From NCBI RefSeq assembly GCF_018524365.1, contig NZ_JAEKFT010000002.1:124001-188000 (forward strand): DNA of 64,000 nt, written 5' to 3'. The DNA comes from Denitromonas iodatirespirans (GTDB lineage: Bacteria; Pseudomonadota; Gammaproteobacteria; Burkholderiales; Rhodocyclaceae). The position numbers and the translations under genes are program-made. Positions 1 through 64,000 of this stretch are shown piece after piece. The notes under the pieces are model-generated. The model saw only the letters and a list, made by a program, of their open reading frames with translations. It did no database searches and was not told where the DNA came from. The stretch's first letter is position 1. Each line of letters begins with the position of its first letter.

Positions 1-1428
1 GACGAAATCATCAAGCTGCGGCCCGACTGGCACAGCAAGGACGACACCGCCGGCAGCATCAAGATCGTGATGACCGGCGCGGCCTCCGACCCGCTCGCGT
101 GGCAGCAGCACATCGGCAGCAAGGCGCGGCGTGATCTGCTGGCCAAGCGGGCTCGCGATCCGCAGGACCCGCTGCGTCTGGTGCTCGTGCGCGACATGTG
201 GCTGACCGGCTTCGACGCGCCGAGCATGCACACCATGTACATCGACAAGCCGATGCGCGGCCACGGCCTGATGCAGGCCATCGCCCGGGTGAACCGCGTG
301 TTCCGCGACAAGCCGGCCGGCCTGATCGTGGACTACATCGGCGTCGCCCAGAACCTCAAGTCCGCACTCGCTCAGTACGCCAAGCCCGACCAGGACAAGA
401 CCGGCATCGACGAAGCCGAGGCGGTGGCGGTGCTGCTGGAAAAGGTCGAGATCGTGCGCGACATGTTCCACGGCTTCGACTACCGCACCGGCCTTGGCGG
501 CACACCGGGCGACCGACTGGCCATGATGGCGGGCGCCATCGAATGGATTCTCGACAAGCAGCAACAATGGGCCGCGGCGGAAACGACGCCAGACGCCAAG
601 AAGCAGGCGCAGCGGCGCTTTGCCGATGGCGTGCTGGCCTTGTCGAAAGCCTTTGCGCTGGCTGCGAGTTCGGATGAAGCGCGGGGCATCCGCGAGGAGG
701 TCGGCTTCTTTCAGGCGATTCGCGCGGCACTGGTCAAGACGGCGGGGGGTGTCGGCGCTGCCCGCCAGGATCGGGAGCTTGCCATCGCTCAGATCGTCAG
801 CCGGGCTGTGGTCTCGACCGAGATTGTCGACATCCTGGCCGCCGCCGGCATCCAGAGCCCGGACATCTCCATCCTGTCGGATGAGTTCCTGCTCGAAGTG
901 CAGCAGATGGAGAAAAAGAACCTTGGGCTGGAAGCACTGCGCAAGCTACTGAACGACAGCATCCGCTCGCGCACCCGCACTAACGTGGTCGAGACTCGTG
1001 CCTTTACCGAACGGCTGGAGGATGCCATCGCGCGCTATCACGCCAATGCCATCACCACGGCCGAGGTGCTGCAGGAGTTGATCAAACTCGCCCAGGACAT
1101 CCGCGCGGCACGAAACCGTGGCGAGGAACAGGGCCTGTCCGACGAGGAGATCGCCTTCTATGACGCACTGGCGGAAAACGAATCTGCCGTGCAGGTGATG
1201 GGGGACGACAATCTGCGCGTGATCGCGCATGAACTGCTGGTCAGCCTGCGGGAGAACATTGCCGTCGATTGGGCGCATCGTGAATCGGCCCGTGCCCGCC
1301 TGCGGGTGTTGGTCAAGCGGATACTGCGCAAGTATGGCTATCCGCCCGACCTGCAGGACGCGGCCGTGCAGACAGTACTTCAACAGGCGGAGGTCCTTTC
1401 GGCGTCATGGCGTGTAGGTAGCCACTGA
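1..1428 (+). CDS. hsdR: Type I restriction enzyme R subunit, C-terminal part (5' end outside window)
   Basis: The frame is open from base 1, so the N-terminal nuclease domain and first helicase motifs lie outside the window. What remains starts in the second RecA-like helicase lobe. [15 protein letters not shown] and [21 protein letters not shown] match SF2 motifs V and VI of HsdR translocases. A long helical region of the DUF3387 type follows. HsdR is the ATP-driven translocase and nuclease of the HsdRMS complex, acting on DNA lacking the cognate methylation. The C-terminus ([31 protein letters not shown]) looks close to the native family end, so the gene is probably complete on this side. 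No hsdM or hsdS is in view; they would be upstream. Its stop is directly followed, in frame, by a piece of an unrelated gene. Confidence 0.9.
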
Positions 1429-1557
1429 GCAGATCTGGACGCCACCTTCCAGCGCCTGCAGGCGCTGGATGCGGAGATCGTCCAGGAGCCGACCGACCAG
1501 CCCTACGGAGTGCGCGATCCGGCCGGCAACATGATCCGGATCCAGCAGATGGCATGA
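1429..1557 (+). pseudogene. 3' remnant of a VOC/glyoxalase-family gene
   Basis: Immediately after the hsdR stop, the same frame stays open for 42 codons and ends at TGA 1555-1557. The peptide contains FQRLQALDAEIVQEP, then YGVRDPAGNMIRIQQ. The second segment is the typical last beta-strand of vicinal-oxygen-chelate proteins, which often end in a phrase like RDPDGNxIxI. There is no start codon or ribosome binding site, and the first two thirds of such a protein are missing. The simplest reading is that the restriction locus replaced or inserted into a VOC gene. The intact 5' half would be expected on the far side of the hsd genes, outside this window. The fragment is convergent with acxR, whose stop lies 10 bp away. 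Confidence 0.65.
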
Positions 1558-1567
1558 GGCCCGATCG

Positions 1568-3559
1568 TCAGCGCATGCCCAGCCGCTGGCTGCGTTGCTG
1601 CATGACTTCGTCGTAGAGGCCGTAGTCCCTGAGCTTTTGGTAGAGGGTGCTCTTGGCGATGGCCAGTTGCCGGGCGGCGCGGGTGAGGTTGCCGCCGGTG
1701 TCGGCGATGGTGCGGCGGATGAGGTCGGCCTCGACATCGCTGATGCGCTGCCCGCTTGCGATGGCAGACAGGGGCGGTGCCGTTTCGGGATCCAGCGCGT
1801 CGAGTTCAGGCGGCAGCATGTCGATGTCGAGGCGGTCGCCGTCGCTCACCAGCAGCATGCTCTCGACCACGTTGCGCAGCTCGCGCACATTGCCCGGCCA
1901 GGCATAGCGGGCCAGCCGGGCGGTGACCGCGTCGTCGACCGCGGGGATCGGCATGTGGTGGCGCTCGGCGAAGTGGGCGAGGAAATGGCGCAGCAGCAGC
2001 GGGATGTCGCCGACGCGGTCGCGCAGCGCGGGGATGCGGATCGAGGTGACCGCGACCCGGTAGTAGAGGTCCATGCGAAAGCGCCCGTCGGCAACCTCCT
2101 GGCGCAGGTCGCGGTGGGTGGCGGCCACCAGGCGGAAGTTGGTCTGGCGCGGCACGTTTTCGCCGAGGCGGTAGATCTCGCCCTGCTCCAGCACCCGCAA
2201 CAGGTGGGGTTGCAGGTCCATGGGCATTTCGCCGATTTCGTCGAGAAACAAGGTGCCGCCGTTGGCCGCTTCGATCTTGCCGATCACGCCGCCGCGCCGC
2301 GCGCCGGTGAAGGCGCCGTCCACATAGCCGAACAGCTCGCTGGCCAGCAGCTCGCGTGACAGCCCGCCGCAGTTGAGCGCGACGAAGGGGCCGTCGCCGA
2401 AGGGGCTGGCTTGGTGGATGCCCTGGGCGAACTCCTCTTTGCCGACGCCGGTCTCGCCGAGCAGCAGCACCGGTACCTTGGAGCGGGCCAGCTGGCCGGC
2501 CTTGCGCACCGCGGTTTGCAGGCCGCGGTCGGCGGTGACGATGTTGCCGAAGCCGGCCGGCAGGCTGTCGACCGCCTCCGCCGGTTTGTCGCGCAGGCGC
2601 CCGAGTGCGGGCAGTGGCAGGACGAGCAGCGTGCCGATGCGGGCGCCACGGTCGGTGACGGGGGCGAGCCACTCGGGCCGTAGCCACGGCGGCAGGTCCG
2701 ACAAGTCGCCCTCCAGGGCGAGGGCGGGGATGCGACGTGGCCGGCTCAGGTCGAGGTCGGCGCCGAGCGCGGTGAGCACCGCCTGGGCATTGCCGTTGGC
2801 CTTGACCGGATAACCGCGCCGGTCGAAGAGCACCACGCTGTCGGTGCCGGACGACCAGTGCGGCAGGGCGGCTTCGAGCAGGCGCAGGCGCAGCTCGGTC
2901 TCGCGCATGGTGAGCCGGCTTTCGATGCGGTTGGCGGTGGTCACCACCAGCGCCAAGCTTTGGCGGTTGTAGGTTTCGGACAGGCCCGAGACGTCCACCA
3001 CGCCGAGGATTTCGCCATCGATGGGGTGGCGGACCACCATCGCCGAACAGGTCCAGCGCTTGATGCCGGCACAGTAGTGTTCCGCCGAGTGGATCTGCAC
3101 CGGCTCGCCCACCGCCAGGGCGGTGCCGATGGCGTTGGTGCCGCAGATGCGTTCGCTCCAGGACACGCCGGGCAGCAGGTGGATGTTTTCGGCCGCGCCC
3201 ACGGTGCGGGTGTCGCCCTCCATGCTGAGGATGGTGCAGCGCGTGTCGGCCAGCGCCATGACGGTGCCGGTTTCGGCCAGGAAGTCGCGCGCGCAGGCCA
3301 TCACCGGCGCGCTGGCTTCGAGCAGTTCGGTGTGGGTGTGGCGCAGGGATTCGAGCCGGGATTCGGTCAGCGGCGGCGGGGCGCTGCGCTTGTCGGGGTC
3401 TACGTTGTGTTCGCGACAGCGCCGCCATGAGCCTTCCACCAGGCTGCGCAGCGCGTCGGCCGGTCGGCCGCTGCCGTCCAGAAAGTGCTCCCACGCGGCC
3501 ATCACCGCGGCGTCGTTGCCGGGCTCCGAGAAACGTTGCCCGTCGGCTGTCTCCGCCAT
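1568..3559 (-). CDS. acxR: Sigma-54-dependent transcriptional activator of the acetone carboxylase operon (AcoR/AcxR type)
   Basis: A 663-residue enhancer-binding protein. The N-terminal half is a GAF-type sensor region (about residues 60-240). A central AAA+ domain follows, with Walker A GETGVGKEE, the sigma-54 contact loop GAFTGA, and Walker B GGTLFLDEIGE. A Fis-type helix-turn-helix lies near the end (ADTGGNLTRAARQLAIAKSTLYQKL). This is the architecture of AcoR-like activators, and acetone carboxylase operons are commonly accompanied by such a gene. It is the last gene of the minus-strand module but has its own sigma-54 promoter at 3730-3745. The start was chosen at ATG 3559, with an AGGAGG/GGAG run upstream. 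Effector identity (acetone, 2-propanol or an intermediate) is inference. Confidence 0.88.
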   Translation of the reverse strand: MAETADGQRFSEPGNDAAVMAAWEHFLDGSGRPADALRSLVEGSWRRCREHNVDPDKRSAPPPLTESRLESLRHTHTELLEASAPVMACARDFLAETGTVMALADTRCTILSMEGDTRTVGAAENIHLLPGVSWSERICGTNAIGTALAVGEPVQIHSAEHYCAGIKRWTCSAMVVRHPIDGEILGVVDVSGLSETYNRQSLALVVTTANRIESRLTMRETELRLRLLEAALPHWSSGTDSVVLFDRRGYPVKANGNAQAVLTALGADLDLSRPRRIPALALEGDLSDLPPWLRPEWLAPVTDRGARIGTLLVLPLPALGRLRDKPAEAVDSLPAGFGNIVTADRGLQTAVRKAGQLARSKVPVLLLGETGVGKEEFAQGIHQASPFGDGPFVALNCGGLSRELLASELFGYVDGAFTGARRGGVIGKIEAANGGTLFLDEIGEMPMDLQPHLLRVLEQGEIYRLGENVPRQTNFRLVAATHRDLRQEVADGRFRMDLYYRVAVTSIRIPALRDRVGDIPLLLRHFLAHFAERHHMPIPAVDDAVTARLARYAWPGNVRELRNVVESMLLVSDGDRLDIDMLPPELDALDPETAPPLSAIASGQRISDVEADLIRRTIADTGGNLTRAARQLAIAKSTLYQKLRDYGLYDEVMQQRSQRLGMR

Positions 3560-3729
3560 CCGTTCGATCTCCTCCTCGTTGCAAGTCAGCGCCCGGCTGC
3601 TCGTCTGGCAGGTGGAGATCGTCGCGGCGTCTCCTCCGTCGTGCTGGCTTGGTGTGTTGCGTCCGTGCTGTCAGCTTAGCTCAAGCGGGCCGGGTGTCAC
3701 CTCCGGGCGACCGCTGGTGCTAATCCACG

Positions 3730-3745
3730 AGCAAGCTTGGTGCCA
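3730..3745 (-). promoter_or_regulatory. Sigma-54 (-24/-12) promoter of acxR
   Basis: Read on the minus strand the site is TGGCACCAAGCTTGCT. It matches the consensus TGGCACG-N4-TTGCW, with the invariant GG-N10-GC spacing exact. Predicted transcription starts near 3719, about 160 bp upstream of the acxR ATG. This is the best sigma-54 match I found in the window. Apart from this site and the inverted repeat at 3832-3882, I see nothing else in the 330-bp gap between acxR and the CoA ligase. Confidence 0.75.
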
Positions 3746-3831
3746 CCTGCCGTGTGGCGGGAGAATGCGCGCGTGGGCGGGCGATTGCCCGCCGGTGGGG
3801 TGCCTCGTCGCCGACGCGAAGCAGCGCTGAC

Positions 3832-3882
3832 AGCGTTCGATTTCCGAACGTTCGTCGTCCGAACGGCCGGAAATCGAACGCT
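3832..3882. promoter_or_regulatory. Perfect 15-bp inverted repeat, proposed AcxR enhancer upstream of acxR
   Basis: The arms AGCGTTCGATTTCCG (3832-3846) and CGGAAATCGAACGCT (3868-3882) are exact reverse complements around a 21-bp spacer. Each arm belongs to a 20-bp unit CGTTCGATTTCCGNNCGTTC, at 3834-3853 on plus and 3861-3880 on minus. The same unit recurs once upstream of acxA at 12306-12325. The pair sits about 115-161 bp upstream of the predicted acxR transcription start, a normal enhancer distance. It also lies just past the ligase stop and could fold as a terminator hairpin, so a dual role is possible. Confidence 0.6.
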
Positions 3883-3889
3883 TCGGCGC

Positions 3890-5869
3890 TCAGGCGATGG
3901 CTTCGCCGGCCGCGCGGCAATTGGCCAGGGCGTCGAGCGCGGCCGGGTTTTCGAGGGCGCTCAGGTCGCCCGGGTCGGTGTCGAGCCACACCGCCCGCAC
4001 CACGCGCCGCAGGATCTTGCCGTTGCGGGTGCGCGGCAGCGCGGCCACCCGGTGCACCCGCGCCGGCGCCAGCGGCTTGCCGAGCAGGGCCGCCACATGG
4101 CGGATCAGCTCGGCCTCGACCCCGGGCCAGTCGTCCGCGACCGCCCCACCGGCGACGGTGACGAAGCAGGTGGCCACTTCGCCCTTGACCGGGTCCGGCA
4201 CGCCGATGGCCACCGCTTCGGCCACCATGGGATGGGCCACCAGGGCGGACTCGTACTCGGCCGGGCCGACGCGCTTGCCGGCGATCTTGAGGGTGTCGTC
4301 GCTGCGCCCCTGGATGAACCAGTGGCCGTCGGCGTCCACCCGTGCCCAGTCGCCGTGCACCCACAGGTCGGGGAAGCGCGACCAGTAGGTGTCCAGGTAA
4401 CGCGCCGCGTCATGCCAGAAGCCGTGGGCCATGCCGGGCCAAGGGGCGCGCAGTACCAGCTCGCCGATCTCCTCGCCGGTGCCTTGGTCGAGCAGCGAGG
4501 CGCCGTCGATGTCGACCACATCGGCCTGCATGCCGGGGATCGGGCCGGCGAAGGCGCAGGGCTTCTGCGGCAGGCCGGCAAAGCAGGCGAGGATGCCGCC
4601 GCCGATCTCGGTGCCGCCGGAATAGTTGATGATCGGGCAGCGGCCCTGGCCCACGGCGTCGAACAGCCAGTGCCAGGGCGCGTCGTTCCAGGGCTCGCCG
4701 GTGGACCCGAACACCCGCAGGCTGTCGAGCTGGCCCGGTTGCGGCAGACCGGCGTCGCCGGCGGCCATGAGCAGACGTGCGAGGGTGGGCGACAGGCCCA
4801 GGTGAGTGAGGCGGTGGCGGGCCACCAGTTGCCAGATGCGGTTCGGCGTAGGGTGGTCGGGCGTGCCTTCGAAGAACACCAGCGTGGCGCCGCGCAGCAG
4901 GCCGCCGAAGACCAGCCAGGGGCCCATCATCCAGCCCATGTCGGTGATCCAGGCGAGGCGGTCGCCGGGCTTGAGATCGAAGGCCATGAGCAGATCCTGC
5001 GCCGCCTTGAGCGGGAAGCCGGCATGGGTGTGGACCACGCCCTTGGGGCGGCCGGTGGTGCCCGAGGTGTAGAGAATCATCAGCGGCGTCGAGGTGCCGT
5101 GGATGGCCGGGCCGGTGTCCGGATCGCTGGCCGCCACCAGGCTGCGGTAGTCCCACTCACGCCACTGCCCGCTCGCCTGCGGCGCCCAGGGCGTGCCCAG
5201 GCGCGGCACCACCAGCAGATGGGCCAGGGCCGGGGCGGCTGCGGCGGCGGTGCGGGCCTCGCCGAGCATGTCCACCCGCTTGCCGCGGCGCAGGTAGCCG
5301 TCGGCGCAGACCATCACCATCGCTTCGCTGTCGATCAGGCGGCTGGCCACGGCGTCGGCGCCGTAGCCGGAAAACAGGGGCAGCACGATGGCGCCGAGGC
5401 GGGCGGCGGCGAGGAACACCACCGCGGTCTCTGGCACCATGGGCAGGTACATGGCGATGCGCTCGCCCGGGCACACGCCCAGCCGCGCCAGCGCGGTGGT
5501 GAGGCGCCGGGCCGCATCGTCCAGCTCGCGCCAGGTGAAGCGGCGCAGGTCGCCGTCGTCGCCCTCCCAGATCAGCGCGGGCTGGTCGGGGGTGGCCCGG
5601 GCGCGGCGGCCGACGAGGTTCTCGAACAGGTCGAGCTCGCCGCCGACGAACCAGCGCGGCCACTCGGGCCCGTGGGACCGGTCGCACACGGTGTGGTAGC
5701 GCCGGTGCCAGGTGAGTCCGACGGCGTCTTCGACTTCTGCCCAGAAGCGGGTCGGTTCTTCGCGGGCGCACAGGTGCAGGGCGCCCAGGTCGGCATGGCC
5801 GTAGTCGTGCAGGAATCGGCACAGCGCGGTGTCTTCGAAGCGCGTGCCGTGCGCCAGATAAGTCGTCAT
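3890..5869 (-). CDS. AMP-forming acyl-CoA synthetase, probably acetoacetyl-CoA ligase of acetone catabolism
   Basis: A 659-residue member of the ANL adenylating family. Visible motifs are the P-loop-like LYTSGTTGRPKGVVHTH, the C-terminal hinge region GKRVGPAEYES, and the catalytic-lysine segment RTRNGKILRR. Acetone carboxylase yields acetoacetate, which must be activated with ATP and CoA before thiolysis to two acetyl-CoA. A ligase in the same transcription unit fits that step. Substrate specificity cannot be read from the sequence, so acetoacetate is inferred from context. The ORF could begin at 5893, but ATG 5869 has a strong GGAGGAG nine bases upstream and gives the more natural N-terminus MTTYLAHG. 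It lies 30 bp after adh. Confidence 0.85.
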   Translation of the reverse strand: MTTYLAHGTRFEDTALCRFLHDYGHADLGALHLCAREEPTRFWAEVEDAVGLTWHRRYHTVCDRSHGPEWPRWFVGGELDLFENLVGRRARATPDQPALIWEGDDGDLRRFTWRELDDAARRLTTALARLGVCPGERIAMYLPMVPETAVVFLAAARLGAIVLPLFSGYGADAVASRLIDSEAMVMVCADGYLRRGKRVDMLGEARTAAAAAPALAHLLVVPRLGTPWAPQASGQWREWDYRSLVAASDPDTGPAIHGTSTPLMILYTSGTTGRPKGVVHTHAGFPLKAAQDLLMAFDLKPGDRLAWITDMGWMMGPWLVFGGLLRGATLVFFEGTPDHPTPNRIWQLVARHRLTHLGLSPTLARLLMAAGDAGLPQPGQLDSLRVFGSTGEPWNDAPWHWLFDAVGQGRCPIINYSGGTEIGGGILACFAGLPQKPCAFAGPIPGMQADVVDIDGASLLDQGTGEEIGELVLRAPWPGMAHGFWHDAARYLDTYWSRFPDLWVHGDWARVDADGHWFIQGRSDDTLKIAGKRVGPAEYESALVAHPMVAEAVAIGVPDPVKGEVATCFVTVAGGAVADDWPGVEAELIRHVAALLGKPLAPARVHRVAALPRTRNGKILRRVVRAVWLDTDPGDLSALENPAALDALANCRAAGEAIA

Positions 5870-5899
5870 GGGGGCGAGCTCCTCCATCGTCAATGCCGC

Positions 5900-6937
5900 T
5901 CAGGCTTCGAGGATCACTTTCATTGCCTTTTCGCGTGCGGCGTTGCCGAACACGCGATAGGCCGCCTCGATGTCGTCGAGGGCGAAGCGGTGGGTCACCA
6001 GCGAACCGGGCGACAGCGTGCCGGCCTGCACCGTTTGCAGCAGCATCGGCGTGGTGTGGGTGCTGACCAGGCCGGTGGTGAGGGTGATGTTGCGGATCCA
6101 GAGCTTGTCCAGATGCAGGCTCACGGGGGTGCCATGCACGCCGACGTTGGCGATGTGGCCGCCGGCGGCGACGATCTCTTGGCACAGGTCGAAGGTGGCG
6201 GGAATGCCCACCGCCTCGATCGCCACGTCGGCGCCGCGCCCGTCGGTGAGCGCCATGAGGCGGTCGGCGATGTCGCCCTCGGCGGCGTTGAAGGTGTGGG
6301 TGGCGCCGAGCTGGCGGGCGGTGTCGAGGCGATTGGTGTCCATGTCGACCATCACCAGCCGGGCCGGCGAGTAGAACTGCGCGGTGAGCAGCGCGGCCAT
6401 GCCGACCGGGCCGGCGCCGACGATGACCACGGTGTCGCCGGGCTTGACCTGGCCGTTGAGCACGCCGATCTCCAGGCCCGTGGGCAGGATGTCGCTGAGC
6501 ATCACCAGCGCTTCCTCGTCGGCCCCGTCGGGGATCGGATGCAGGCTGTTGTCGGCATGGGGGATGCGCACATACTCGGCCTGGGTGCCGTCGATGAGGT
6601 GGCCGAGGATCCAGCCGCCGTCTTCGCAATGCGCATAGAGCTGGCGCTTGCAGTTGAGGCAGCGACCGCAGGCGCTGATGCAGGAGATGAGGACATGGTC
6701 GCCGGGCTTGAAACGGCTCACGCCCTCGCCCACCGATTCGACGATGCCCACGCCCTCGTGGCCGAGGGTGCGCCCCGGCGTGACGGTGGGCACATCGCCC
6801 TTGAGGATGTGCAGATCGGTGCCGCAGATGGTGGTGCGGGTGATGCGGACGATGGCATCCGTCGGTTTGTCGATGACGGGTTTGGCCTTGTCCTGCCAGG
6901 CCATCTTGCCGGGCTCTTGATAGACGAGCGCTTTCAT
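5900..6937 (-). CDS. Zinc-dependent secondary alcohol dehydrogenase, probably 2-propanol to acetone
   Basis: A 345-residue medium-chain dehydrogenase. Catalytic zinc ligands appear as C38 (ICGTDLH) and H60-E61 (GHE). The structural zinc site is C90, C93, C96 and C104. The nucleotide-binding glycine motif GAGPVG is at 174-179, followed by acidic VDMD at the end of the next strand. That acidic end favours NAD over NADP. The gene lies between acxC and the CoA ligase, so oxidation of 2-propanol to acetone, feeding the carboxylase, is the likely role. Other short secondary alcohols are possible. A GGAG precedes the ATG by five bases. Confidence 0.85.
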   Translation of the reverse strand: MKALVYQEPGKMAWQDKAKPVIDKPTDAIVRITRTTICGTDLHILKGDVPTVTPGRTLGHEGVGIVESVGEGVSRFKPGDHVLISCISACGRCLNCKRQLYAHCEDGGWILGHLIDGTQAEYVRIPHADNSLHPIPDGADEEALVMLSDILPTGLEIGVLNGQVKPGDTVVIVGAGPVGMAALLTAQFYSPARLVMVDMDTNRLDTARQLGATHTFNAAEGDIADRLMALTDGRGADVAIEAVGIPATFDLCQEIVAAGGHIANVGVHGTPVSLHLDKLWIRNITLTTGLVSTHTTPMLLQTVQAGTLSPGSLVTHRFALDDIEAAYRVFGNAAREKAMKVILEA

Positions 6938-7005
6938 GGGGACTCCAAAAACGAAGCCGACGCGGCCCGGTTGCGCCGCGCCGGCGGGAGAGAACGGGTG
7001 ATGCG

Positions 7006-7028
7006 CACGCCCCGACCGGCGGGGCGTG
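7006..7028. other. Intercistronic hairpin between acxC and adh
   Basis: CACGCCCC and GGGGCGTG are perfect 8-bp arms around a 7-base loop. The hairpin lies just after the acxC stop and before the adh ribosome binding site, with no U-run. It may set the mRNA 3' end of the acxABC part or lower expression of the downstream genes. Confidence 0.45.
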
Positions 7029-7043
7029 GCGATGCAAGTGCGG

Positions 7044-7550
7044 TCAGGCGGCCTTTTCGGGCACCGGCAGGCCGACCCACTCCTCGTAGAAGGCTTCGAT
7101 GTCGGGCTCGAAGTCGTGGATCACCGGGTACCAGGGCGTCGGCGCTTCGACGTCGTGCATGGTTCCGCAGCTGGGGCAGTAGTACTCGCGATAGACCTGC
7201 CAGGCGGTGTCGGGGGCCATCAGCTTCGGATAGACCTCGGTCATCGCCTCTTCGGTGTCGCGCACGTACACCACGGCGTTGAGCTTCCAGTTCTCGCGGT
7301 AATCGCCGAACTCGTGGCCGCAGTCGCACTTGGTCACCCATTGTTTGCTCTTGGCGTTCTGGGCGATGTAGAGGTGCGGGCCGAGCGGCAGGACAATTTT
7401 GTCGCGCCAGCTCACCTTCTTCTGCAGGGCCTCGACATAGAGGGCGAAGCGTTCGTTGTCCTTGGGCATGGCGAGCATGCGCATGGTGGTGTCCCAGTCG
7501 AGCTTGCCGTCAGCCAGCTTGGCCACCTGTTCCTTGGTATAGCGACTCAT
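7044..7550 (-). CDS. acxC: Acetone carboxylase gamma subunit
   Basis: At 168 residues it has the size of the small (about 20 kDa) subunit of the alpha2-beta2-gamma2 acetone carboxylase. It carries a zinc-ribbon-like pair: C75-x-C77-x-H79 (KCDCGHEF) and C125-x2-C128 (YYCPSCG). The rest is aromatic-rich, as usual for this family. The enzyme carboxylates acetone to acetoacetate at the expense of ATP. The gene is third in acxABC and starts 65 bp after acxB. Its ribosome binding site, AGGAGACACATC before ATG, resembles those of acxA and acxB. Confidence 0.93.
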   Translation of the reverse strand: MSRYTKEQVAKLADGKLDWDTTMRMLAMPKDNERFALYVEALQKKVSWRDKIVLPLGPHLYIAQNAKSKQWVTKCDCGHEFGDYRENWKLNAVVYVRDTEEAMTEVYPKLMAPDTAWQVYREYYCPSCGTMHDVEAPTPWYPVIHDFEPDIEAFYEEWVGLPVPEKAA

Positions 7551-7574
7551 GATGTGTCTCCTGATGTTCTGCGG

Positions 7575-7596
7575 GCCGCCGGCCGGGGCCGGCGGC
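7575..7596. other. GC-only hairpin between acxB and acxC
   Basis: GCCGCCGGCC and GGCCGGCGGC form a 10-bp perfect inverted repeat with almost no loop. It lies between the acxB stop and the acxC ribosome binding site. Placement suggests a role in mRNA stability or subunit stoichiometry. There is no U-tract, so it is not a classical terminator. Confidence 0.45.
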
Positions 7597-7615
7597 GATC
7601 GGGGTCAGTGGGTGG

Positions 7616-9940
7616 TCATTCCTCGACCAGGGTCACGGTGCGCACGTCGGGCATCTTGGCCAGGTCCATGCGGTACTTGCTGCCGTAGGAGGGCACGTCC
7701 AGTTCGTCCTCGGTGAGGGTCCAGTCGGCGGGCAGGTTCCAGAAGGTCTTGAACTGGTTCAGGAACTTCTCCGACAGGCCGAAGCTGGTGGCGAACATGT
7801 GCTTGACCTGGGCGCTGGCATGCTTGGTGACGATCCGCTCGCGCTCCTCGTGCATCCATTCGCGGGTGGGCACGGCGCGGGCGAGCCGCTCCTTGCGCAC
7901 CTCGGCGCGACGCTTCGCTGTGGCCTCGGCATCGACGCTCCACACCCCCTTGGCGTCCTGACGGATGGCCGCGCCATAGACCTTCTGCGCGTACTCCGGC
8001 AGCAGCCAGGCGTTGTTGAGGTCGCGGGCGATGGCCTCGGGTTCGCGGTCGAGCGGGTCGCCGTAGCCGGGGCCGCCGCGCAGGTAGTTGAGGTACAGGT
8101 CGTAGTTCTCGTAGCAGTCCTCGGTGGTCATGCACTGGTGGTCGCGCTTGACGCGGGCGCCGGCATCGATGTGGCGCTCGTAGTCCGGCGCGTCCGGATT
8201 CACGTCGGCGCCCAGCGGCAGGCTGTCGCCGACCACGATGCGCTGCTCCAGACCCGTCTTGTGGGCTTCGAAGCGGTAGCCGGTGGCCGACGGGTAGCCG
8301 CCCATCAGGCCCCAGTCGCTGTTCATGAAGCCGTTGCCCATGAAGAACATGGTCCAGTCCTGCGCCTTCCACACCATGCGCAGGGTCTCGAAGCCGCAGC
8401 CGCCGCGATACTTGCCGTAGCCGCCGGAGTTGCACTTGGCGTTGCGGCCGAGGTAGAGCAGCGGTTCGGCCATCTCCCAGATCTCGATGTCGCCCATGTC
8501 GCCTTCCGGGTTCCAGATGGCGGCGGCATGGTTGAGGCCGTCCTTGATCGCCGAGGCGCCGGTGCCGCAGGAGGAGGCTTCGAAGGAGTTGACCGCGTGG
8601 ATCTCGCCGTCCTGGTTGATGCCGCCGCCCTGCAGCCAGTTGGAGGTGTTGGCGTTGCCGGCGTTGACCTCTTCCAGGTAGCCGCGGCTGAAGTAGGCCT
8701 GCGAGAGGCCGCGCCACATGGTGGTCCACGCCGAGACCAGGAAGTGCCAGGCGTAGGCGTGGCCGGTGCGGCGGTCGTCCGGGTTGTTCCAGCCGCCCTT
8801 GGGCATGTGGAACTCGGTGCCGTAGTAGGCGCCGTCGTTGATGCGCTGGGTGGGCACCAGGGTCTGCGTCATCATCACCCAGATGCCGCTGGTGAAGGCC
8901 ACCTGGTGGGCGTTGTAGCTGTGCCAGCCCCAGCGGCTGGCGCCCTCGAAATCGAGCCGCCAAGTGCCGTCCTTGCGGATCTCCATCTCCACCGGGGCGT
9001 GCATGATGGTGTCGAGCTTGGCGAAGGCGTTGGAGGTCTGCACGTCCTCGTGGGCGTAGGGCACGTCCACGAAGGCCACCTTGCGGTATTTGCCCGGCAG
9101 GGTCATGGCCTTGAGGCGCGTCGAGAGGCCGCGCCGGCCTTCCTCGATGACCTCGAAGGCGAACTGCTCGTAGGCCTCCAGGCCTTCCTCCTCGATCACT
9201 TCCTCGACCAGGTCGCGGATCATGTGGCAACCGGCGATGCGGGTCTTCTCGTCGAGAATCCAGTACTTGGGCGTGCGCACCGAGCGCTGGGACTCATGCA
9301 GCCAGTCGCGCAGCGGCGTGTCGTTCACCCCGGTCTTGCGGCAGGTGATCATGTAGCCGTCGCCGAAGCGCTGGGTCTGGCCGGTGGACATCGAGCCCGG
9401 GGTCACCGCGCCGGTGTCGATCACATGGGTGACGCCGCCGACCCAGCCGATCAGCTTGCCCTGGACGAAGATCGGCACGATGGTGGCGATGTCGCAGGGG
9501 TGCACATTGCCGATCGAGCAGTCGTTGTTGGTGAACATGTCACCGGGGTTGATGCCGGGGTTGGCCTCCCAGTTGTTCTCGATCATGTACTTGATCGCGG
9601 CGCCCATGGTGCCGACATGGATGATGATGCCGGTGGAGGTGAGCACGCAGTCGCCGGCGGCGTTGTAGAGGGTGAAGCACAGCTCGCCCTCCTGCTCGAC
9701 GATCGGGCTGGCGGCGATCTTCTTGGCCGTCTCGCGCGCATGCACCAGGCCGCCGCGCAGCTTGGAAAACAGCTTCTCGTAGCGGATCGGGTCGGCCTCG
9801 CGCAGCGCTAGCGTCTCGAGCCCGTTGTAGTGGCCGCTCTCCTTCGTGCGTTCGAGGATCGCGTCCCGGTATTGCTTCAGAGTCTGGCCGGTGCCAAGCA
9901 GGTTGGCGAAGCCGGTTTCCTTGTGGGTCATCATGTTCAT
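7616..9940 (-). CDS. acxB: Acetone carboxylase alpha subunit (HyuB-type)
   Basis: A 774-residue protein of the hydantoinase B/oxoprolinase-B superfamily, with the full length of the large acetone carboxylase subunit. Diagnostic stretches include GELCFTLYNAAGDCVLTSTGIIIHVG near residue 100 and the metal-binding region around FTNNDCSIGNVHPCDI. The larger open frame begins at 10285, but that part overlaps acxA in another frame. The true start is ATG 9940 (MNMMTHKETG), with AGGAG six bases upstream. It begins 10 bp after the acxA stop, so the two are translated as a pair. Confidence 0.95.
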   Translation of the reverse strand: MNMMTHKETGFANLLGTGQTLKQYRDAILERTKESGHYNGLETLALREADPIRYEKLFSKLRGGLVHARETAKKIAASPIVEQEGELCFTLYNAAGDCVLTSTGIIIHVGTMGAAIKYMIENNWEANPGINPGDMFTNNDCSIGNVHPCDIATIVPIFVQGKLIGWVGGVTHVIDTGAVTPGSMSTGQTQRFGDGYMITCRKTGVNDTPLRDWLHESQRSVRTPKYWILDEKTRIAGCHMIRDLVEEVIEEEGLEAYEQFAFEVIEEGRRGLSTRLKAMTLPGKYRKVAFVDVPYAHEDVQTSNAFAKLDTIMHAPVEMEIRKDGTWRLDFEGASRWGWHSYNAHQVAFTSGIWVMMTQTLVPTQRINDGAYYGTEFHMPKGGWNNPDDRRTGHAYAWHFLVSAWTTMWRGLSQAYFSRGYLEEVNAGNANTSNWLQGGGINQDGEIHAVNSFEASSCGTGASAIKDGLNHAAAIWNPEGDMGDIEIWEMAEPLLYLGRNAKCNSGGYGKYRGGCGFETLRMVWKAQDWTMFFMGNGFMNSDWGLMGGYPSATGYRFEAHKTGLEQRIVVGDSLPLGADVNPDAPDYERHIDAGARVKRDHQCMTTEDCYENYDLYLNYLRGGPGYGDPLDREPEAIARDLNNAWLLPEYAQKVYGAAIRQDAKGVWSVDAEATAKRRAEVRKERLARAVPTREWMHEERERIVTKHASAQVKHMFATSFGLSEKFLNQFKTFWNLPADWTLTEDELDVPSYGSKYRMDLAKMPDVRTVTLVEE

Positions 9941-9950
9941 GGTTGTCTCC

Positions 9951-12107
9951 TCACTTGCCTTGAATTTCGCGCAGGTGGAACAGGCGATGCTTGTCGAGCC
10001 GGGTGGCGAAACCGTTGGGCACGACGAAGGTGGTGGCGTCGGATTCGATGATGGCCGGGCCGGTGATCTCGTTGCCGGGCTTGAGCGCTTCCATCTTCCA
10101 CAGCACCGCATCGACCCATTGCTTGTTGCGGTAGAACGGGCGGGTGCCCAGATGCGCTTCCGGCGGCGGGGTCGGGCCGGCTTCCTCGTCCTCGGGCAGG
10201 GAGGGCTTCTGCACCGTGACCAGGCCGCGCATGATGGCGCCGGTGACCGAGAAGCCCAGCTCCGGCGAGCGTGCCGAGCTGGCATAGACGCGCGAGTAGG
10301 TCTCCTCGTAGGCCTCGACCATCTTGTCCCAGTCGGCGGCGGTGGCCGCGCCGGTGATCGGCGAGTCGATCTCCAGGTCGTTGAGTTGGCCCATGTACTG
10401 CATGCGGTAACCGGGGCGCAGGATCACGTCTTCGGGCTTGAAGCCGTTGATGACGAATTCCTCGATGACCTTGGCCGCCAGTTCCTCCCAGGCGGCCTGG
10501 ATGGTCTGGCTGGCGGCGACTTTCTCGTCGTCGCTGCCATGCTGCGGCACGGCCACGTCCACGCTCTTGTCGTAGCGGTATTCGAAGTCGGCGCAGGCGC
10601 AGCCGAAGGCCGAGAAGCCCGCCGCCCAGGCCGGCACGATCACATCCTTGAAGCCGGCGCCCTCGGTGTAGCCGTAGGTGTGCACCGGGCCGGCGCCGCC
10701 GTAGGAGAAGCACACGAAGTCGGCCGCGTTGTAGCCCTTGGCGCTGATGTTGGCGCGCAGGTAGTCACGCAGCTGCAGGTCGAGCAGCTCGATCACGCCG
10801 GCGGCAGCATCTTCCACCGACAGGCCGAGCGGGTCGGCGATCTGCGCCTTGATGTGTTGGCGGGCGCGCTCCACGTCCAGCGTGATGGCGCCGCCGAGGA
10901 AGTTGTCCGGGTTCAGGTAGCCGAGCACCACATGGCAGTCGGACACCGACACCGTGTCCAGCCCGCTCTCCGGCCAGCAGGTGCCGACCCGGTAGCCGGC
11001 CGAATCCGGCCCCAGCTTGATGCCGCCGCTGTAGGGGTCGATGCGCACGAAGCTGCCGGCGCCGGCACCCACCGAGTCCATCGCCACCAGCGGCAGGGAG
11101 AGCACCAGGCGCGCCATATCCGGGTCGGACATGATCGAGAACTTGCCCTTGGTGATCAGCGCCATGTCGAAGGAGGTGCCGCCGATGTCGGAGCAGGCGA
11201 TGTTCTCGTAGCCCAGGGTCTCGCCCAGTAGCTTGGAGCCGATCACCCCGCCGATGGGGCCTGAGACGATGGTGCGCGCCAGCTCCTTGGCCTTCCACGA
11301 GATCGTGCCGCCATGGGTGGCCATGACCCGCAGGTCGAACTTGGCGCCGTGTTTCTTGAAGCGGTCGCTCACCTTCTTGAGCGTCTGGCGCGAGGGCTCG
11401 GCCGCATAGGCCTCGAGCACCGTGGTGTTCATGCGGTGGCTCTCCTTGCGCGAGGGGTAGTAGTCCACCGAGGCGAACACCGGGAGGTCCACGCCCAGCG
11501 CCTTGAGTTCTTCGCGGCACACATCGCGGGCGCGCTTCTCGCTCGCTTCGTTCTTGTGGGATTGCAGCAGGCAGATGACGATCGCCTGGGCGCCGGCTTC
11601 CACCAGCTCGCGCGTGGCTTGGCGGACCTCGTGCTCGCGCAGCGGAATCACCACCTCGCCCTGCACGTCGGTGCGCTCGGTCACGCCGCGGGTGCGCGAC
11701 AGCGGCACCAGCGGATCGTCATAGCGGTGGGTGTTGAGGTGGATGCGGTCTTCGAGGGCATAGCCGAGATAGCTCTGGATCGCCCGGCCCATCGAGTGCA
11801 CCTGCTCGAAGCCCTTGTTGCAGATCAGGCCCACGTCCAGGCCCTTGCGCTGCACCACCCGGTTGAGCATGGCGGTGCCCGAATACACGCAGGTGACCAA
11901 CTCCGGATAGACCTGATCGACGTTGCGCGCCCAGTGGGCCAGCGCGTCCTCGGACGAGTTGAAGATGGCGAGCGATTCGTCCGCCGGGTTGCTTTGCGCC
12001 TTGCCGACCACGAAGCGGCCGTCTTCGCGCACGAAGAAGGTATCGGTCATCGTGCCGCCGGCATCGATCCCCATCACCTCCACGCGAGATGCAGTCTGGA
12101 CTTCCAT
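9951..12107 (-). CDS. acxA: Acetone carboxylase beta subunit (HyuA-type)
   Basis: A 718-residue hydantoinase A/acetone carboxylase protein. The N-terminal phosphate-binding motif GIDAGGTMTDTFF is at residues 13-25, and a second ASKHA-type motif ACSDIGGTSFDMALI lies about 300 residues in. This subunit is thought to handle the ATP-dependent phosphorylation chemistry. It is the first gene of the operon. The start was taken at ATG 12107, with GGAG six bases upstream, rather than the longer frame to 12512, because the family begins shortly before the GGT motif and a sigma-54 promoter lies between. Confidence 0.95.
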   Translation of the reverse strand: MEVQTASRVEVMGIDAGGTMTDTFFVREDGRFVVGKAQSNPADESLAIFNSSEDALAHWARNVDQVYPELVTCVYSGTAMLNRVVQRKGLDVGLICNKGFEQVHSMGRAIQSYLGYALEDRIHLNTHRYDDPLVPLSRTRGVTERTDVQGEVVIPLREHEVRQATRELVEAGAQAIVICLLQSHKNEASEKRARDVCREELKALGVDLPVFASVDYYPSRKESHRMNTTVLEAYAAEPSRQTLKKVSDRFKKHGAKFDLRVMATHGGTISWKAKELARTIVSGPIGGVIGSKLLGETLGYENIACSDIGGTSFDMALITKGKFSIMSDPDMARLVLSLPLVAMDSVGAGAGSFVRIDPYSGGIKLGPDSAGYRVGTCWPESGLDTVSVSDCHVVLGYLNPDNFLGGAITLDVERARQHIKAQIADPLGLSVEDAAAGVIELLDLQLRDYLRANISAKGYNAADFVCFSYGGAGPVHTYGYTEGAGFKDVIVPAWAAGFSAFGCACADFEYRYDKSVDVAVPQHGSDDEKVAASQTIQAAWEELAAKVIEEFVINGFKPEDVILRPGYRMQYMGQLNDLEIDSPITGAATAADWDKMVEAYEETYSRVYASSARSPELGFSVTGAIMRGLVTVQKPSLPEDEEAGPTPPPEAHLGTRPFYRNKQWVDAVLWKMEALKPGNEITGPAIIESDATTFVVPNGFATRLDKHRLFHLREIQGK

Positions 12108-12170
12108 GTTTGTCTCCATTCCGTTTTTTTCGATGGCGGTGCGCAGATGGCGCCGCACCGACTTCTCCTT

Positions 12171-12186
12171 CGCAATGGCTGTGCCC
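12171..12186 (-). promoter_or_regulatory. Sigma-54 (-24/-12) promoter of acxA
   Basis: On the minus strand the site reads GGGCACAGCCATTGCG. The invariant GG-N10-GC spacing is exact, and GGCAC-N5-TTGC matches the consensus apart from the flanking bases. The predicted start is near 12160, leaving a leader of about 53 bp before acxA. An enhancer-binding protein encoded in the same module supports the call. Confidence 0.7.
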
Positions 12187-12305
12187 GGGCGCGCATGCTG
12201 CCGCGCAGCATCGGCGCCCAGGCGCGGCTGACGGCGGCCTGCGCCTTGGCACCCACTGCAGCGCAGCACGATGCCGCGGCGCGCGGCGGCGATCAGAAAG
12301 ACGAT

Positions 12306-12325
12306 GAACGGACGGAAATCGAACG
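12306..12325 (-). promoter_or_regulatory. Proposed AcxR enhancer upstream of acxA
   Basis: On the minus strand this is CGTTCGATTTCCGTCCGTTC, which differs at one position from the copy at 3861-3880. It sits roughly 146-165 bp upstream of the predicted acxA start, a usual enhancer distance. Only one copy is seen here, against an inverted pair upstream of acxR. The rest of the 423-bp gap between acxA and the gene at 12531 is GC-rich, with no ORF I can support and no clear IHF site. Confidence 0.55.
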
Positions 12326-12530
12326 TACGATGGCGCGGGCGCCGGGCATGGGCGGCCGGCGTTGTGGCGATGACCGGTATCGGGATGCAAGACGCACGGG
12401 CGCGGGTTGAGAATTGCACGGTGTCGTTGCGGGGCCGCCACCGCGGCCGGCGACAGGCAAGCGCCGGCATGCGGAAACGGCGGCGCCTGTGCGAAGATCC
12501 GGGCTGCCCCATGATGAACGACGCGCCACC

Positions 12531-12818
12531 ATGATCCGCTCACTGCTCAAATTCGCCGCCATCCTGATCGTCATCGCCGCCGCCGGCGTTTTGCTCAACC
12601 CCTCGCCGGAAAAGCATCGCGACACCATCCGCGACGAGCTGGCCGCGCGCAGCGAGGTGGCGAAGCTGCTGCAACTCGGCCGCGTCGCCGCCTTCTTCTC
12701 CGAGTACCACGCCTTCGGCGTCGGCTCCTACACCACCGTCAACGACAAGGTGGTGTCCATCGGCGCCTTCGGCATGGTGTTCGTACGCGAGAACGCGGCG
12801 CTGAAGAAAGAATTCTGA
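12531..12818 (+). CDS. Small membrane-anchored protein, DUF4359-like
   Basis: A 95-residue protein. An N-terminal hydrophobic segment (residues 3-22) ends in LLNPSPEKHRD, followed by a short charged helix and a glycine-rich tail (FGVGSYTTVNDKVVSIGAFGMVFV). This resembles the DUF4359 pattern of a membrane anchor followed by a compact periplasmic part. I cannot assign a function. The start at ATG 12531 has no clear ribosome binding site, but the hydrophobic N-terminus fits. It is divergent from acxA and shares its 423-bp upstream region. Confidence 0.6.
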   Translation: MIRSLLKFAAILIVIAAAGVLLNPSPEKHRDTIRDELAARSEVAKLLQLGRVAAFFSEYHAFGVGSYTTVNDKVVSIGAFGMVFVRENAALKKEF

Positions 12819-12924
12819 CTCTGGGCATGCCGCCCGAGGCGGCGTGCCCAGGTCGTGCTTTGCGGGGGATCGGCGCGATCGATCGGCGGACCTTGCGTGC
12901 GCCGTTTGCCGACCGGTAGCGGCC

Positions 12925-13245
12925 TCAGGTGCTGCCGTCGCCGTGGTCGAGCGCCCTCAGAAACCGCGCCCGCGCCGCCGCCAGCGCCATCCGTCCCGAC
13001 TCGTCCACCAGCCGCATCGCCGTGCCGTGATAGGCCTCGAAGGCGGCCAGCACCGCATCGGCGTCCACCGACCGCGCGGCCTTGGGCGGCGGCGGGGCTT
13101 CGCCGTCGACGGCTTTGAGCACGGCGAACTTGGGGATGAACACCGAGCCGCCTTTTTCGGTGGCGCCGGTCATGGGGCCGGTCTTGGTGAGGATCTTGCC
13201 CTGGTATTCGAAGCGGGCGCCGAGGGGGAGCTGGTTGAGTTTCAT
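12925..13245 (-). CDS. Conserved hypothetical protein, 106 residues
   Basis: The protein starts MKLNQLPLGARFEYQGKILTKTGPMT, a small beta-rich fold. A proline-rich linker (EAPPPPKAARS) and a C-terminal helix with many alanines and arginines follow. There are no transmembrane segments or catalytic motifs. The N-terminal phrase resembles short proteins that describe an mRNA- or ligand-binding beta-barrel, but I cannot name the family. It begins 5 bp after the DM13 gene, so the two form one transcription unit. Confidence 0.55.
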   Translation of the reverse strand: MKLNQLPLGARFEYQGKILTKTGPMTGATEKGGSVFIPKFAVLKAVDGEAPPPPKAARSVDADAVLAAFEAYHGTAMRLVDESGRMALAAARARFLRALDHGDGST

Positions 13246-13250
13246 GGCGG

Positions 13251-13721
13251 TCAGCGGTACTTGGCCGCCGTGATGAACTGGCCGAAGGTTTCGCACCAGA
13301 CGATGGCGGTGGTGTATTGCGCCGGGTCGATGTCGGGGGGCACGTCGACCACGAAGTTGTCGAAGGTGCGCACATGGCCGACATGCACCAGCGTGGGTTT
13401 GAGCCGCTTGAACTCGGCTTCGGTCTCGATGAAGGTGGGCGAGAGGTAGAGCCGGTAGTCGGGCCCCGGCGCGACCCGGCCTTCCAGGGCGATGGCGTGC
13501 GCGCTCACCTGCAGTGTGCCCTCGCCCCAGTGCAGGGCGTCGCTGTCCTTGAGGTCGCGGCTGAAGCGGCCGGTGAACATGGCGTTGCCGACACGCTGGC
13601 GTGCCTGCTCGGCGCTGGGGGCGTCGGGGGCGGTGAGGATGGGCAGCACATAGATGCCGGCGGCGAAGCCCGCGAACAGGGCGAGGCCGTGGCTGGCGAG
13701 GAGCAGGATCAGGCGTTTCAT
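13251..13721 (-). CDS. Membrane-anchored DM13 domain protein
   Basis: A 156-residue protein with an N-terminal hydrophobic anchor or signal (residues 3-30). A DM13-type domain follows: GxFSRDLKDSDALHWGEGTLQV, then PDYRLYLSP, and the terminal IVWCETFGQFITAAKY with its conserved Trp-Cys. DM13 domains are proposed to carry a redox-active cysteine, in this case the WC near residue 142. The protein probably faces the periplasm. First gene of a two-gene unit with the 106-residue protein downstream. Confidence 0.7.
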   Translation of the reverse strand: MKRLILLLASHGLALFAGFAAGIYVLPILTAPDAPSAEQARQRVGNAMFTGRFSRDLKDSDALHWGEGTLQVSAHAIALEGRVAPGPDYRLYLSPTFIETEAEFKRLKPTLVHVGHVRTFDNFVVDVPPDIDPAQYTTAIVWCETFGQFITAAKYR

Positions 13722-13864
13722 GGGGAGCCCCCGTCGATTCCGGTGAGTTCGGTGCTGTCGTTACGCCGCCGGCCCGGGCCGGCGGTCGAGTCGGCATGCG
13801 CCAGGGCGCAGTGCTGCCGAGCTTATCAAATCGTGTGCCCTTCGCGGGGGCTGCCGCGGCGGCC

Positions 13865-14614
13865 CTACGCCTTTTCGCTGAAGTCGGCCTGGCCGATCCG
13901 CCAGTAGGACGACACCCGCATGGCTTCGCGCGGCAGTTGCCATTGCCGGGTGAGCACGTCGCGCAGCCGGGCCATGGCGGACGCTTCGCCGGCGCCCCAG
14001 GCGAAGCCGTCGCCTTCGGGCCGGGCGAGGGCTTGCACGGCGTCGATGAGGGCGTCGGCGTCGGCAACCCATAGCAGCGTCAGCGCAGCGGCGCTGTGGA
14101 GGTGGCGGCGGTCGGCGGTCGGGGCCTGGATCACGGCGAGCACCCGGCTGTGCGCGGGCATCTCCTCGATGCGCCGGTGGATGGCCGGCAGGGCGCTGGC
14201 GTCGCCGACCAGCAGGTGCCAGTCGTAGTCGGTGGGCACGCACATCGAGCCCTTGGGACCGGCGATGGTCACCGTCTGGCCGGCCTGCGCGCGGCGGGCC
14301 CAGCGGCCGGCCGGGCCGTCGTCGTGCAGGGCGAATTCGAGGGTCAGTTCGCCGCGCGCGGCATCGTAGTGGCGCGGGGTGTAGTCGCGCCGCACACGGG
14401 TGCCGTCTTCGTCGTCAAAGACGAACTTCACATGGTCGTCGAAGCCGTCGGAGCGAAAGTCCGCCAGCGACGTGCCCGAGAAGGTCACGCGGGCGAAGCC
14501 GGGGGTCGGTCGTTCGACGCGGTCGACGACGACCTCACGGAAACGCAGTTCGTGACGGATGCGCTGGATGCGTCGGGGTGGCGCGGACGAGGCCGATGGG
14601 GATTGGGGGTGCAT
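13865..14614 (-). CDS. Siderophore-interacting protein (FAD-dependent ferric-siderophore reductase)
   Basis: A 249-residue SIP/ViuB-family protein. The FAD-binding motif RDYTPRHYD is at about residues 76-84, after a ferredoxin-reductase-type beta-barrel. GPKGSMCVP and the second SIP domain (DWHLLVGDASALPAIHRRIEEMP) complete the family layout. It ends in VSSYWRIGQADF, a typical SIP C-terminus. These cytoplasmic enzymes reduce ferric siderophores to release iron. The gene is divergent from a MarR regulator and shares two 13-bp operator-like repeats with it, so it is probably controlled by that regulator. Confidence 0.88.
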   Translation of the reverse strand: MHPQSPSASSAPPRRIQRIRHELRFREVVVDRVERPTPGFARVTFSGTSLADFRSDGFDDHVKFVFDDEDGTRVRRDYTPRHYDAARGELTLEFALHDDGPAGRWARRAQAGQTVTIAGPKGSMCVPTDYDWHLLVGDASALPAIHRRIEEMPAHSRVLAVIQAPTADRRHLHSAAALTLLWVADADALIDAVQALARPEGDGFAWGAGEASAMARLRDVLTRQWQLPREAMRVSSYWRIGQADFSEKA

Positions 14615-14629
14615 GGCAAGGCCTTTTTG

Positions 14630-14673
14630 TTGATAATGTCAAGCAATATCTGCGATGTAATTGATAATGTCAA
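14630..14673. promoter_or_regulatory. Two identical 13-bp operator sites between the SIP gene and marR
   Basis: TTGATAATGTCAA occurs at 14630-14642 and again at 14661-14673, 31 bp apart (three helical turns). Each copy is an imperfect palindrome (TTGA-N5-TCAA), as expected for a MarR dimer. The second copy contains the predicted ATG of marR, so binding would block its own expression as well as the divergent reductase. Confidence 0.65.
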
Positions 14674-15122
14674 CCAATTCTCCTGTCGAACCGTCCCCCG
14701 ATCACGTGATGGATGCCGTCCATGAGGTCATGCACCTGTTTCGCGCGATGCAGTACCGGGTCTTGCGCGAGACGCCGCATGAGCTCTCCCACATGGAGTT
14801 CAAGGTGCTTGCCTACTTCGCCCGTCATCCGGGCGCGACGCTGAGCGACCTGGTGCTCCATGCCTCGCGCGACAAGGCCCAGATCGCCCGTCTGATCGCC
14901 GGTTTGCGCACCAAGGCGCTGCTCGAGGCCGAGGCCGACCCGAAGGATCGGCGCACCTCCCGCGTGCGGGTGACCGCCGCGGGCGCGCGGGTTCACGCGC
15001 TGCTGGAGGCGCAAAGCCACGCGCTGGCGGTGCGCGCCGTGGCGGGGCTGGACGATGCGGAGGCGCGCAGGCTGCTGGCCCTGCTCGACCGCGTGCGGCG
15101 CAATCTTCTCGACGCCGGTTAG
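14667..15122 (+). CDS. MarR-family transcriptional regulator
   Basis: A 151-residue winged-helix protein. The recognition helix region is DLVLHASRDKAQIARLIAGLRTKALL, and the wing signature DPKDRRTSRVRVTAAG is typical of MarR. N- and C-terminal helices would form the dimer interface. The ATG at 14667 lies inside an operator copy and has no clear ribosome binding site. Either the mRNA is nearly leaderless or translation starts at ATG 14709. Pairing with an SIP reductase is unusual, because such genes are more often controlled by Fur or PadR-type proteins; an iron- or redox-linked ligand is inference. Confidence 0.82.
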   Translation: MSTNSPVEPSPDHVMDAVHEVMHLFRAMQYRVLRETPHELSHMEFKVLAYFARHPGATLSDLVLHASRDKAQIARLIAGLRTKALLEAEADPKDRRTSRVRVTAAGARVHALLEAQSHALAVRAVAGLDDAEARRLLALLDRVRRNLLDAG

Positions 15123-15198
15123 CGCCGCGTATCCCGCCTGCGCCATTGGATGGCGTGCCGAGGGTGCTCTGGCGGGCGCAGAGACGCGGATCGCCGTA

Positions 15199-15221
15199 TT
15201 CTGCCCGCCAGATTGGCAGAA
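15199..15221. promoter_or_regulatory. Inverted repeat upstream of the small Cys-rich ORF and hppD
   Basis: TTCTGCC (15199-15205) and GGCAGAA (15215-15221) are perfect arms separated by 9 bp. The placement, 70-90 bp upstream of the next ORF, suits an operator. No adjacent regulator other than the MarR gene is available. Confidence 0.3.
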
Positions 15222-15289
15222 CATTGCGTGGCGTGCGCCATACACTGTGAGCATCTGCCGCAAGAGCAGAACACCCCACAGGAGGAGAC

Positions 15290-15538
15290 ATGGCCATCGC
15301 GCCCCATGCAGTGCCCACCCCGCCACCGGCCGGCGCGCCGGTGTCGCGTTCGCGCGTCTGCCGGCCCGGTCAATGCCGTTGCGGCTGCTGTGCGTCGCGC
15401 CTGCTGTCCTGCGTGCTGACCCTCACCGCCCGCCTGCGTGGCTCGGCCGGCGCCTCGCAACGGCGCACCGCCTTGTGCCGGGGCGAGCACCTGGCGCGCA
15501 GCGTGCGCGGCCTGCCGGGGGCACCTCCGGCGGCCTGA
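15290..15538 (+). CDS. Small cysteine-rich ORF ahead of hppD
   Basis: An 82-codon ORF with a very strong ribosome binding site (AGGAGGAG, four bases before ATG). The peptide is proline-rich at the start, then has a cysteine cluster at C24, C29, C31, C33, C34 and C41 ([20 protein letters not shown]), and is arginine-rich and basic. I recognise no family. The cluster could bind metal, or the ORF could be a leader whose translation affects hppD 58 bp downstream. GC-rich DNA easily yields chance ORFs, so the ribosome binding site is the main evidence. Confidence 0.4.
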
Positions 15539-15596
15539 TCGATCCAACCCCTTATCACCGCATGCGCGGTCCCCGGATCTATCAGGAGTTTTTGAC

Positions 15597-16673
<1,077 letters not shown>

Positions 16674-16688
16674 GGCGAGCCAAAGCAG

Positions 16689-16728
16689 ACGGCCCGGACA
16701 CCGGTTGTGCCGGTGGTCGGGCCGTTTT
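16689..16728 (+). terminator. Rho-independent terminator after hppD
   Basis: The arms ACGGCCCGGACACCGG and CCGGTGGTCGGGCCGT pair with only two mismatched positions around a short loop, followed by TTTT. It separates hppD from the convergent PEP-CTERM gene. Confidence 0.8.
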
Positions 16729-16745
16729 GCGTGGACCGCCGTGCT

Positions 16746-17576
16746 TCAGCGGCGACGGCGGGCGATCAGCCCCACCAGACCGAGGCCGGCCAGCAGCATG
16801 GCGTAGGACTCGGGCTCCGGCACGGCGCTGACCGTGAGCAGGCCGTCGAACTGCGCCGCGGCGCCGGTCAGCCACGGCTCGCCGGCGGTGTAGGCCTGGG
16901 CGCTGCCGGTCTGGGTGGTTTCGAGATGCAGCGACAGCGTGAGGTCGAGCACCTGGCCGACGGCCGAGGCAAAGCTGAGCCCCACCGGCGCGCTGGCATC
17001 GCCCGACCACGACAGCGACAGCAGGGCGTCGGGGTGGCCGGCCTGGCGGATGTCGAGATCGAGGCCGATCAGATGGTCGGCGCTCAGGCCGCGGTCGAGC
17101 AGCACGTCGGCCATGCCGCTGAGGCTGACATTGACCGGTGTGCCGTCGGCCTCGCCGGCATCGCCCACGATGCGTAGCTGCAGTCCGGACACGGCCACGT
17201 CCTGGGTGGCGAAGTAATCGCCCACGGTGCCGTCGGCGCTGGCGGCAAAGCCCAGCGAGTGGGCGGTGCCGAGGTAGAGCGCGGTGGTGGCGCTGTCGCC
17301 CAGGGTATCGACGAGCAACGTGTGGGCATAGCCGGTGTCGGCCGCGCCGCCGGGCAGCGTGAGGCTGCCGAGGTCGGCACCGGTGAGGCTGGCGTAGCCG
17401 GGCCCGGCGTCGAGGTCGGTGAAGCCATCGGCCGCGACGATGTCGCCGCCGATGTTGGCGCTCAGGCTGCTGAAACCGAAGCCGGTGCCGGCATCGACCA
17501 GCGACCAGCGGGCGGCCTGGGCCGGGGCGGTGGCCGCGAGGGCGAGTGCGGCGATGAACAGGGTCTTGTGGAACAT
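16746..17576 (-). CDS. PEP-CTERM sorting-signal protein
   Basis: A 276-residue exported protein. The signal peptide is residues 1-21 (LFIAALALAATAPAQA). A beta-rich body without cysteines follows, and the C-terminal tripartite signal VPEPESYAMLLAGLGLVGLIARRRR consists of the PEP motif, a transmembrane helix and an arginine cluster. Such proteins are cleaved by exosortase and are linked to exopolysaccharide surfaces. No exosortase gene is in this window. The body has no motif I can assign. It begins 29 bp after the nucleotidase stop and is probably co-transcribed with it. Confidence 0.85.
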   Translation of the reverse strand: MFHKTLFIAALALAATAPAQAARWSLVDAGTGFGFSSLSANIGGDIVAADGFTDLDAGPGYASLTGADLGSLTLPGGAADTGYAHTLLVDTLGDSATTALYLGTAHSLGFAASADGTVGDYFATQDVAVSGLQLRIVGDAGEADGTPVNVSLSGMADVLLDRGLSADHLIGLDLDIRQAGHPDALLSLSWSGDASAPVGLSFASAVGQVLDLTLSLHLETTQTGSAQAYTAGEPWLTGAAAQFDGLLTVSAVPEPESYAMLLAGLGLVGLIARRRR

Positions 17577-17605
17577 GGGTCAGGCTCCTTGGGTGTCCGT
17601 CACGC

Positions 17606-19516
17606 TCAGGGCAGGCGGGTGATGCGGTTCTGCGGGCCCGGGGCGACGCCGGCCGGGTTGGCCTGCAGGTAGGCTTCGAAGGCGTCGAGGTCCACCGCGC
17701 CGCCGAGGCGGCTGGTGCCTTCGGTGAGCACCGCGAAGGCGTCGCCGCCGTCGGCCAGGAAGCTGTTGACCGTGACGCGGTAGGCGGCGCTCGGGTCGAC
17801 CGGCACGCCGCCGAGGGTCATCGCCGTGATGCGGGCGTTGCAGGTGGCGCCGGCCGAGTAGCTATAGGCGAAGCCGGCGGACACTTGCAGCATGCGGGTG
17901 CTGCTCTGGCCGTTGCAGCCGGCGAACTGGGTTTCGAGCAGGGTCTTGAGCTGCGCGCCGTTGAGCGTCATGGTCACCAGCGAGTTGCCGAAGGGCTGCA
18001 CGGTGAAGGCGTCGCCGAAGGTGACCTTGCCGTCGGGGGCGTTGAAGGGCAGGTCGGCGCGGATGCCGCCCGGGTTCATGAAGGCCACCACGGCCTCGCC
18101 GAAGCCGGCGTCGTCGGTGGCGTCGAGCTGGGCGTCGGCGATCACGTCGCCCAGCGCCGACTCGCCGGCGGCATTCTGGCTGCGGCTGATGGCCTCGGTG
18201 ATGGTGCCGATCACGCGCGATTTGGGTACGGCGGAGAGCGCGTCGTAGTGGGCGACCAGGTCGGTCATGTAGGGGGCTTCGGCGGTGGTGTTGCCGGTGC
18301 CGGTGGCGACGTTGGTGGCGGCCACCGAGATGACGTCACGCGTTTGGGTGTCGATGGTCAGGTCGATGTCGGTCAGCATGCGGGCGTACTGACCGGCGGA
18401 GGTCACGCGCACCGGCTGGCCGGCTTTGTTGGGGATGAGGCAGTTGTAGGCGCGGTGGGTGTGGCCGGAGATGACCAGGTCGACCGCCGCATCGAGCCGG
18501 TTGACGATATCGACGATCGGCCCGGAGACGCCGTCGCAGCCGTTGTCGCCGCCGGCCGCGAAGCCGCCTTCATGGATCAGCACCACGATGCTCTCGATGC
18601 CCTTGGCCTTGAGCTGGGGCACCAGCGCATTGACCGTGTCGGCCTCGTCGCCGAACTGCAGCCCGGCCACGCCGGCGGGCGAGACGATGGTCGGCGTGCC
18701 CTTGAGCGTCATGCCGACGAACGCCACCTTGTTGCCGAGGAAGTCCTTCACGCCATAGGCCGGCAGCACGGTCTGGCCGGTGGTGGTGTCGTGCACGTTG
18801 GCGGCGAGAAAGCCGAAGGCCGCGCCGGCGAACTGGCCGTCGCCGCGCACATCCTGCGGCAGGCCGAGGCCGGAGAACGCGTCGCTGGGGTGGTTGCCGC
18901 CATGCTGCATGCGGTGGAGCTCGGTCTTGCCTTCGTCGAACTCATGGTTGCCGACAGCGTTGAAGTCGATGCCGATGCGGTTCATCGCCTCGATGGTCGG
19001 CTCGTCTTTGAACAACGCCGAGGTCAGCGGGCTGGCGCCGATCATGTCGCCGGCCGAGACCACCGCGTTGAGCGGGTTCTGCGCGCGCAGCGCATCGATG
19101 CGGGTGGCGAAGCGGGCCACGCCGGGGTTGCTGCTCGAACCCTCGCCGGCCTTGATGGTGCCGTGGAAGTCGTTGAAGCCGATCAGCTTGACCGTCAGCG
19201 TGCGACCGATGTCCGAGGCCTTGGCGGCGGCGATCAACTGGATGCGCTCGCGCGCCGAAATCTGGCGCTCGCGCATCAGCTCGAAGCTCACCCGCGACAC
19301 ATGGGCGAGAAAGCTCGAGGTATTGCCCCAGGCCTGTTCATCGTCGAAGCGGTCGTCGAGGGTGCAGCCCGCGAGGGCGCGGTTGGGCACACCGCTATCG
19401 ACGGTGCCGAAGGTGACGTTGGCGGCCGGGTCGGGGCTGGTGCAGGTGGCAGCAAAGGCCGCCGTCGGCACGAAGGCGGCGGCGACGGCGGTGGCGAGCA
19501 GGTGTTTCACGCGCAT
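17606..19516 (-). CDS. Periplasmic bifunctional metallophosphatase/5'-nucleotidase
   Basis: A 636-residue exported enzyme. The signal peptide is residues 1-23 (LLATAVAAAFVPTAAFAA). The metallophosphoesterase domain shows the dimetal motifs GFNDFHG, SAGDMIGASP, VGNHEFDEG and VISGHTHRAYNC. The C-terminal 5'-nucleotidase domain shows FMNPGGIRADLPF and DAFTVQPFGNSLVTM. It hydrolyses extracellular nucleotides to release phosphate and nucleosides. An extra N-terminal stretch of about 100 residues before the catalytic domain is cysteine-containing and of unknown role. It heads an apparent two-gene unit with the PEP-CTERM protein. Confidence 0.92.
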   Translation of the reverse strand: MRVKHLLATAVAAAFVPTAAFAATCTSPDPAANVTFGTVDSGVPNRALAGCTLDDRFDDEQAWGNTSSFLAHVSRVSFELMRERQISARERIQLIAAAKASDIGRTLTVKLIGFNDFHGTIKAGEGSSSNPGVARFATRIDALRAQNPLNAVVSAGDMIGASPLTSALFKDEPTIEAMNRIGIDFNAVGNHEFDEGKTELHRMQHGGNHPSDAFSGLGLPQDVRGDGQFAGAAFGFLAANVHDTTTGQTVLPAYGVKDFLGNKVAFVGMTLKGTPTIVSPAGVAGLQFGDEADTVNALVPQLKAKGIESIVVLIHEGGFAAGGDNGCDGVSGPIVDIVNRLDAAVDLVISGHTHRAYNCLIPNKAGQPVRVTSAGQYARMLTDIDLTIDTQTRDVISVAATNVATGTGNTTAEAPYMTDLVAHYDALSAVPKSRVIGTITEAISRSQNAAGESALGDVIADAQLDATDDAGFGEAVVAFMNPGGIRADLPFNAPDGKVTFGDAFTVQPFGNSLVTMTLNGAQLKTLLETQFAGCNGQSSTRMLQVSAGFAYSYSAGATCNARITAMTLGGVPVDPSAAYRVTVNSFLADGGDAFAVLTEGTSRLGGAVDLDAFEAYLQANPAGVAPGPQNRITRLP

Positions 19517-19664
19517 GGCGAGGTCCTCGGCAAATGAGTTTGGGGGGCGCAGGGGGAAGCGTCCGGCGTGCCTACGTTAAGCCCCGTCGATGACAGGCGA
19601 TGGCCCGTCTCGGGCGCCAGGACTGGTCCGTTTGGCGGATGGCGCGCCGATGCTGCCGCCACCG

Positions 19665-19693
19665 TTGGTTCCGTCGCGCACTGCGGCTAAACT
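19665..19693 (+). promoter_or_regulatory. Candidate sigma-70 promoter of hscC
   Basis: TTGGTT (19665-19670) and TAAACT (19688-19693) are separated by 17 bp. The expected start would give a leader of about 50 bp that contains the palindrome at 19717-19736. Confidence 0.4.
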
Positions 19694-19716
19694 TTCGCCT
19701 TCATGATGAACAGCTA

Positions 19717-19736
19717 GCGCCCGGCCGGCCGGGCGC
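19717..19736. repeat. Perfect 20-bp GC palindrome just upstream of the hscC ribosome binding site
   Basis: GCGCCCGGCCGGCCGGGCGC is self-complementary over its full length. As RNA it would form a stable hairpin ending directly before the GAGGGG that serves hscC. It could shield the mRNA 5' end or modulate translation. Confidence 0.5.
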
Positions 19737-19751
19737 GAGGGGCGACAGGCA

Positions 19752-21452
19752 ATGCTGATCGGGATCGATCTGGGGACCACCAACAGTCTGGTCGGGGTGT
19801 TTCGCGATGGCGAGGTGACGCTGATCCCCAACGCGCTGGGCCATCTGCTGACGCCCTCGGCGGTGAGCGTGGACCCCAACGGCGACGTGCTGGTGGGCCT
19901 GCCTGCACGCGAGCGCCTGAGCACCCACCCGGAGCACACCGCCACCGCCTTCAAGCGCTGGATGGGCTCGGACAAGGTGATCCGCCTCGGCCGCAAGCTG
20001 TTCCGCGCCGAAGAGCTGTCGGCGCTGGTGCTCGGCGCGCTCAAGCAAGACGCCGAAGCCTTTCTCGGCGCGCCGGTGAGCGAGGCGGTGATCAGCGTGC
20101 CGGCCTACTTCAACGAAGCCCAGCGCAAGGCCACCAAGACCGCCGCCGAGCTGGCCGGGCTCAAGGTCGAGCGCCTGCTCAACGAGCCGACCGCCGCCGG
20201 GCTGGCCTATGGCCTGGCCGAGCGCCGCGAGATGAGCACCTTCCTGGTCTTCGACCTGGGCGGCGGCACCTTCGATGTCTCGGTGCTCGAATACTTCGAG
20301 GGCGTGGTCGAGGTGCGCGCCAGCGCCGGTGACACCCGCCTGGGCGGCGAAGATTTCGTGCAGGCGCTGATCCGCCTGTTCCTGGCGCGCTGCACCGCGC
20401 TCAGCGAGCATGACCGCCAGCGCATCGAGCACAGCAAGGTGCTGTGGCGCATCGCCGAGCAGGCCAAACGCGACCTGGGCGAGCACGAACAGGTGCTGAT
20501 GCGCCTCAACGACGGCGGCCAGACCCACGAGCACACCTTCTCCCGCAGCGATTTCGAGACCGCCTGCGCCGAGCTGCTGCAGCGCCTGCGCCACCCCATC
20601 GAGCGGGCGCTGCGCGATGCGCAGATCGATGCCGCCGCGCTCGACGAGGTGGTGCTGGTCGGCGGCGCCAGCCGCATGCCGGTGGTGCGCCAGATGGTGA
20701 CTCGGCTGTTCGGCCGCCTGCCGCTGCGGCACATCAACCCCGACGAAACCATTGCCCGCGGCGCCGCCATCCAGGCCGCGCTCAAGGCCCGTGACGCCGC
20801 GCTCGACGAAGTGGTGCTCACCGACGTGATGCCCTTCTCGCTGGGCATCGTGATCAGCCAGGAGGTCGACGGCCGGCGCATCGGCAACCGCTTCTCGCCG
20901 CTGATCGAGCGCAACACCCCGGTGCCCGTCTCGCGCGTCGGCAACTACTGCACCGTCACCGACCAGCAGAGCGCCATCCTGCTCGACATTCGCCAGGGCG
21001 AATCGCCGGTGGGCACCGACAACCTCAAGCTCGGCGAGTTGGAGATGAAGGTCAAGCCGCTGCCGGCCGGCGAGGCGAACGTGGACGTGCGCTTCACCTA
21101 CGACGTGAACGGCCTGCTCGATATCGAAGTCACCGACCAGATCAGCGGTGAGAAGATCGGCACGGTGATCCGCCAGTCCGGCAACGTGATGAGCGACGAG
21201 GCGGTCAAGGCTGCGCTGGCCAAGCTCGATGCGCTCAAGATCCACCCGCGCGACCAGCAGGAAAACCTCTACCTGGTCAATCGCGCCAAGCGCCTCTACG
21301 AAGACCACCTCGGCCATGCCCGCGAGCAGATCACCGAATGGCTGAACCGCTTCGAGCTGCTGCTCGACTCGCAGGACGAGCGGCGCATCCGCCAGGCGCG
21401 CAAGGACTTTGCCGAAGCGCTCGACAGCGTCGACCGCGGCTTCGTGCTCTGA
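19752..21452 (+). CDS. hscC: Hsp70-family chaperone HscC
   Basis: A 566-residue Hsp70. The ATPase domain shows GIDLGTTNSLVGVF at the N-terminus, phosphate loop VFDLGGGTFDVSVLE near residue 165, and VVLVGGASRMPVVRQM near 310. The substrate-binding part is shorter than in DnaK, giving the length typical of HscC. ATG 19752 follows a GAGGGG-type ribosome binding site. The next gene, 7 bp downstream, encodes a J-domain-like membrane protein. The same pairing (hscC with djlC) occurs in Escherichia coli, where HscC works with such partners. Confidence 0.9.
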   Translation: MLIGIDLGTTNSLVGVFRDGEVTLIPNALGHLLTPSAVSVDPNGDVLVGLPARERLSTHPEHTATAFKRWMGSDKVIRLGRKLFRAEELSALVLGALKQDAEAFLGAPVSEAVISVPAYFNEAQRKATKTAAELAGLKVERLLNEPTAAGLAYGLAERREMSTFLVFDLGGGTFDVSVLEYFEGVVEVRASAGDTRLGGEDFVQALIRLFLARCTALSEHDRQRIEHSKVLWRIAEQAKRDLGEHEQVLMRLNDGGQTHEHTFSRSDFETACAELLQRLRHPIERALRDAQIDAAALDEVVLVGGASRMPVVRQMVTRLFGRLPLRHINPDETIARGAAIQAALKARDAALDEVVLTDVMPFSLGIVISQEVDGRRIGNRFSPLIERNTPVPVSRVGNYCTVTDQQSAILLDIRQGESPVGTDNLKLGELEMKVKPLPAGEANVDVRFTYDVNGLLDIEVTDQISGEKIGTVIRQSGNVMSDEAVKAALAKLDALKIHPRDQQENLYLVNRAKRLYEDHLGHAREQITEWLNRFELLLDSQDERRIRQARKDFAEALDSVDRGFVL

Positions 21453-21459
21453 GGCTGCT

Positions 21460-23343
21460 GTGAACGCCTACTGGCACTGCCTCGGCCTGGCGCCCACCGA
21501 CGACCTGGTCGCCATCAAGCGCGCCTATGCGGCCCGCCTCAAACACACCCGCCCCGACGACGACGCCGAGGCCTACCAGCGCCTGCGCGAGGCCTACGAC
21601 TGGGCGCAGGGCTATGCGCGCTGGTGCCGGGCGCATCCGGAGGCCGTCGAGCCGGCCGACGACGAGGCGCCGACGGACGAGGTGCCGGCACCGACCGACG
21701 CCGATGTCGCCGAGCCGCCGCCGCGCTGGTGGCGCGCCGATCCGCTCGCCGCCTGGGTACCGGCCGGCATCGCGACGATGGGGCGCGACGCCGCCCGGCC
21801 GCTGGCGGCGATGTCGGTGCTGGCCGACGCCGAGCCCCTGGTCTCGGCGCGCTGGTGGCGCCATCGCGTGACCGAATACGAGGCCGACAGCGCCAGCCCC
21901 TCGGCCGTGCCGACCCTGCCCGAACTCACGGCCGAGGCGGTGATCGACACCCTGCGTGACTGGGCCGAGACGCACGGCGCCGCCGAGCTGGGCGCCGCCA
22001 TGCCGCAGCTTCGCGCCCAACTCGACGCCCTGCCCTTCGCCGAGCAGGACGCCGTCAACGCCGGCCTGGCCGAGTTCGTCCTCGCCCACGCGGAGGCGCC
22101 GCCGGAACTTGTCTGCACGCTGGCCGAGCGCTTCGGCTGGGGGCAAGACTTCCGCCTCGAAAGCCTCGTCGGCGAGCGTACCGCGCTGCGGCTGTACGAG
22201 CGGATCGAGGCCGCCCAGGCGGCGCGCCCGGTGCCCGCACCGCCGCGTGCCGAGGTGGTCCGCGCCCGCTACGCCCACCTGCTGCAGACCGCCCGCTGCC
22301 ATGACACCGGCCGCATGGTCCGCTTCTGGCTGCGCGTGCTGCTCAGCCCGCTGGCGCTGTTCGACGATGCGCGTGCGCCTGCCGCCCAGGCCCTGCTCGA
22401 TGCCGACGCGATCGCTTGGCGCCGCATCAAGCGGCTCATCGACCGCAGTTTCGTCCTGACTCTGCTGGCGCTGGCGGTCGGCCTGTCGCTGCTGCAAGGG
22501 CCCGACAGCCGGTTGATGGTGGTCCCCGTGTGGGCCTTGCCGGCGCTGCTGCTGGCTGCTGGCGGGGCCGGTTTCGCGCTGCTCTCGCGCCTGCCCGGCG
22601 CGGCGATGGAAGCGCTGCATGCGCGCCTGCGCCCCGGTCGGCTGGGCGGCTGGCTGGCGCGTGTCCGCGACCGTAAATCGCTTTACTGGACGGTGTTCGG
22701 GCTGATGGTCGCGCTGGCTGCCGCCGCCTTTGCCGCGGCCGACGTCTGCCTCAGCGCCGGCCTGACCGGGCCGCTGCCCGAGCTGGCGCTGGCCGTCACG
22801 GTGGGCCTGCTGATCCTGGTCTTGCTGGCGCTGGTGTGGCCGCTGGGCGAGGCCTGGGGCCCCTTGCTGCTGCCGGCCGGCCTCATCGTGGCCGCCTTCA
22901 TCGCCCGGGCGCAAAGCGTGCCCTTCGCCTGGGCGATGGCCTTGCCGCTGGGCTTCGCGTGGATCGTCGCGGCCAACAACCTGGCGCTGCGCCTGCCGGA
23001 GCTGGCCGAGCGCATCTACCTGTCGCCGTTCTCGCTGATGCGGCCGAAGAACGTGTGGGGCTGGATCGCTTTTGCGGTGTTCATCAAGGGCGTGGCCGCC
23101 TTCTATGCGGCGGCGTTCGCGCTCGGCGCCCCGGTGGCGCTGTTCGCCCATGCGCGGCTGTCGGGCTGGCCGCGCGCCTATCTGGCGCTGTTCGGCGCGG
23201 GCGTGCTGTTCTTCTCCGGCTGGCTGCCGCTGACCGCCTGGGCGGCCTTGCTGTGGCTGGTCGGCGTGCTGTTCGTCGTCTCGCGCCTGGGCAAGCTGGC
23301 CGACTGGCTGCTGGCCCGGCCCATGCTCGCGCTGCCGGGGTAA
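21460..23343 (+). CDS. J-domain-like multi-pass membrane protein, HscC partner
   Basis: A 627-residue protein starting at GTG 21460, with GAGG five bases upstream. Residues 1-50 look like a J-domain (YWHCLGLAPTDDLVAIKRAYAARL, then QRLREAYDWA), but the HPD tripeptide is replaced by RPD at 31-33. A charged, Ala/Pro-rich middle region follows. The C-terminal half (about residues 325-620) has around eight or more hydrophobic segments, so it is an integral membrane protein. It resembles DjlC/DjlB-type proteins that pair with HscC. Whether RPD can still stimulate the chaperone is unclear. Confidence 0.75.
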   Translation: MNAYWHCLGLAPTDDLVAIKRAYAARLKHTRPDDDAEAYQRLREAYDWAQGYARWCRAHPEAVEPADDEAPTDEVPAPTDADVAEPPPRWWRADPLAAWVPAGIATMGRDAARPLAAMSVLADAEPLVSARWWRHRVTEYEADSASPSAVPTLPELTAEAVIDTLRDWAETHGAAELGAAMPQLRAQLDALPFAEQDAVNAGLAEFVLAHAEAPPELVCTLAERFGWGQDFRLESLVGERTALRLYERIEAAQAARPVPAPPRAEVVRARYAHLLQTARCHDTGRMVRFWLRVLLSPLALFDDARAPAAQALLDADAIAWRRIKRLIDRSFVLTLLALAVGLSLLQGPDSRLMVVPVWALPALLLAAGGAGFALLSRLPGAAMEALHARLRPGRLGGWLARVRDRKSLYWTVFGLMVALAAAAFAAADVCLSAGLTGPLPELALAVTVGLLILVLLALVWPLGEAWGPLLLPAGLIVAAFIARAQSVPFAWAMALPLGFAWIVAANNLALRLPELAERIYLSPFSLMRPKNVWGWIAFAVFIKGVAAFYAAAFALGAPVALFAHARLSGWPRAYLALFGAGVLFFSGWLPLTAWAALLWLVGVLFVVSRLGKLADWLLARPMLALPG

Positions 23344-23346
23344 ACG

Positions 23347-23375
23347 CGCCAGGCCCCGACACGCGGGGCCTGGCG
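23347..23375. terminator. Bidirectional hairpin between convergent genes
   Basis: CGCCAGGCCCCG and CGGGGCCTGGCG form a perfect 12-bp stem with a 5-base loop. It lies between the stops of the J-like gene and the minus-strand aminotransferase. No U-run is present. Confidence 0.6.
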
Positions 23376-23395
23376 GTGGCGGCGTGGGCGGCGGA

Positions 23396-24523
23396 TCAGG
23401 CCATCGTGTCCAGCGCCTCGGCCAGCCGTGCGACGGTGCGCTCGACGTTGTGCAGCTTGTCGAGCCCGAACAGGCCGATGCGGAAGCTGCAGTAGTCGGC
23501 CGGCTCGTCGCATTGCAGCGGCACGCCGGCGGCGCTTTGCAGGCCGGCGGCGATGAACTTCTTGCCGTTGTGGATCTCGGCGTCGTCGGTGTAGCTGACG
23601 ACCACGCCCGGCGCCTGGAAGCCCGGTGCGGCGACGCTCTTGAAACCCTTCGATTCGAGCAGGGCGCGCGCCTGGCGGCCGAGTTCGAGTTGCTCCTCGC
23701 GCACCTTGTCGAAGCCGTAGGCCTCGGTCTCGAGCATGATGTCGCGCATGCGGGTGAGCGCGTCGGTGGGCATGGTGGCGTGGTAGGCGTGGCCGCCGCC
23801 CTCGTAGGCCTGCATGATCTGCAGCCATTTCTTGAGGTCGGCCGCGAAGCTGGTGCTGATGGTGGTGTCGAGCACCCTGAGGGCGCGCGAGTTCATCATC
23901 ACCATGGCGCAGCAGGGCGAGCCGCTCCAGCCTTTTTGCGGCGCGCTGATCAGCACGTCCACGCCGGTGGCGGCCATGTTGACCCACACCGTGCCGGAGG
24001 CGATGCAGTCGAGCACGAACAGGCCGCCGACCTCGTGCACGGCGTCGGCCACGGCGCCCAGGTAGTCGTTGGGCAGCATCATGCCGGAGGCGGTTTCCAC
24101 GTGCGGGGCGAAGACCACGGCCGGCTTTTCGGCGCGGATCGTGGCGACCACTTCGTCGATCGGGGCCGGGGCGAAGGCGGCCAGCGGGCCGGGCTCGACC
24201 GGGAGGGCCTTGAGCACGGTGTGCGATGCGGGGATGTGGCCCATTTCGAAGATCTGCGTCCAGCGGTAGCTGAACCAGCCGTTGCGGAGCACCAGGCACT
24301 TCTTGCCGGTGGCGAACTGGCGGGCCACGGCCTCCATGCCGAAGGTGCCGCTGCCGGGGACGATGGCGACGGCTTCGGCGCTATAGACGGTCTTGAGCAC
24401 GCGCGAGATGTCGCGCATCACGCCCTGGAAGCGGGCGGACATGTGGTTGAGTGCGCGGTCGGTATAGACCACGGAGTATTCCAGCAACCCCTCGGGGTCG
24501 ATCTCGGGTATCAGGCCTGGCAC
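23396..24523 (-). CDS. Class V pyridoxal-phosphate aminotransferase (alanine/serine-glyoxylate type)
   Basis: A 375-residue fold-type I enzyme of aminotransferase class V. The cofactor lysine is K197 in ISAPQKGWSGSP. The preceding aspartate is in LFVLDCIAS, and the glycine turn GSGTFGMEAV lies near residue 58. Relatives transfer amino groups from alanine or serine to glyoxylate, and some act in purine breakdown; the exact substrates cannot be read here. The start was set at GTG 24523 with GGAG upstream. The open frame extends to 24664, but the extra 47 residues are low-complexity and lack a good start signal. Confidence 0.85.
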   Translation of the reverse strand: MPGLIPEIDPEGLLEYSVVYTDRALNHMSARFQGVMRDISRVLKTVYSAEAVAIVPGSGTFGMEAVARQFATGKKCLVLRNGWFSYRWTQIFEMGHIPASHTVLKALPVEPGPLAAFAPAPIDEVVATIRAEKPAVVFAPHVETASGMMLPNDYLGAVADAVHEVGGLFVLDCIASGTVWVNMAATGVDVLISAPQKGWSGSPCCAMVMMNSRALRVLDTTISTSFAADLKKWLQIMQAYEGGGHAYHATMPTDALTRMRDIMLETEAYGFDKVREEQLELGRQARALLESKGFKSVAAPGFQAPGVVVSYTDDAEIHNGKKFIAAGLQSAAGVPLQCDEPADYCSFRIGLFGLDKLHNVERTVARLAEALDTMA

Positions 24524-24650
24524 GGTGAGCTCCGGTGGGATGTTCGGGACGGGGTGGCCGCGGCGGCCACCGGCAAATCCAGAGGATGCCACTGTTCGGG
24601 TCGTGACTCCAAGCGGGCAACGGGGCGTGAATGGCCTAATTGTTGCGAAA

Positions 24651-24670
24651 TGGTGAACAGTCATTCACCA
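24651..24670. promoter_or_regulatory. Operator-like inverted repeat between the aminotransferase and pirin genes
   Basis: TGGTGAA and TTCACCA are perfect 7-bp arms separated by 6 bp. The site lies in an AT-richer part of the divergent intergenic region, 72 bp upstream of the pirin start. This is consistent with a dimeric regulator site, but no regulator gene is adjacent. Confidence 0.4.
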
Positions 24671-24741
24671 ATCTTGCGGATTGTCTTCGCGTTTAATCGC
24701 CCCCATCATGCATGCATCGCAACCGCTTCAGGAGAACTGCC

Positions 24742-25446
24742 ATGAGCATGACGATCCGCAAGGCCGACGACCGTGGCCACGCCCGCTTCGGCTGGCTGAA
24801 CGCCCGCCATACCTTTTCCTTTGGCGAGTACTACGATCCGGCGCACATGGGCTTCGGCCCGCTGCGGGTGATCAACGACGACCGCATCGCCCCCGGCGGC
24901 GGCTTCCCGACGCATCCGCATGCCGACATGGAGATCCTCACCTATGTCATCGACGGCGCGCTGGCGCACAAGGACAGCCTGGGCAACGGCTCGACCATCC
25001 GCCCCGGCGAGATCCAGTACATGCGCGCCGGCACCGGCATTCGCCACAGCGAGTTCAACCCGTCGAGCAGCGAGCCGCTGCGCCTGCTGCAGATCTGGGT
25101 TCTGCCGGCCGAGCGCGGCACGCCGCCGGGCTATGGCCAGCAGCGCATCGATGTCTTGCCGGTGAAGAACGGCCTGCGCCTGATCGCCAGCGGCGACGGA
25201 CGCGATGGCTCGGTGCGCATCGGCCAGGATGTCGACCTCTACGCCGCCACGCTCGATGGCGCCGATACCGCCGAACTGACGCCGGCACCGGGCCGGCTCG
25301 GCTGGGTGCAGGTGGCGCGCGGGTCGGTGACGCTCAACGGCGAGCGGCTGGCCGAGGGCGATGGCGCGGCATTGAGCGGCGAGACGCTGCTGCGTCTGAG
25401 CGACGGGGACGGCGCCGAGCTGCTGGTGTTCGACATGGCGCCGTAA
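24742..25446 (+). CDS. Pirin-family protein (YhhW-type bicupin)
   Basis: A 234-residue pirin. The conserved N-terminal cupin is visible from HTFSFGEYYDPAHMGFGPLRVINDDRIAPGGGFPTHPHADMEI. It includes the metal-binding HPH and, further on, the matching His/Glu pair in GIRHSEFNPS. The second cupin is more diverged. Bacterial relatives act as quercetinase-like dioxygenases or redox-responsive partners; a specific role is unknown. ATG 24742 has AGGAG seven bases upstream. Confidence 0.9.
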   Translation: MSMTIRKADDRGHARFGWLNARHTFSFGEYYDPAHMGFGPLRVINDDRIAPGGGFPTHPHADMEILTYVIDGALAHKDSLGNGSTIRPGEIQYMRAGTGIRHSEFNPSSSEPLRLLQIWVLPAERGTPPGYGQQRIDVLPVKNGLRLIASGDGRDGSVRIGQDVDLYAATLDGADTAELTPAPGRLGWVQVARGSVTLNGERLAEGDGAALSGETLLRLSDGDGAELLVFDMAP

Positions 25447-25498
25447 GGGGGCTTGGGGTCGGCGTCAGCCGACCCTGGCGGGCTGAAGCCCGCCTTAC
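25443..25498. repeat. Nested double hairpin, REP-like, between pirin and murB
   Basis: There are two adjacent perfect stems: GGGTCGGC/GCCGACCC (25456-25475) and GGCGGGCT/AGCCCGCC (25477-25494). Outer bases GTAAGG (25443-25448) and CCTTAC (25493-25498) also pair, overlapping both gene ends. This is the shape of REP-type elements that sit after convergent genes. Only this copy is seen in the window. Confidence 0.5.
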
Positions 25499-26511
25499 AC
25501 GAAGCTCGGTTCGGCCTCGAGCGCGATGCCGAAACGGGCCTGCACATCGGCGGCAACGGCCTCGGCCAGCCGCTTCACATCCGTGCCGGTGGCGCCACCA
25601 TGATTGACGATCACCAGCGCTTGGCGCGCATGGCAACCCACCGGACCGAGGCGGCGGCCCTTCCAGCCGCACTGGTCGATCAGCCAGCCGGCGGCCAGCT
25701 TGATGCGACCGTCGGCCTGCGGGTAGTGCGGTGCGCCGGGGTGGGCGGCGAGCAGGCGCTCGGCCTCGGGCGCGCTGACGATGGGGTTCTTGAAGAAGCT
25801 GCCGGCATTGCCGAGCACGGCCGGGTCGGGCAGTTTGGCCTGGCGCACGGCGATCACCGCGTCGGAGATCTGCCGTGCGGTGGGCGTGGCGATGCCTTGC
25901 TCGGCCAGGTGGCGCTGCAGGTCGGCATAGCCGGTGAGCGGCGGCCAGGGCCGCGGCAGGCGGAAGATCACGCGGGTGATCAGCCAGCGGCCAGCCTCGG
26001 CCTGCTTGAACACGCTATCGCGGTAGCCGAAGCGGCAGTCGGCGGCGGTGAATTGGCGCACATCGCCGGTGTCGAGATCCACCGCGTCGAGCGACTCGAA
26101 GCGTTCGGCCATCTCCAGGCCGTAGGCGCCGATGTTCTGGATCGGCGCGGCGCCGACGGTGCCGGGAATCAGCGAGAGGTTCTCCAGCCCGGGCAGCTCT
26201 TGGTCCAGCGTCCAGCGCACGAAGTCATGCCAGGGCTCGCCACCGGCGGCGGCTACGCGCCAGGCGTCGTCTACGTCGGTCAGGCGTTCGCGGCCGCGCA
26301 GCGCCACATGCAGCACCAGGGCGTCCACATCGCCGGTGAATACCAGGTTGCTGCCGCCGCCGAGCACCAGGCGCGGGCCGCGCAGCGCGCCGGCGCGGGC
26401 CAGCGCGATGAGGTTGCCGACATCGTCGATGCGCTGGTAGCGCGCGGCGGTGGCCGGCAGGCCGAAGGTGTTGCAGTCGTCGAGCGGGACGCGGATCTGT
26501 TCGGGGCTCAT
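25495..26511 (-). CDS. murB: UDP-N-acetylenolpyruvoylglucosamine reductase
   Basis: A 338-residue FAD enzyme of peptidoglycan precursor synthesis. Visible motifs are the FAD-binding [11 protein letters not shown], the [20 protein letters not shown] block, and the catalytic serine region [10 protein letters not shown]. Length and the C-terminal substrate-binding domain fit the type I MurB. Its ATG overlaps the stop of the PACE gene by four bases (ATGA), so translation is coupled. The larger open frame to 27084 runs through that upstream gene in a different phase and is not real. Confidence 0.95.
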
Positions 26512-26960
26512 TCGGGGGCGCGCTCGCGGATCGGGAAGAGCCGATCGTAGGCCAGATTGAAGACGAAGGCGTACACCGTGTAGGCCACCGCCAGGGCCAG
26601 GTCGGCGATCAGCGCGGTGAGCCAGTCCATGCCGGTCCAGGCCATCACCACCGGCAGGGTCATGATCAGCAGGCCGGTCTCGAAGCCGAAGGCATGCAAT
26701 ACCCGCAGCGGCCACGGGCGGCGGTCGGCGGTGCGGCCGGTGAGGCGCCCTTCGATCTTGTCGAAGCCAATGTTGTAGGCGGCGTTCCACAGCGCGGCGA
26801 TGAGTGCGATCAGCGCCAGCAGGCCGAGCGAGTCGGCGAGCGGCACGCCGCTGGCCCAGGCGAAGGGCGGGGTGATGAGCAGCAGCCCGCCGGCCTCGAA
26901 GAGGGCGATCTGGCGGGCGCGATCCCAGAAGCGGCGCAGGGGTGGGGCCGTGTGCGACAC
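26508..26960 (-). CDS. PACE-family efflux transporter
   Basis: A 150-residue protein with four hydrophobic segments arranged as two tandem bacterial transmembrane pair domains. [20 protein letters not shown] begins the first and [23 protein letters not shown] begins the second. The conserved Glu of each repeat (about residues 22 and 93) matches the proton-coupled AceI/PACE pumps, which export biguanides and short polyamines. It overlaps murB by four bases. Confidence 0.85.
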
Positions 26961-27073
26961 GTCGGCAACCGGTGGTGAAAACCGGGACGATAGTCAGGCG
27001 CGGCGCCGGATGCAAATCGGCGTGGCGGATGTGTGGTTCAATCGAGGCTCCCTGCTTCCGTCCTGACCGCACC

Positions 27074-27514
27074 ATGGCCCGCATTCACATCGACCTGCCC
27101 GAGCGCTTCGACTTCTCCACCGACATCACGCTGTATCTGAGCCACATCAACTACGGCAACCATCTGGACAACGCCATGTTGCTGACGGTGGTGTCCGAGG
27201 CGCGACTGCGCTTTTTCAAATCGATGGGCTATACCGAACTGGACGTCGAGGGCGTGGGCATCATCGTCGCCGACGCGGCGCTGCAGTACCGCTCGGAGGC
27301 GCACCACGGCGAAGTGATGCGGGTGGCCATGGCCGCCTGTGATTTCAACAAGTATGGATGCGACCTGATGTGGCAGATGACCGAGGCCGGCAGTGGCCGC
27401 GAGGTGGCGCGCGGCAAGACCGGCATCCTCTTCTTCGACTACGCCCGCAGCAAGGTCACGACCGTGCCGCCGGCCTTCGCCGCGCGCTTTGCCGAGCAGG
27501 CACCGGCCGGATGA
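27074..27514 (+). CDS. Acyl-CoA thioesterase, hotdog fold (4HBT type)
   Basis: A 146-residue single hotdog protein. The conserved [28 protein letters not shown] corresponds to the central helix and active-site strand of 4-hydroxybenzoyl-CoA thioesterase relatives. In the more typical motif Asp occupies the place of Asn in NYGNH. It probably hydrolyses an acyl-CoA; the substrate is unknown. It starts at ATG 27074, and its stop overlaps the next start by four bases. Confidence 0.82.
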
Positions 27515-27867
27515 CCGCCTGGCCGGCCGCCCTCGCGCTGTGCGTCTGCGCGACCGCCTGGGCCGGCGAGGCCGAGGTGGTGGACGCGGTGGCCGACTGC
27601 GACACGGCGCGCGTGTGCCGCTTCACGGTGACGGTGCGCCATGCCGACGCGGGCTGGGAGCACTACGCCGATGCCTGGGAAGTGCAGGCGCCCGACGGCA
27701 CGGTGCTCGGCCGGCGGGTGCTGCTGCATCCGCATGACACCGAACAGCCCTTCACCCGTTCGCTCGACGGGGTGCGGATTCCGGCCGGCGTCGATACGGT
27801 GCGCGTGCGGGCCCATGATTCGGTGCATGGCTGGGGCGACGCCCCGGTGACGGTGCCGATCCGCTGA
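27511..27867 (+). CDS. Small secreted protein, unknown function
   Basis: A 118-residue protein with a short signal peptide (residues 1-18, AALALCVCATAWAG). A beta-rich domain follows, containing a Cys pair (DCDTARVC), an acidic face and several histidines (HADAGWEHYADAW). The pattern, ending in VRVRAHDSVHGWG, is seen in small conserved periplasmic proteins of unknown role. ATGA overlap with the thioesterase gene shows coupled translation. Confidence 0.75.
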   Translation: MTAWPAALALCVCATAWAGEAEVVDAVADCDTARVCRFTVTVRHADAGWEHYADAWEVQAPDGTVLGRRVLLHPHDTEQPFTRSLDGVRIPAGVDTVRVRAHDSVHGWGDAPVTVPIR

Positions 27868-27895
27868 GCGTCGCGCGCGCGGCCTCGCGGCGATG

Positions 27896-29134
27896 TCACA
27901 GCTGCAGCAGGTTGCGCACCTGCAGGCCACGCTCGGTGAGGTCGGCGATCAGTTCGTGCTGGTGCGCGAAGTCGCGGGTTTCCATCTGCAGGATCACTTC
28001 GGTCATGCCGACCGGCACATGCAGCTCGCCGCGGCGGTGTTCCACATGGCGGATGTTGATGCCCAGTGCGGCGACCCGCTGGATCATCGCCAGCAGCTGG
28101 CCGGGGGCGTCGGAGATGGTCACCGCCACGCTCATCAGCCGGCCGCTGGAGGCCAGGCCGTAGTCGATGGAGCGGCCGACCAGGGTCATGTCCACATTGC
28201 CGCCGGAGATCACGCACACCGCGCGGTCGTCGGGCTTCAGGCGGATCTTGCCCTGCATCAGCGCCGCCAGACCGACCACGCCGGCGCCCTCGCCCATGGT
28301 GCGGGTGCGCTCGACCAGGGTGACGATGGCCTCGGCGATGGCGTTGTCGTCCACGGTCACGATCTCGTCCACCCAGTGGGCGATGACCTGCCGGTTGCGC
28401 TCGCCGGGGCGCTTGACCTTGATGCCGTCGGCAATGGTGTGGGCGCCGGGCGGCACCGCCTCGAGCGTGCCGTCGACCAGGAAATTGCGATAGGGCGCGA
28501 CCGCCTCGGTCTGCACACCGATGATGCGGATGTCGGGCCGCTGCAGCTTGAGCGCCAGCGCGATGCCGGCGATCAGCCCGCCGCCGCCCAGCGGCACCAC
28601 GGCCACCGTCATGTCAGGCGCGTCGTCGAGCATCTCCAGCCCGCAGCTGGCCTGGCCGGCGATCACGTCCCAGTCGTCGTAGGGATGGAGAAAGGCCAGA
28701 CGCTCGGCGGTGGCACGGCGGCGGGCCTCGTCGGCAGCCTGCTCCAGGGTGTCGCCCTCCAGCACCACTTCGGCGCCGAGCGCGCGGCAGGCCTGGATCT
28801 TGGTCAGCGGTGCGGTGGTGGGCATCACCACCACGGCGCGCAGGCCGGCCAGCGCGGCGGCACGCGCCACGCCCTGGGCATGGTTGCCGGCCGAGGCGGC
28901 GATCACGCCGGCCGGGCGCTCTTCGCCGGCCAGCAGGCGGTCGATCTTGTGCGTGGCGCCCCGCAGCTTGAAGGAACCGGTACGCTGCAGGTTTTCGAGT
29001 TTCAGTTGCAGCGGCGCGCCGACCGCTTCGGATAAGGGGTCGTTCTGCCACTGGGCGGTGCGAATGATGGCGTCGGCAATGCGGGCCTGGGCAGCACGCA
29101 GGGCGCTCAGGTCGAGCGGCACGGTAGAAGGCAT
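27896..29134 (-). CDS. ilvA: Threonine ammonia-lyase with ACT domain
   Basis: A 412-residue fold-type II PLP enzyme. The cofactor lysine lies in GSFKLRGA (about residue 57), the phosphate loop in VPLGGGGLIAG, and the substrate-binding loop in ASAGNHAQG. The last 80 residues form one ACT domain (LMSVAVTISDAPGQLLAMIQRV). It deaminates threonine to 2-oxobutyrate. One ACT domain and this length fit the shorter TdcB/IlvA-like forms rather than the long two-domain IlvA. The start at ATG 29134 has GGAG upstream; upstream extension to 29440 is not supported. Confidence 0.9.
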   Translation of the reverse strand: MPSTVPLDLSALRAAQARIADAIIRTAQWQNDPLSEAVGAPLQLKLENLQRTGSFKLRGATHKIDRLLAGEERPAGVIAASAGNHAQGVARAAALAGLRAVVVMPTTAPLTKIQACRALGAEVVLEGDTLEQAADEARRRATAERLAFLHPYDDWDVIAGQASCGLEMLDDAPDMTVAVVPLGGGGLIAGIALALKLQRPDIRIIGVQTEAVAPYRNFLVDGTLEAVPPGAHTIADGIKVKRPGERNRQVIAHWVDEIVTVDDNAIAEAIVTLVERTRTMGEGAGVVGLAALMQGKIRLKPDDRAVCVISGGNVDMTLVGRSIDYGLASSGRLMSVAVTISDAPGQLLAMIQRVAALGINIRHVEHRRGELHVPVGMTEVILQMETRDFAHQHELIADLTERGLQVRNLLQL

Positions 29135-29295
29135 GCGGGATCTCCGGAATCGGGCGCGGGGGCTTGTGGCCGGGGCGCCGGGCAGGGTCGATTGTGGTGG
29201 GCGCCGATGCCACTGGCAAGCTGCGATGCAACAGGGGGCCAAGCCGCTCGGGGTCTGGCCGTTGACCGGATGAGTGCGCGCGCGGGAGAGCGGAC

Positions 29296-32223
29296 ATGTT
29301 GTGGCTGGCGGGGGTGAGTGTCGTGGCGCTGCTGGCGCTGGCCGGGACGGCATGGCGGGCGCGCGCGCTGCGCGCGGCGCTGGATCGCCAGGCCACGCTG
29401 GCGCGTTTTGCCTCCGACTGGGTGTGGGAGCAGGACGCACAGTTCCGCTTCACGCATTTCGAGGGTCACATGCTGGAGCGCCACCATCTGGTGTTCGACG
29501 CGCTCTACGGCAAATGCCGCTGGGAGTTGCCCGACCTGGAGGTGTCGCCCGAGGCGATGGCCGCGCACCGGGCCTGTTGCGAGCGGCACGAGCCGTTCTA
29601 CGGTTTCGAATACGGCGTGCCGGTGCCGGGCCGGGGCCAGCGCTGGATCGTGGTCAGTGGTTACCCGCTGTTCGATGCGGCGGGGCGCTTCACCGGCTAT
29701 CGCGGCCTGTCGCGTGACGACACCCAACGCCATGCGGCCGAAGTCGCCCTGAAGGCCAGTGAGCAGCGGCTGGCGGCGATCCTCGCCGGCAGCCCGGTGC
29801 CGGTGTTCGCCATCGATCTGGACGGTCGAGTGGTGGCCTGGAACCGCGGCTGCGAACTGGTGCTCGGCCACTCGGCCGACGAGATGATCGGCAGCACCGC
29901 GCCGGGCCGGGTGTTCTACGGTGAGGAGCGCCCGGTGCTGGCGCACTACGTGGCCGGGCTGCGGCCGATGTCGGACCTGGCATCGCAATACGGCACGGCG
30001 GTGGCGGCGGTGGACACGGTGCCCGGCGCGCTGGCGGCCGAGCGCTTTTTTCCGGACCTCGGTGGCCAGGACCGCTGGCTATATTTTCTGGCCGCGCCGA
30101 TGCATGACGCCGAGGGCCGGGTGATCGGTGCCATCGAAACCCTGCAGGACGTGACCGAACGCCGGCGTACCGAGCGCCTGGTCGAAGCGCAGCGCATCGA
30201 GCTGGAGGAGGCGCAGCGCATTGCCCATATCGGCAGCTGGCACTGGGCGGCCGGAGCCGGCGGTGTCGAGGTGTCGGCCGAGATGGCGCGTTTCGTCGGC
30301 GGTTCGCGGCCGAGCTGGCGCGGCTGGCTGCGGCGGGTGCGCGCCAAGGACCGGCCGCGGCTGATCCGCGCGCTGCGCGCGGCGCTGCACGACGACGCGG
30401 CGCTGGAGTTGTTGTGCGAGGTGCGGGGTCCCGGCGGCGGCTGGCGCGAGCTGCACCTGCTCGGGCGGGTCGAACGGAACGCCGCGGGACAGCCGACCGG
30501 CCTGATCGGCACGGCGCAGGACGTGACCGAACGGCGCCGCGCCGAGCGGGCGCTGTCGGAAAGCGAGCAGAAGTTCCAGGCCATCTTCAACCAGACCTTC
30601 CAGTTCATCGGCCTGCTCTCGCCCGAGGGCCTCCTGCTGGAGGCCAATCAGACCGCGCTCGACTTCGCCGGCATCCGGGCCGAGGAGGTGATCGGACTGC
30701 CCTTCGTCGACACCCCGTGGTGGAAAGGCGTGGCAGGCAGCCGCGAGCGCCTGACCGAGGCGATTGCGCGCGCCGCCGAGGGGCGTTTCGTGCGCTTCGA
30801 GACCGAACACCCGGCGGCCGATGGCCGTGTCCACTATGTGGATTTCTCGATCAAGCCGGTGTTCGACGATGCCGGCAAGGTGAGTCTGCTGATCCCCGAG
30901 GGGCGGGACATCACGGCGATCAAGGAGACCCAGGCCGAACTGGCCGCCGGGCGCGAAATGTTCGCCACCATCTTCGACCAGAACCCAGTGGTGCTGGCCT
31001 TGCTCGATCTGGCCGACGGCAAGATCCTGCGCGTCAATGCGGCCTGGGAGCGCGAGCTGTTGTATACGGCGGCGCGCTCGGTCGGTCATGACACCCTCGA
31101 ACTGGGGCTGTGGTTCGACGTGTCGGAGCGCCAGCGTTTTCTCACGGTGATGCACACCGCCGGCCGGGTCGAGGCGTTCGAAGCCCGGTTGCGCCGCGGC
31201 GACGGTTCGCCGGCGACCTTCGAGATCTCCAGCCGGGTGGTGGTGCTGGACGAGCGGCGCTTGCTGCTCAGCAGTCTGGTCGACGTCACCGAGCGGCAGC
31301 GCATCCAGGGCGAGATCCGCGCACTCAACACCCATCTGGAAGAGCGCGTGAGGCAGCGCACCGAGGAGTTGCAACTGGCCAAGGACCGGCTCGAACAGGC
31401 CATGGGCCAGCTGGTGCAGTCGGAGAAGATGGCCTCGCTGGGCGCCGTGGTGGCCGGCGTGGCGCACGAGCTGAACACGCCGCTGGGCAATGCCTTGACG
31501 GTGGCCTCGGCGCTGCAGGATCAGGTGCGCGAATGCCAGCGCGCCGCTGCCGGGGGGGCGCTCACGCAGCGCCGCTTCGACGAGTTCATGGGCACCTGCG
31601 ATACCGCCGCCGATCTGCTCCAGCGCAACATCGACCGCGCCGCGCGGCAGATCAACACCTTCAAGCAGGTGGCGGTGGACCAGACCAGCGAGCGGCGGCG
31701 CAGCTTCGACTTGCGCGAGATCGTCGACGAGGCGCTGTCCACCTTCCAGCCCAAGCTGGCCCGCTTGCCGCAGGCGCTGACGGTCGACATCCCCGAAGGC
31801 ATCGTCATGGACAGCTACCCGGGGCCGCTCGAACAGGTGCTGGCCAATTTCGTCGCCAATGCGCTGACGCATGCCTTTGCCGAGGATGCCACCGACGGGC
31901 GGATGGCGCTGGTCGCCTCGGTCGAGGCGCCGGAAACGGTGCAGCTGGTGTTCACCGATGACGGGTGCGGCATGGGGCCGGAGGTGGCTGCGCATGTGTT
32001 CGACCCCTTCTTCACCACCCGCCTCGGCCAGGGCGGCAGCGGGCTGGGGCTATACATCGCCTACAACTTCGTCACCGGGGTGCTGGGCGGGCAGATCACG
32101 CTGGACACCGCGCCCGGCGAAGGCGCGCGCTTCACCCTGTACTTGCCGCGCGTGGCGCCGGAGCGCCAGGAGGCGGTGCGCATCCCGCCCAATCTGCTCG
32201 ACGCCGGTACCGACACGCTGTGA
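29296..32223 (+). CDS. Membrane-bound multi-PAS sensor histidine kinase
   Basis: A 975-residue kinase. An N-terminal transmembrane helix (residues 1-20) is followed by about five PAS-type modules between residues 30 and 665, a coiled coil, and a HisKA domain with VAHELNTPLGNAL. HATPase motifs are the N-box region ANALTHAF, DDGCGMGPE and GGSGLGLY. There is no receiver domain, and no response regulator gene is nearby, so it is an orphan kinase. PAS repeats with RRTERLVEAQ-type linkers suggest sensing of small ligands or redox state. GGAG lies seven bases before ATG 29296. Confidence 0.9.
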   Translation: MLWLAGVSVVALLALAGTAWRARALRAALDRQATLARFASDWVWEQDAQFRFTHFEGHMLERHHLVFDALYGKCRWELPDLEVSPEAMAAHRACCERHEPFYGFEYGVPVPGRGQRWIVVSGYPLFDAAGRFTGYRGLSRDDTQRHAAEVALKASEQRLAAILAGSPVPVFAIDLDGRVVAWNRGCELVLGHSADEMIGSTAPGRVFYGEERPVLAHYVAGLRPMSDLASQYGTAVAAVDTVPGALAAERFFPDLGGQDRWLYFLAAPMHDAEGRVIGAIETLQDVTERRRTERLVEAQRIELEEAQRIAHIGSWHWAAGAGGVEVSAEMARFVGGSRPSWRGWLRRVRAKDRPRLIRALRAALHDDAALELLCEVRGPGGGWRELHLLGRVERNAAGQPTGLIGTAQDVTERRRAERALSESEQKFQAIFNQTFQFIGLLSPEGLLLEANQTALDFAGIRAEEVIGLPFVDTPWWKGVAGSRERLTEAIARAAEGRFVRFETEHPAADGRVHYVDFSIKPVFDDAGKVSLLIPEGRDITAIKETQAELAAGREMFATIFDQNPVVLALLDLADGKILRVNAAWERELLYTAARSVGHDTLELGLWFDVSERQRFLTVMHTAGRVEAFEARLRRGDGSPATFEISSRVVVLDERRLLLSSLVDVTERQRIQGEIRALNTHLEERVRQRTEELQLAKDRLEQAMGQLVQSEKMASLGAVVAGVAHELNTPLGNALTVASALQDQVRECQRAAAGGALTQRRFDEFMGTCDTAADLLQRNIDRAARQINTFKQVAVDQTSERRRSFDLREIVDEALSTFQPKLARLPQALTVDIPEGIVMDSYPGPLEQVLANFVANALTHAFAEDATDGRMALVASVEAPETVQLVFTDDGCGMGPEVAAHVFDPFFTTRLGQGGSGLGLYIAYNFVTGVLGGQITLDTAPGEGARFTLYLPRVAPERQEAVRIPPNLLDAGTDTL

Positions 32224-32232
32224 CCGGGGCGC

Positions 32233-34170
<1,938 letters not shown>

Positions 34171-34235
34171 GTGGGCAATCGGGGCGAAAAACCGGTATTG
34201 TACGGGCTCGTTCGCTACCTGCCCGCCCATACGCC

Positions 34236-34628
34236 ATGATCCGCCCGCTTCGCCCGTCCGTGCTGCTGTTCGCTTGTCTGATGTCGCTGGCCGGTGGGGT
34301 GCTGGCGCTGGATGCCGAGGCGGTGGACGATGGCGAAGGCAGCGACAGCCTGCGCGCGCAGGCCACGGCGATCCGCAAGGCGGCCGAGCGCGAGTTCAAG
34401 CACACCGAGGCGGCCTGCTATGACCGCTTCCGGGTCAATGCCTGCCTCGATGATGCACGCGAGGCGCGCACCGTGCAGCTGCAGGCGGCGCGCAAGCTTG
34501 AGGCGCGGGCCAACCGTATCGACCGCGGCGAACGCATCAAGGCCATGGAGGCGCGCCTCAAGGAGGCCGAAGAACGCCGCGCCCGTCCGATGCCGGTGCC
34601 GCTGCTGCCGGCGCCGGCCAAACCCTGA
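34236..34628 (+). CDS. Small periplasmic coiled-coil protein, unknown function
   Basis: A 130-residue protein with a signal peptide (residues 1-25, VLLFACLMSLAGGVLA). A long amphipathic helix rich in Ala, Arg and Glu follows, with two cysteines (AACYDRFRVNACLDDAR) that could pair. It ends in a Pro-rich tail. No family recognised. It is divergent from the YheS-type gene and converges on the NosD-like gene 6 bp further on. Confidence 0.7.
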   Translation: MIRPLRPSVLLFACLMSLAGGVLALDAEAVDDGEGSDSLRAQATAIRKAAEREFKHTEAACYDRFRVNACLDDAREARTVQLQAARKLEARANRIDRGERIKAMEARLKEAEERRARPMPVPLLPAPAKP

Positions 34629-34634
34629 GCGGAT

Positions 34635-35918
34635 TCAGTCGGCCGGCGCGCCGATCTGCCCGGCCGGCCGGTTGAAGGACACGGCCGGCGCCCAGCGGCT
34701 GGCATGCATCACCGGCGCGCGGTCGCGCAGCACCAGCGCCGGATTGCTGAAGGGCGCCAGGCGCTCGAGAAAATCCACCATCTCCATCAGCGGTGAGTTG
34801 CGAAAGAAGCTCGCCTCGGGCGTTTCCATCCAGATGCGGTCGGCGAACACGTAGAGTTCGTGCGGCTGGTCGCCGATGCCGTCCTGGTCGAGATCGAAGC
34901 CCTGGTAGTCGTCCCAGTAGTTGCCATGCCAGTACTCGGCATCGAGCTGGCCGGCGTTGGTGGCGGTGACCTGCCACAGGTTGTGCTCGAAGCGGTTGTC
35001 GATGAGGATGCGCCCGCCCCGCTCGCCGTAAAAGTTGATGGCGGTGACGTTGTGGGCGAGGCGGTTGTTCGACAGCACCAGCCGGCTGAGCGGGTCGGAG
35101 GACGAATCGGCCATCAGTCCCACCGCGCAGTGGATCAGCTCGTTGCCCTCGACCAGCACCGCGGTGCTCTCCTTGATGGCGATGCCGGCGCCCGACACAT
35201 GCATGGCATGCATCACGCGGTTGTTGCGCAGGATGAAGCCGTTGGAGTTGATCACCACGATGCCGGTGGCGTTGCCGGTGGCCAGATTGGCCTCGACCAG
35301 GCTGCGGGTCGAGAACAGGAAGTTCATGGCGCGCCGGCTGTCGCGGATGGTGTTGCCGATGATGCGGTTGCGCGGCGAGTTGGTGATGGTCAGGTCGCGC
35401 ATGTGCTCGAAGACATTGTCTTCGATGCGGTTGTCCATGGCGTACCACAGGCGCAGGCCGTCGCCGCGGTCGGCGGTGTCCTCGCCGCGTGAGCGCACCT
35501 GGTTGCCGCGCACCAGGTTGCGGTTGGCCTTTTGCAGGACGATGCCGAACAGCACGTCGTCGAGCCGGTTGTCTTCGATGCGGTTGTCGTGGCCCTCGAC
35601 ATAGATGCCGGAGTGGATCTGGTCGTGCGAGTCGCCGCTGCCGCGCACGATCAGGCCGCGCAGCACCGAGCCGCTGGCCTTGAGGGTGATGACCGAGCTG
35701 CGATGGTCGCCCTCGATGACGGCCTGTCCGCCGCCGTCGAGGATCAGCCGGCCGTCGATGCGCACCGGGCCGGCGTAGGTGCCCGGTGCCAGGCGCAGGA
35801 TGCCGGTGCCGGCCAGCGCGGCGTCGATCAAGGGCTGCAGCGGGGTCGCCGGCCGGCCGATGGACGGCAGCAGCGCGAGCAGCACGGCGAAGAGGGCGGA
35901 GCGCAGGAAGGCGGGCAT
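34635..35918 (-). CDS. NosD-like periplasmic right-handed beta-helix protein
   Basis: A 427-residue exported protein with a signal peptide at residues 1-24. Repeated beta-helix turns carry many Asn and Asp (NRIEDNRLDDVLFGIVLQKANRNLVRGNQV). C-terminal features match NosD: YWHGNYWDDYQGFDLDQDGIGDQPHELY and a final hydrophobic LMEMVDFLERLAPF block. NosD assists maturation of nitrous oxide reductase with NosF and NosY. None of nosZ, nosF, nosY or nosL is adjacent here, which is unusual. It may be a second copy or serve another copper protein. The start is ATG 35918; a TTG two codons earlier is also possible. Confidence 0.85.
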   Translation of the reverse strand: MPAFLRSALFAVLLALLPSIGRPATPLQPLIDAALAGTGILRLAPGTYAGPVRIDGRLILDGGGQAVIEGDHRSSVITLKASGSVLRGLIVRGSGDSHDQIHSGIYVEGHDNRIEDNRLDDVLFGIVLQKANRNLVRGNQVRSRGEDTADRGDGLRLWYAMDNRIEDNVFEHMRDLTITNSPRNRIIGNTIRDSRRAMNFLFSTRSLVEANLATGNATGIVVINSNGFILRNNRVMHAMHVSGAGIAIKESTAVLVEGNELIHCAVGLMADSSSDPLSRLVLSNNRLAHNVTAINFYGERGGRILIDNRFEHNLWQVTATNAGQLDAEYWHGNYWDDYQGFDLDQDGIGDQPHELYVFADRIWMETPEASFFRNSPLMEMVDFLERLAPFSNPALVLRDRAPVMHASRWAPAVSFNRPAGQIGAPAD

Positions 35919-35930
35919 GGGCAAGGCGCG

Positions 35931-36038
35931 ATGATGAACCCGCGATGCTACGACCGCAACCGAACGGCGGCTGCGACCAAGATCAAGAAAAAGGGCGGCG
36001 CTGCCGGTCGTGCGCGGATCGCCCCCGGCCGTCGCTAA
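35931..36038 (+). CDS. Candidate 35-residue basic small protein
   Basis: ATG 35931 opens a 35-codon ORF whose second half is strongly basic (TKIKKKGGAAGRARIAPGRR). AAGG lies four bases before the start. Lys/Arg/Ala-rich tails of this kind occur in nucleoid-binding proteins, but nothing longer is present. It is divergent from the NosD-like gene and precedes the promoter region of the YbiT gene. Could be a chance ORF. Confidence 0.25.
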   Translation: MMNPRCYDRNRTAAATKIKKKGGAAGRARIAPGRR

Positions 36039-36134
36039 GCGGGTTCATGTCATTGAATTTCTGATAGAATTCCGCCCGTTTGTGCGTCGGCCCGTTGCCG
36101 GCGCTTTGCTTTTTACGGATTCGGGATTCGCGCA

Positions 36135-37757
<1,623 letters not shown>

Positions 37758-37785
37758 ACGAACACCGCCATTTCCGTATTACCCG

Positions 37786-37812
37786 CCGGCGCCGCGTCAC
37801 CCGAGGCGCCGG
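37786..37812 (+). terminator. Hairpin after ybiT, terminator-like
   Basis: CCGGCGCC and GGCGCCGG form a perfect 8-bp stem with an 11-base loop, 28 bp after the stop. There is no U-run, so termination efficiency is uncertain. Confidence 0.4.
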
Positions 37813-37880
37813 TTCCCGCATCGGGGCAGGCTCGCCATCCGTGAGACCCTGTCGACGCTGCGGAACCTGAGAACATCGTC

Positions 37881-39125
37881 ATGATCAGTGTGATTCTCCC
37901 CGTCTCCAGCCTGTTGCTGGGCATGGCCATTCTATTGGCCGGCTCCGGCCTGGTCGGTACCCTGCTCGGCCTGCGCGCCAGCGTCGAAGGCTTTTCCGGC
38001 CTGACCATCGGCCTGATCATGTCGGGCTTTTTCGGCGGCTACATCGTCGGCGCCTTCGTCTGCCCGCCCTTGATCCGCCGCATCGGACATATCCGCGCCT
38101 TCACCGCCATGGCCGCGCTGTCGGCCGCCGTGTCGCTGCTCTACGGCATGGTTGTCGATCCCTGGGTATGGTGGGCGCTGCGCGTGGCTCACGGTGTGGC
38201 CATGGTGGCCATCTACATGGTCATCGAGAGCTGGCTCAACGAGCAGATGCATGACAAGCGCGGCAAGATCTTCGCCGCCTACATGATGGTCAGCTTCGTC
38301 GCACTTGGCCTGGGCCAGTTCATGATCGCCATCTATGGCGCCGAGCACATGGGCTCCTTCGCGCTGGTGGCGATCTTCTACTGCATCGGCCTGATCCCCA
38401 TCGCCCTGACACCGGTCGACCAGCCGACACCGATCCAGACGCCCAGCCTGCCCTTGGTCCGGCTCTATCGGGTGTCGCCGGTGGGCTTCATGGGCGGGCT
38501 GGTGTCGGGCCTGGTGTCGGGGGCCTTCTGGGGGCTGTCGGCGCCCTTTGCCGCGGCACAGCAGCTGGACGACTTCCATGTGGCGATTTTCACCGCCGCG
38601 GCGATCTTCGGCGGCGCCTTCATGCAGTGGCCGGTCGGCTATGCCGCCGAGCGGCGCGACCGCCGCGTGGTGCTCACCGGCGTGTGCCTGCTGGCGGCGC
38701 TCAGCGCGCTCGGCATGTTCATCGTCGGCCAGACCTCGACCCTGGCCCTGGTGGCCTGCGCCGGCTTCTTCGGCGGCTTCGCCTTCACCCTCTACAGCCT
38801 GGCGGTGGCGCAGACCCATGACCGTTTCCATTCCTCCGAAGCGCTGGAGGCCACCAAGGCCTTGCTGGTGCTGCATGGTGCCGGCGCGGTGATCGGTCCG
38901 GTGGCGGCCGGTGGCGTGATGTCGGCGCTCGGCGCGCGCAGCTTTCCGCTGGTGCTGGTGGGCATGTTGGTGGTGCTGGCGCTGTTCACGCTGTGGTGCA
39001 TCCGACGCGATGCGCCGGTGCCCGAAGCCGACCGGACCGCGTTCCTGCCGGTGAACCGCACCTCGGCGATGGCCATGGAAATGGATCCGCGCACCCCCGA
39101 TTCGTCGAGTGCGGCCGCCGACTGA
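37881..39125 (+). CDS. Major facilitator superfamily transporter, YcaD-like
   Basis: A 414-residue protein with about 12 hydrophobic segments. The cytoplasmic loop CPPLIRRIGHIRAF after helix 2 corresponds to the MFS signature. WLNEQMHDKRGKIFAAYMM after helix 4 resembles YcaD-type transporters. The substrate is unknown. A polar 40-residue tail follows the last helix. It starts at ATG 37881 with a weak ribosome binding site, 123 bp after ybiT. Confidence 0.88.
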   Translation: MISVILPVSSLLLGMAILLAGSGLVGTLLGLRASVEGFSGLTIGLIMSGFFGGYIVGAFVCPPLIRRIGHIRAFTAMAALSAAVSLLYGMVVDPWVWWALRVAHGVAMVAIYMVIESWLNEQMHDKRGKIFAAYMMVSFVALGLGQFMIAIYGAEHMGSFALVAIFYCIGLIPIALTPVDQPTPIQTPSLPLVRLYRVSPVGFMGGLVSGLVSGAFWGLSAPFAAAQQLDDFHVAIFTAAAIFGGAFMQWPVGYAAERRDRRVVLTGVCLLAALSALGMFIVGQTSTLALVACAGFFGGFAFTLYSLAVAQTHDRFHSSEALEATKALLVLHGAGAVIGPVAAGGVMSALGARSFPLVLVGMLVVLALFTLWCIRRDAPVPEADRTAFLPVNRTSAMAMEMDPRTPDSSSAAAD

Positions 39126-39292
39126 GCGCCGCTGAAGCATCACCGTCATGACGGCGCGATGATGCCGCCGTCGTGGCGGCGATGCGCTCCCACGCCGATG
39201 GCATGGCCGGCGGGTGCCGATGATGCGGTGCGTCGGGAAATGCCCGCCTTTTTGCGCCACAATGCCCCGTCTTTCAGACTCCGGGCCTGGTC

Positions 39293-39874
39293 TTGACGTC
39301 ACCGCTTCCCTTTCCGGTATCGCCGCGGCGCTGGGCCGCGTTCCTGCTCAAATGCCTCGGCTGGCGTGTCGACATGGCGCCGCCGCCCGGGCCGAAGATG
39401 GTCGTGGTGGTCTATCCGCACACCTCCAACTGGGATTTCATCCTCGGCCTGCTCGGGCGCTTCGCCTGCGGCTGGCCGTTTCGCTGGATCGGCAAGCACA
39501 CCATCTTCCGCGCGCCCTTCGGCGGCTTGTTTCGCCGGCTGGGCGGCATTCCCATCGACCGGGCACGCCCCGGCGCCTTCATCGACGACACCGCGGCCTT
39601 CTGCCGTGCGGCCGAGCATGCCTTGATCGTGATCGCCCCGGAAGGCACGCGCGGCTATGTGCCGGGGTGGAAGAGCGGCTTTCATCGCATTGCCCGTGCG
39701 GCCGGGGTGCCGATCGCGCTCGGCTACATCGACTGGTCGCGCCGCTGCGTGGGCATCTCGGGCTATGTCGAGACCAGCGACGACATCGAGGCCGATCTGC
39801 AGGCGATCGGCCGCCACTACGACGCCGCCATGGCCCGGGACCCGGCCAAGGCCGGACGCATCGCCATTCGCTGA
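39293..39874 (+). CDS. PlsC-type acyltransferase
   Basis: A 193-residue lysophospholipid acyltransferase-like protein. The catalytic HX4D is H43-D48 (PHTSNWD). The glycerol-phosphate-binding EGTR is at 117-120 (IAPEGTR). It is shorter than classical PlsC and lacks a clear N-terminal membrane helix beyond residues 14-24. It probably transfers an acyl chain from ACP or CoA to a lysophospholipid or similar acceptor. No ATG exists at the right place; TTG 39293 is the likely start. Confidence 0.85.
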   Translation: MTSPLPFPVSPRRWAAFLLKCLGWRVDMAPPPGPKMVVVVYPHTSNWDFILGLLGRFACGWPFRWIGKHTIFRAPFGGLFRRLGGIPIDRARPGAFIDDTAAFCRAAEHALIVIAPEGTRGYVPGWKSGFHRIARAAGVPIALGYIDWSRRCVGISGYVETSDDIEADLQAIGRHYDAAMARDPAKAGRIAIR

Positions 39875-39886
39875 CGCCCGGCACCG

Positions 39887-39926
39887 GCACACGATTGTTT
39901 TGTACAAAACTATCGTGTGCTAAAAT
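39887..39926 (+). promoter_or_regulatory. Near-perfect 34-bp palindromic operator overlapping the proVWX promoter
   Basis: The arms GCACACGATTGTTTTGT (39887-39903) and ACAAAACTATCGTGTGC (39904-39920) are reverse complements at 16 of 17 positions. A promoter is embedded: TTTTGT (39898-39903), a 17-bp spacer that is the right arm, and TAAAAT (39921-39926). A repressor bound here would block RNA polymerase. The predicted leader to the proV ATG is about 140 bp, which contains no ORF I can support. Confidence 0.7.
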
Positions 39927-40074
39927 AGCCCGTCATTCATTTCCCCATCAATCTCCCATGTCGGGCGGCCCGGCCGCATTGTCGAGGGTATCGATCCCCA
40001 GCGTCGGGTAGTCATTCCGTCATCTTCGGCCATGCGCGGCCCATCGTCCGACACGCGGATTGTTCCAAGGACGC

Positions 40075-41283
40075 ATGTCGGAAAAACTCGTCGTCAAGAA
40101 CCTCTACAAGGTCTTCGGAGACCGCCCCCACGAGGCGATGAAACTCGTCGAAGAGGGGCAGGACAAGGCCACCATCTTCGCCCGCACCGGGCAGACCCTC
40201 GGCGTCATCGACGCCAGCTTCAGTGTCAACGAGGGCGAAATCTTCGTCATCATGGGCTTGTCGGGCTCGGGCAAATCGACCCTGGTGCGCCTGCTCAACC
40301 GGCTGATCGAGCCAACCGCCGGCCAGGTGCTGATCAACGGCCGCGACATTGCCAAGATGAACGACATCGAGCTGCGCGAGCTGCGCCGCAGCGAAGTCAG
40401 CATGGTGTTCCAGTCCTTCGCGCTGATGCCGCACATGAGCGTGGTGGACAACACCGCCTTCGGCCTGGAGCTGGCCGGCATGCCCGAGGCCGAGCGTCGC
40501 GCCCGGGCCATGGCGGCGCTCGAGCAGGTCGGCCTGGAGGCCTGGGCCAACAGCTATCCGGACGAGCTCTCGGGCGGCATGCAGCAGCGCGTGGGCCTGG
40601 CCCGGGCACTGGCCAACGACCCGCAGGTGCTGCTCATGGACGAGGCCTTCTCGGCGCTCGACCCGCTGATCCGCACCGAGATGCAGGACGAGCTGGTCAA
40701 GCTGCAGGCGGCGCACCAGCGCACCATCATCTTCATCTCGCATGACCTCGACGAGGCGATCCGCATCGGCGACCGCATCGCCATCATGGAAGGCGGCGTG
40801 GTGGTGCAGGTGGGCACGGCCGAAGAGATCCTGCGCAATCCGGCCAACGCCTACGTCAAATCCTTCTTCAAGGGCGTGGACGCCACCACCATCCTGTCGG
40901 CCGCCGACCTGGCGCGCAAGACACAGGTCAACATCATCGAGCACCAGGGCATGGGCGTGCGCAGCGCCATCGAACGCCTGCGTGCGCATGATCGCGAGTT
41001 CGGCTACGTGGTCAGCCCCGACCAGAAGCTGATGGGCGTGGTCTCGCTCGACAGCCTGCAGCAGGCCGCCAAGGCGGGCGCCGACGCCAAGCTGCGTGAC
41101 GCCTTCCTGCCCGAGCCGTTGATGCTCACCCCCGACACGCCGATCAGCGCGCTCTACGAGCCGCTCACCCAGCATCCCTACGGCTTGCCGGTGGTGGACG
41201 AAAACGGCCGCTACCGCGGGGCCATCACCCGCAACACGATGCTCGAATTCCTGCATCTACAGCATTCGGAGGACGCGGCATGA
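40075..41283 (+). CDS. proV: Glycine betaine/proline ABC importer, ATPase with CBS domains
   Basis: A 402-residue ATPase of the OTCN/ProU class. Walker A is GLSGSGKST, the signature [10 protein letters not shown], and Walker [13 protein letters not shown]. The last 120 residues carry two CBS repeats, the ionic-strength sensors of this family. The start at ATG 40075 ([15 protein letters not shown]) matches homologues; AAGGA precedes it by only three bases. An in-frame TTG at 40060 is less likely. The stop overlaps proW by four bases (ATGA). Confidence 0.93.
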
Positions 41284-42395
41284 GCGAGCAGACCACGAGC
41301 AATCCCTGGGCCGCCGCGCCCGCGCCCGACGCCACCCCTGCCGCCGCTGCGGCAGCGCCCGACGCCGCCGCCAATCCCTGGGGCGGTGCCGCCCCGGCGG
41401 CCCCCGACGCACCCGCAGCCCCTGCCGGCGGCGACTGGCTGGGCGCGCCGCCCGAGGCGCCGGTCGACACCCCCTTCGACTGGGTGCACCCCTTCAGCGA
41501 CGCGGTGGTGCCGCTCGACACCTGGGTCGACCACGGGCTGGACTGGGTGGTCGAGCACTTCCGCCCCTTCTTCCAGGCGGTGCGCCTGCCCATCGACGCC
41601 ACGCTCACCGGCATCGAGCACGCGCTGCTGGCGGTGCCGGCTTTCCTGATGATCGTGCTCTTCGGCCTCATCGCCTGGCAGGTCAGCGGCCGGCGTCTGG
41701 CCATCGGCGCGGTGCTGTCGCTGATCGGCATCGGCCTGATCGGCGCCTGGGACGAAGCCATGGTGACGCTGTCGCTGGTGCTCACCTCGGTGTTCTTCTG
41801 CCTGGCCATCGGCCTGCCGCTGGGCATCGTGATGGCGCGCAACGACCGCATCGAAGGCTCGGTGAGGCCGCTGCTCGACGCCATGCAGACCACCCCGGCC
41901 TTCGTTTATCTGGTGCCGGTGGTGATGCTCTTCGGCATCGGCAACGTGCCCGGCGTGGTGGTGACCATCGTCTTCGCCCTGCCGCCGCTGATCCGCCTCA
42001 CCAACCTCGGCATCCGCCAGGTGCGGCCCGACCTCATCGAAGCCTCGCGCGCCTTCGGCGCCTCGCCCTGGCAACTGCTCAGCCGGGTGCAGCTGCCGCT
42101 GGCCATGCCGACCATCATGGCCGGCATCAACCAGACGCTGATGCTCAGCCTGTCGATGGTGGTCATCGCCTCGATGATCGCCGTCGGCGGCCTCGGCCAG
42201 ATGGTGTTGCGCGGCATCGGCCGGCTCGACATGGGCCTGGCCACCGTCGGCGGCCTGGGCATCGTGATCCTGGCGATCATGCTCGACCGCATCACCCAAT
42301 CCATGGCCGGCGGCAAGGCCCGACCCGGTCGCTGGTACGAGAGCGGACCGGTGGGCGCCCTGCGGCGCCTGCTGGGCAGATCTTCCGCTGCCTGA
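41280..42395 (+). CDS. proW: Glycine betaine/proline ABC importer, permease
   Basis: A 371-residue permease. The first 55 residues are an Ala/Pro-rich extension with two NPWxxA repeats ([10 protein letters not shown] and [10 protein letters not shown]), before an amphipathic region and about six to seven transmembrane helices. The EAA-type loop that contacts ProV is [30 protein letters not shown]. coli ProW also has a long N-terminal tail, but this one is unusually low in complexity. It is translationally coupled to proV. Confidence 0.93.
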
Positions 42396-42426
42396 CGACA
42401 TTCCACGAACAAGGAGAACCCAAACC

Positions 42427-43440
42427 ATGCGAATGACCGACCTTCCCCGATACCTGCGCGGCGCCGCCCTGGCGCTGACCGCCGCCTTCTCGCTCGGCGC
42501 CTTCGCCGCCGAGATGCCCGGCAAGGGCGTCACGGTGCAGCCGCTGAAAAGCTCCATCGCCGAGGAGACCTTCCAGACCGAACTGGTGATGCAGGGCCTC
42601 AAGGACCTGGGCTACACCGTCCAGCCGATCAAGGAGATCGAATACGCTGCCGGCCATGTGGCGCTGGCCAACGGCGATGCCACCTTCATGGCCGATCACT
42701 GGGATCCGCTGCATGTGGATTTCTACGAACGGGCCGGCGGCGACGAGAAGCTGTTCCGCCAGGGCGTGTACTCGCCCGGCGCCCTGCAGGGCTACCTGAT
42801 CGACAAGAAGACCGCCGAGAAGTACGGCATCAAGTCGATAGACCAGCTCAAGGATCCGAAGCTGGCCAAGCTCTTCGACGCCGACGGCGACGGCAAGGCC
42901 GACCTGGCCGGCTGCAACCCGGGCTGGGGCTGCGAGAAGGTGATCGAGCACCATCTCGACGCCTACGGCCTGCGCGACACCATCACCCACAAGCAGGGCG
43001 CCTACGCGGCGATCATTGCCGACACCATCGCCCGCTACAAGCAAGGCCAGCCGATCTTCTACTACACCTGGACGCCCTACTGGGTGAGCGGCGTGCTGGT
43101 GCCGGGCAAGGATGTGGTATGGCTGCAGGTGCCCTTCTCCTCGCTGCCCGGTGAGCGCAAGGATGTCGATACCGCGCTGCCCGACGGCTCCAACTACGGC
43201 TTCCAGGCCAACAGCCAGCGCATCGTCGCCAACCGCGCCTTCGTCGAAGCCCACCCGTCGGCGGGCAAGCTGTTCGCGGAGATGAAGCTGTCGGCCAACG
43301 ACATCTCGGCGCAGAACCTGCGCATGCGTGACGGCGAGAACAAGCCGGCCGACATCGCCCGCCATGTGGCCGCCTGGATCAAGGGCCACCGCGCCACTTA
43401 CGACGCCTGGCTGGCGGCAGCGCGCGCCGCGGCGAAGTAA
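42427..43440 (+). CDS. proX: Glycine betaine/proline ABC importer, substrate-binding protein
   Basis: A 337-residue periplasmic protein with a signal peptide ending near residue 27 (ALTAAFSLGAFAA). Family phrases include VTVQPLKSSIAEETFQTELV and the aromatic-rich WDPLHVDFYE and FYYTWTPYWVSGVL. Tryptophans of this sort form the cation-pi box for betaines. Two cysteines (AGCNPGWGCEKV) are placed as in ProX. It follows proW by 31 bp with GGAGAA before the ATG. A strong terminator closes the operon. Confidence 0.93.
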   Translation: MRMTDLPRYLRGAALALTAAFSLGAFAAEMPGKGVTVQPLKSSIAEETFQTELVMQGLKDLGYTVQPIKEIEYAAGHVALANGDATFMADHWDPLHVDFYERAGGDEKLFRQGVYSPGALQGYLIDKKTAEKYGIKSIDQLKDPKLAKLFDADGDGKADLAGCNPGWGCEKVIEHHLDAYGLRDTITHKQGAYAAIIADTIARYKQGQPIFYYTWTPYWVSGVLVPGKDVVWLQVPFSSLPGERKDVDTALPDGSNYGFQANSQRIVANRAFVEAHPSAGKLFAEMKLSANDISAQNLRMRDGENKPADIARHVAAWIKGHRATYDAWLAAARAAAK

Positions 43441-43465
43441 GCCCCCGGCGTTTCCGCTGCAGCGA

Positions 43466-43491
43466 ACGGCCGCCTCACGGGCGGCCGTTTT

Positions 43492-43492
<1 letters not shown>
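43466..43492 (+). terminator. Rho-independent terminator of proVWX
   Basis: ACGGCCGCC and GGCGGCCGT pair over 9 bp with a 5-base loop, followed by TTTTT. It lies 25 bp after the proX stop and overlaps the 3' end of the convergent kinase gene. Confidence 0.85.
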
Positions 43493-46224
<2,732 letters not shown>

Positions 46225-46301
46225 CGGCCCTTCCGTTGGGTTCGATCGTGTGCCCCCGGCCATGATCGGGTGCGGGGGCTCTTCAGGATTAACGAACGCG
46301 C

Positions 46302-46961
46302 TCAGGTGATCTTTACAACGATATCGTGCAGGGTGTTGGCGCAGGCGGCCATGCGGTCGGCGGCGTTGGACAGGTGCCGGTAGATCTCGCGGCGCTTGAA
46401 CATGTTGAGGTAGTCGTCGCCGACGAACAGCGCCGCGAGCGCCTTGCGGTAGCGCTTCTCGACCCGGCGCTCGGCCTTGCGCCCGGCATCGGCGTCGATC
46501 TCGGCCGTGGCGGGCGCCAGGGCCAGCTTGCCGTAGCCTTCGATCAGCGCCTTGGCGCCAGCGTCGATCTGCACCGCCATGTCGTGCATGAAGACGTCGG
46601 GCGCGACGCCCAGCACATGCATCTCGCTGACCGTGGTCTTGCAGTAATTGACCACGTCGTCGAGGGTCATGATGGCGCGGTAGATGTCCTCGCGGTCGCA
46701 GGGGGTCGAAAAGGCCTCGTTGAGGGTGTGCAGGTTGCGGATCTTGAGGGTGTCGGCGGTGTGCTCGTCGCGCCGGATCTCGGTGGCCAGCGCCTCGTCG
46801 CCGCACTTCATGAAGCGCACCAGCAGATGCGTGGTGTGCTGCACATGGATCGCCTGCTCGTGCAGCAGGGCGTAGAAATCCGGCGCCTTGGGGATCAGGC
46901 GGTCGAGGATGCGGCGGAACAAGGCGTCGGGTAAAAAGCGGCGGGGCGGGACGGCATCCAT
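46302..46961 (-). CDS. DUF47 (PhoU-like) protein paired with the Pit transporter
   Basis: A 219-residue all-helical protein of the DUF47 family. It has the acidic and histidine-containing helices typical of PhoU relatives (HVQHTTHLLVRFMKCGDEALATEIRRDEHTADTLK and REDIYRAIMTLDDVVNYCKTTVSE). DUF47 genes usually accompany Pit transporters and are thought to modulate phosphate uptake. It starts 9 bp after the pit stop. ATG 46961 was chosen; an in-frame TTG two codons earlier is possible. Confidence 0.88.
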   Translation of the reverse strand: MDAVPPRRFLPDALFRRILDRLIPKAPDFYALLHEQAIHVQHTTHLLVRFMKCGDEALATEIRRDEHTADTLKIRNLHTLNEAFSTPCDREDIYRAIMTLDDVVNYCKTTVSEMHVLGVAPDVFMHDMAVQIDAGAKALIEGYGKLALAPATAEIDADAGRKAERRVEKRYRKALAALFVGDDYLNMFKRREIYRHLSNAADRMAACANTLHDIVVKIT

Positions 46962-46970
46962 GGTCAAGGC

Positions 46971-48008
46971 TCAGGACAAGAAGGGGAACATCGCCAGCAG
47001 GGCCAGCGCGCCGGCGGCGGCCGCGGCGGGCAGAGTCAGCAGCCAGGTCTGGCCGATCTCGCGCGCCTTGCCCCAGCGCACCGCCTTGGGCCGCTCGGCC
47101 GCGCCGATGCCCATGATCGAGCTGGCCACCACATGGCTGGTCGACACCGGCGCGCCGATCAGCGCGGCGGTGAAGATCACCGAGGCCGAGGTCAGCTGCG
47201 AATCGAAGGCATGGAGCGGGCGCACCCTGTAGACGGAAAAACCGAGCGTACGCACGATGCGCCAGCCGCCGGTGAGGATGCCCAGCGTGAGCGCCGTGGC
47301 GCAGGCCAGCATCACCCAGAAGGGCACGGCAAAGTCCGCCAGATGGCCGCCCAGCACCAGCAGCAGGGTGATGATGCCCATGCTCTTCTGCGCGTCGTTG
47401 GCGCCGTGGGCGAAGGCCAGCGCGGCGGTGGTGAGGAACTGCAGGCGGCGCAGGCGGGTGTTGATGCGCGGATGCGCGGCGCGCAGCAGCAGGCGGGCGA
47501 AGCGGTGGATGGCGTAGCCGGCGACCAGGCCGATCAGCGGCGAGAGCACCAGCGCGGCGACCACCTTGAGCACGCCGGTCAGCTGGCCGCCGTTGCGCCA
47601 GGCATCCATGCCCCACACCACATGCTCGGCACCGGCGGCCAGCACCGTGGCGCCGATCAGCCCACCGACCAGCGCATGTGAGGACGAAGACGGCAGGCCG
47701 CGCCACCAGGTCAGCAGGTTCCAGGCAATCGCGCCGAGCAGGCCGGCCAGCACCACGGCGATGGCATGGCCGGTGGCCAGCGCGCTCAGGTCGACGAAAC
47801 CGCCGATGGTGTTGGCCACCGCCGTGCCGCCGAGCAGCGGACCGAGGAATTCGAAGACACCGACCACCACCACCGCCTGCCCCGGCTTCATGGCGCGCGA
47901 GGCGATCACGGTGGCCACCACGTTGGCCGCGTCATGGAAGCCATTGGTGTAGTCGAACACCAGCACGATGGCGACGGCGATGAAGGTCAGGGCAAGCAGG
48001 CCGTCCAC
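46971..48008 (-). CDS. Low-affinity inorganic phosphate transporter (Pit family)
   Basis: A 345-residue membrane protein with about ten helices. It carries the two PiT signature repeats: FDYTNGFHDAANVVATVIAS near the N-terminus and FAHGANDAQKSMGIITLL in the middle. GLPSSSSHALVGGLIGA and GAPVSTSHVVASSIMGIG are the matching re-entrant loops. It imports phosphate with a cation or metal-phosphate with protons. The start is GTG 48008 with AAGGA upstream. It forms a two-gene unit with the DUF47 gene. Confidence 0.93.
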   Translation of the reverse strand: MDGLLALTFIAVAIVLVFDYTNGFHDAANVVATVIASRAMKPGQAVVVVGVFEFLGPLLGGTAVANTIGGFVDLSALATGHAIAVVLAGLLGAIAWNLLTWWRGLPSSSSHALVGGLIGATVLAAGAEHVVWGMDAWRNGGQLTGVLKVVAALVLSPLIGLVAGYAIHRFARLLLRAAHPRINTRLRRLQFLTTAALAFAHGANDAQKSMGIITLLLVLGGHLADFAVPFWVMLACATALTLGILTGGWRIVRTLGFSVYRVRPLHAFDSQLTSASVIFTAALIGAPVSTSHVVASSIMGIGAAERPKAVRWGKAREIGQTWLLTLPAAAAAGALALLAMFPFLS

Positions 48009-48074
48009 GCGGCGGATCCTTGTCGGGAGGTGTTTCCCGCATGCTAACCCTGCCGCCAGCCGGGTGAAAGGCGC

Positions 48075-49025
48075 TCAGTGCGCGCGACGGTGGGCGCGCG
48101 GTGCGTCGTCCACATGCTGCGCCCACACCCGCCGGAAATCGCGTGCCGAAGCAAAGCCGCACTGCTCGGCGACACGCTCCATCGACAGCGTCGGGTCGGC
48201 CAGCAGCTGGCGCGCGCGGGCGATGCGCAGCGCCTGCTGGTAGGCCACCACGCCGATGCCGGCATGGCGGGTGAACAGGCGGGTCAGGTGGCGCGGGCCG
48301 ACATGCGCCAGTGCGGCCAGCGCGTCGAGCGTCCAGCGGCGCGCCGGATCGCGGGTGATGGCATCCTGCACCTTGTGCACCGCCGGGTGCACATGGTTGC
48401 GATGGGCCAGCCAGGGCGACAGCTGCGGATCGTTCGGTCCGCGCCGGGCATACATCACCAGCCGCCGCGCCACGCGCGCCGCCAGCTCGGGGCCGAAGCG
48501 ATGCTCGATCAGGTACAGCGCCAGATCGATGCCGGTGGTGATGCCGGCGCTGGTCACCACCTGGCCGTCGTCGACGAAGACACGGTCGTCCATCACGCGG
48601 GCGGTCGGTGCGCTCTGGCGCAACAGCGCGAGCACGCCGTGGTGGGTGGTGCACGCACGGCCGTCGAGCCAGCCGGCGCGGGCCAGCAGCAAGGCGCCGG
48701 AGCAGATGCTGGCCAGGCGGACATTGCGCCCGCGTAGCGCGGCCAGCCAGTCGACCACCGCCTGCGCCTCGGGGCGGGCGTAGTCGAGTTCTTCCTGGGC
48801 GTTGCCGGCAACGATCACCAGCGCATCGTCCGGCAGCGGCTCGGGCAGCGGCGCCAGGCCCGACAGCGAGACGCCCATCGAGGTGGCCAGCGTCGGCACT
48901 GGCGCGCAGGTGGTGATGCTCAGGTCGGCGCCGGCCTCGGTGGCCATGCGCATCGCCTCGGCCGGCCCGGCATAGTCGAGCAGCAAGACATTGGGGGTGA
49001 CGACGAAGATCACCGCCAGCGTCAT
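48075..49025 (-). CDS. GlxA-type transcriptional regulator (DJ-1/PfpI domain plus AraC HTH)
   Basis: A 316-residue regulator. The N-terminal class I glutamine amidotransferase-like domain has the nucleophile-elbow cysteine in ASICSGALLLARAG. The C-terminal AraC DNA-binding domain (LDALAALAHVGPRHLTRLFTRHAGIGVVAYQQALRIARARQLL) has two helix-turn-helices. Relatives control arginine, carnitine and related quaternary-amine catabolism. It is last in a six-gene minus-strand row and overlaps the EamA gene by four bases, so it probably regulates that unit. Confidence 0.9.
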   Translation of the reverse strand: MTLAVIFVVTPNVLLLDYAGPAEAMRMATEAGADLSITTCAPVPTLATSMGVSLSGLAPLPEPLPDDALVIVAGNAQEELDYARPEAQAVVDWLAALRGRNVRLASICSGALLLARAGWLDGRACTTHHGVLALLRQSAPTARVMDDRVFVDDGQVVTSAGITTGIDLALYLIEHRFGPELAARVARRLVMYARRGPNDPQLSPWLAHRNHVHPAVHKVQDAITRDPARRWTLDALAALAHVGPRHLTRLFTRHAGIGVVAYQQALRIARARQLLADPTLSMERVAEQCGFASARDFRRVWAQHVDDAPRAHRRAH

Positions 49026-49924
49026 GCAGCGCTCCGCAGGCGGGCCATCAGGCGTGTGCCGAACAGGTTCACGCCAAGGCCCAGCATCAGCAGCGCGCCG
49101 CCGACCCAATGCACCGGCTGCAGCGCCTCGCCATACACCAGCCAGCCGGCGCTCAGCCCGACCAACGGCACCAGCAGCGGAAAGGCCGCCACCTGGTTGG
49201 CCGGGTAGCGCGACATCAGCCGCGCCCACAGGCCGTAACCGAGGAGCGTCGCGCCCCAGCCCAGGTACATCACCGCCCCGGCCGAGCGCAGGCTGAAGTG
49301 GCCGAGCGCGCTGGCGATGGCGGCCGGCCCCTCGATCAGCAGCGACATGGCCAGGAAGGGCAGCGGCGGCACCAGACTAGCCCACACCACGAAGGCCAGC
49401 AGGTTGACCGGGCCGTTGCGGTTGAGGGTGCGGCTGACCACGTTGCCCGCCGCCCAGCTGCAGGCGGCCGCCACGGTGAGCAGGAAGCCGGCCAGCGGCA
49501 TGCTCACCCCGTGGGCGGTGCCGATCAGCCCCAGCCCGCCGGCCGCCAGCACCAGCCCGGCCAGCTGGCTGGGGCGCCAGCTCTCCTTGAGCCACACGGC
49601 GGCAAACAGCATGGTGAAGAAGGCCTGCGACTGCAGCACCAGCGAGGCCAGCCCCGAGGGCATGCCGACATGGATGGCGGTGAACAGGAAAGCGAACTGG
49701 CCGAAGGCGATGGTCAGGCCGTAGGCCAGATAGACGCGCAGCGGCAGCCGCGGCGCGCGGAAGAAGAACACCGCCGGCAGCGCCGCGGCCAGAAAGCGCA
49801 GCGCGCCGAGCAAGAGCGGCGGCACCTCGGCCACGCCGGCCTTGATGACCACGAAGTTCACGCCCCACACCAGCACCACCAGCAGCGCCAGGGCGATGTC
49901 GGCGGGGGTCATGCGCACGGTCAT
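49022..49924 (-). CDS. EamA-family (DMT) transporter
   Basis: A 300-residue protein with ten hydrophobic segments in two EamA repeats. The start of each repeat is recognisable (LLVVLVWGVNFVVIKAGV and LLTVAAACSWAAGNVVSRT). These are metabolite or drug exporters of the YedA/RhaT type; the substrate is unknown. The ATG at 49924 overlaps the LysE stop by four bases, showing translational coupling. Another in-frame ATG four codons later is possible. Confidence 0.88.
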   Translation of the reverse strand: MTVRMTPADIALALLVVLVWGVNFVVIKAGVAEVPPLLLGALRFLAAALPAVFFFRAPRLPLRVYLAYGLTIAFGQFAFLFTAIHVGMPSGLASLVLQSQAFFTMLFAAVWLKESWRPSQLAGLVLAAGGLGLIGTAHGVSMPLAGFLLTVAAACSWAAGNVVSRTLNRNGPVNLLAFVVWASLVPPLPFLAMSLLIEGPAAIASALGHFSLRSAGAVMYLGWGATLLGYGLWARLMSRYPANQVAAFPLLVPLVGLSAGWLVYGEALQPVHWVGGALLMLGLGVNLFGTRLMARLRSAA

Positions 49925-50538
49925 GACTTGGCCGCGAGGAAGGCGCCGGCGCCGACCATGATCGAACCGGCGCTGCGGTTCAGCCCGCGCATGGCGGCGG
50001 GCGAGCGGAAATAGCGCCGCGCCCGCGAGGCCATGCCGGCGACCAGCATCAGGCCGAGCATCAGCGCGGCGAGCGTGAGCACCGCGGCCAGCGCGATGTC
50101 CTGCACGCTGAGCACGGTCAGGTCCATGAAGGTGGGCAGGAAGGCGATGTAGAACAGGATCACCTTGGGGTTCGAGGCCGAGATCAGAAAGCCCTGCAGG
50201 AAGCTCGCCGCCGGGCTCATGCGCTTGACCACCTGCGGCGTGAAGCCGTCGCCGACCGGCGTGCGCCACATGGTGACGCCCAGGTAGATCAGGTAGGCCG
50301 CGCCGGCAAAGCGGATCACGGTGAACACCTCGCCCCAGTTCTTGGCGATCGCCGCCAGGCCGAGGCAGGCGAAGATCAGGTAGAGGATGTCGCTGATCGT
50401 CATGCCCAGCGCCAGCGCGATGCAGTCGCGCGCGCCGCTGACCAGCGCGCGGGCGAGCAGGGCGAAGATGCCCGGCCCCGGCGTGATGGCGAAGATGAAG
50501 ATGGCGACAAAGAAGGTCAGTGCGCTTTCGAAGGTCAT
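49921..50538 (-). CDS. LysE/RhtB-family amino acid exporter
   Basis: A 205-residue protein with about six hydrophobic segments. The family phrase ITPGPGIFALLARALVSGARDCIALALGMTISD is at the N-terminus, and FLISASNPKVILFYIAFLPTFMD in the middle is the usual LysE loop. These proteins export amino acids and homoserine lactone-like compounds. GGAG lies seven bases before ATG 50538. It sits between the cupin and EamA genes in the same unit. Confidence 0.9.
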   Translation of the reverse strand: MTFESALTFFVAIFIFAITPGPGIFALLARALVSGARDCIALALGMTISDILYLIFACLGLAAIAKNWGEVFTVIRFAGAAYLIYLGVTMWRTPVGDGFTPQVVKRMSPAASFLQGFLISASNPKVILFYIAFLPTFMDLTVLSVQDIALAAVLTLAALMLGLMLVAGMASRARRYFRSPAAMRGLNRSAGSIMVGAGAFLAAKS

Positions 50539-50542
50539 GGTC

Positions 50543-50872
50543 TCACTCCGTGGCGGTCTCGCCGCCCTCCGGCCCGTAGAAAAACACCCAGGTGGCAAAA
50601 TCGTCGCTGAACGCCTCGAAGCGATGGGGCACGCCCGCCGGCACGAACAGCACCTCGCCCGCCTCGAAGGGCGCGCGACTGTCGCCATTGACGAACATGC
50701 CGCTCCCCCGCGCTACCACGTAAATCTCGTCGCGGCGGTGCGGCTGCTGGTGGTCGGCGCCGACCGGCTGGTAGAACTCGACCTGCAGCGAACCATGGCG
50801 GAACAGTTCGACGAAGGGGGTCGGCTGGTGAGCCAGGGCTGCGGCGGCGTTGGCGAGGGTCAGACGGTTCAT
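50543..50872 (-). CDS. Small cupin protein
   Basis: A 109-residue single cupin. Motif 1 reads HRRDEIYVVARGSGMFVNGD, and motif 2 reads FEAGEVLFVPAGVPHRFEAF. Histidines and Glu of motif 1 (QPHRRDE) and the His of motif 2 form the metal site. The ligand is unknown. The start codon shares one base with the stop of the DJ-1 gene (TGATG), so the pair is coupled. Confidence 0.85.
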   Translation of the reverse strand: MNRLTLANAAAALAHQPTPFVELFRHGSLQVEFYQPVGADHQQPHRRDEIYVVARGSGMFVNGDSRAPFEAGEVLFVPAGVPHRFEAFSDDFATWVFFYGPEGGETATE

Positions 50873-51486
50873 CACGAGGGCTCCGCTGGGCTGTCCCGCC
50901 AGTGATAGTCCATCTGTCGCGCGGTCGCCATGGCCAGTTCGGTGCCCATCCACCGGGCCACCAGATGCAGGCTCATGTCGATGCCGGCCGAAATGCCGGC
51001 CGAGCTCACGATGTTGCCGTCGTCGATCCAGCGGCCGGTGTCTGCCACCGTCAGGGCGGGAAAGGCCGCGGCCAGCTCGGCCACGTCTTCCCAGTGCGTG
51101 GTGACGGTGCGCCCGTCGAGCAGGCCGGCGCCGGCCAGCAGGAAGGCGCCGGTGCACACCGAGGCCAGCACCTCGACCTGCGCGGCCTGCGTGCGCAGCC
51201 AGTGCCGCAGATCGGCCTGCCCGCGCTCGGCGCGCTCGTCGCCGCCGGGCACGATCAGCGCGTCGAGCGGCGGGTGATCGGCCAGCGTGGTCTCGGGCAG
51301 CACCGGCAGGCCGGCGCGGGCGCGCACCGGTGCCCGGTGGCGCGCGATCGTCACCACCCGGAAGGGCGCCGCTGCGTCGGGCCGGCGCCGCAGGGCGACC
51401 CGGCTGGCGGTGGAGAACACCTCGAAGGGGCCGGCGAAATCCAGGACTTCGACATCGTCATAGAGGTAGAGGCCGATGGTGCGCAT
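50872..51486 (-). CDS. DJ-1/PfpI-family protein, isonitrile hydratase-like
   Basis: A 204-residue protein of the class I glutamine amidotransferase-like fold, without an AraC domain. The nucleophile-elbow cysteine is C111 in ASVCTGAFLLAGAG, and an acidic residue (E22-F region, GPFEVFSTASR) is placed as in isonitrile hydratase InhA. It could act on a small nitrogen or carbonyl compound; this is inference. It lies 3 bp after the cysteine hydrolase gene and shares its stop with the cupin start. Confidence 0.82.
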   Translation of the reverse strand: MRTIGLYLYDDVEVLDFAGPFEVFSTASRVALRRRPDAAAPFRVVTIARHRAPVRARAGLPVLPETTLADHPPLDALIVPGGDERAERGQADLRHWLRTQAAQVEVLASVCTGAFLLAGAGLLDGRTVTTHWEDVAELAAAFPALTVADTGRWIDDGNIVSSAGISAGIDMSLHLVARWMGTELAMATARQMDYHWRDSPAEPS

Positions 51487-51489
51487 GGC

Positions 51490-52050
51490 TCACTCCAGCG
51501 CGGCAAGCGCATCGGTGGCGCTGACGATGCGCGCAAAGCGCCCGGCCAGCACCAGCTCGGTGTGGGCCTTGATCTCGTCGGCCGAGTAGCTGCGCCCGCT
51601 GCCGGCGTGGGTCATGGGGAAGGTCAGCGTGGCCTCGGTGACGAAATCGACCGAGTAGCCGATGTCGGCACCGACCCGGGCGGTGGTCTCGCAGCATTGC
51701 TCGGTGCGGATGCCGGCGATGATCAGGTGGTCGATGCCGCGCCGGCGCAGCCACAGGTCGAGCCCGGTGTCGGTAAAGGCGTTGTGGGTGTGCTTGTGGA
51801 AGGTGGCGGCCGGCGCGCCGGGCAGCCAGTCCATGGCGTGGACATGGCCCGAGGCCTCGGTGAAGGGGCCGGCGGCGCCGACATGGAAGATGTGCACCAC
51901 CGGTATGTCGCGTGCGCGGCAGCCGGCGTCGAGGGCGAGCACGGCCTGGCGGAAGGCGGGCAGGTCGGCCTCGGACCAGAAGGGCATGTGGCGGAAGGAG
52001 TCCTGGATATCAATCAGGATCAGGGCGCTGCGGCGGGCGGGGTGGGACAT
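51490..52050 (-). CDS. Isochorismatase-family cysteine hydrolase
   Basis: A 186-residue hydrolase. The catalytic triad is visible: D14 (LILIDIQDSF), K86 (TFHKHTHNAF) and C119 (GIRTEQCCETTAR). Family members cleave amides, ureides or enol ethers such as nicotinamide, N-carbamoyl compounds or isochorismate. The substrate here is not evident. It is the first gene of the six-gene row; the promoter would lie in 52051-52306, where I see no clear element on this strand. Confidence 0.88.
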   Translation of the reverse strand: MSHPARRSALILIDIQDSFRHMPFWSEADLPAFRQAVLALDAGCRARDIPVVHIFHVGAAGPFTEASGHVHAMDWLPGAPAATFHKHTHNAFTDTGLDLWLRRRGIDHLIIAGIRTEQCCETTARVGADIGYSVDFVTEATLTFPMTHAGSGRSYSADEIKAHTELVLAGRFARIVSATDALAALE

Positions 52051-52306
52051 GGCGGGGCTCCGGCGGGTCGGGATGAAGACATTCTGCACCGCGGCCGATG
52101 ACCGGCGTAATGGCAGAAGCGGACCCGGTGCGGACATATGTGGACATCGATGCCGGCGTGCGCCCGGATCCGGCTGGCGCCGCCGCCGCGGCGGCGGGGG
52201 CGTGACCGGCATCACAGGCGCGCATCAAATGACGCACAAGGCTTCAACCGGCTGATGCAACCGTCGTACACTGTTTATAACTTTCGATCTATGTCGGGCG
52301 GACTGC

Positions 52307-53554
<1,248 letters not shown>

Positions 53555-53692
53555 CGCCGGCCCCCGGGCCGACGCCTACTACAAGGCAGCAAGGCCGGCG
53601 AGTGGGGCCGACGGATCGACCGTGAGCACGCCCCGGCCTGTGTCTGCCGTGTCGCCCGGCGCCCGTGCCGGCCTGGACTTTGGGGGAAAACG

Positions 53693-55066
53693 ATGGCCTC
53701 GATCGATCTGAAAACCGACATCCCGGGCCCCGCCAGCCGGGCCATCGTGGCCCGCCGCGACGCGGCCGTCTCGCGCGGTGCGCCGCGCCTCACCGGCATC
53801 GCCGTGGTGCGTGGCGACGGCGCCACGGTGACCGATGCGGACGGCAACACCCTGCTCGACTTTGCCGGCGGCATCGGCACGCTGGCGGTCGGCCACACCC
53901 CGCCCGCGGTGGTGGCGGCGATCCGCGCGCAGGCCGGCGAGCTGCTGCACATGTGCAGCATCGTCGCCACCTACGAGCCCTACGTGGCGGTGTGCGAGCG
54001 GCTCAATGCCCTCACCCCCGGCGATTTCGCCAAGAAGACCACCCTGCTCAACAGCGGTGCCGAGGCGGTCGAGGCGGCGGTCAAGATCGCCCGCGCCCAC
54101 ACCCGGCGGCAGGCGCTCATCGTCTTCGAGGGCGCCTATCACGGGCGCACCAACATGACCATGGGCATGACCAGCAAGTACGCGCTGTTTAAGGCCGGCT
54201 TCGGCCCCTTCCCCTCCGAAATCTACCGCCTGCCCTTCCCCAACCCCTACCGGCGGCCGGCCGGCATGAGCGAGGACGCCTACATCGACCACTGCATCGC
54301 CCAGTTCGACCATGCGCTGATCGCCCAGGTGGCGCCCGAGGCGGTGGCCGCCGTGGTGGTCGAGACGGTGCAGGGCGAGGGCGGCTTCCTGCCGCTGCCG
54401 CCACGCTTCGCCGCCCACCTGCAGGCGCGCTGCCGCGAGCACGGCATGCTCTATGTGGCCGACGAAGTGCAGGCCGGCATGGGCCGCACCGGGCGGCTGT
54501 TCGCGGTCGAGCACTACGGCCTGGTGCCGGACTTGCTGGTGAGCGGCAAATCCATCGCCGCCGGCATGCCGCTGGCCGCCGTCACCGGCCGCGCCGAGAT
54601 CATGGACGCCCCGCATCCGGGCGGGCTGGGCGGCACCTTCAGCGGCAACCCGGTGGCCTGTGCGGCGGCGCTGACGGTGCTCGACCAGCTCACCGCGCCG
54701 GGTTTCATGGCCCGTGCCGAGGTGGTCGGCCAGCGCCTGCGCACCCATCTGGAGGCCTTGCAGGCCGCCTATCCCGAAGCCATCGGCGAGGTGCGCGGCC
54801 TGGGGCCGATGCTGACCCTCGACCTGGTGGAGGACGCAGCCAGCCGCACGCCCGACGCCGCGCTCACCAACGCGCTCACCGCCGAGACCCTCAAGCGCGG
54901 GCTGATCACCCTGCGCGCCGGGCTCTACGGCAACTGCCTGCGCCTGCTGCCGCCGCTGACCCTCAGCGATGCGCAGATCGACGAAGCCATGGCGGTGCTG
55001 GCCGAGGCCGTGCCGGCCGCCATCGCGGCGACGCGCGATGCCGTGCGTGAGGTGGCAACGACATGA
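53693..55066 (+). CDS. gabT: Omega-aminotransferase, 4-aminobutyrate transaminase type
   Basis: A 457-residue class III aminotransferase. The PLP lysine is K286 (LLVSGKSIAAGMP), with the cofactor aspartate in VADEVQAGMGRTG (257-269) and the phosphate-binding NSGAEAVEAAVKIAR block at 120-135. Sequence style is that of GabT, which transfers the amino group of GABA or 5-aminovalerate to 2-oxoglutarate. Beta-alanine is also possible. No succinate semialdehyde dehydrogenase is adjacent. The next gene is an Ntn-hydrolase, suggesting the substrate amine may be freed from an amide. Confidence 0.88.
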   Translation: MASIDLKTDIPGPASRAIVARRDAAVSRGAPRLTGIAVVRGDGATVTDADGNTLLDFAGGIGTLAVGHTPPAVVAAIRAQAGELLHMCSIVATYEPYVAVCERLNALTPGDFAKKTTLLNSGAEAVEAAVKIARAHTRRQALIVFEGAYHGRTNMTMGMTSKYALFKAGFGPFPSEIYRLPFPNPYRRPAGMSEDAYIDHCIAQFDHALIAQVAPEAVAAVVVETVQGEGGFLPLPPRFAAHLQARCREHGMLYVADEVQAGMGRTGRLFAVEHYGLVPDLLVSGKSIAAGMPLAAVTGRAEIMDAPHPGGLGGTFSGNPVACAAALTVLDQLTAPGFMARAEVVGQRLRTHLEALQAAYPEAIGEVRGLGPMLTLDLVEDAASRTPDAALTNALTAETLKRGLITLRAGLYGNCLRLLPPLTLSDAQIDEAMAVLAEAVPAAIAATRDAVREVATT

Positions 55067-55121
55067 GCGCGCCCGCTCGGCTGCCCGAAAGATGTCGCGG
55101 CTGCGACAAGCGGGTCGTGCC

Positions 55122-56201
55122 ATGAGCCAGCCGCGTGTCCTCTCGCTGACCGGCACGCCGCGCGACATGGGCCGGGTACATGGCGCGGCCTTCGCCGACG
55201 AGATCCGGCGCTACACCGCCGAACGCGTCGCGCTGGCCGGCAGCGCGGTCTGGACCGGCCATGCGATGGAGCGCGACGCCGTGCTGGCGCTGGCCGAGGC
55301 CTGCCTCGACGCGCACGCCGCCTACGCGCCCGGGTTGATGCTGGAGCTCGAAGGCCTGGCCGAGGCCAGCGGCCTGAGCCTGGCCGAGCTGATCATCACC
55401 AACGGCTTCACCGATTTCATCGATCTGGTCTACGCCCGCGGTGCGGCCGGCGGCGCCACCGCGCAGGTCGAGGACGACTGCACCGCCTTCCTGATCCCCG
55501 ATGCGCTCAGCGTCGACGGCCACGGCTATCTGGGCCAGACCTGGGACATGCATGCCGGATCGCGCCCCTATGTGCTGCTGCTGCAGGGCCGGCCCGACGA
55601 TGGGCCACGCTTCATGGCCTTCAGCCTCACCGGCTGCGTCGGCATGATCGGCATGAACGCGGCGGGCATCGCCGTGGGTATCAACAACCTGCTCGGCGCC
55701 GAGGGGCAGATCGGGGTGAGCTGGCCCTTCGTGGTGCGCAAGGCGCTGCAGCAGACCGACATCGAGGCCGCGCTCGCCTGCATCACCGACGCGCCGCTGA
55801 TGGGCGCGCACAACTTCCTGCTCGCCGACCGCCACGGCACCGGCATCAACATCGAAGCTATGCCCGGCCACTGCCACATCACGCGCCGCGGCGGCGCCGC
55901 GCTGGTGCATAGCAACCACTGTCTCGATGCCGCGACGCTGCGTCGCTGCCGGCCGCGCGCGCCGGCCTCGCAGGCCTCCAGCGAGGCCCGGCTGGCCCGT
56001 GCGCAGACCCTGCTCGATGCCGGCGGGCTGAGCGCGCCGGCACTGATGGCGCTGACCCGCGACCCGGTCATCTGCGTGCGTGCCACCCCGCCGCTGGAGA
56101 TGGAAACCTGCGGCGCCGCGCTCATGCAGCCGGCCACCGGCCAGTTCTGGGCGGTGCAGGGCCTGCCGACCGAGAACGACTACGCACGCTTCACGGTTTA
56201 G
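55122..56201 (+). CDS. C45-family Ntn-hydrolase (acyltransferase/amidase)
   Basis: A 359-residue member of the C45 family, related to acyl-CoA:6-aminopenicillanate acyltransferase. The N-terminal nucleophile would be C120, freed by self-cleavage in VEDDCTAFLIPD. Other family features are GYLGQTWDMHAG, MIGMNAAGIAVGINNL and HNFLLADRHGTGINIEAMPG. In eukaryotes the C45 enzyme Tan hydrolyses beta-alanyl-dopamine. Placement after a GabT-type gene, same strand, 55 bp apart, suggests joint breakdown of an N-acyl amine. ATG 55122 was chosen; 55091 is an alternative. Confidence 0.82.
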   Translation: MSQPRVLSLTGTPRDMGRVHGAAFADEIRRYTAERVALAGSAVWTGHAMERDAVLALAEACLDAHAAYAPGLMLELEGLAEASGLSLAELIITNGFTDFIDLVYARGAAGGATAQVEDDCTAFLIPDALSVDGHGYLGQTWDMHAGSRPYVLLLQGRPDDGPRFMAFSLTGCVGMIGMNAAGIAVGINNLLGAEGQIGVSWPFVVRKALQQTDIEAALACITDAPLMGAHNFLLADRHGTGINIEAMPGHCHITRRGGAALVHSNHCLDAATLRRCRPRAPASQASSEARLARAQTLLDAGGLSAPALMALTRDPVICVRATPPLEMETCGAALMQPATGQFWAVQGLPTENDYARFTV

Positions 56202-56213
56202 GCGCCGCGCCGG

Positions 56214-56987
56214 CTACTCGACCAGATCCTTGTAGGCATGCCACGAGGCATGGCCGATCAGCGGCAGCAGCAGCACCATGCCCACCATCAGCGTGGCAAA
56301 GCCCAGCGCCATTGCGCCGACCAGGATCGCCGCCCACAGCGCCGTCGTCGCCGGATTGAGGGCGACGGCCCGCGCGCTGGTCATCATGGCGGTGGCGATG
56401 TCGGTGTCGCGGTCCATCAGCATCGGTACCGACACCACCGACAGCGCAAACACCACCGCGGCCAGAATGCCGCCCAGAACCAGGTAGGCCGCGACGAACT
56501 GCAGGTGCTCGCCCGACAGGAAGATGTCGCCCAGCAGGTTGCCCACGCTCGGTGCCGAGGCGTTGTAGAACAGCGCGAACAGGATGACCGAGGTGCGCTC
56601 CCACAGGATCAGCGTGACGGCCAGAAAGAGGCCGAAGTAGAACAGCGAATCCCCATGGCGGCGCAGCCCGACGAGCGATTCGTACAGACCGCAGACTTCG
56701 CCCTTGGTCCGCCGGCGCGAAATCTCGTACAGGCCCGCGGCGGCCACCGGCCCGATCAGCATGAAGCCCGAGATCGCCGCGGTGAACAGATACGGCATGT
56801 CGACCGCGTAGGCCAGGATCAGGTAGCCCATCAGGGCGTAGAACGCACCGTAGAACAGGCTGGCGCCGGGGCTGGCGGAGAGGTCCTGCCAGCCGAGTTT
56901 CAGCCATCGCCAGGGGCGGGCAGTGTCGACTTGGCGCACGTGGGGCAGATCGAAATGGCGGTCGAGATGACCGAGCGGCTTGTCCAT
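56214..56987 (-). CDS. DUF2189 integral membrane protein
   Basis: A 257-residue protein. A soluble N-terminus (residues 1-40, HLDRHFDLPHVRQVDTARPWRWLKLGWQDL) is followed by six hydrophobic segments. The WRWLKLGWQDLSASPGASLFYGAFYALMGYL stretch is typical of DUF2189. No function is known. A second small membrane gene lies 73 bp upstream on the same strand. The gene is convergent with the C45 hydrolase. Confidence 0.85.
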   Translation of the reverse strand: MDKPLGHLDRHFDLPHVRQVDTARPWRWLKLGWQDLSASPGASLFYGAFYALMGYLILAYAVDMPYLFTAAISGFMLIGPVAAAGLYEISRRRTKGEVCGLYESLVGLRRHGDSLFYFGLFLAVTLILWERTSVILFALFYNASAPSVGNLLGDIFLSGEHLQFVAAYLVLGGILAAVVFALSVVSVPMLMDRDTDIATAMMTSARAVALNPATTALWAAILVGAMALGFATLMVGMVLLLPLIGHASWHAYKDLVE

Positions 56988-57060
56988 GACGTCCTCCTTT
57001 GCTCAAAAAATCGTGCAGAACGTAGACTCGCGGGCTGGTCGGCAGTTCGCATCGCCCGCG

Positions 57061-57480
57061 TCAGGGGCCGCGGTGTTCGCGGCGCCAGGCCGACCAGGTC
57101 CACAACACGCTGACGCTGTCCGACACCGCGAAGAACAGTGCCAGCGTCCCCGGGATGAGGCCGAAGGCCCATAGCGCCGCCATGATGAAGGGCACCAGCG
57201 GGCGGTCGAGCATCGAGGCGAAGACGAAGCCCTGCGCATCGAGCCGGCCGCTCACCACATACAACATGCCCAGCCCGCCGATCAGCAGGCCCACCAGGCG
57301 GAAGTAGTTCGCCGCCTGCACACCCAGCTCAGGCAAGTGCAACACCTCGGCCACCCAGTGCGGCGCCAGCAGCACCAGCGGCGCCTCGGCCAGCAGGATC
57401 CAGCCGAAGACCTCGACGGTTTTCGCCGATCGGGATTGCCCGACCGGGCGGATCAGGCGTGCGAACAGTGGCGAACTCAT
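57061..57480 (-). CDS. Small four-helix membrane protein, unknown function
   Basis: A 139-residue protein with four hydrophobic segments (about residues 22-42, 56-76, 88-106 and 108-128). The N-terminal sequence [24 protein letters not shown] precedes the first helix. No conserved charged pair or motif suggests a function. The start at ATG 57480 was preferred over a longer frame to 57774, which has low-complexity Arg-rich sequence. It may share a transcript with the DUF2189 gene. Confidence 0.65.
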
Positions 57481-57635
57481 GGCGTCGTCTCCGGGTGGGG
57501 GATCGGGCCGGCCGCCATGGACGGCGCCCGCTTTCATCATGGGTGGCGGGCGCCGATGTCGCCAGCGGGTTTTCCGGGAATCCGGCCGGTTCCGCCGAGC
57601 GGGGTCGCCTGGCCGGCGGAAAGCGGACGATTTGC

Positions 57636-57663
57636 GCTTGCGATTAAATAGTGCGCGATATAA
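57636..57663. promoter_or_regulatory. OhrR operator-like site upstream of ohrR
   Basis: An AT-rich 28-bp block 10 bp before the ohrR start. Its reverse complement matches the block at 58179-58206 at about 20 of 28 positions, with the core ATCGCRCAC-N6-AATCG. Presence upstream of both ohrR and ohr supports OhrR binding and autoregulation. Confidence 0.55.
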
Positions 57664-57673
57664 ACTGCCGGGC

Positions 57674-58138
57674 ATGGACGCCACGACACCACCCGCACCG
57701 GACCATCCGCCCACGCTGCGGCTCGACGACCAACTGTGCTTCGCCCTGTATGCCGCCAGCCTGGCCATGAACAAGGCCTACCGCAAGACGCTCGCGCCAC
57801 TGGGCCTCACCTACCCGCAATATCTGGTGATGATGGTGCTGTGGGAGCAGGACAGCCGCAACGTCTCCGAGATCGGCGAACGTCTGTCGCTCGACTCGGC
57901 CACCCTCACCCCGCTGCTCAAGCGCATGGAAGCCGCGGGCCTGGTGCAGCGCACCCGCGCCGTCACCGACGAGCGTCAGGTGGTGGTCACCCTGAGCGCT
58001 GCCGGTAAGGACCTCAAGCGCCAGGCGGAGGGCATTCCCGCCACCATGCTGTGCGCCACCGGCTGTACGCCAGCGCGTCTCGTGGCGCTCAAGGGCGAGC
58101 TGGACACGCTGCGCCAAAACCTTTCCCAAGCGGTTTGA
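57674..58138 (+). CDS. ohrR: Organic hydroperoxide-sensing repressor OhrR (MarR family)
   Basis: A 154-residue MarR-type protein. The reactive cysteine is C22 ([19 protein letters not shown]) and the partner is C127 ([10 protein letters not shown]), the same spacing as the two-cysteine OhrR of Xanthomonas. The recognition helix [21 protein letters not shown] and wing [16 protein letters not shown] are typical. Peroxides oxidise C22 and release DNA, derepressing ohr, which lies 137 bp downstream. ATG 57674 was chosen; the upstream open frame covers the operator. Confidence 0.93.
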
Positions 58139-58178
58139 CCGTGTGCGGCACGACCGGGAGGTTCTCTTTCTCTGTCTA

Positions 58179-58206
58179 ATAAATCGCACACGATGAAATC
58201 GTACGC
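58179..58206. promoter_or_regulatory. OhrR operator-like site upstream of ohr
   Basis: The block includes CGATGAAATCG, a perfect inverted repeat with a 3-bp centre, and resembles the site before ohrR. It lies about 70-97 bp before the ohr ATG, within the expected promoter region. Confidence 0.55.
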
Positions 58207-58275
58207 TATCGCTTCGGCGCCGCGACACCCGAAGCGCCCTATGCCCTACCGTCGCATCCCAACAGGAGAAGCCCC

Positions 58276-58698
58276 ATGCTAGAAAAAGCCCTCTACCAAG
58301 CCCATGCCAAAGCCACCGGCGGTCGTGACGGCCGCGCCGTCAGTTCCGATGGCGTCCTCGACGTCAAGCTGACCACGCCGAAGGAACTCGGCGGTGCCGG
58401 CGGCGACGGCACCAACCCGGAGCAGCTCTTTGCCGCCGGCTACTCGGCCTGCTTCATGGGTGCGATGAAATTCGTGGCCGGCAAGGAAAAGATTGCCCTG
58501 CCCAGCGACCTGGGCATCGAAGGCATCGTCGGCATCGGCCCCATCCCGACCGGTTTCGGTATTGAGGTCGAACTGCGCATTTCCGCGCCCGGCATGGACA
58601 AGGACACCCTGCGCGACCTGGTCGACAAGGCCCATATCGTCTGCCCCTACTCCAACGCGACCCGTGGCAACATCAATGTGACGCTGACGCTGGTCTGA
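58276..58698 (+). CDS. ohr: Organic hydroperoxide reductase
   Basis: A 140-residue OsmC/Ohr thiol peroxidase. The catalytic pair is C59 ([11 protein letters not shown]) and C123 ([14 protein letters not shown]). The N-terminal [35 protein letters not shown] is characteristic. It reduces organic hydroperoxides with lipoyl-dependent recycling. AGGAG precedes ATG 58276 by seven bases. A 17-bp hairpin follows the stop. Confidence 0.95.
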
Positions 58699-58713
58699 CG
58701 CCGTCGTGACGCC

Positions 58714-58753
58714 AACGGCAACGGGGCCGCCATCGTGCGGCCCCGTTGCCGTT
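58714..58753 (+). terminator. Long perfect hairpin after ohr
   Basis: AACGGCAACGGGGCCGC and GCGGCCCCGTTGCCGTT pair over all 17 positions, with a 6-base loop, 15 bp after the ohr stop. There is no U-run, but the stem also closes the convergent hydrolase gene, so it is likely a bidirectional terminator. Confidence 0.65.
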
Positions 58754-58782
58754 CGGGGTGCGAAGATGAGACCGAGCAGCAC

Positions 58783-59580
58783 TCACGCCTTGGCGCCCGT
58801 CCGCTGCGGCGCCACCGCTCCGGCACCCGGTGCGGCGTCGCCGGCCAGCCAATGGCGCACCTGCTCGGCCACCCAGGGGGCGTCGTCGAGCGGCAGATCG
58901 TGGCCGGCGCGCGGATGCTCGCGCAGCGGGCACTGCCAAGCCGCGGCCAGTGCCTGCGAGCAGCCCGGGTGCACCAGGGCGTCGCCGGCGCCGGCGAGCA
59001 GCAAGGTGGCGGTGGGCCTGGCGGCCGGGGCGCGGTAGCGGGCGGCGGCGAGCAGCTGGCACAAGGCGTTGCGTGCCGAGACGGGATGCGCTTCGCGCAG
59101 CGCCGTCCACGCGTCGACCACGGCGGGGTCGTCGATATGCAAACGGCTGGTGAGGCGCAGCACGGTGCGCTCGCGCCGCCGGGCGTCGGTGCCGGCAATC
59201 AGCTGCAGCAAGGGCAGGTAGCTGCCCGGGCGCAGCCGGCGGTAAAAGGGGCTGAACGGGCGCAGGCTGGTGCTGATGAGCACGCAGCGGTCCACCTCCT
59301 GCGGTCGCGCGGCCGCCCAGGCGACGGCCACCATGGCGCCCAGCGACATCGCCAGCAGCGTGTAGGGCGGGGCCAGGCCGCGGCGGCGCGCCGTCGCGAT
59401 GCCATGCGCGGCCATGGCCTCGACACGGCAGGGGCTGGGCTCCTGAAACAGGTCGCCGTTGCCGGGCAGGTCGAGGGTGACGACTCGCGCCTCGGGCAGG
59501 GCGTTGCGCAGGTGCTCGGGGAAATCGCCCCAGTGGCCGCTCTCCCGCGTGAGCCCGCGCAGCAGGATCCAGGTCGTCAT
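58783..59580 (-). CDS. Alpha/beta-fold hydrolase
   Basis: A 265-residue hydrolase. The oxyanion region is LLRGLTRESGHWGDFPEHL. The nucleophile serine is in LAMSLGAMVAVAWA (A-M-S-L-G elbow), the acid is probably in LLAGAGDALVHP, and the histidine in RAGHDLPLDDAPWV. The substrate is unknown; an ester or lactone is typical. It starts 4 bp after the M14 peptidase stop, so the two are translated together. Confidence 0.85.
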   Translation of the reverse strand: MTTWILLRGLTRESGHWGDFPEHLRNALPEARVVTLDLPGNGDLFQEPSPCRVEAMAAHGIATARRRGLAPPYTLLAMSLGAMVAVAWAAARPQEVDRCVLISTSLRPFSPFYRRLRPGSYLPLLQLIAGTDARRRERTVLRLTSRLHIDDPAVVDAWTALREAHPVSARNALCQLLAAARYRAPAARPTATLLLAGAGDALVHPGCSQALAAAWQCPLREHPRAGHDLPLDDAPWVAEQVRHWLAGDAAPGAGAVAPQRTGAKA

Positions 59581-59584
59581 CGGC

Positions 59585-60703
59585 TCACCGGTACCAGGCG
59601 TCGAGCGCACGCGCATGGTGCGCCACCCGGGCCCCGTCACGCGGCAGCCAGCCGGCGTAGCTGCAGGTGGCACGGCACAGGAAATCGAGCAGCGGCAGGT
59701 GGCGGCGCAGCACCCGCTGCTGGCGGTGCGCGATCAGCGGGTTGAACAGGCCGTCGCGCGAGAACAGCTGGCGCGGGTTTTTCTTGACCCACAGCCAGGA
59801 GCCCATCTCCAGCGTCAGCGGCAGGAAGACGCGCTCGGGCGTGGCGCATGCCCGCAGGTGCAGGAAGTCCCACAGATCGCCATGGGCGAGGTATTGGCGG
59901 CTCTGCGGCTCGAACAGATAGGGGTGGTGATGGTGGCAACCGGTGAACACCTCCTGGAGCGCGTGCATCTCGGCCAGGTGGGCGAAGGGCGCGCGCGTAT
60001 GGGCATAGGGAAACCAGATGCGGTCGCGGGCGCCGAAGCCGGAATGGCAGTCGAGCGCGAGGCTGAAGGGGCGGGCCAGCAGCTCGGCGGCGGCGAGGTC
60101 GCACACTGCCCGGCTTTCCAGCTCCATGGCCGCCTGCGCCACGCCGCGGTACCAGGGCAGGCGGGCGCTCACCCGCTGGCCGCCGACCAGCGGTGCCACC
60201 GCCTCCACGGCGTCGACCGGGGCATTGCGCATCAGGTCCACACCGCGCGGATTGGCGCGCGTGCCCTGCCACATGCCACCCGGATTGACCACCGGCATGA
60301 AGACCAGGCGCAGGTGTTCGAGCTGGCGGTGCAGCATGGCGTCCCACGACAGGCGCATCACCAGATGGTGGAGGAAGGCGATCACCACGTCGGCGCCGAT
60401 CCGTTCGAGACCGTGAACCCCGCCGAAGAAGCCGATGGCCGGCGTCTCGGGCGCCGGATTGCCCAGCGCGATCACGTATAGCGGAAAGGTCTGCCCGCCC
60501 GGCAGGCGCACCTCGGCCGCCACGCGGGCGTCGACATGGGGCGAGCGCGCCTCGAGGAGGCGTTCCAGTTGGACCAGTTCCGGCAGTGTGGGCGGCTTCA
60601 CGGCGGCGTGTCGGTGTTGAACGCTTTGAGCATAGTCCAGCGCTCGGCGGCCCGCGCGTGCGGCACCGGCCGCTCGGAGAGTGCAGTGCAACGTGGCTGT
60701 CAT
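59585..60703 (-). CDS. M14-family zinc carboxypeptidase
   Basis: A 372-residue metallopeptidase. Zinc ligands are H97 and E100 (GVHGLE) and H220 (DCHSGFG). The catalytic Glu is E299 (LTLEMGS), and the substrate-binding NPRG is at 151-154. No signal peptide is seen, so it is probably cytoplasmic. Family members remove C-terminal residues or act on glutamyl and amide side chains. The ATG at 60703 has a weak ribosome binding site. GTG 60601 (VKPPTLPELVQ) is an alternative start that would remove 34 residues. Confidence 0.82.
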   Translation of the reverse strand: MTATLHCTLRAAGAARAGRRALDYAQSVQHRHAAVKPPTLPELVQLERLLEARSPHVDARVAAEVRLPGGQTFPLYVIALGNPAPETPAIGFFGGVHGLERIGADVVIAFLHHLVMRLSWDAMLHRQLEHLRLVFMPVVNPGGMWQGTRANPRGVDLMRNAPVDAVEAVAPLVGGQRVSARLPWYRGVAQAAMELESRAVCDLAAAELLARPFSLALDCHSGFGARDRIWFPYAHTRAPFAHLAEMHALQEVFTGCHHHHPYLFEPQSRQYLAHGDLWDFLHLRACATPERVFLPLTLEMGSWLWVKKNPRQLFSRDGLFNPLIAHRQQRVLRRHLPLLDFLCRATCSYAGWLPRDGARVAHHARALDAWYR

Positions 60704-60760
60704 CCGGTCTTGCTAGGCTGGGGCCCACCAAGCGGACATTCATGCCGCGGGAGACAGATC

Positions 60761-60913
60761 ATGCGTTGGATCGGCGTGCGCCTGCAGCGAATCATCGACG
60801 AGCTCTTCGACTACGGTGGGTTCTGCGCCTGCTGCTTCGACGAGCTCGCCCCGCCAGTCGCCGGCGACCCGCCGCTGCCGGACGGGAGCGCGCTCCACCC
60901 GGCCCGCGCCTAG
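60761..60913 (+). CDS. Small 50-residue protein with Cys pair
   Basis: ATG 60761 has a clean GGGAG seven bases upstream. The peptide starts with an amphipathic helix (MRWIGVRLQRIIDELFDYGG), then FCACCFDELAPP with three cysteines, then a Pro/Gly-rich tail. No family recognised. The helix plus CxCC could be a small metal-binding or membrane-associated protein. It converges with, and overlaps by four bases, the winged-helix gene. Upstream open frame to 60536 lacks a better start. Confidence 0.5.
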   Translation: MRWIGVRLQRIIDELFDYGGFCACCFDELAPPVAGDPPLPDGSALHPARA

Positions 60914-61239
60914 CCGCGCCACATCACCCAGGTCTTCTGCCGCCAGCGCAGCGAGCGCCACCAGCGCTCGCCTTCGTCATGCAGCGCGACGCCCTTGGCG
61001 CTGAGCGTGTAGTAGCACGCTTGCAGACCGCGCTGCGCGACGGGAACGATGTAGCCGTTGCGTTCAAGAAAATCGAAGTAATGCACCGCCAGCGGAACGC
61101 CCTCGAGATGCATCGAAAAGGCGGTGTCCCACAGCCGGATGAAGGGATGACCGTGCCGCATCGCGCGCAGAACCTGCAGCACATGCCAGCGGTGCGGCAC
61201 GGGCTCGTCATGTTGAGGATCGATCGCCGTCGCTGCCAT
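60910..61239 (-). CDS. Small winged-helix-like protein, unknown function
   Basis: A 109-residue protein with a strong GGGGAGG before ATG 61239. The central part looks like a winged helix: HVLQVLRAMRHGHPFIRLWDTAF, then LAVHYFDFLERNGYIVPV, then CYYTLSAKGVALHDEGERWW. The ending YYTLSAKG is the wing phrase common in PadR, MarR and similar folds. It could regulate the divergent cupin and YciI genes. Family identity is not certain. Confidence 0.6.
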   Translation of the reverse strand: MAATAIDPQHDEPVPHRWHVLQVLRAMRHGHPFIRLWDTAFSMHLEGVPLAVHYFDFLERNGYIVPVAQRGLQACYYTLSAKGVALHDEGERWWRSLRWRQKTWVMWRG

Positions 61240-61280
61240 GCGGGCCTCCCCGATCGGCAAACGGTGGCCGCGGCCACCCG

Positions 61281-61580
61281 ATGCACGCGCCCCTCGACCG
61301 GCATGGCGCCCGGTCTGCCGAGGGTGCGTTCTCCCTGGGTTCGAGCTCGGGCGGGCGCACAAGTTTCAGGTCGCGACGCTGCCTGGTGTGGTCAGCCGGC
61401 GAACGCTTCGTGCCGCACCGGCACTGGGGCGGGGAGGAGGTCTTCGTGCTGCATGGCGAATTCACCGACGAGCATGGCCGCTCCCCGGTCGGCACCTGGC
61501 TGCGCAGCCCGCATCTGAGCGCGCACCACCCGTTCGCCCATGTGCGCTACCGTGTGGGCGCGCTGCAGTTGCGTCGCTGA
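61281..61580 (+). CDS. Short cupin protein, possibly N-terminally truncated
   Basis: A 99-residue ORF. The core GERFVPHRHWGGEEVFVLHGEFTDEHGR, then TWLRSPHLSAHHPF, matches ChrR-type cupins with their His-x-His...Glu metal site. The preceding 40 residues are Arg/Ser-rich and do not look like the normal first cupin strands. Only 41 bp separate it from the divergent gene at 61239. It may be a shortened or decaying cupin. No good ribosome binding site precedes ATG 61281. Confidence 0.5.
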   Translation: MHAPLDRHGARSAEGAFSLGSSSGGRTSFRSRRCLVWSAGERFVPHRHWGGEEVFVLHGEFTDEHGRSPVGTWLRSPHLSAHHPFAHVRYRVGALQLRR

Positions 61581-61603
61581 AAACGCATCACCGGAGATTT
61601 GCC

Positions 61604-61924
61604 ATGCTGTATCTGATCCTGCTCTCGTACCGCGTGCCGCTGACCGAGGTGGACGCCCACCTGGGGGCGCACCGCGCCTACCTTGAACGCCACTACCGTG
61701 CCGGCCATTTCCTGCTCTCCGGACGGCGCGAGCCGCGCAGCGGCGGGGTCATTCTGGCGCAGGCCGACGACCGCGCCACGGTCGAGGCCTGGGTGGCCGA
61801 GGACCCCTTCCACCAGGCCGGCGTGGCCACCAGCGAGATCATCGCCTGGGCGCCGAGCCTGCGCGCCGAGGCGGATCTGGCCGAGGTGGCACCGCAGGCG
61901 GCGCCGGTGGCCGGGCGGCCCTAG
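61604..61924 (+). CDS. YciI-family protein
   Basis: A 106-residue dimeric alpha/beta protein. Family features are HRAYLERHYRAGHFLLSGRREPRSGGVILAQADD and DPFHQAGVATSEIIAW. The conserved His-Asp pair of YciI proteins is seen as H19/H22-type residues and the Asp of ADDR. Function is unclear; some are dehydrochlorinase-like. GGAG lies seven bases before ATG 61604. The stop overlaps the convergent osmolyte gene by four bases. Confidence 0.85.
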   Translation: MLYLILLSYRVPLTEVDAHLGAHRAYLERHYRAGHFLLSGRREPRSGGVILAQADDRATVEAWVAEDPFHQAGVATSEIIAWAPSLRAEADLAEVAPQAAPVAGRP

Positions 61925-64000
61925 TCCACCGCGCTCAAGGCGCCGGTCGGTGCCGCCTCCGCGGCCTCGCGCGTCATGCCATCGACGGCCTCGATGAAGG
62001 CTTCGCCCCAGTGCTGCACCGTGTTGTGGCAGACGATGCCGAACTGCTCGCGGATCGGGCCGCGCGGGTCGGCGGCGGTGCCGCCGATGGTCAGGCCGAG
62101 GTAGATCTTCTCTTCCATGTCGGACGGATCGTGCGGGTTGGTGAGCAAGGTGCCGTGCAGCTCGGCGGCGACGCCGGCGAACTCGGACAGCACCAGCACG
62201 CCATGGCCCTGGGTCAGGCCCTGGGTGGCCACATATTCCTTGGCCACCAGGTTGAGGCCGTCACGCAGCGGGGTGATCCACATCACGTCGGCCATGGCGT
62301 AGTAGCTCACCACCTCGTCGAAGGGCAGCGGGCGGAAGAAGAACTGCAGCGGCGTCCAGCCCACGGTGGAGAAGCGCCCGTTGATGCGCCCGACGGCCTG
62401 CTCGATCTGCGACTGCAGGTCGCGGTAGATGGTCATCTCGCGCGCTGCCGGCACGCACACCGTGACCAGCGTGACCTTGCCGTGGAATTCCGGATGGTTG
62501 TCGAGCAGGCGTTCGAAGGCTTCGAGCTTCTGCAGCGTGCCCTTGGTGTAGTCGAGCCGCTCGACCGACAGCACCATGCGCTTGCCGGCCAGTTCCTCGC
62601 GCAGCCGGGCCATGCGCTCGTGGGTCGCTTTCTCGGCGAGGATCTTTTCGATGCGGCCCACGTCGAGCCCGACCGGATGGGCGCCGAGGCCGATGCGGCG
62701 GTGGTGTACTTCGATCTCGGTGGCGTAGTCTTCCACCCCCACCGCGCAGCCATAGGTGCGAAAGCGCGGTGCGCTGGCCTGGCGCTTGAGCACCTTGACC
62801 GGGGCCACGCCCTGCGCGGCATCGAGGAAGTTCTCCACCTGGCGCGGGATGTGGAAGCCGATGTAGTCGCACTGCATCAGGCTGCCGATGATCTCGCGCC
62901 GCCACGGCAGCACGTTGAACACGTCGGCGGACGGGAAGTAGGTGTGATGGAAGAAGGCGATGCGCAGATCCGGGCGCAACTCGCGCAGGAAGCCCGGCAC
63001 CATCCACAGGTTGTAGTCATGCAGCCATACCAGCGCGCCCTCGGCGGCCTCGGCGGCGGTGCGCTCGGCAAACAGGCGGTTGACCTTGAGATAGACCTCC
63101 CAGTCGTCCTCGCGGAACTCGGCGCGTTCCCAGAAGGTGTGCAGGGTCGGCCAGAAGGCTTCCTTGGAGAAGCGCTTGTAGAACACGTCCACATCGTTCT
63201 TGGTCAGCGCCACGCGGGCCGCCACCAGGCCGGGATAGGCCTTGCGGTCGACCACCGTGTGGGTCTCGAAGGGGCGGCCGTTCTCGGGGTCATGAATCGC
63301 CCAGGCGACCCAGGCGCCGCGCTGCCCGCCTTTGAAGAAGGACATCAGCGTGGGCATGATGCCGTTGGGCGAGGTCGGTCGGCGGCGCACCAGCTCACCG
63401 TCCTCCCAGCTCTCTTCATAGGGCAGGCGGTGATACACCATGACCAGCTCGGAGCGGCCGGGCTTGGCCATCGCCGCCACCTCGGCATCGACCGCGCCCG
63501 GGCCGAGAAAGCCGAAGTGCGACAGTGCTTCGAGAATGCCGCCGCAGCCGGTGTACTTGGCATGCAGCACCTTGGAGCGATCGCGCGTGGCCTGGATCAG
63601 CCCATGCTCCGACTCGCCCACCGCCACGCCGAAGAACCCCGCTTCGAACATCGACAGGTCGTTGAGCGTGTCGCCGGCCACCAGCACCTCGTCATGCGGC
63701 ACCTCGAGCAGGTCGACCAGACGGGTCAGGGTGCTGCCCTTGTTGATGCCGCGCGGCAGCACGTCGAGATACTTGTCGGCCGAGAACAGCAGGTCGCAGC
63801 CGAGCGACTCGACCCGCGCCACCAGGTCGGAGGTGACCGCGTCGGCATCGCAGAAGTAAGAGCAGCGGCGCTGCTGCGGCACGGTCTGGCGATGGATGCC
63901 GGGGATGTCGCCGATGCGGTCGCGCACCACATGCTCGCCCGGCCAGAGCGCGTCGATCGACGACTGGATGGGCTCGACCGGCCGCAGATCGGTGCCTTCG
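61921..64000 (-). CDS. Fused glucosylglycerol-3-phosphate phosphatase/synthase, N-terminal end outside window
   Basis: The frame is open to the window edge, so the 5' end is missing; about 692 residues are visible. The first part is a HAD-type phosphatase C-terminal half (GINKGSTLTRLVDLLEVPHDEVLVAGDTLNDLSMF). The rest is a trehalose-phosphate-synthase-like glycosyltransferase with LHDYNLWMVPGFLREL, FFHHTYFPSADVF, SVERLDYTKGTLQKLEAF and PLRDGLNLVAKEYVATQG. This phosphatase-synthase order is that of fused GgpPS enzymes, which make the osmoprotectant glucosylglycerol from an ADP-sugar and glycerol-3-phosphate. The HAD nucleophile DxD lies beyond the window. OtsA/OtsB function is a less likely alternative. 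Confidence 0.85.
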   Translation of the reverse strand, partial: EGTDLRPVEPIQSSIDALWPGEHVVRDRIGDIPGIHRQTVPQQRRCSYFCDADAVTSDLVARVESLGCDLLFSADKYLDVLPRGINKGSTLTRLVDLLEVPHDEVLVAGDTLNDLSMFEAGFFGVAVGESEHGLIQATRDRSKVLHAKYTGCGGILEALSHFGFLGPGAVDAEVAAMAKPGRSELVMVYHRLPYEESWEDGELVRRRPTSPNGIMPTLMSFFKGGQRGAWVAWAIHDPENGRPFETHTVVDRKAYPGLVAARVALTKNDVDVFYKRFSKEAFWPTLHTFWERAEFREDDWEVYLKVNRLFAERTAAEAAEGALVWLHDYNLWMVPGFLRELRPDLRIAFFHHTYFPSADVFNVLPWRREIIGSLMQCDYIGFHIPRQVENFLDAAQGVAPVKVLKRQASAPRFRTYGCAVGVEDYATEIEVHHRRIGLGAHPVGLDVGRIEKILAEKATHERMARLREELAGKRMVLSVERLDYTKGTLQKLEAFERLLDNHPEFHGKVTLVTVCVPAAREMTIYRDLQSQIEQAVGRINGRFSTVGWTPLQFFFRPLPFDEVVSYYAMADVMWITPLRDGLNLVAKEYVATQGLTQGHGVLVLSEFAGVAAELHGTLLTNPHDPSDMEEKIYLGLTIGGTAADPRGPIREQFGIVCHNTVQHWGEAFIEAVDGMTREAAEAAPTGALSAVD

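Follow-up and report, generated by a model that had tools for sequence, protein, structure and literature searches.

The window, a 64,000-nucleotide stretch of Denitromonas iodatirespirans DNA, contains a gene for a GabT-type aminotransferase followed by a gene for a C45 Ntn-hydrolase (Table 1). This gene order, described in the original prediction, is confirmed: the two genes lie on the same strand with 55 bases between the GabT stop and the C45 start, and both products score above their profile cut-offs. The GabT open reading frame (ORF) encodes 457 aa from an ATG start. The mechanical ORF around the C45 gene (54969-56201) is longer than the gene itself, and an earlier in-frame ATG is available at 55092; the start was set at the ATG at 55122 because a Met is found at the same place in most of the aligned relatives shown. 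With this start, the numbering proposed earlier for the nucleophile, Cys120, is right. The upstream GGDEF gene has counterparts (cluster 135) 5' of GabT in four Denitromonas-like loci (L013, L014, L015, and L016), and a domain scan of the L013 copy found PF00990. A promoter scan returned no sites, and a terminator scan returned one site versus 0.7 in shuffled sequences. Neither a transporter nor a semialdehyde dehydrogenase directly adjoins the pair in the window, as had been noted before, but this does not hold for some relatives (L091 and L063, see below). The Pot-like matches at 40-42 kb of the window turned out to be the ProV and ProW components of a glycine betaine transporter (ProVWX) and were rejected as polyamine transporter genes.

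Table 1. Genes, predicted chains, and predicted active-site codons at the gabT-C45 locus (positions in the window).
Feature	Position	Strand	Basis or remark
gabT, class III PLP transaminase, GABA--2-oxoglutarate type	53693..55066	+	TIGR00700, PF00202, 3q8n
C45 Ntn-hydrolase precursor, 359 aa	55122..56201	+	NF040521; Met here in most relatives shown; AF2 model
Predicted alpha chain, residues 1-119	55122..55478	+	Aligned to IAT alpha chain
Cys120 codon, predicted N-terminal nucleophile of beta chain	55479..55481	+	Aligned to IAT Cys103
Asp142 codon	55545..55547	+	Aligned to IAT Asp121, WD motif
Asn265 codon, NHC motif	55914..55916	+	Aligned to IAT Asn246
Upstream GGDEF gene	52307..53554	+	PF00990; not thought to be part of the function
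Downstream DUF2189 gene, convergent	56214-56987		

For the GabT protein, the match to TIGR00700 (4-aminobutyrate--2-oxoglutarate transaminase) scored 517.7 bits, above the equivalog cut-off of 506.65, and narrower GABA-transaminase models in the same profile search were below their own cut-offs. The protein also has a PF00202 domain match, and its best solved-structure match is the 4-aminobutyrate transaminase 3q8n (E 1.7e-126).

The C45 protein matches the C45 proenzyme profile NF040521 with 224.1 bits (cut-off 85) and PF03417 with 59.2 bits (cut-off 23.2). The latter was the only domain found at E 0.001, and PF07722 (Peptidase_C26, PuuD-type) was not found in the protein. Cys120, Asp142, and Asn265 are each invariant in 51/51 aligned sequences, as is the Thr that follows Cys120, and the residue preceding the Cys is D in 26, N in 22, T in 2, and G in 1 of these 51. 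The Asp and Asn at the WD and NHC positions are catalytic in isopenicillin-N acyltransferase (IAT). The AF2 model (pLDDT 94.6) shows an Ntn-hydrolase fold of the C45/IAT type, with IAT (2x1c) as the closest fold (Z 42.7, 332 residues aligned, rmsd 2.0). In the 360-residue model input, the beta chains of NAAA and acid ceramidase begin to align at residue 121, the equivalent of Cys120. Self-cleavage before Cys120, releasing the alpha chain, is predicted from the alignment to IAT, and an excerpt of one paper places the cleavage site of IAT at Gly102-Cys103 (PMC10194958). With the catalytic residues present and a matching modeled fold, the earlier assignment of the protein to the amidase/acyltransferase type appears sound. 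In the C45 protein, no residue could be singled out as recognizing either the acyl or the amine moiety.

Conservation of the pair was examined in 199 genomes of the window's family and in the best 80 of 107 confirmed C45 loci. Counts from these two sets were not summed because they share genomes (e.g., L005 and L014). Many loci are MAG contigs that end early, and some may be misbinned (e.g., the Chromatiaceae locus L018). The C45 genes in L013, L020, L030, L069, L084, and L089 were read from tblastn since they were absent from the ORF tiling. ORFs with no family (e.g., L064:5912-7168 and L061:13251-14759) were dropped as likely shadow ORFs. The C45 alignment and tree cover the window and 50 of the 80 loci; L026, L063, L071, and L079 were omitted for gaps or truncation, and 26 more were dropped to reduce densely sampled groups. 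The GabT tree is confined to transaminases that are encoded close to C45 or belong to the window genome, with no free-standing outsiders of this type among them.

The two genes proved to be neighbors well beyond the window, as the original prediction would have it. In the family sample, this type of GabT is present in 7/199 genomes and a close C45 in 9/199, and the C45 gene adjoins GabT in all seven GabT-bearing genomes (Fisher p 1.6e-11, kinship ignored). Among the best 80 of 107 loci, a same-strand GabT within 0.3 kb of C45 was found in 15, distributed in four phyla, so that the pair recurs in three phyla besides that of the window. By group, as assigned from record titles, these are all 11 Pseudomonadota and both Myxococcota loci, 1/52 Chloroflexota, 1/11 Acidimicrobiia-like, and 0/4 Deinococcota loci; extending the distance to 2.5 kb raises the count to 18/80. 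Both genes look to be under purifying selection from their dN/dS values (0.18-0.27 in six pairs for C45 and 0.14-0.31 in five pairs for GabT). Because of this selection on both genes and the recurrence of their adjacency across phyla, the pair exceeds chance. However, the pair is not obligatory, because C45 also occurs without this GabT, as in the family genomes G150 and G067. Moreover, no GabT was found at E 1e-100 in 18 of 30 C45-bearing genomes, which were taken from the 80 loci and chosen mostly among those without an adjacent GabT, and the GabT and C45 trees disagree in detail. The frequent occurrence of C45 without this GabT would fit an explanation in which the two genes are co-regulated neighbors (e.g., for nitrogen scavenging) that share no metabolite. 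We consider this decidedly unlikely, given the close pairing repeated in four phyla and in every family genome with this GabT.

The neighbors of C45 relatives provide clues to its role. Of the best 80 of 107 loci, 20 contain genes of the agmatine/putrescine type or a minimum of two Pot-type genes, and the kinds of genes found in such polyamine loci are agmatine deiminase, N-carbamoylputrescine-amidase-like, polyamine-oxidase-like, Pot-type ABC transporter, and GNAT genes. In L024, agmatine deiminase scores above the cut-off, the carbon-nitrogen hydrolase is nearest to N-carbamoylputrescine amidohydrolase, and the amine oxidase is nearest to LSD1/LSD2, followed by spermine and polyamine oxidases. 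Single runs of genes join these functions to the pair in L063 (AguB-like, GabT, ALDH, AguA, C45) and in L091 (GabT, C45, GNAT, PotABCD-like), and a carbon-nitrogen hydrolase directly precedes GabT-C45 in L022 and L150. In the C45 tree, the window clade joins the homologs from L023, L024, L025, L027, and L030 (support 96/98); four of these five homologs lie in polyamine-type loci and three adjoin agmatine deiminase. Among 249 genomes from the class to which L025 belongs, agmatine deiminase is above the cut-off in 5/12 genomes with a strong C45 versus 13/237 others (Fisher p 0.0006, or 0.004 without the center genome, kinship ignored), and a looser C45 set of 14 genomes gave 5/14 versus 13/235 (p 0.0015). 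Thirteen of the best 80 of 107 loci carry a GNAT gene no more than 0.45 kb from C45. The fold of this linked GNAT is nearest to GNAT-like decarboxylase domains (SxtA, CurA, and GphF; Z 24), then to serotonin N-acetyltransferase; its nearest structural match is not a polyamine acetyltransferase. The agmatine, Pot, and amidase-type genes near C45 in other genomes point to polyamine/agmatine-to-GABA metabolism, and this gene context suggests that the C45 substrate is an amide from which GABA or a polyamine is released.

Some of these loci would also fit a step before GABA, in which C45 hydrolyzes imported N-acylputrescine or N-acylagmatine, the released polyamine enters the agmatine/putrescine route, and GabT is only the last step. 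A PotA-like gene is directly 3' of C45 in 9/11 Acidimicrobiia-like loci (mutually close relatives), of which only 1/11 has a linked GabT. Four Pot-type genes lie 2-6 kb 3' of C45 in G150 and G067, agmatine deiminase is directly 5' of C45 in L024, L025, L026, L027, and L063, and C45 genomes without a close GabT exist. Nevertheless, this explanation is rather unlikely, as it does not account for GabT being the closest conserved gene in 13/13 Pseudomonadota and Myxococcota loci (best 80 of 107).

Polyamine genes in the window's family were surveyed in 21 of the 199 genomes, comprising all nine with a close C45 and 12 without. Agmatine deiminase (AguA) was found in none of these 21 genomes, including the window genome, and an agmatine origin of the substrate in the window organism is thus unsupported. 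In the window, no GNAT is linked to C45. The GNAT profile match in the family adjoins a carbon-nitrogen hydrolase, is unlinked to C45, and is present also in C45-less genomes; with 30-32% identity to the C45-linked GNAT where listed by blastp, it is a different gene. GNAT was therefore rejected as a constant partner of C45. The strong PF07722 match of the window genome sits on contig C3, apart from GabT-C45, in a single cluster with PuuA-, ALDH-, and transaminase-type genes. Because of this PuuA/PuuD-type cluster, the gamma-glutamyl amides suggested by the original prediction are weakened as substrates. For the same reason, C45 as a gamma-glutamyl-GABA hydrolase standing in for PuuD was rejected as the main explanation and appears highly improbable. 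Such a reaction would hand GABA to GabT, and L072 and L087 have a PuuA-like gene not more than 10 kb from C45, but one PuuA query (E 1e-15) found no PuuA in the other 78 of the best 80 of 107 loci.

C45 also occurs in other settings. In 32 of the best 80 of 107 loci, all labeled Chloroflexota, it is grouped with genes for AAA and VWA proteins and for alanine dehydrogenase in an Anaerolineae-type, non-polyamine block; arginase is 3' of C45 in six of these 32. In 5/11 Pseudomonadota loci, C45 is followed by a gene for a FeeM-type N-acyl amino acid synthase, the two starts being 2.7-5.1 kb apart (the copy scanned, that of L013, has PF21926). This gene, together with an acyltransferase being the best structural match, would agree with C45 making an N-acyl amine or amino acid as IAT does, with GabT supplying or removing the amine. 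This is very unlikely: the FeeM query had no match in the window or in the remaining six Pseudomonadota loci (some of which are truncated), for which reason the synthase was rejected as a C45 partner, and the neighbors of C45 elsewhere are of catabolic types.

Taken together, our preferred explanation, to which we give somewhat less than an even chance, is that the C45 amidase frees GABA, or a polyamine that yields GABA, from an N-acyl form and that GabT catalyzes the next step. Weighing against it are the C45 genes without this GabT, the non-polyamine block in 32 of the best 80 of 107 loci, the lack of AguA in all 21 family genomes surveyed, the unlinked GNAT of the family, the decarboxylase-like fold match of the linked GNAT, and the disagreement between the two trees. 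Judging from their spacing and conserved order, the two genes would form a small co-transcribed module. After cutting itself before Cys120, the C45 protein would use this residue to hydrolyze an amide that arises or is encountered in the course of polyamine breakdown. The likeliest such amide is N-acyl-GABA (e.g., 4-acetamidobutanoate), followed by the preceding N-acyl polyamine. GabT, by its family, would then convert the freed GABA to succinate semialdehyde by transamination. In related Chloroflexota, Myxococcota, and Actinomycetota, C45 is accompanied by uptake, agmatine/putrescine-processing, and GNAT genes, which may supply the acylated intermediate. In the window's family, it is mostly GabT and C45, the putative final two steps, that remain side by side; the window genome has its polyamine-type genes at other places. 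The part of the original prediction in which amide cleavage feeds the transaminase thus stands as a coherent reading, whereas no observation favors beta-alanine or 5-aminovalerate. A more specific version, which we regard as unlikely, is an acetyl-protected putrescine route. Here, putrescine would be acetylated by the GNAT and then converted to 4-acetamidobutanoate by an aldehyde dehydrogenase together with either a transaminase or an amine oxidase; C45 would deacetylate this product, and GabT would take the GABA. We know of no gene assigned to the 4-acetamidobutyrate deacetylase activity; if this route is true, it would provide one, together with a catabolic role for a bacterial C45 group.

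Many bacterial proteins are labeled merely "C45 family peptidase" or "6-aminopenicillanic-acid acyltransferase-like." Among the literature matches listed, with subscription papers outside the scope, we found no tie of a C45 protein to polyamines or GABA. A C45 subfamily that repeatedly has the same partner and occurs in a polyamine/GABA context would turn such an empty label into a short list of testable substrates. Penicillium IAT (MEROPS C45) resembles the C45 protein in its fold and in the positions of the Cys, Asp, and Asn, but the identity is 21% and the bacterial protein has a putative polyamine/GABA setting. The activity of IAT is that of an acyl-CoA:6-APA acyltransferase, and the C45 protein shares only the fold and the conserved residues. 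NAAA (Z 30.8) and acid ceramidase (Z 30.1) resemble the C45 model in the Ntn core and the nucleophile opening the beta chain; however, these are animal lipid amidases with 16-18% identity. In excerpts of one paper, the insect N-beta-alanyldopamine hydrolase Tan is of the C45 type and breaks down an omega-amino acid amide (PMC10194958). Tan, likened here by description, is an insect enzyme whose substrate is a conjugate of a catechol amine, whereas the C45 protein is bacterial. Genes of the AguA/AguB route adjoin C45 in some Chloroflexota-type loci and one Myxococcota locus, in contrast to the window's family, where AguA is missing from 21/21 genomes tested. The established AguA/AguB route is not known to require a C45 enzyme or a GNAT. 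In the Puu pathway for gamma-glutamyl-putrescine breakdown (PuuD, then PuuE), an amide hydrolase frees GABA just before a GABA transaminase. The proposed pair has the same order, an amide hydrolase and then a GABA transaminase, but PuuD belongs to another family (PF07722), and the window genome has such a gene separately. Such a C45 subfamily suggests that bacteria may have a second way, besides gamma-glutamylation, to handle amides between polyamines and GABA.

The window transaminase, of the class III GABA-transaminase type (GabT), has GABA transaminases as its best solved matches, and a gap of 55 bases separates its gene from that of the C45 Ntn-hydrolase. The open reading frame listed for the C45 gene begins at 54969; most of the aligned relatives shown have Met at ATG 55122, and an in-frame ATG at 55092 may be an alternative start. 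Both genes look to be under purifying selection. Elsewhere in the window, the ProVWX and glucosylglycerol-phosphate synthase genes suggest salt adaptation of the organism, and a very long hybrid sensor histidine kinase is also encoded.

Coordinates of the gene pair and of other features in the window and in related loci
Feature	Position	Strand	Evidence
Class III transaminase (GabT)	window 53693-55066	+	TIGR00700 (GABA--2-oxoglutarate transaminase equivalog) passed, 517.7 bits (cut-off 506.65)
C45 Ntn-hydrolase	window 55122-56201	+	NF040521 (C45 autoproteolytic acyltransferase/hydrolase) passed, 224.1 bits (cut-off 85); PF03417 passed
ProV, ProW, ProX (glycine betaine/proline transporter)	window 40060-43440		each above its NCBIfam cut-off
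Hybrid sensor histidine kinase, 1404 aa	window 43492-47706	-	PAS-type matches
Glucosylglycerol-phosphate synthase	window 61921-63930	-	TIGR02398, 716.6 bits (cut-off 569)
Second C45 locus of the window genome	L130 (G000 contig C149) 453-12210		NF040521, 183 bits
FeeM-type N-acyl amino acid synthase	L013:13892-15187		PF21926
Remote C45 gene and neighbors	L147 (G078 contig C26) 2266-8546		24-25% identity

In a sample of 199 genomes of the window family, GabT (E 1e-140) is present in seven, all of which have the C45 gene directly downstream. C45 matches (E 1e-20) occur in 10 genomes: nine, including the window genome itself, have a close match (61-100% identity), and one has a remote match (25%, G078); the remote gene adjoins oligopeptide-ABC-transporter-like genes, as judged by eye. 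Two genomes (G150 and G067) have a close C45 gene without GabT, and four polyamine ABC transporter (Pot)-type genes lie 2-6 kb downstream. A scan of GTDB species genomes confirmed 107 C45 loci, of which the best 80 were kept. In these 80, the closest named loci are from Denitromonas, Azoarcus, and other Rhodocyclaceae/Zoogloeaceae. Fifteen of the 80 carry GabT (at least 58% identity) on the same strand no more than 0.3 kb from C45; widening the limit to 2.5 kb and 10 kb raises the count to 18 and 20, respectively. The pair on which the original prediction rested is conserved as neighbors in both surveys. Based on group labels from record titles (L024, L078, L084, and L088 being titled only "bacterium"), GabT is found within 10 kb in all 11 loci of Pseudomonadota (one a Chromatiaceae MAG) and both of Myxococcota, in 5/52 Chloroflexota, 1/4 Deinococcota, and 1/11 Acidimicrobiia-like loci. 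The patchy spread (9/199 in the family) makes it likely that the pair was transferred between phyla.

On the C45 tree, GabT adjacency (16 of 51 rows labeled, with GabT up to about 1.5 kb off) requires four changes, at least three by well-supported branches, compared with about 14 when the labels are shuffled. On this pattern, either the pairing had more than one origin or it is old and was lost in places. The GabT tree, restricted to transaminases near C45 or in the window genome, places the C45-linked GabTs in a single group (96/99), separate from the other transaminases of the window genome. The C45 tree groups the window clade with the C45 proteins of five loci (L023, L024, L025, L027, and L030; 96/98). 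Polyamine-type genes are present in all of these except L023, whose contig is short upstream, and C45 directly follows agmatine deiminase (AguA) in three of the five.

In relatives, the genes around C45 suggest a link to polyamines. L024 contains a run of Pot-type permeases and a binding protein, a flavin amine oxidase, a carbon-nitrogen hydrolase, two class III transaminases (the second being GabT), agmatine deiminase, C45, and two GNATs. Its deiminase passes TIGR03380; its carbon-nitrogen hydrolase falls under the cut-off for N-carbamoylputrescine amidase (AguB; 226 of 410 bits), with N-carbamoylputrescine amidohydrolase as the best solved match, and its amine oxidase scores highest with LSD2 and LSD1, followed by spermine and polyamine oxidases. 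The order in L063 is AguB-like, GabT, aldehyde dehydrogenase, AguA, and C45; L074 has GabT, C45, and GNAT in a row with AguA- and AguB-like genes upstream; and L091 has GabT, C45, GNAT, and PotABCD-like genes, the binding protein being nearest to the PotD and PotF models with scores far under their cut-offs. Among the best 80 of 107 loci, 20 have either two or more Pot-type genes or genes of the agmatine/putrescine type; counting loci with GabT or GNAT as well gives 37. In a separate sample of 249 genomes from the class of L025, agmatine deiminase exceeds the cut-off in 5 of 12 strong-C45 genomes versus 13 of 237 others; of those five, it lies beside C45 only in the sample center (G200), 15 kb off in G206, and on a different contig in the remaining three.

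Two further relatives, L022 (G170) and L150 (G104), have a carbon-nitrogen hydrolase directly 5' of GabT and C45, with 76% and 72% identity, respectively, to a hydrolase of the window genome; the otherwise L022-like L028 has none before the pair. Contig C149 carries that window-genome hydrolase next to a second, divergent pair of GabT and aldehyde dehydrogenase genes, which is accompanied by a MocR-type regulator. A second, remote C45 gene (26% identical to the first across 189 residues) is located 5 kb from this pair, between the same hydrolase and an Orn/Lys/Arg decarboxylase domain protein. This gene order indicates that amide hydrolases, GABA genes, and a polyamine-type decarboxylase also meet around the second C45. 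Separately, six loci of window-family genomes (L163-L168) have adjacent GNAT and carbon-nitrogen hydrolase genes between S-adenosylhomocysteinase-like and metF-like genes (named by eye). FeeM-type genes similar to that of L013 are found in L014, L015, L016, and L019; in all five loci the gene begins 2.7-5.1 kb downstream of the C45 start. None was found in the window.

Several results count against a polyamine-GABA role. The GabT and C45 trees differ in detail, the nearest outsider to the window clade being a Chloroflexota-type group for C45 and the Deinococcota locus L069 for GabT. The C45 gene is not dependent on GabT, which is missing at E 1e-100 from 18 of 30 C45-bearing genomes (mostly from loci without adjacent GabT, and of unstated completeness). 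In 32 of the best 80 of 107 loci, all labeled Chloroflexota, C45 shares a block with genes for AAA, VWA, and alanine dehydrogenase proteins (all three in 28), the families having been scanned in L034 alone. An FHA gene is also part of this conserved block (L034 and 31 related loci), and arginase lies directly 3' of C45 in six; the L034 alanine dehydrogenase and arginase exceed the TIGR00518 and TIGR01229 cut-offs, respectively. Agmatine deiminase is absent from all 21 window-family genomes searched (9 with and 12 without C45). The model of the linked GNAT most closely resembles the GNAT-like domains found in SxtA, CurA, and GphF (Z 24), followed by serotonin N-acetyltransferase (Z 20.6), and the window-family GNAT match is a different gene, unlinked to C45 (in 9/9 C45 genomes and 4/12 others tested).

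The simplest reading of these data makes the C45 enzyme a candidate amidase in polyamine-to-GABA breakdown. N-acyl-GABA ranks first as a possible substrate, since no other partner stays as close to C45 as GabT does in Pseudomonadota and Myxococcota; N-acyl polyamine ranks second, given the Pot-type and agmatine genes that adjoin C45 in other lineages. The gamma-glutamyl amides also proposed originally appear weak as substrates, given the PuuA/PuuD-type cluster in the window genome, and no support was found here for beta-alanine or 5-aminovalerate as products. Both protein families are already known; in the portions of the literature covered by our search, no paper linked C45 proteins to polyamines or GABA.

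Asp121 and Asn246 of isopenicillin-N acyltransferase (IAT), a C45 enzyme, are catalytic residues. Profile alignment matches them to Asp142 and Asn265 of the window C45 protein, and Cys103 to Cys120; all three window residues are invariant in the 51 aligned C45 sequences. The window protein is predicted to cleave itself, and in IAT the cleavage site directly precedes Cys103, according to PMC10194958. The AlphaFold2 model of the window protein (51 input sequences; mean pLDDT 94.6) has IAT (2x1c) as its best solved match (Z 42.7, 332 residues, rmsd 2.0, 21% identity), followed by NAAA (Z 30.8) and acid ceramidase (Z 30.1).
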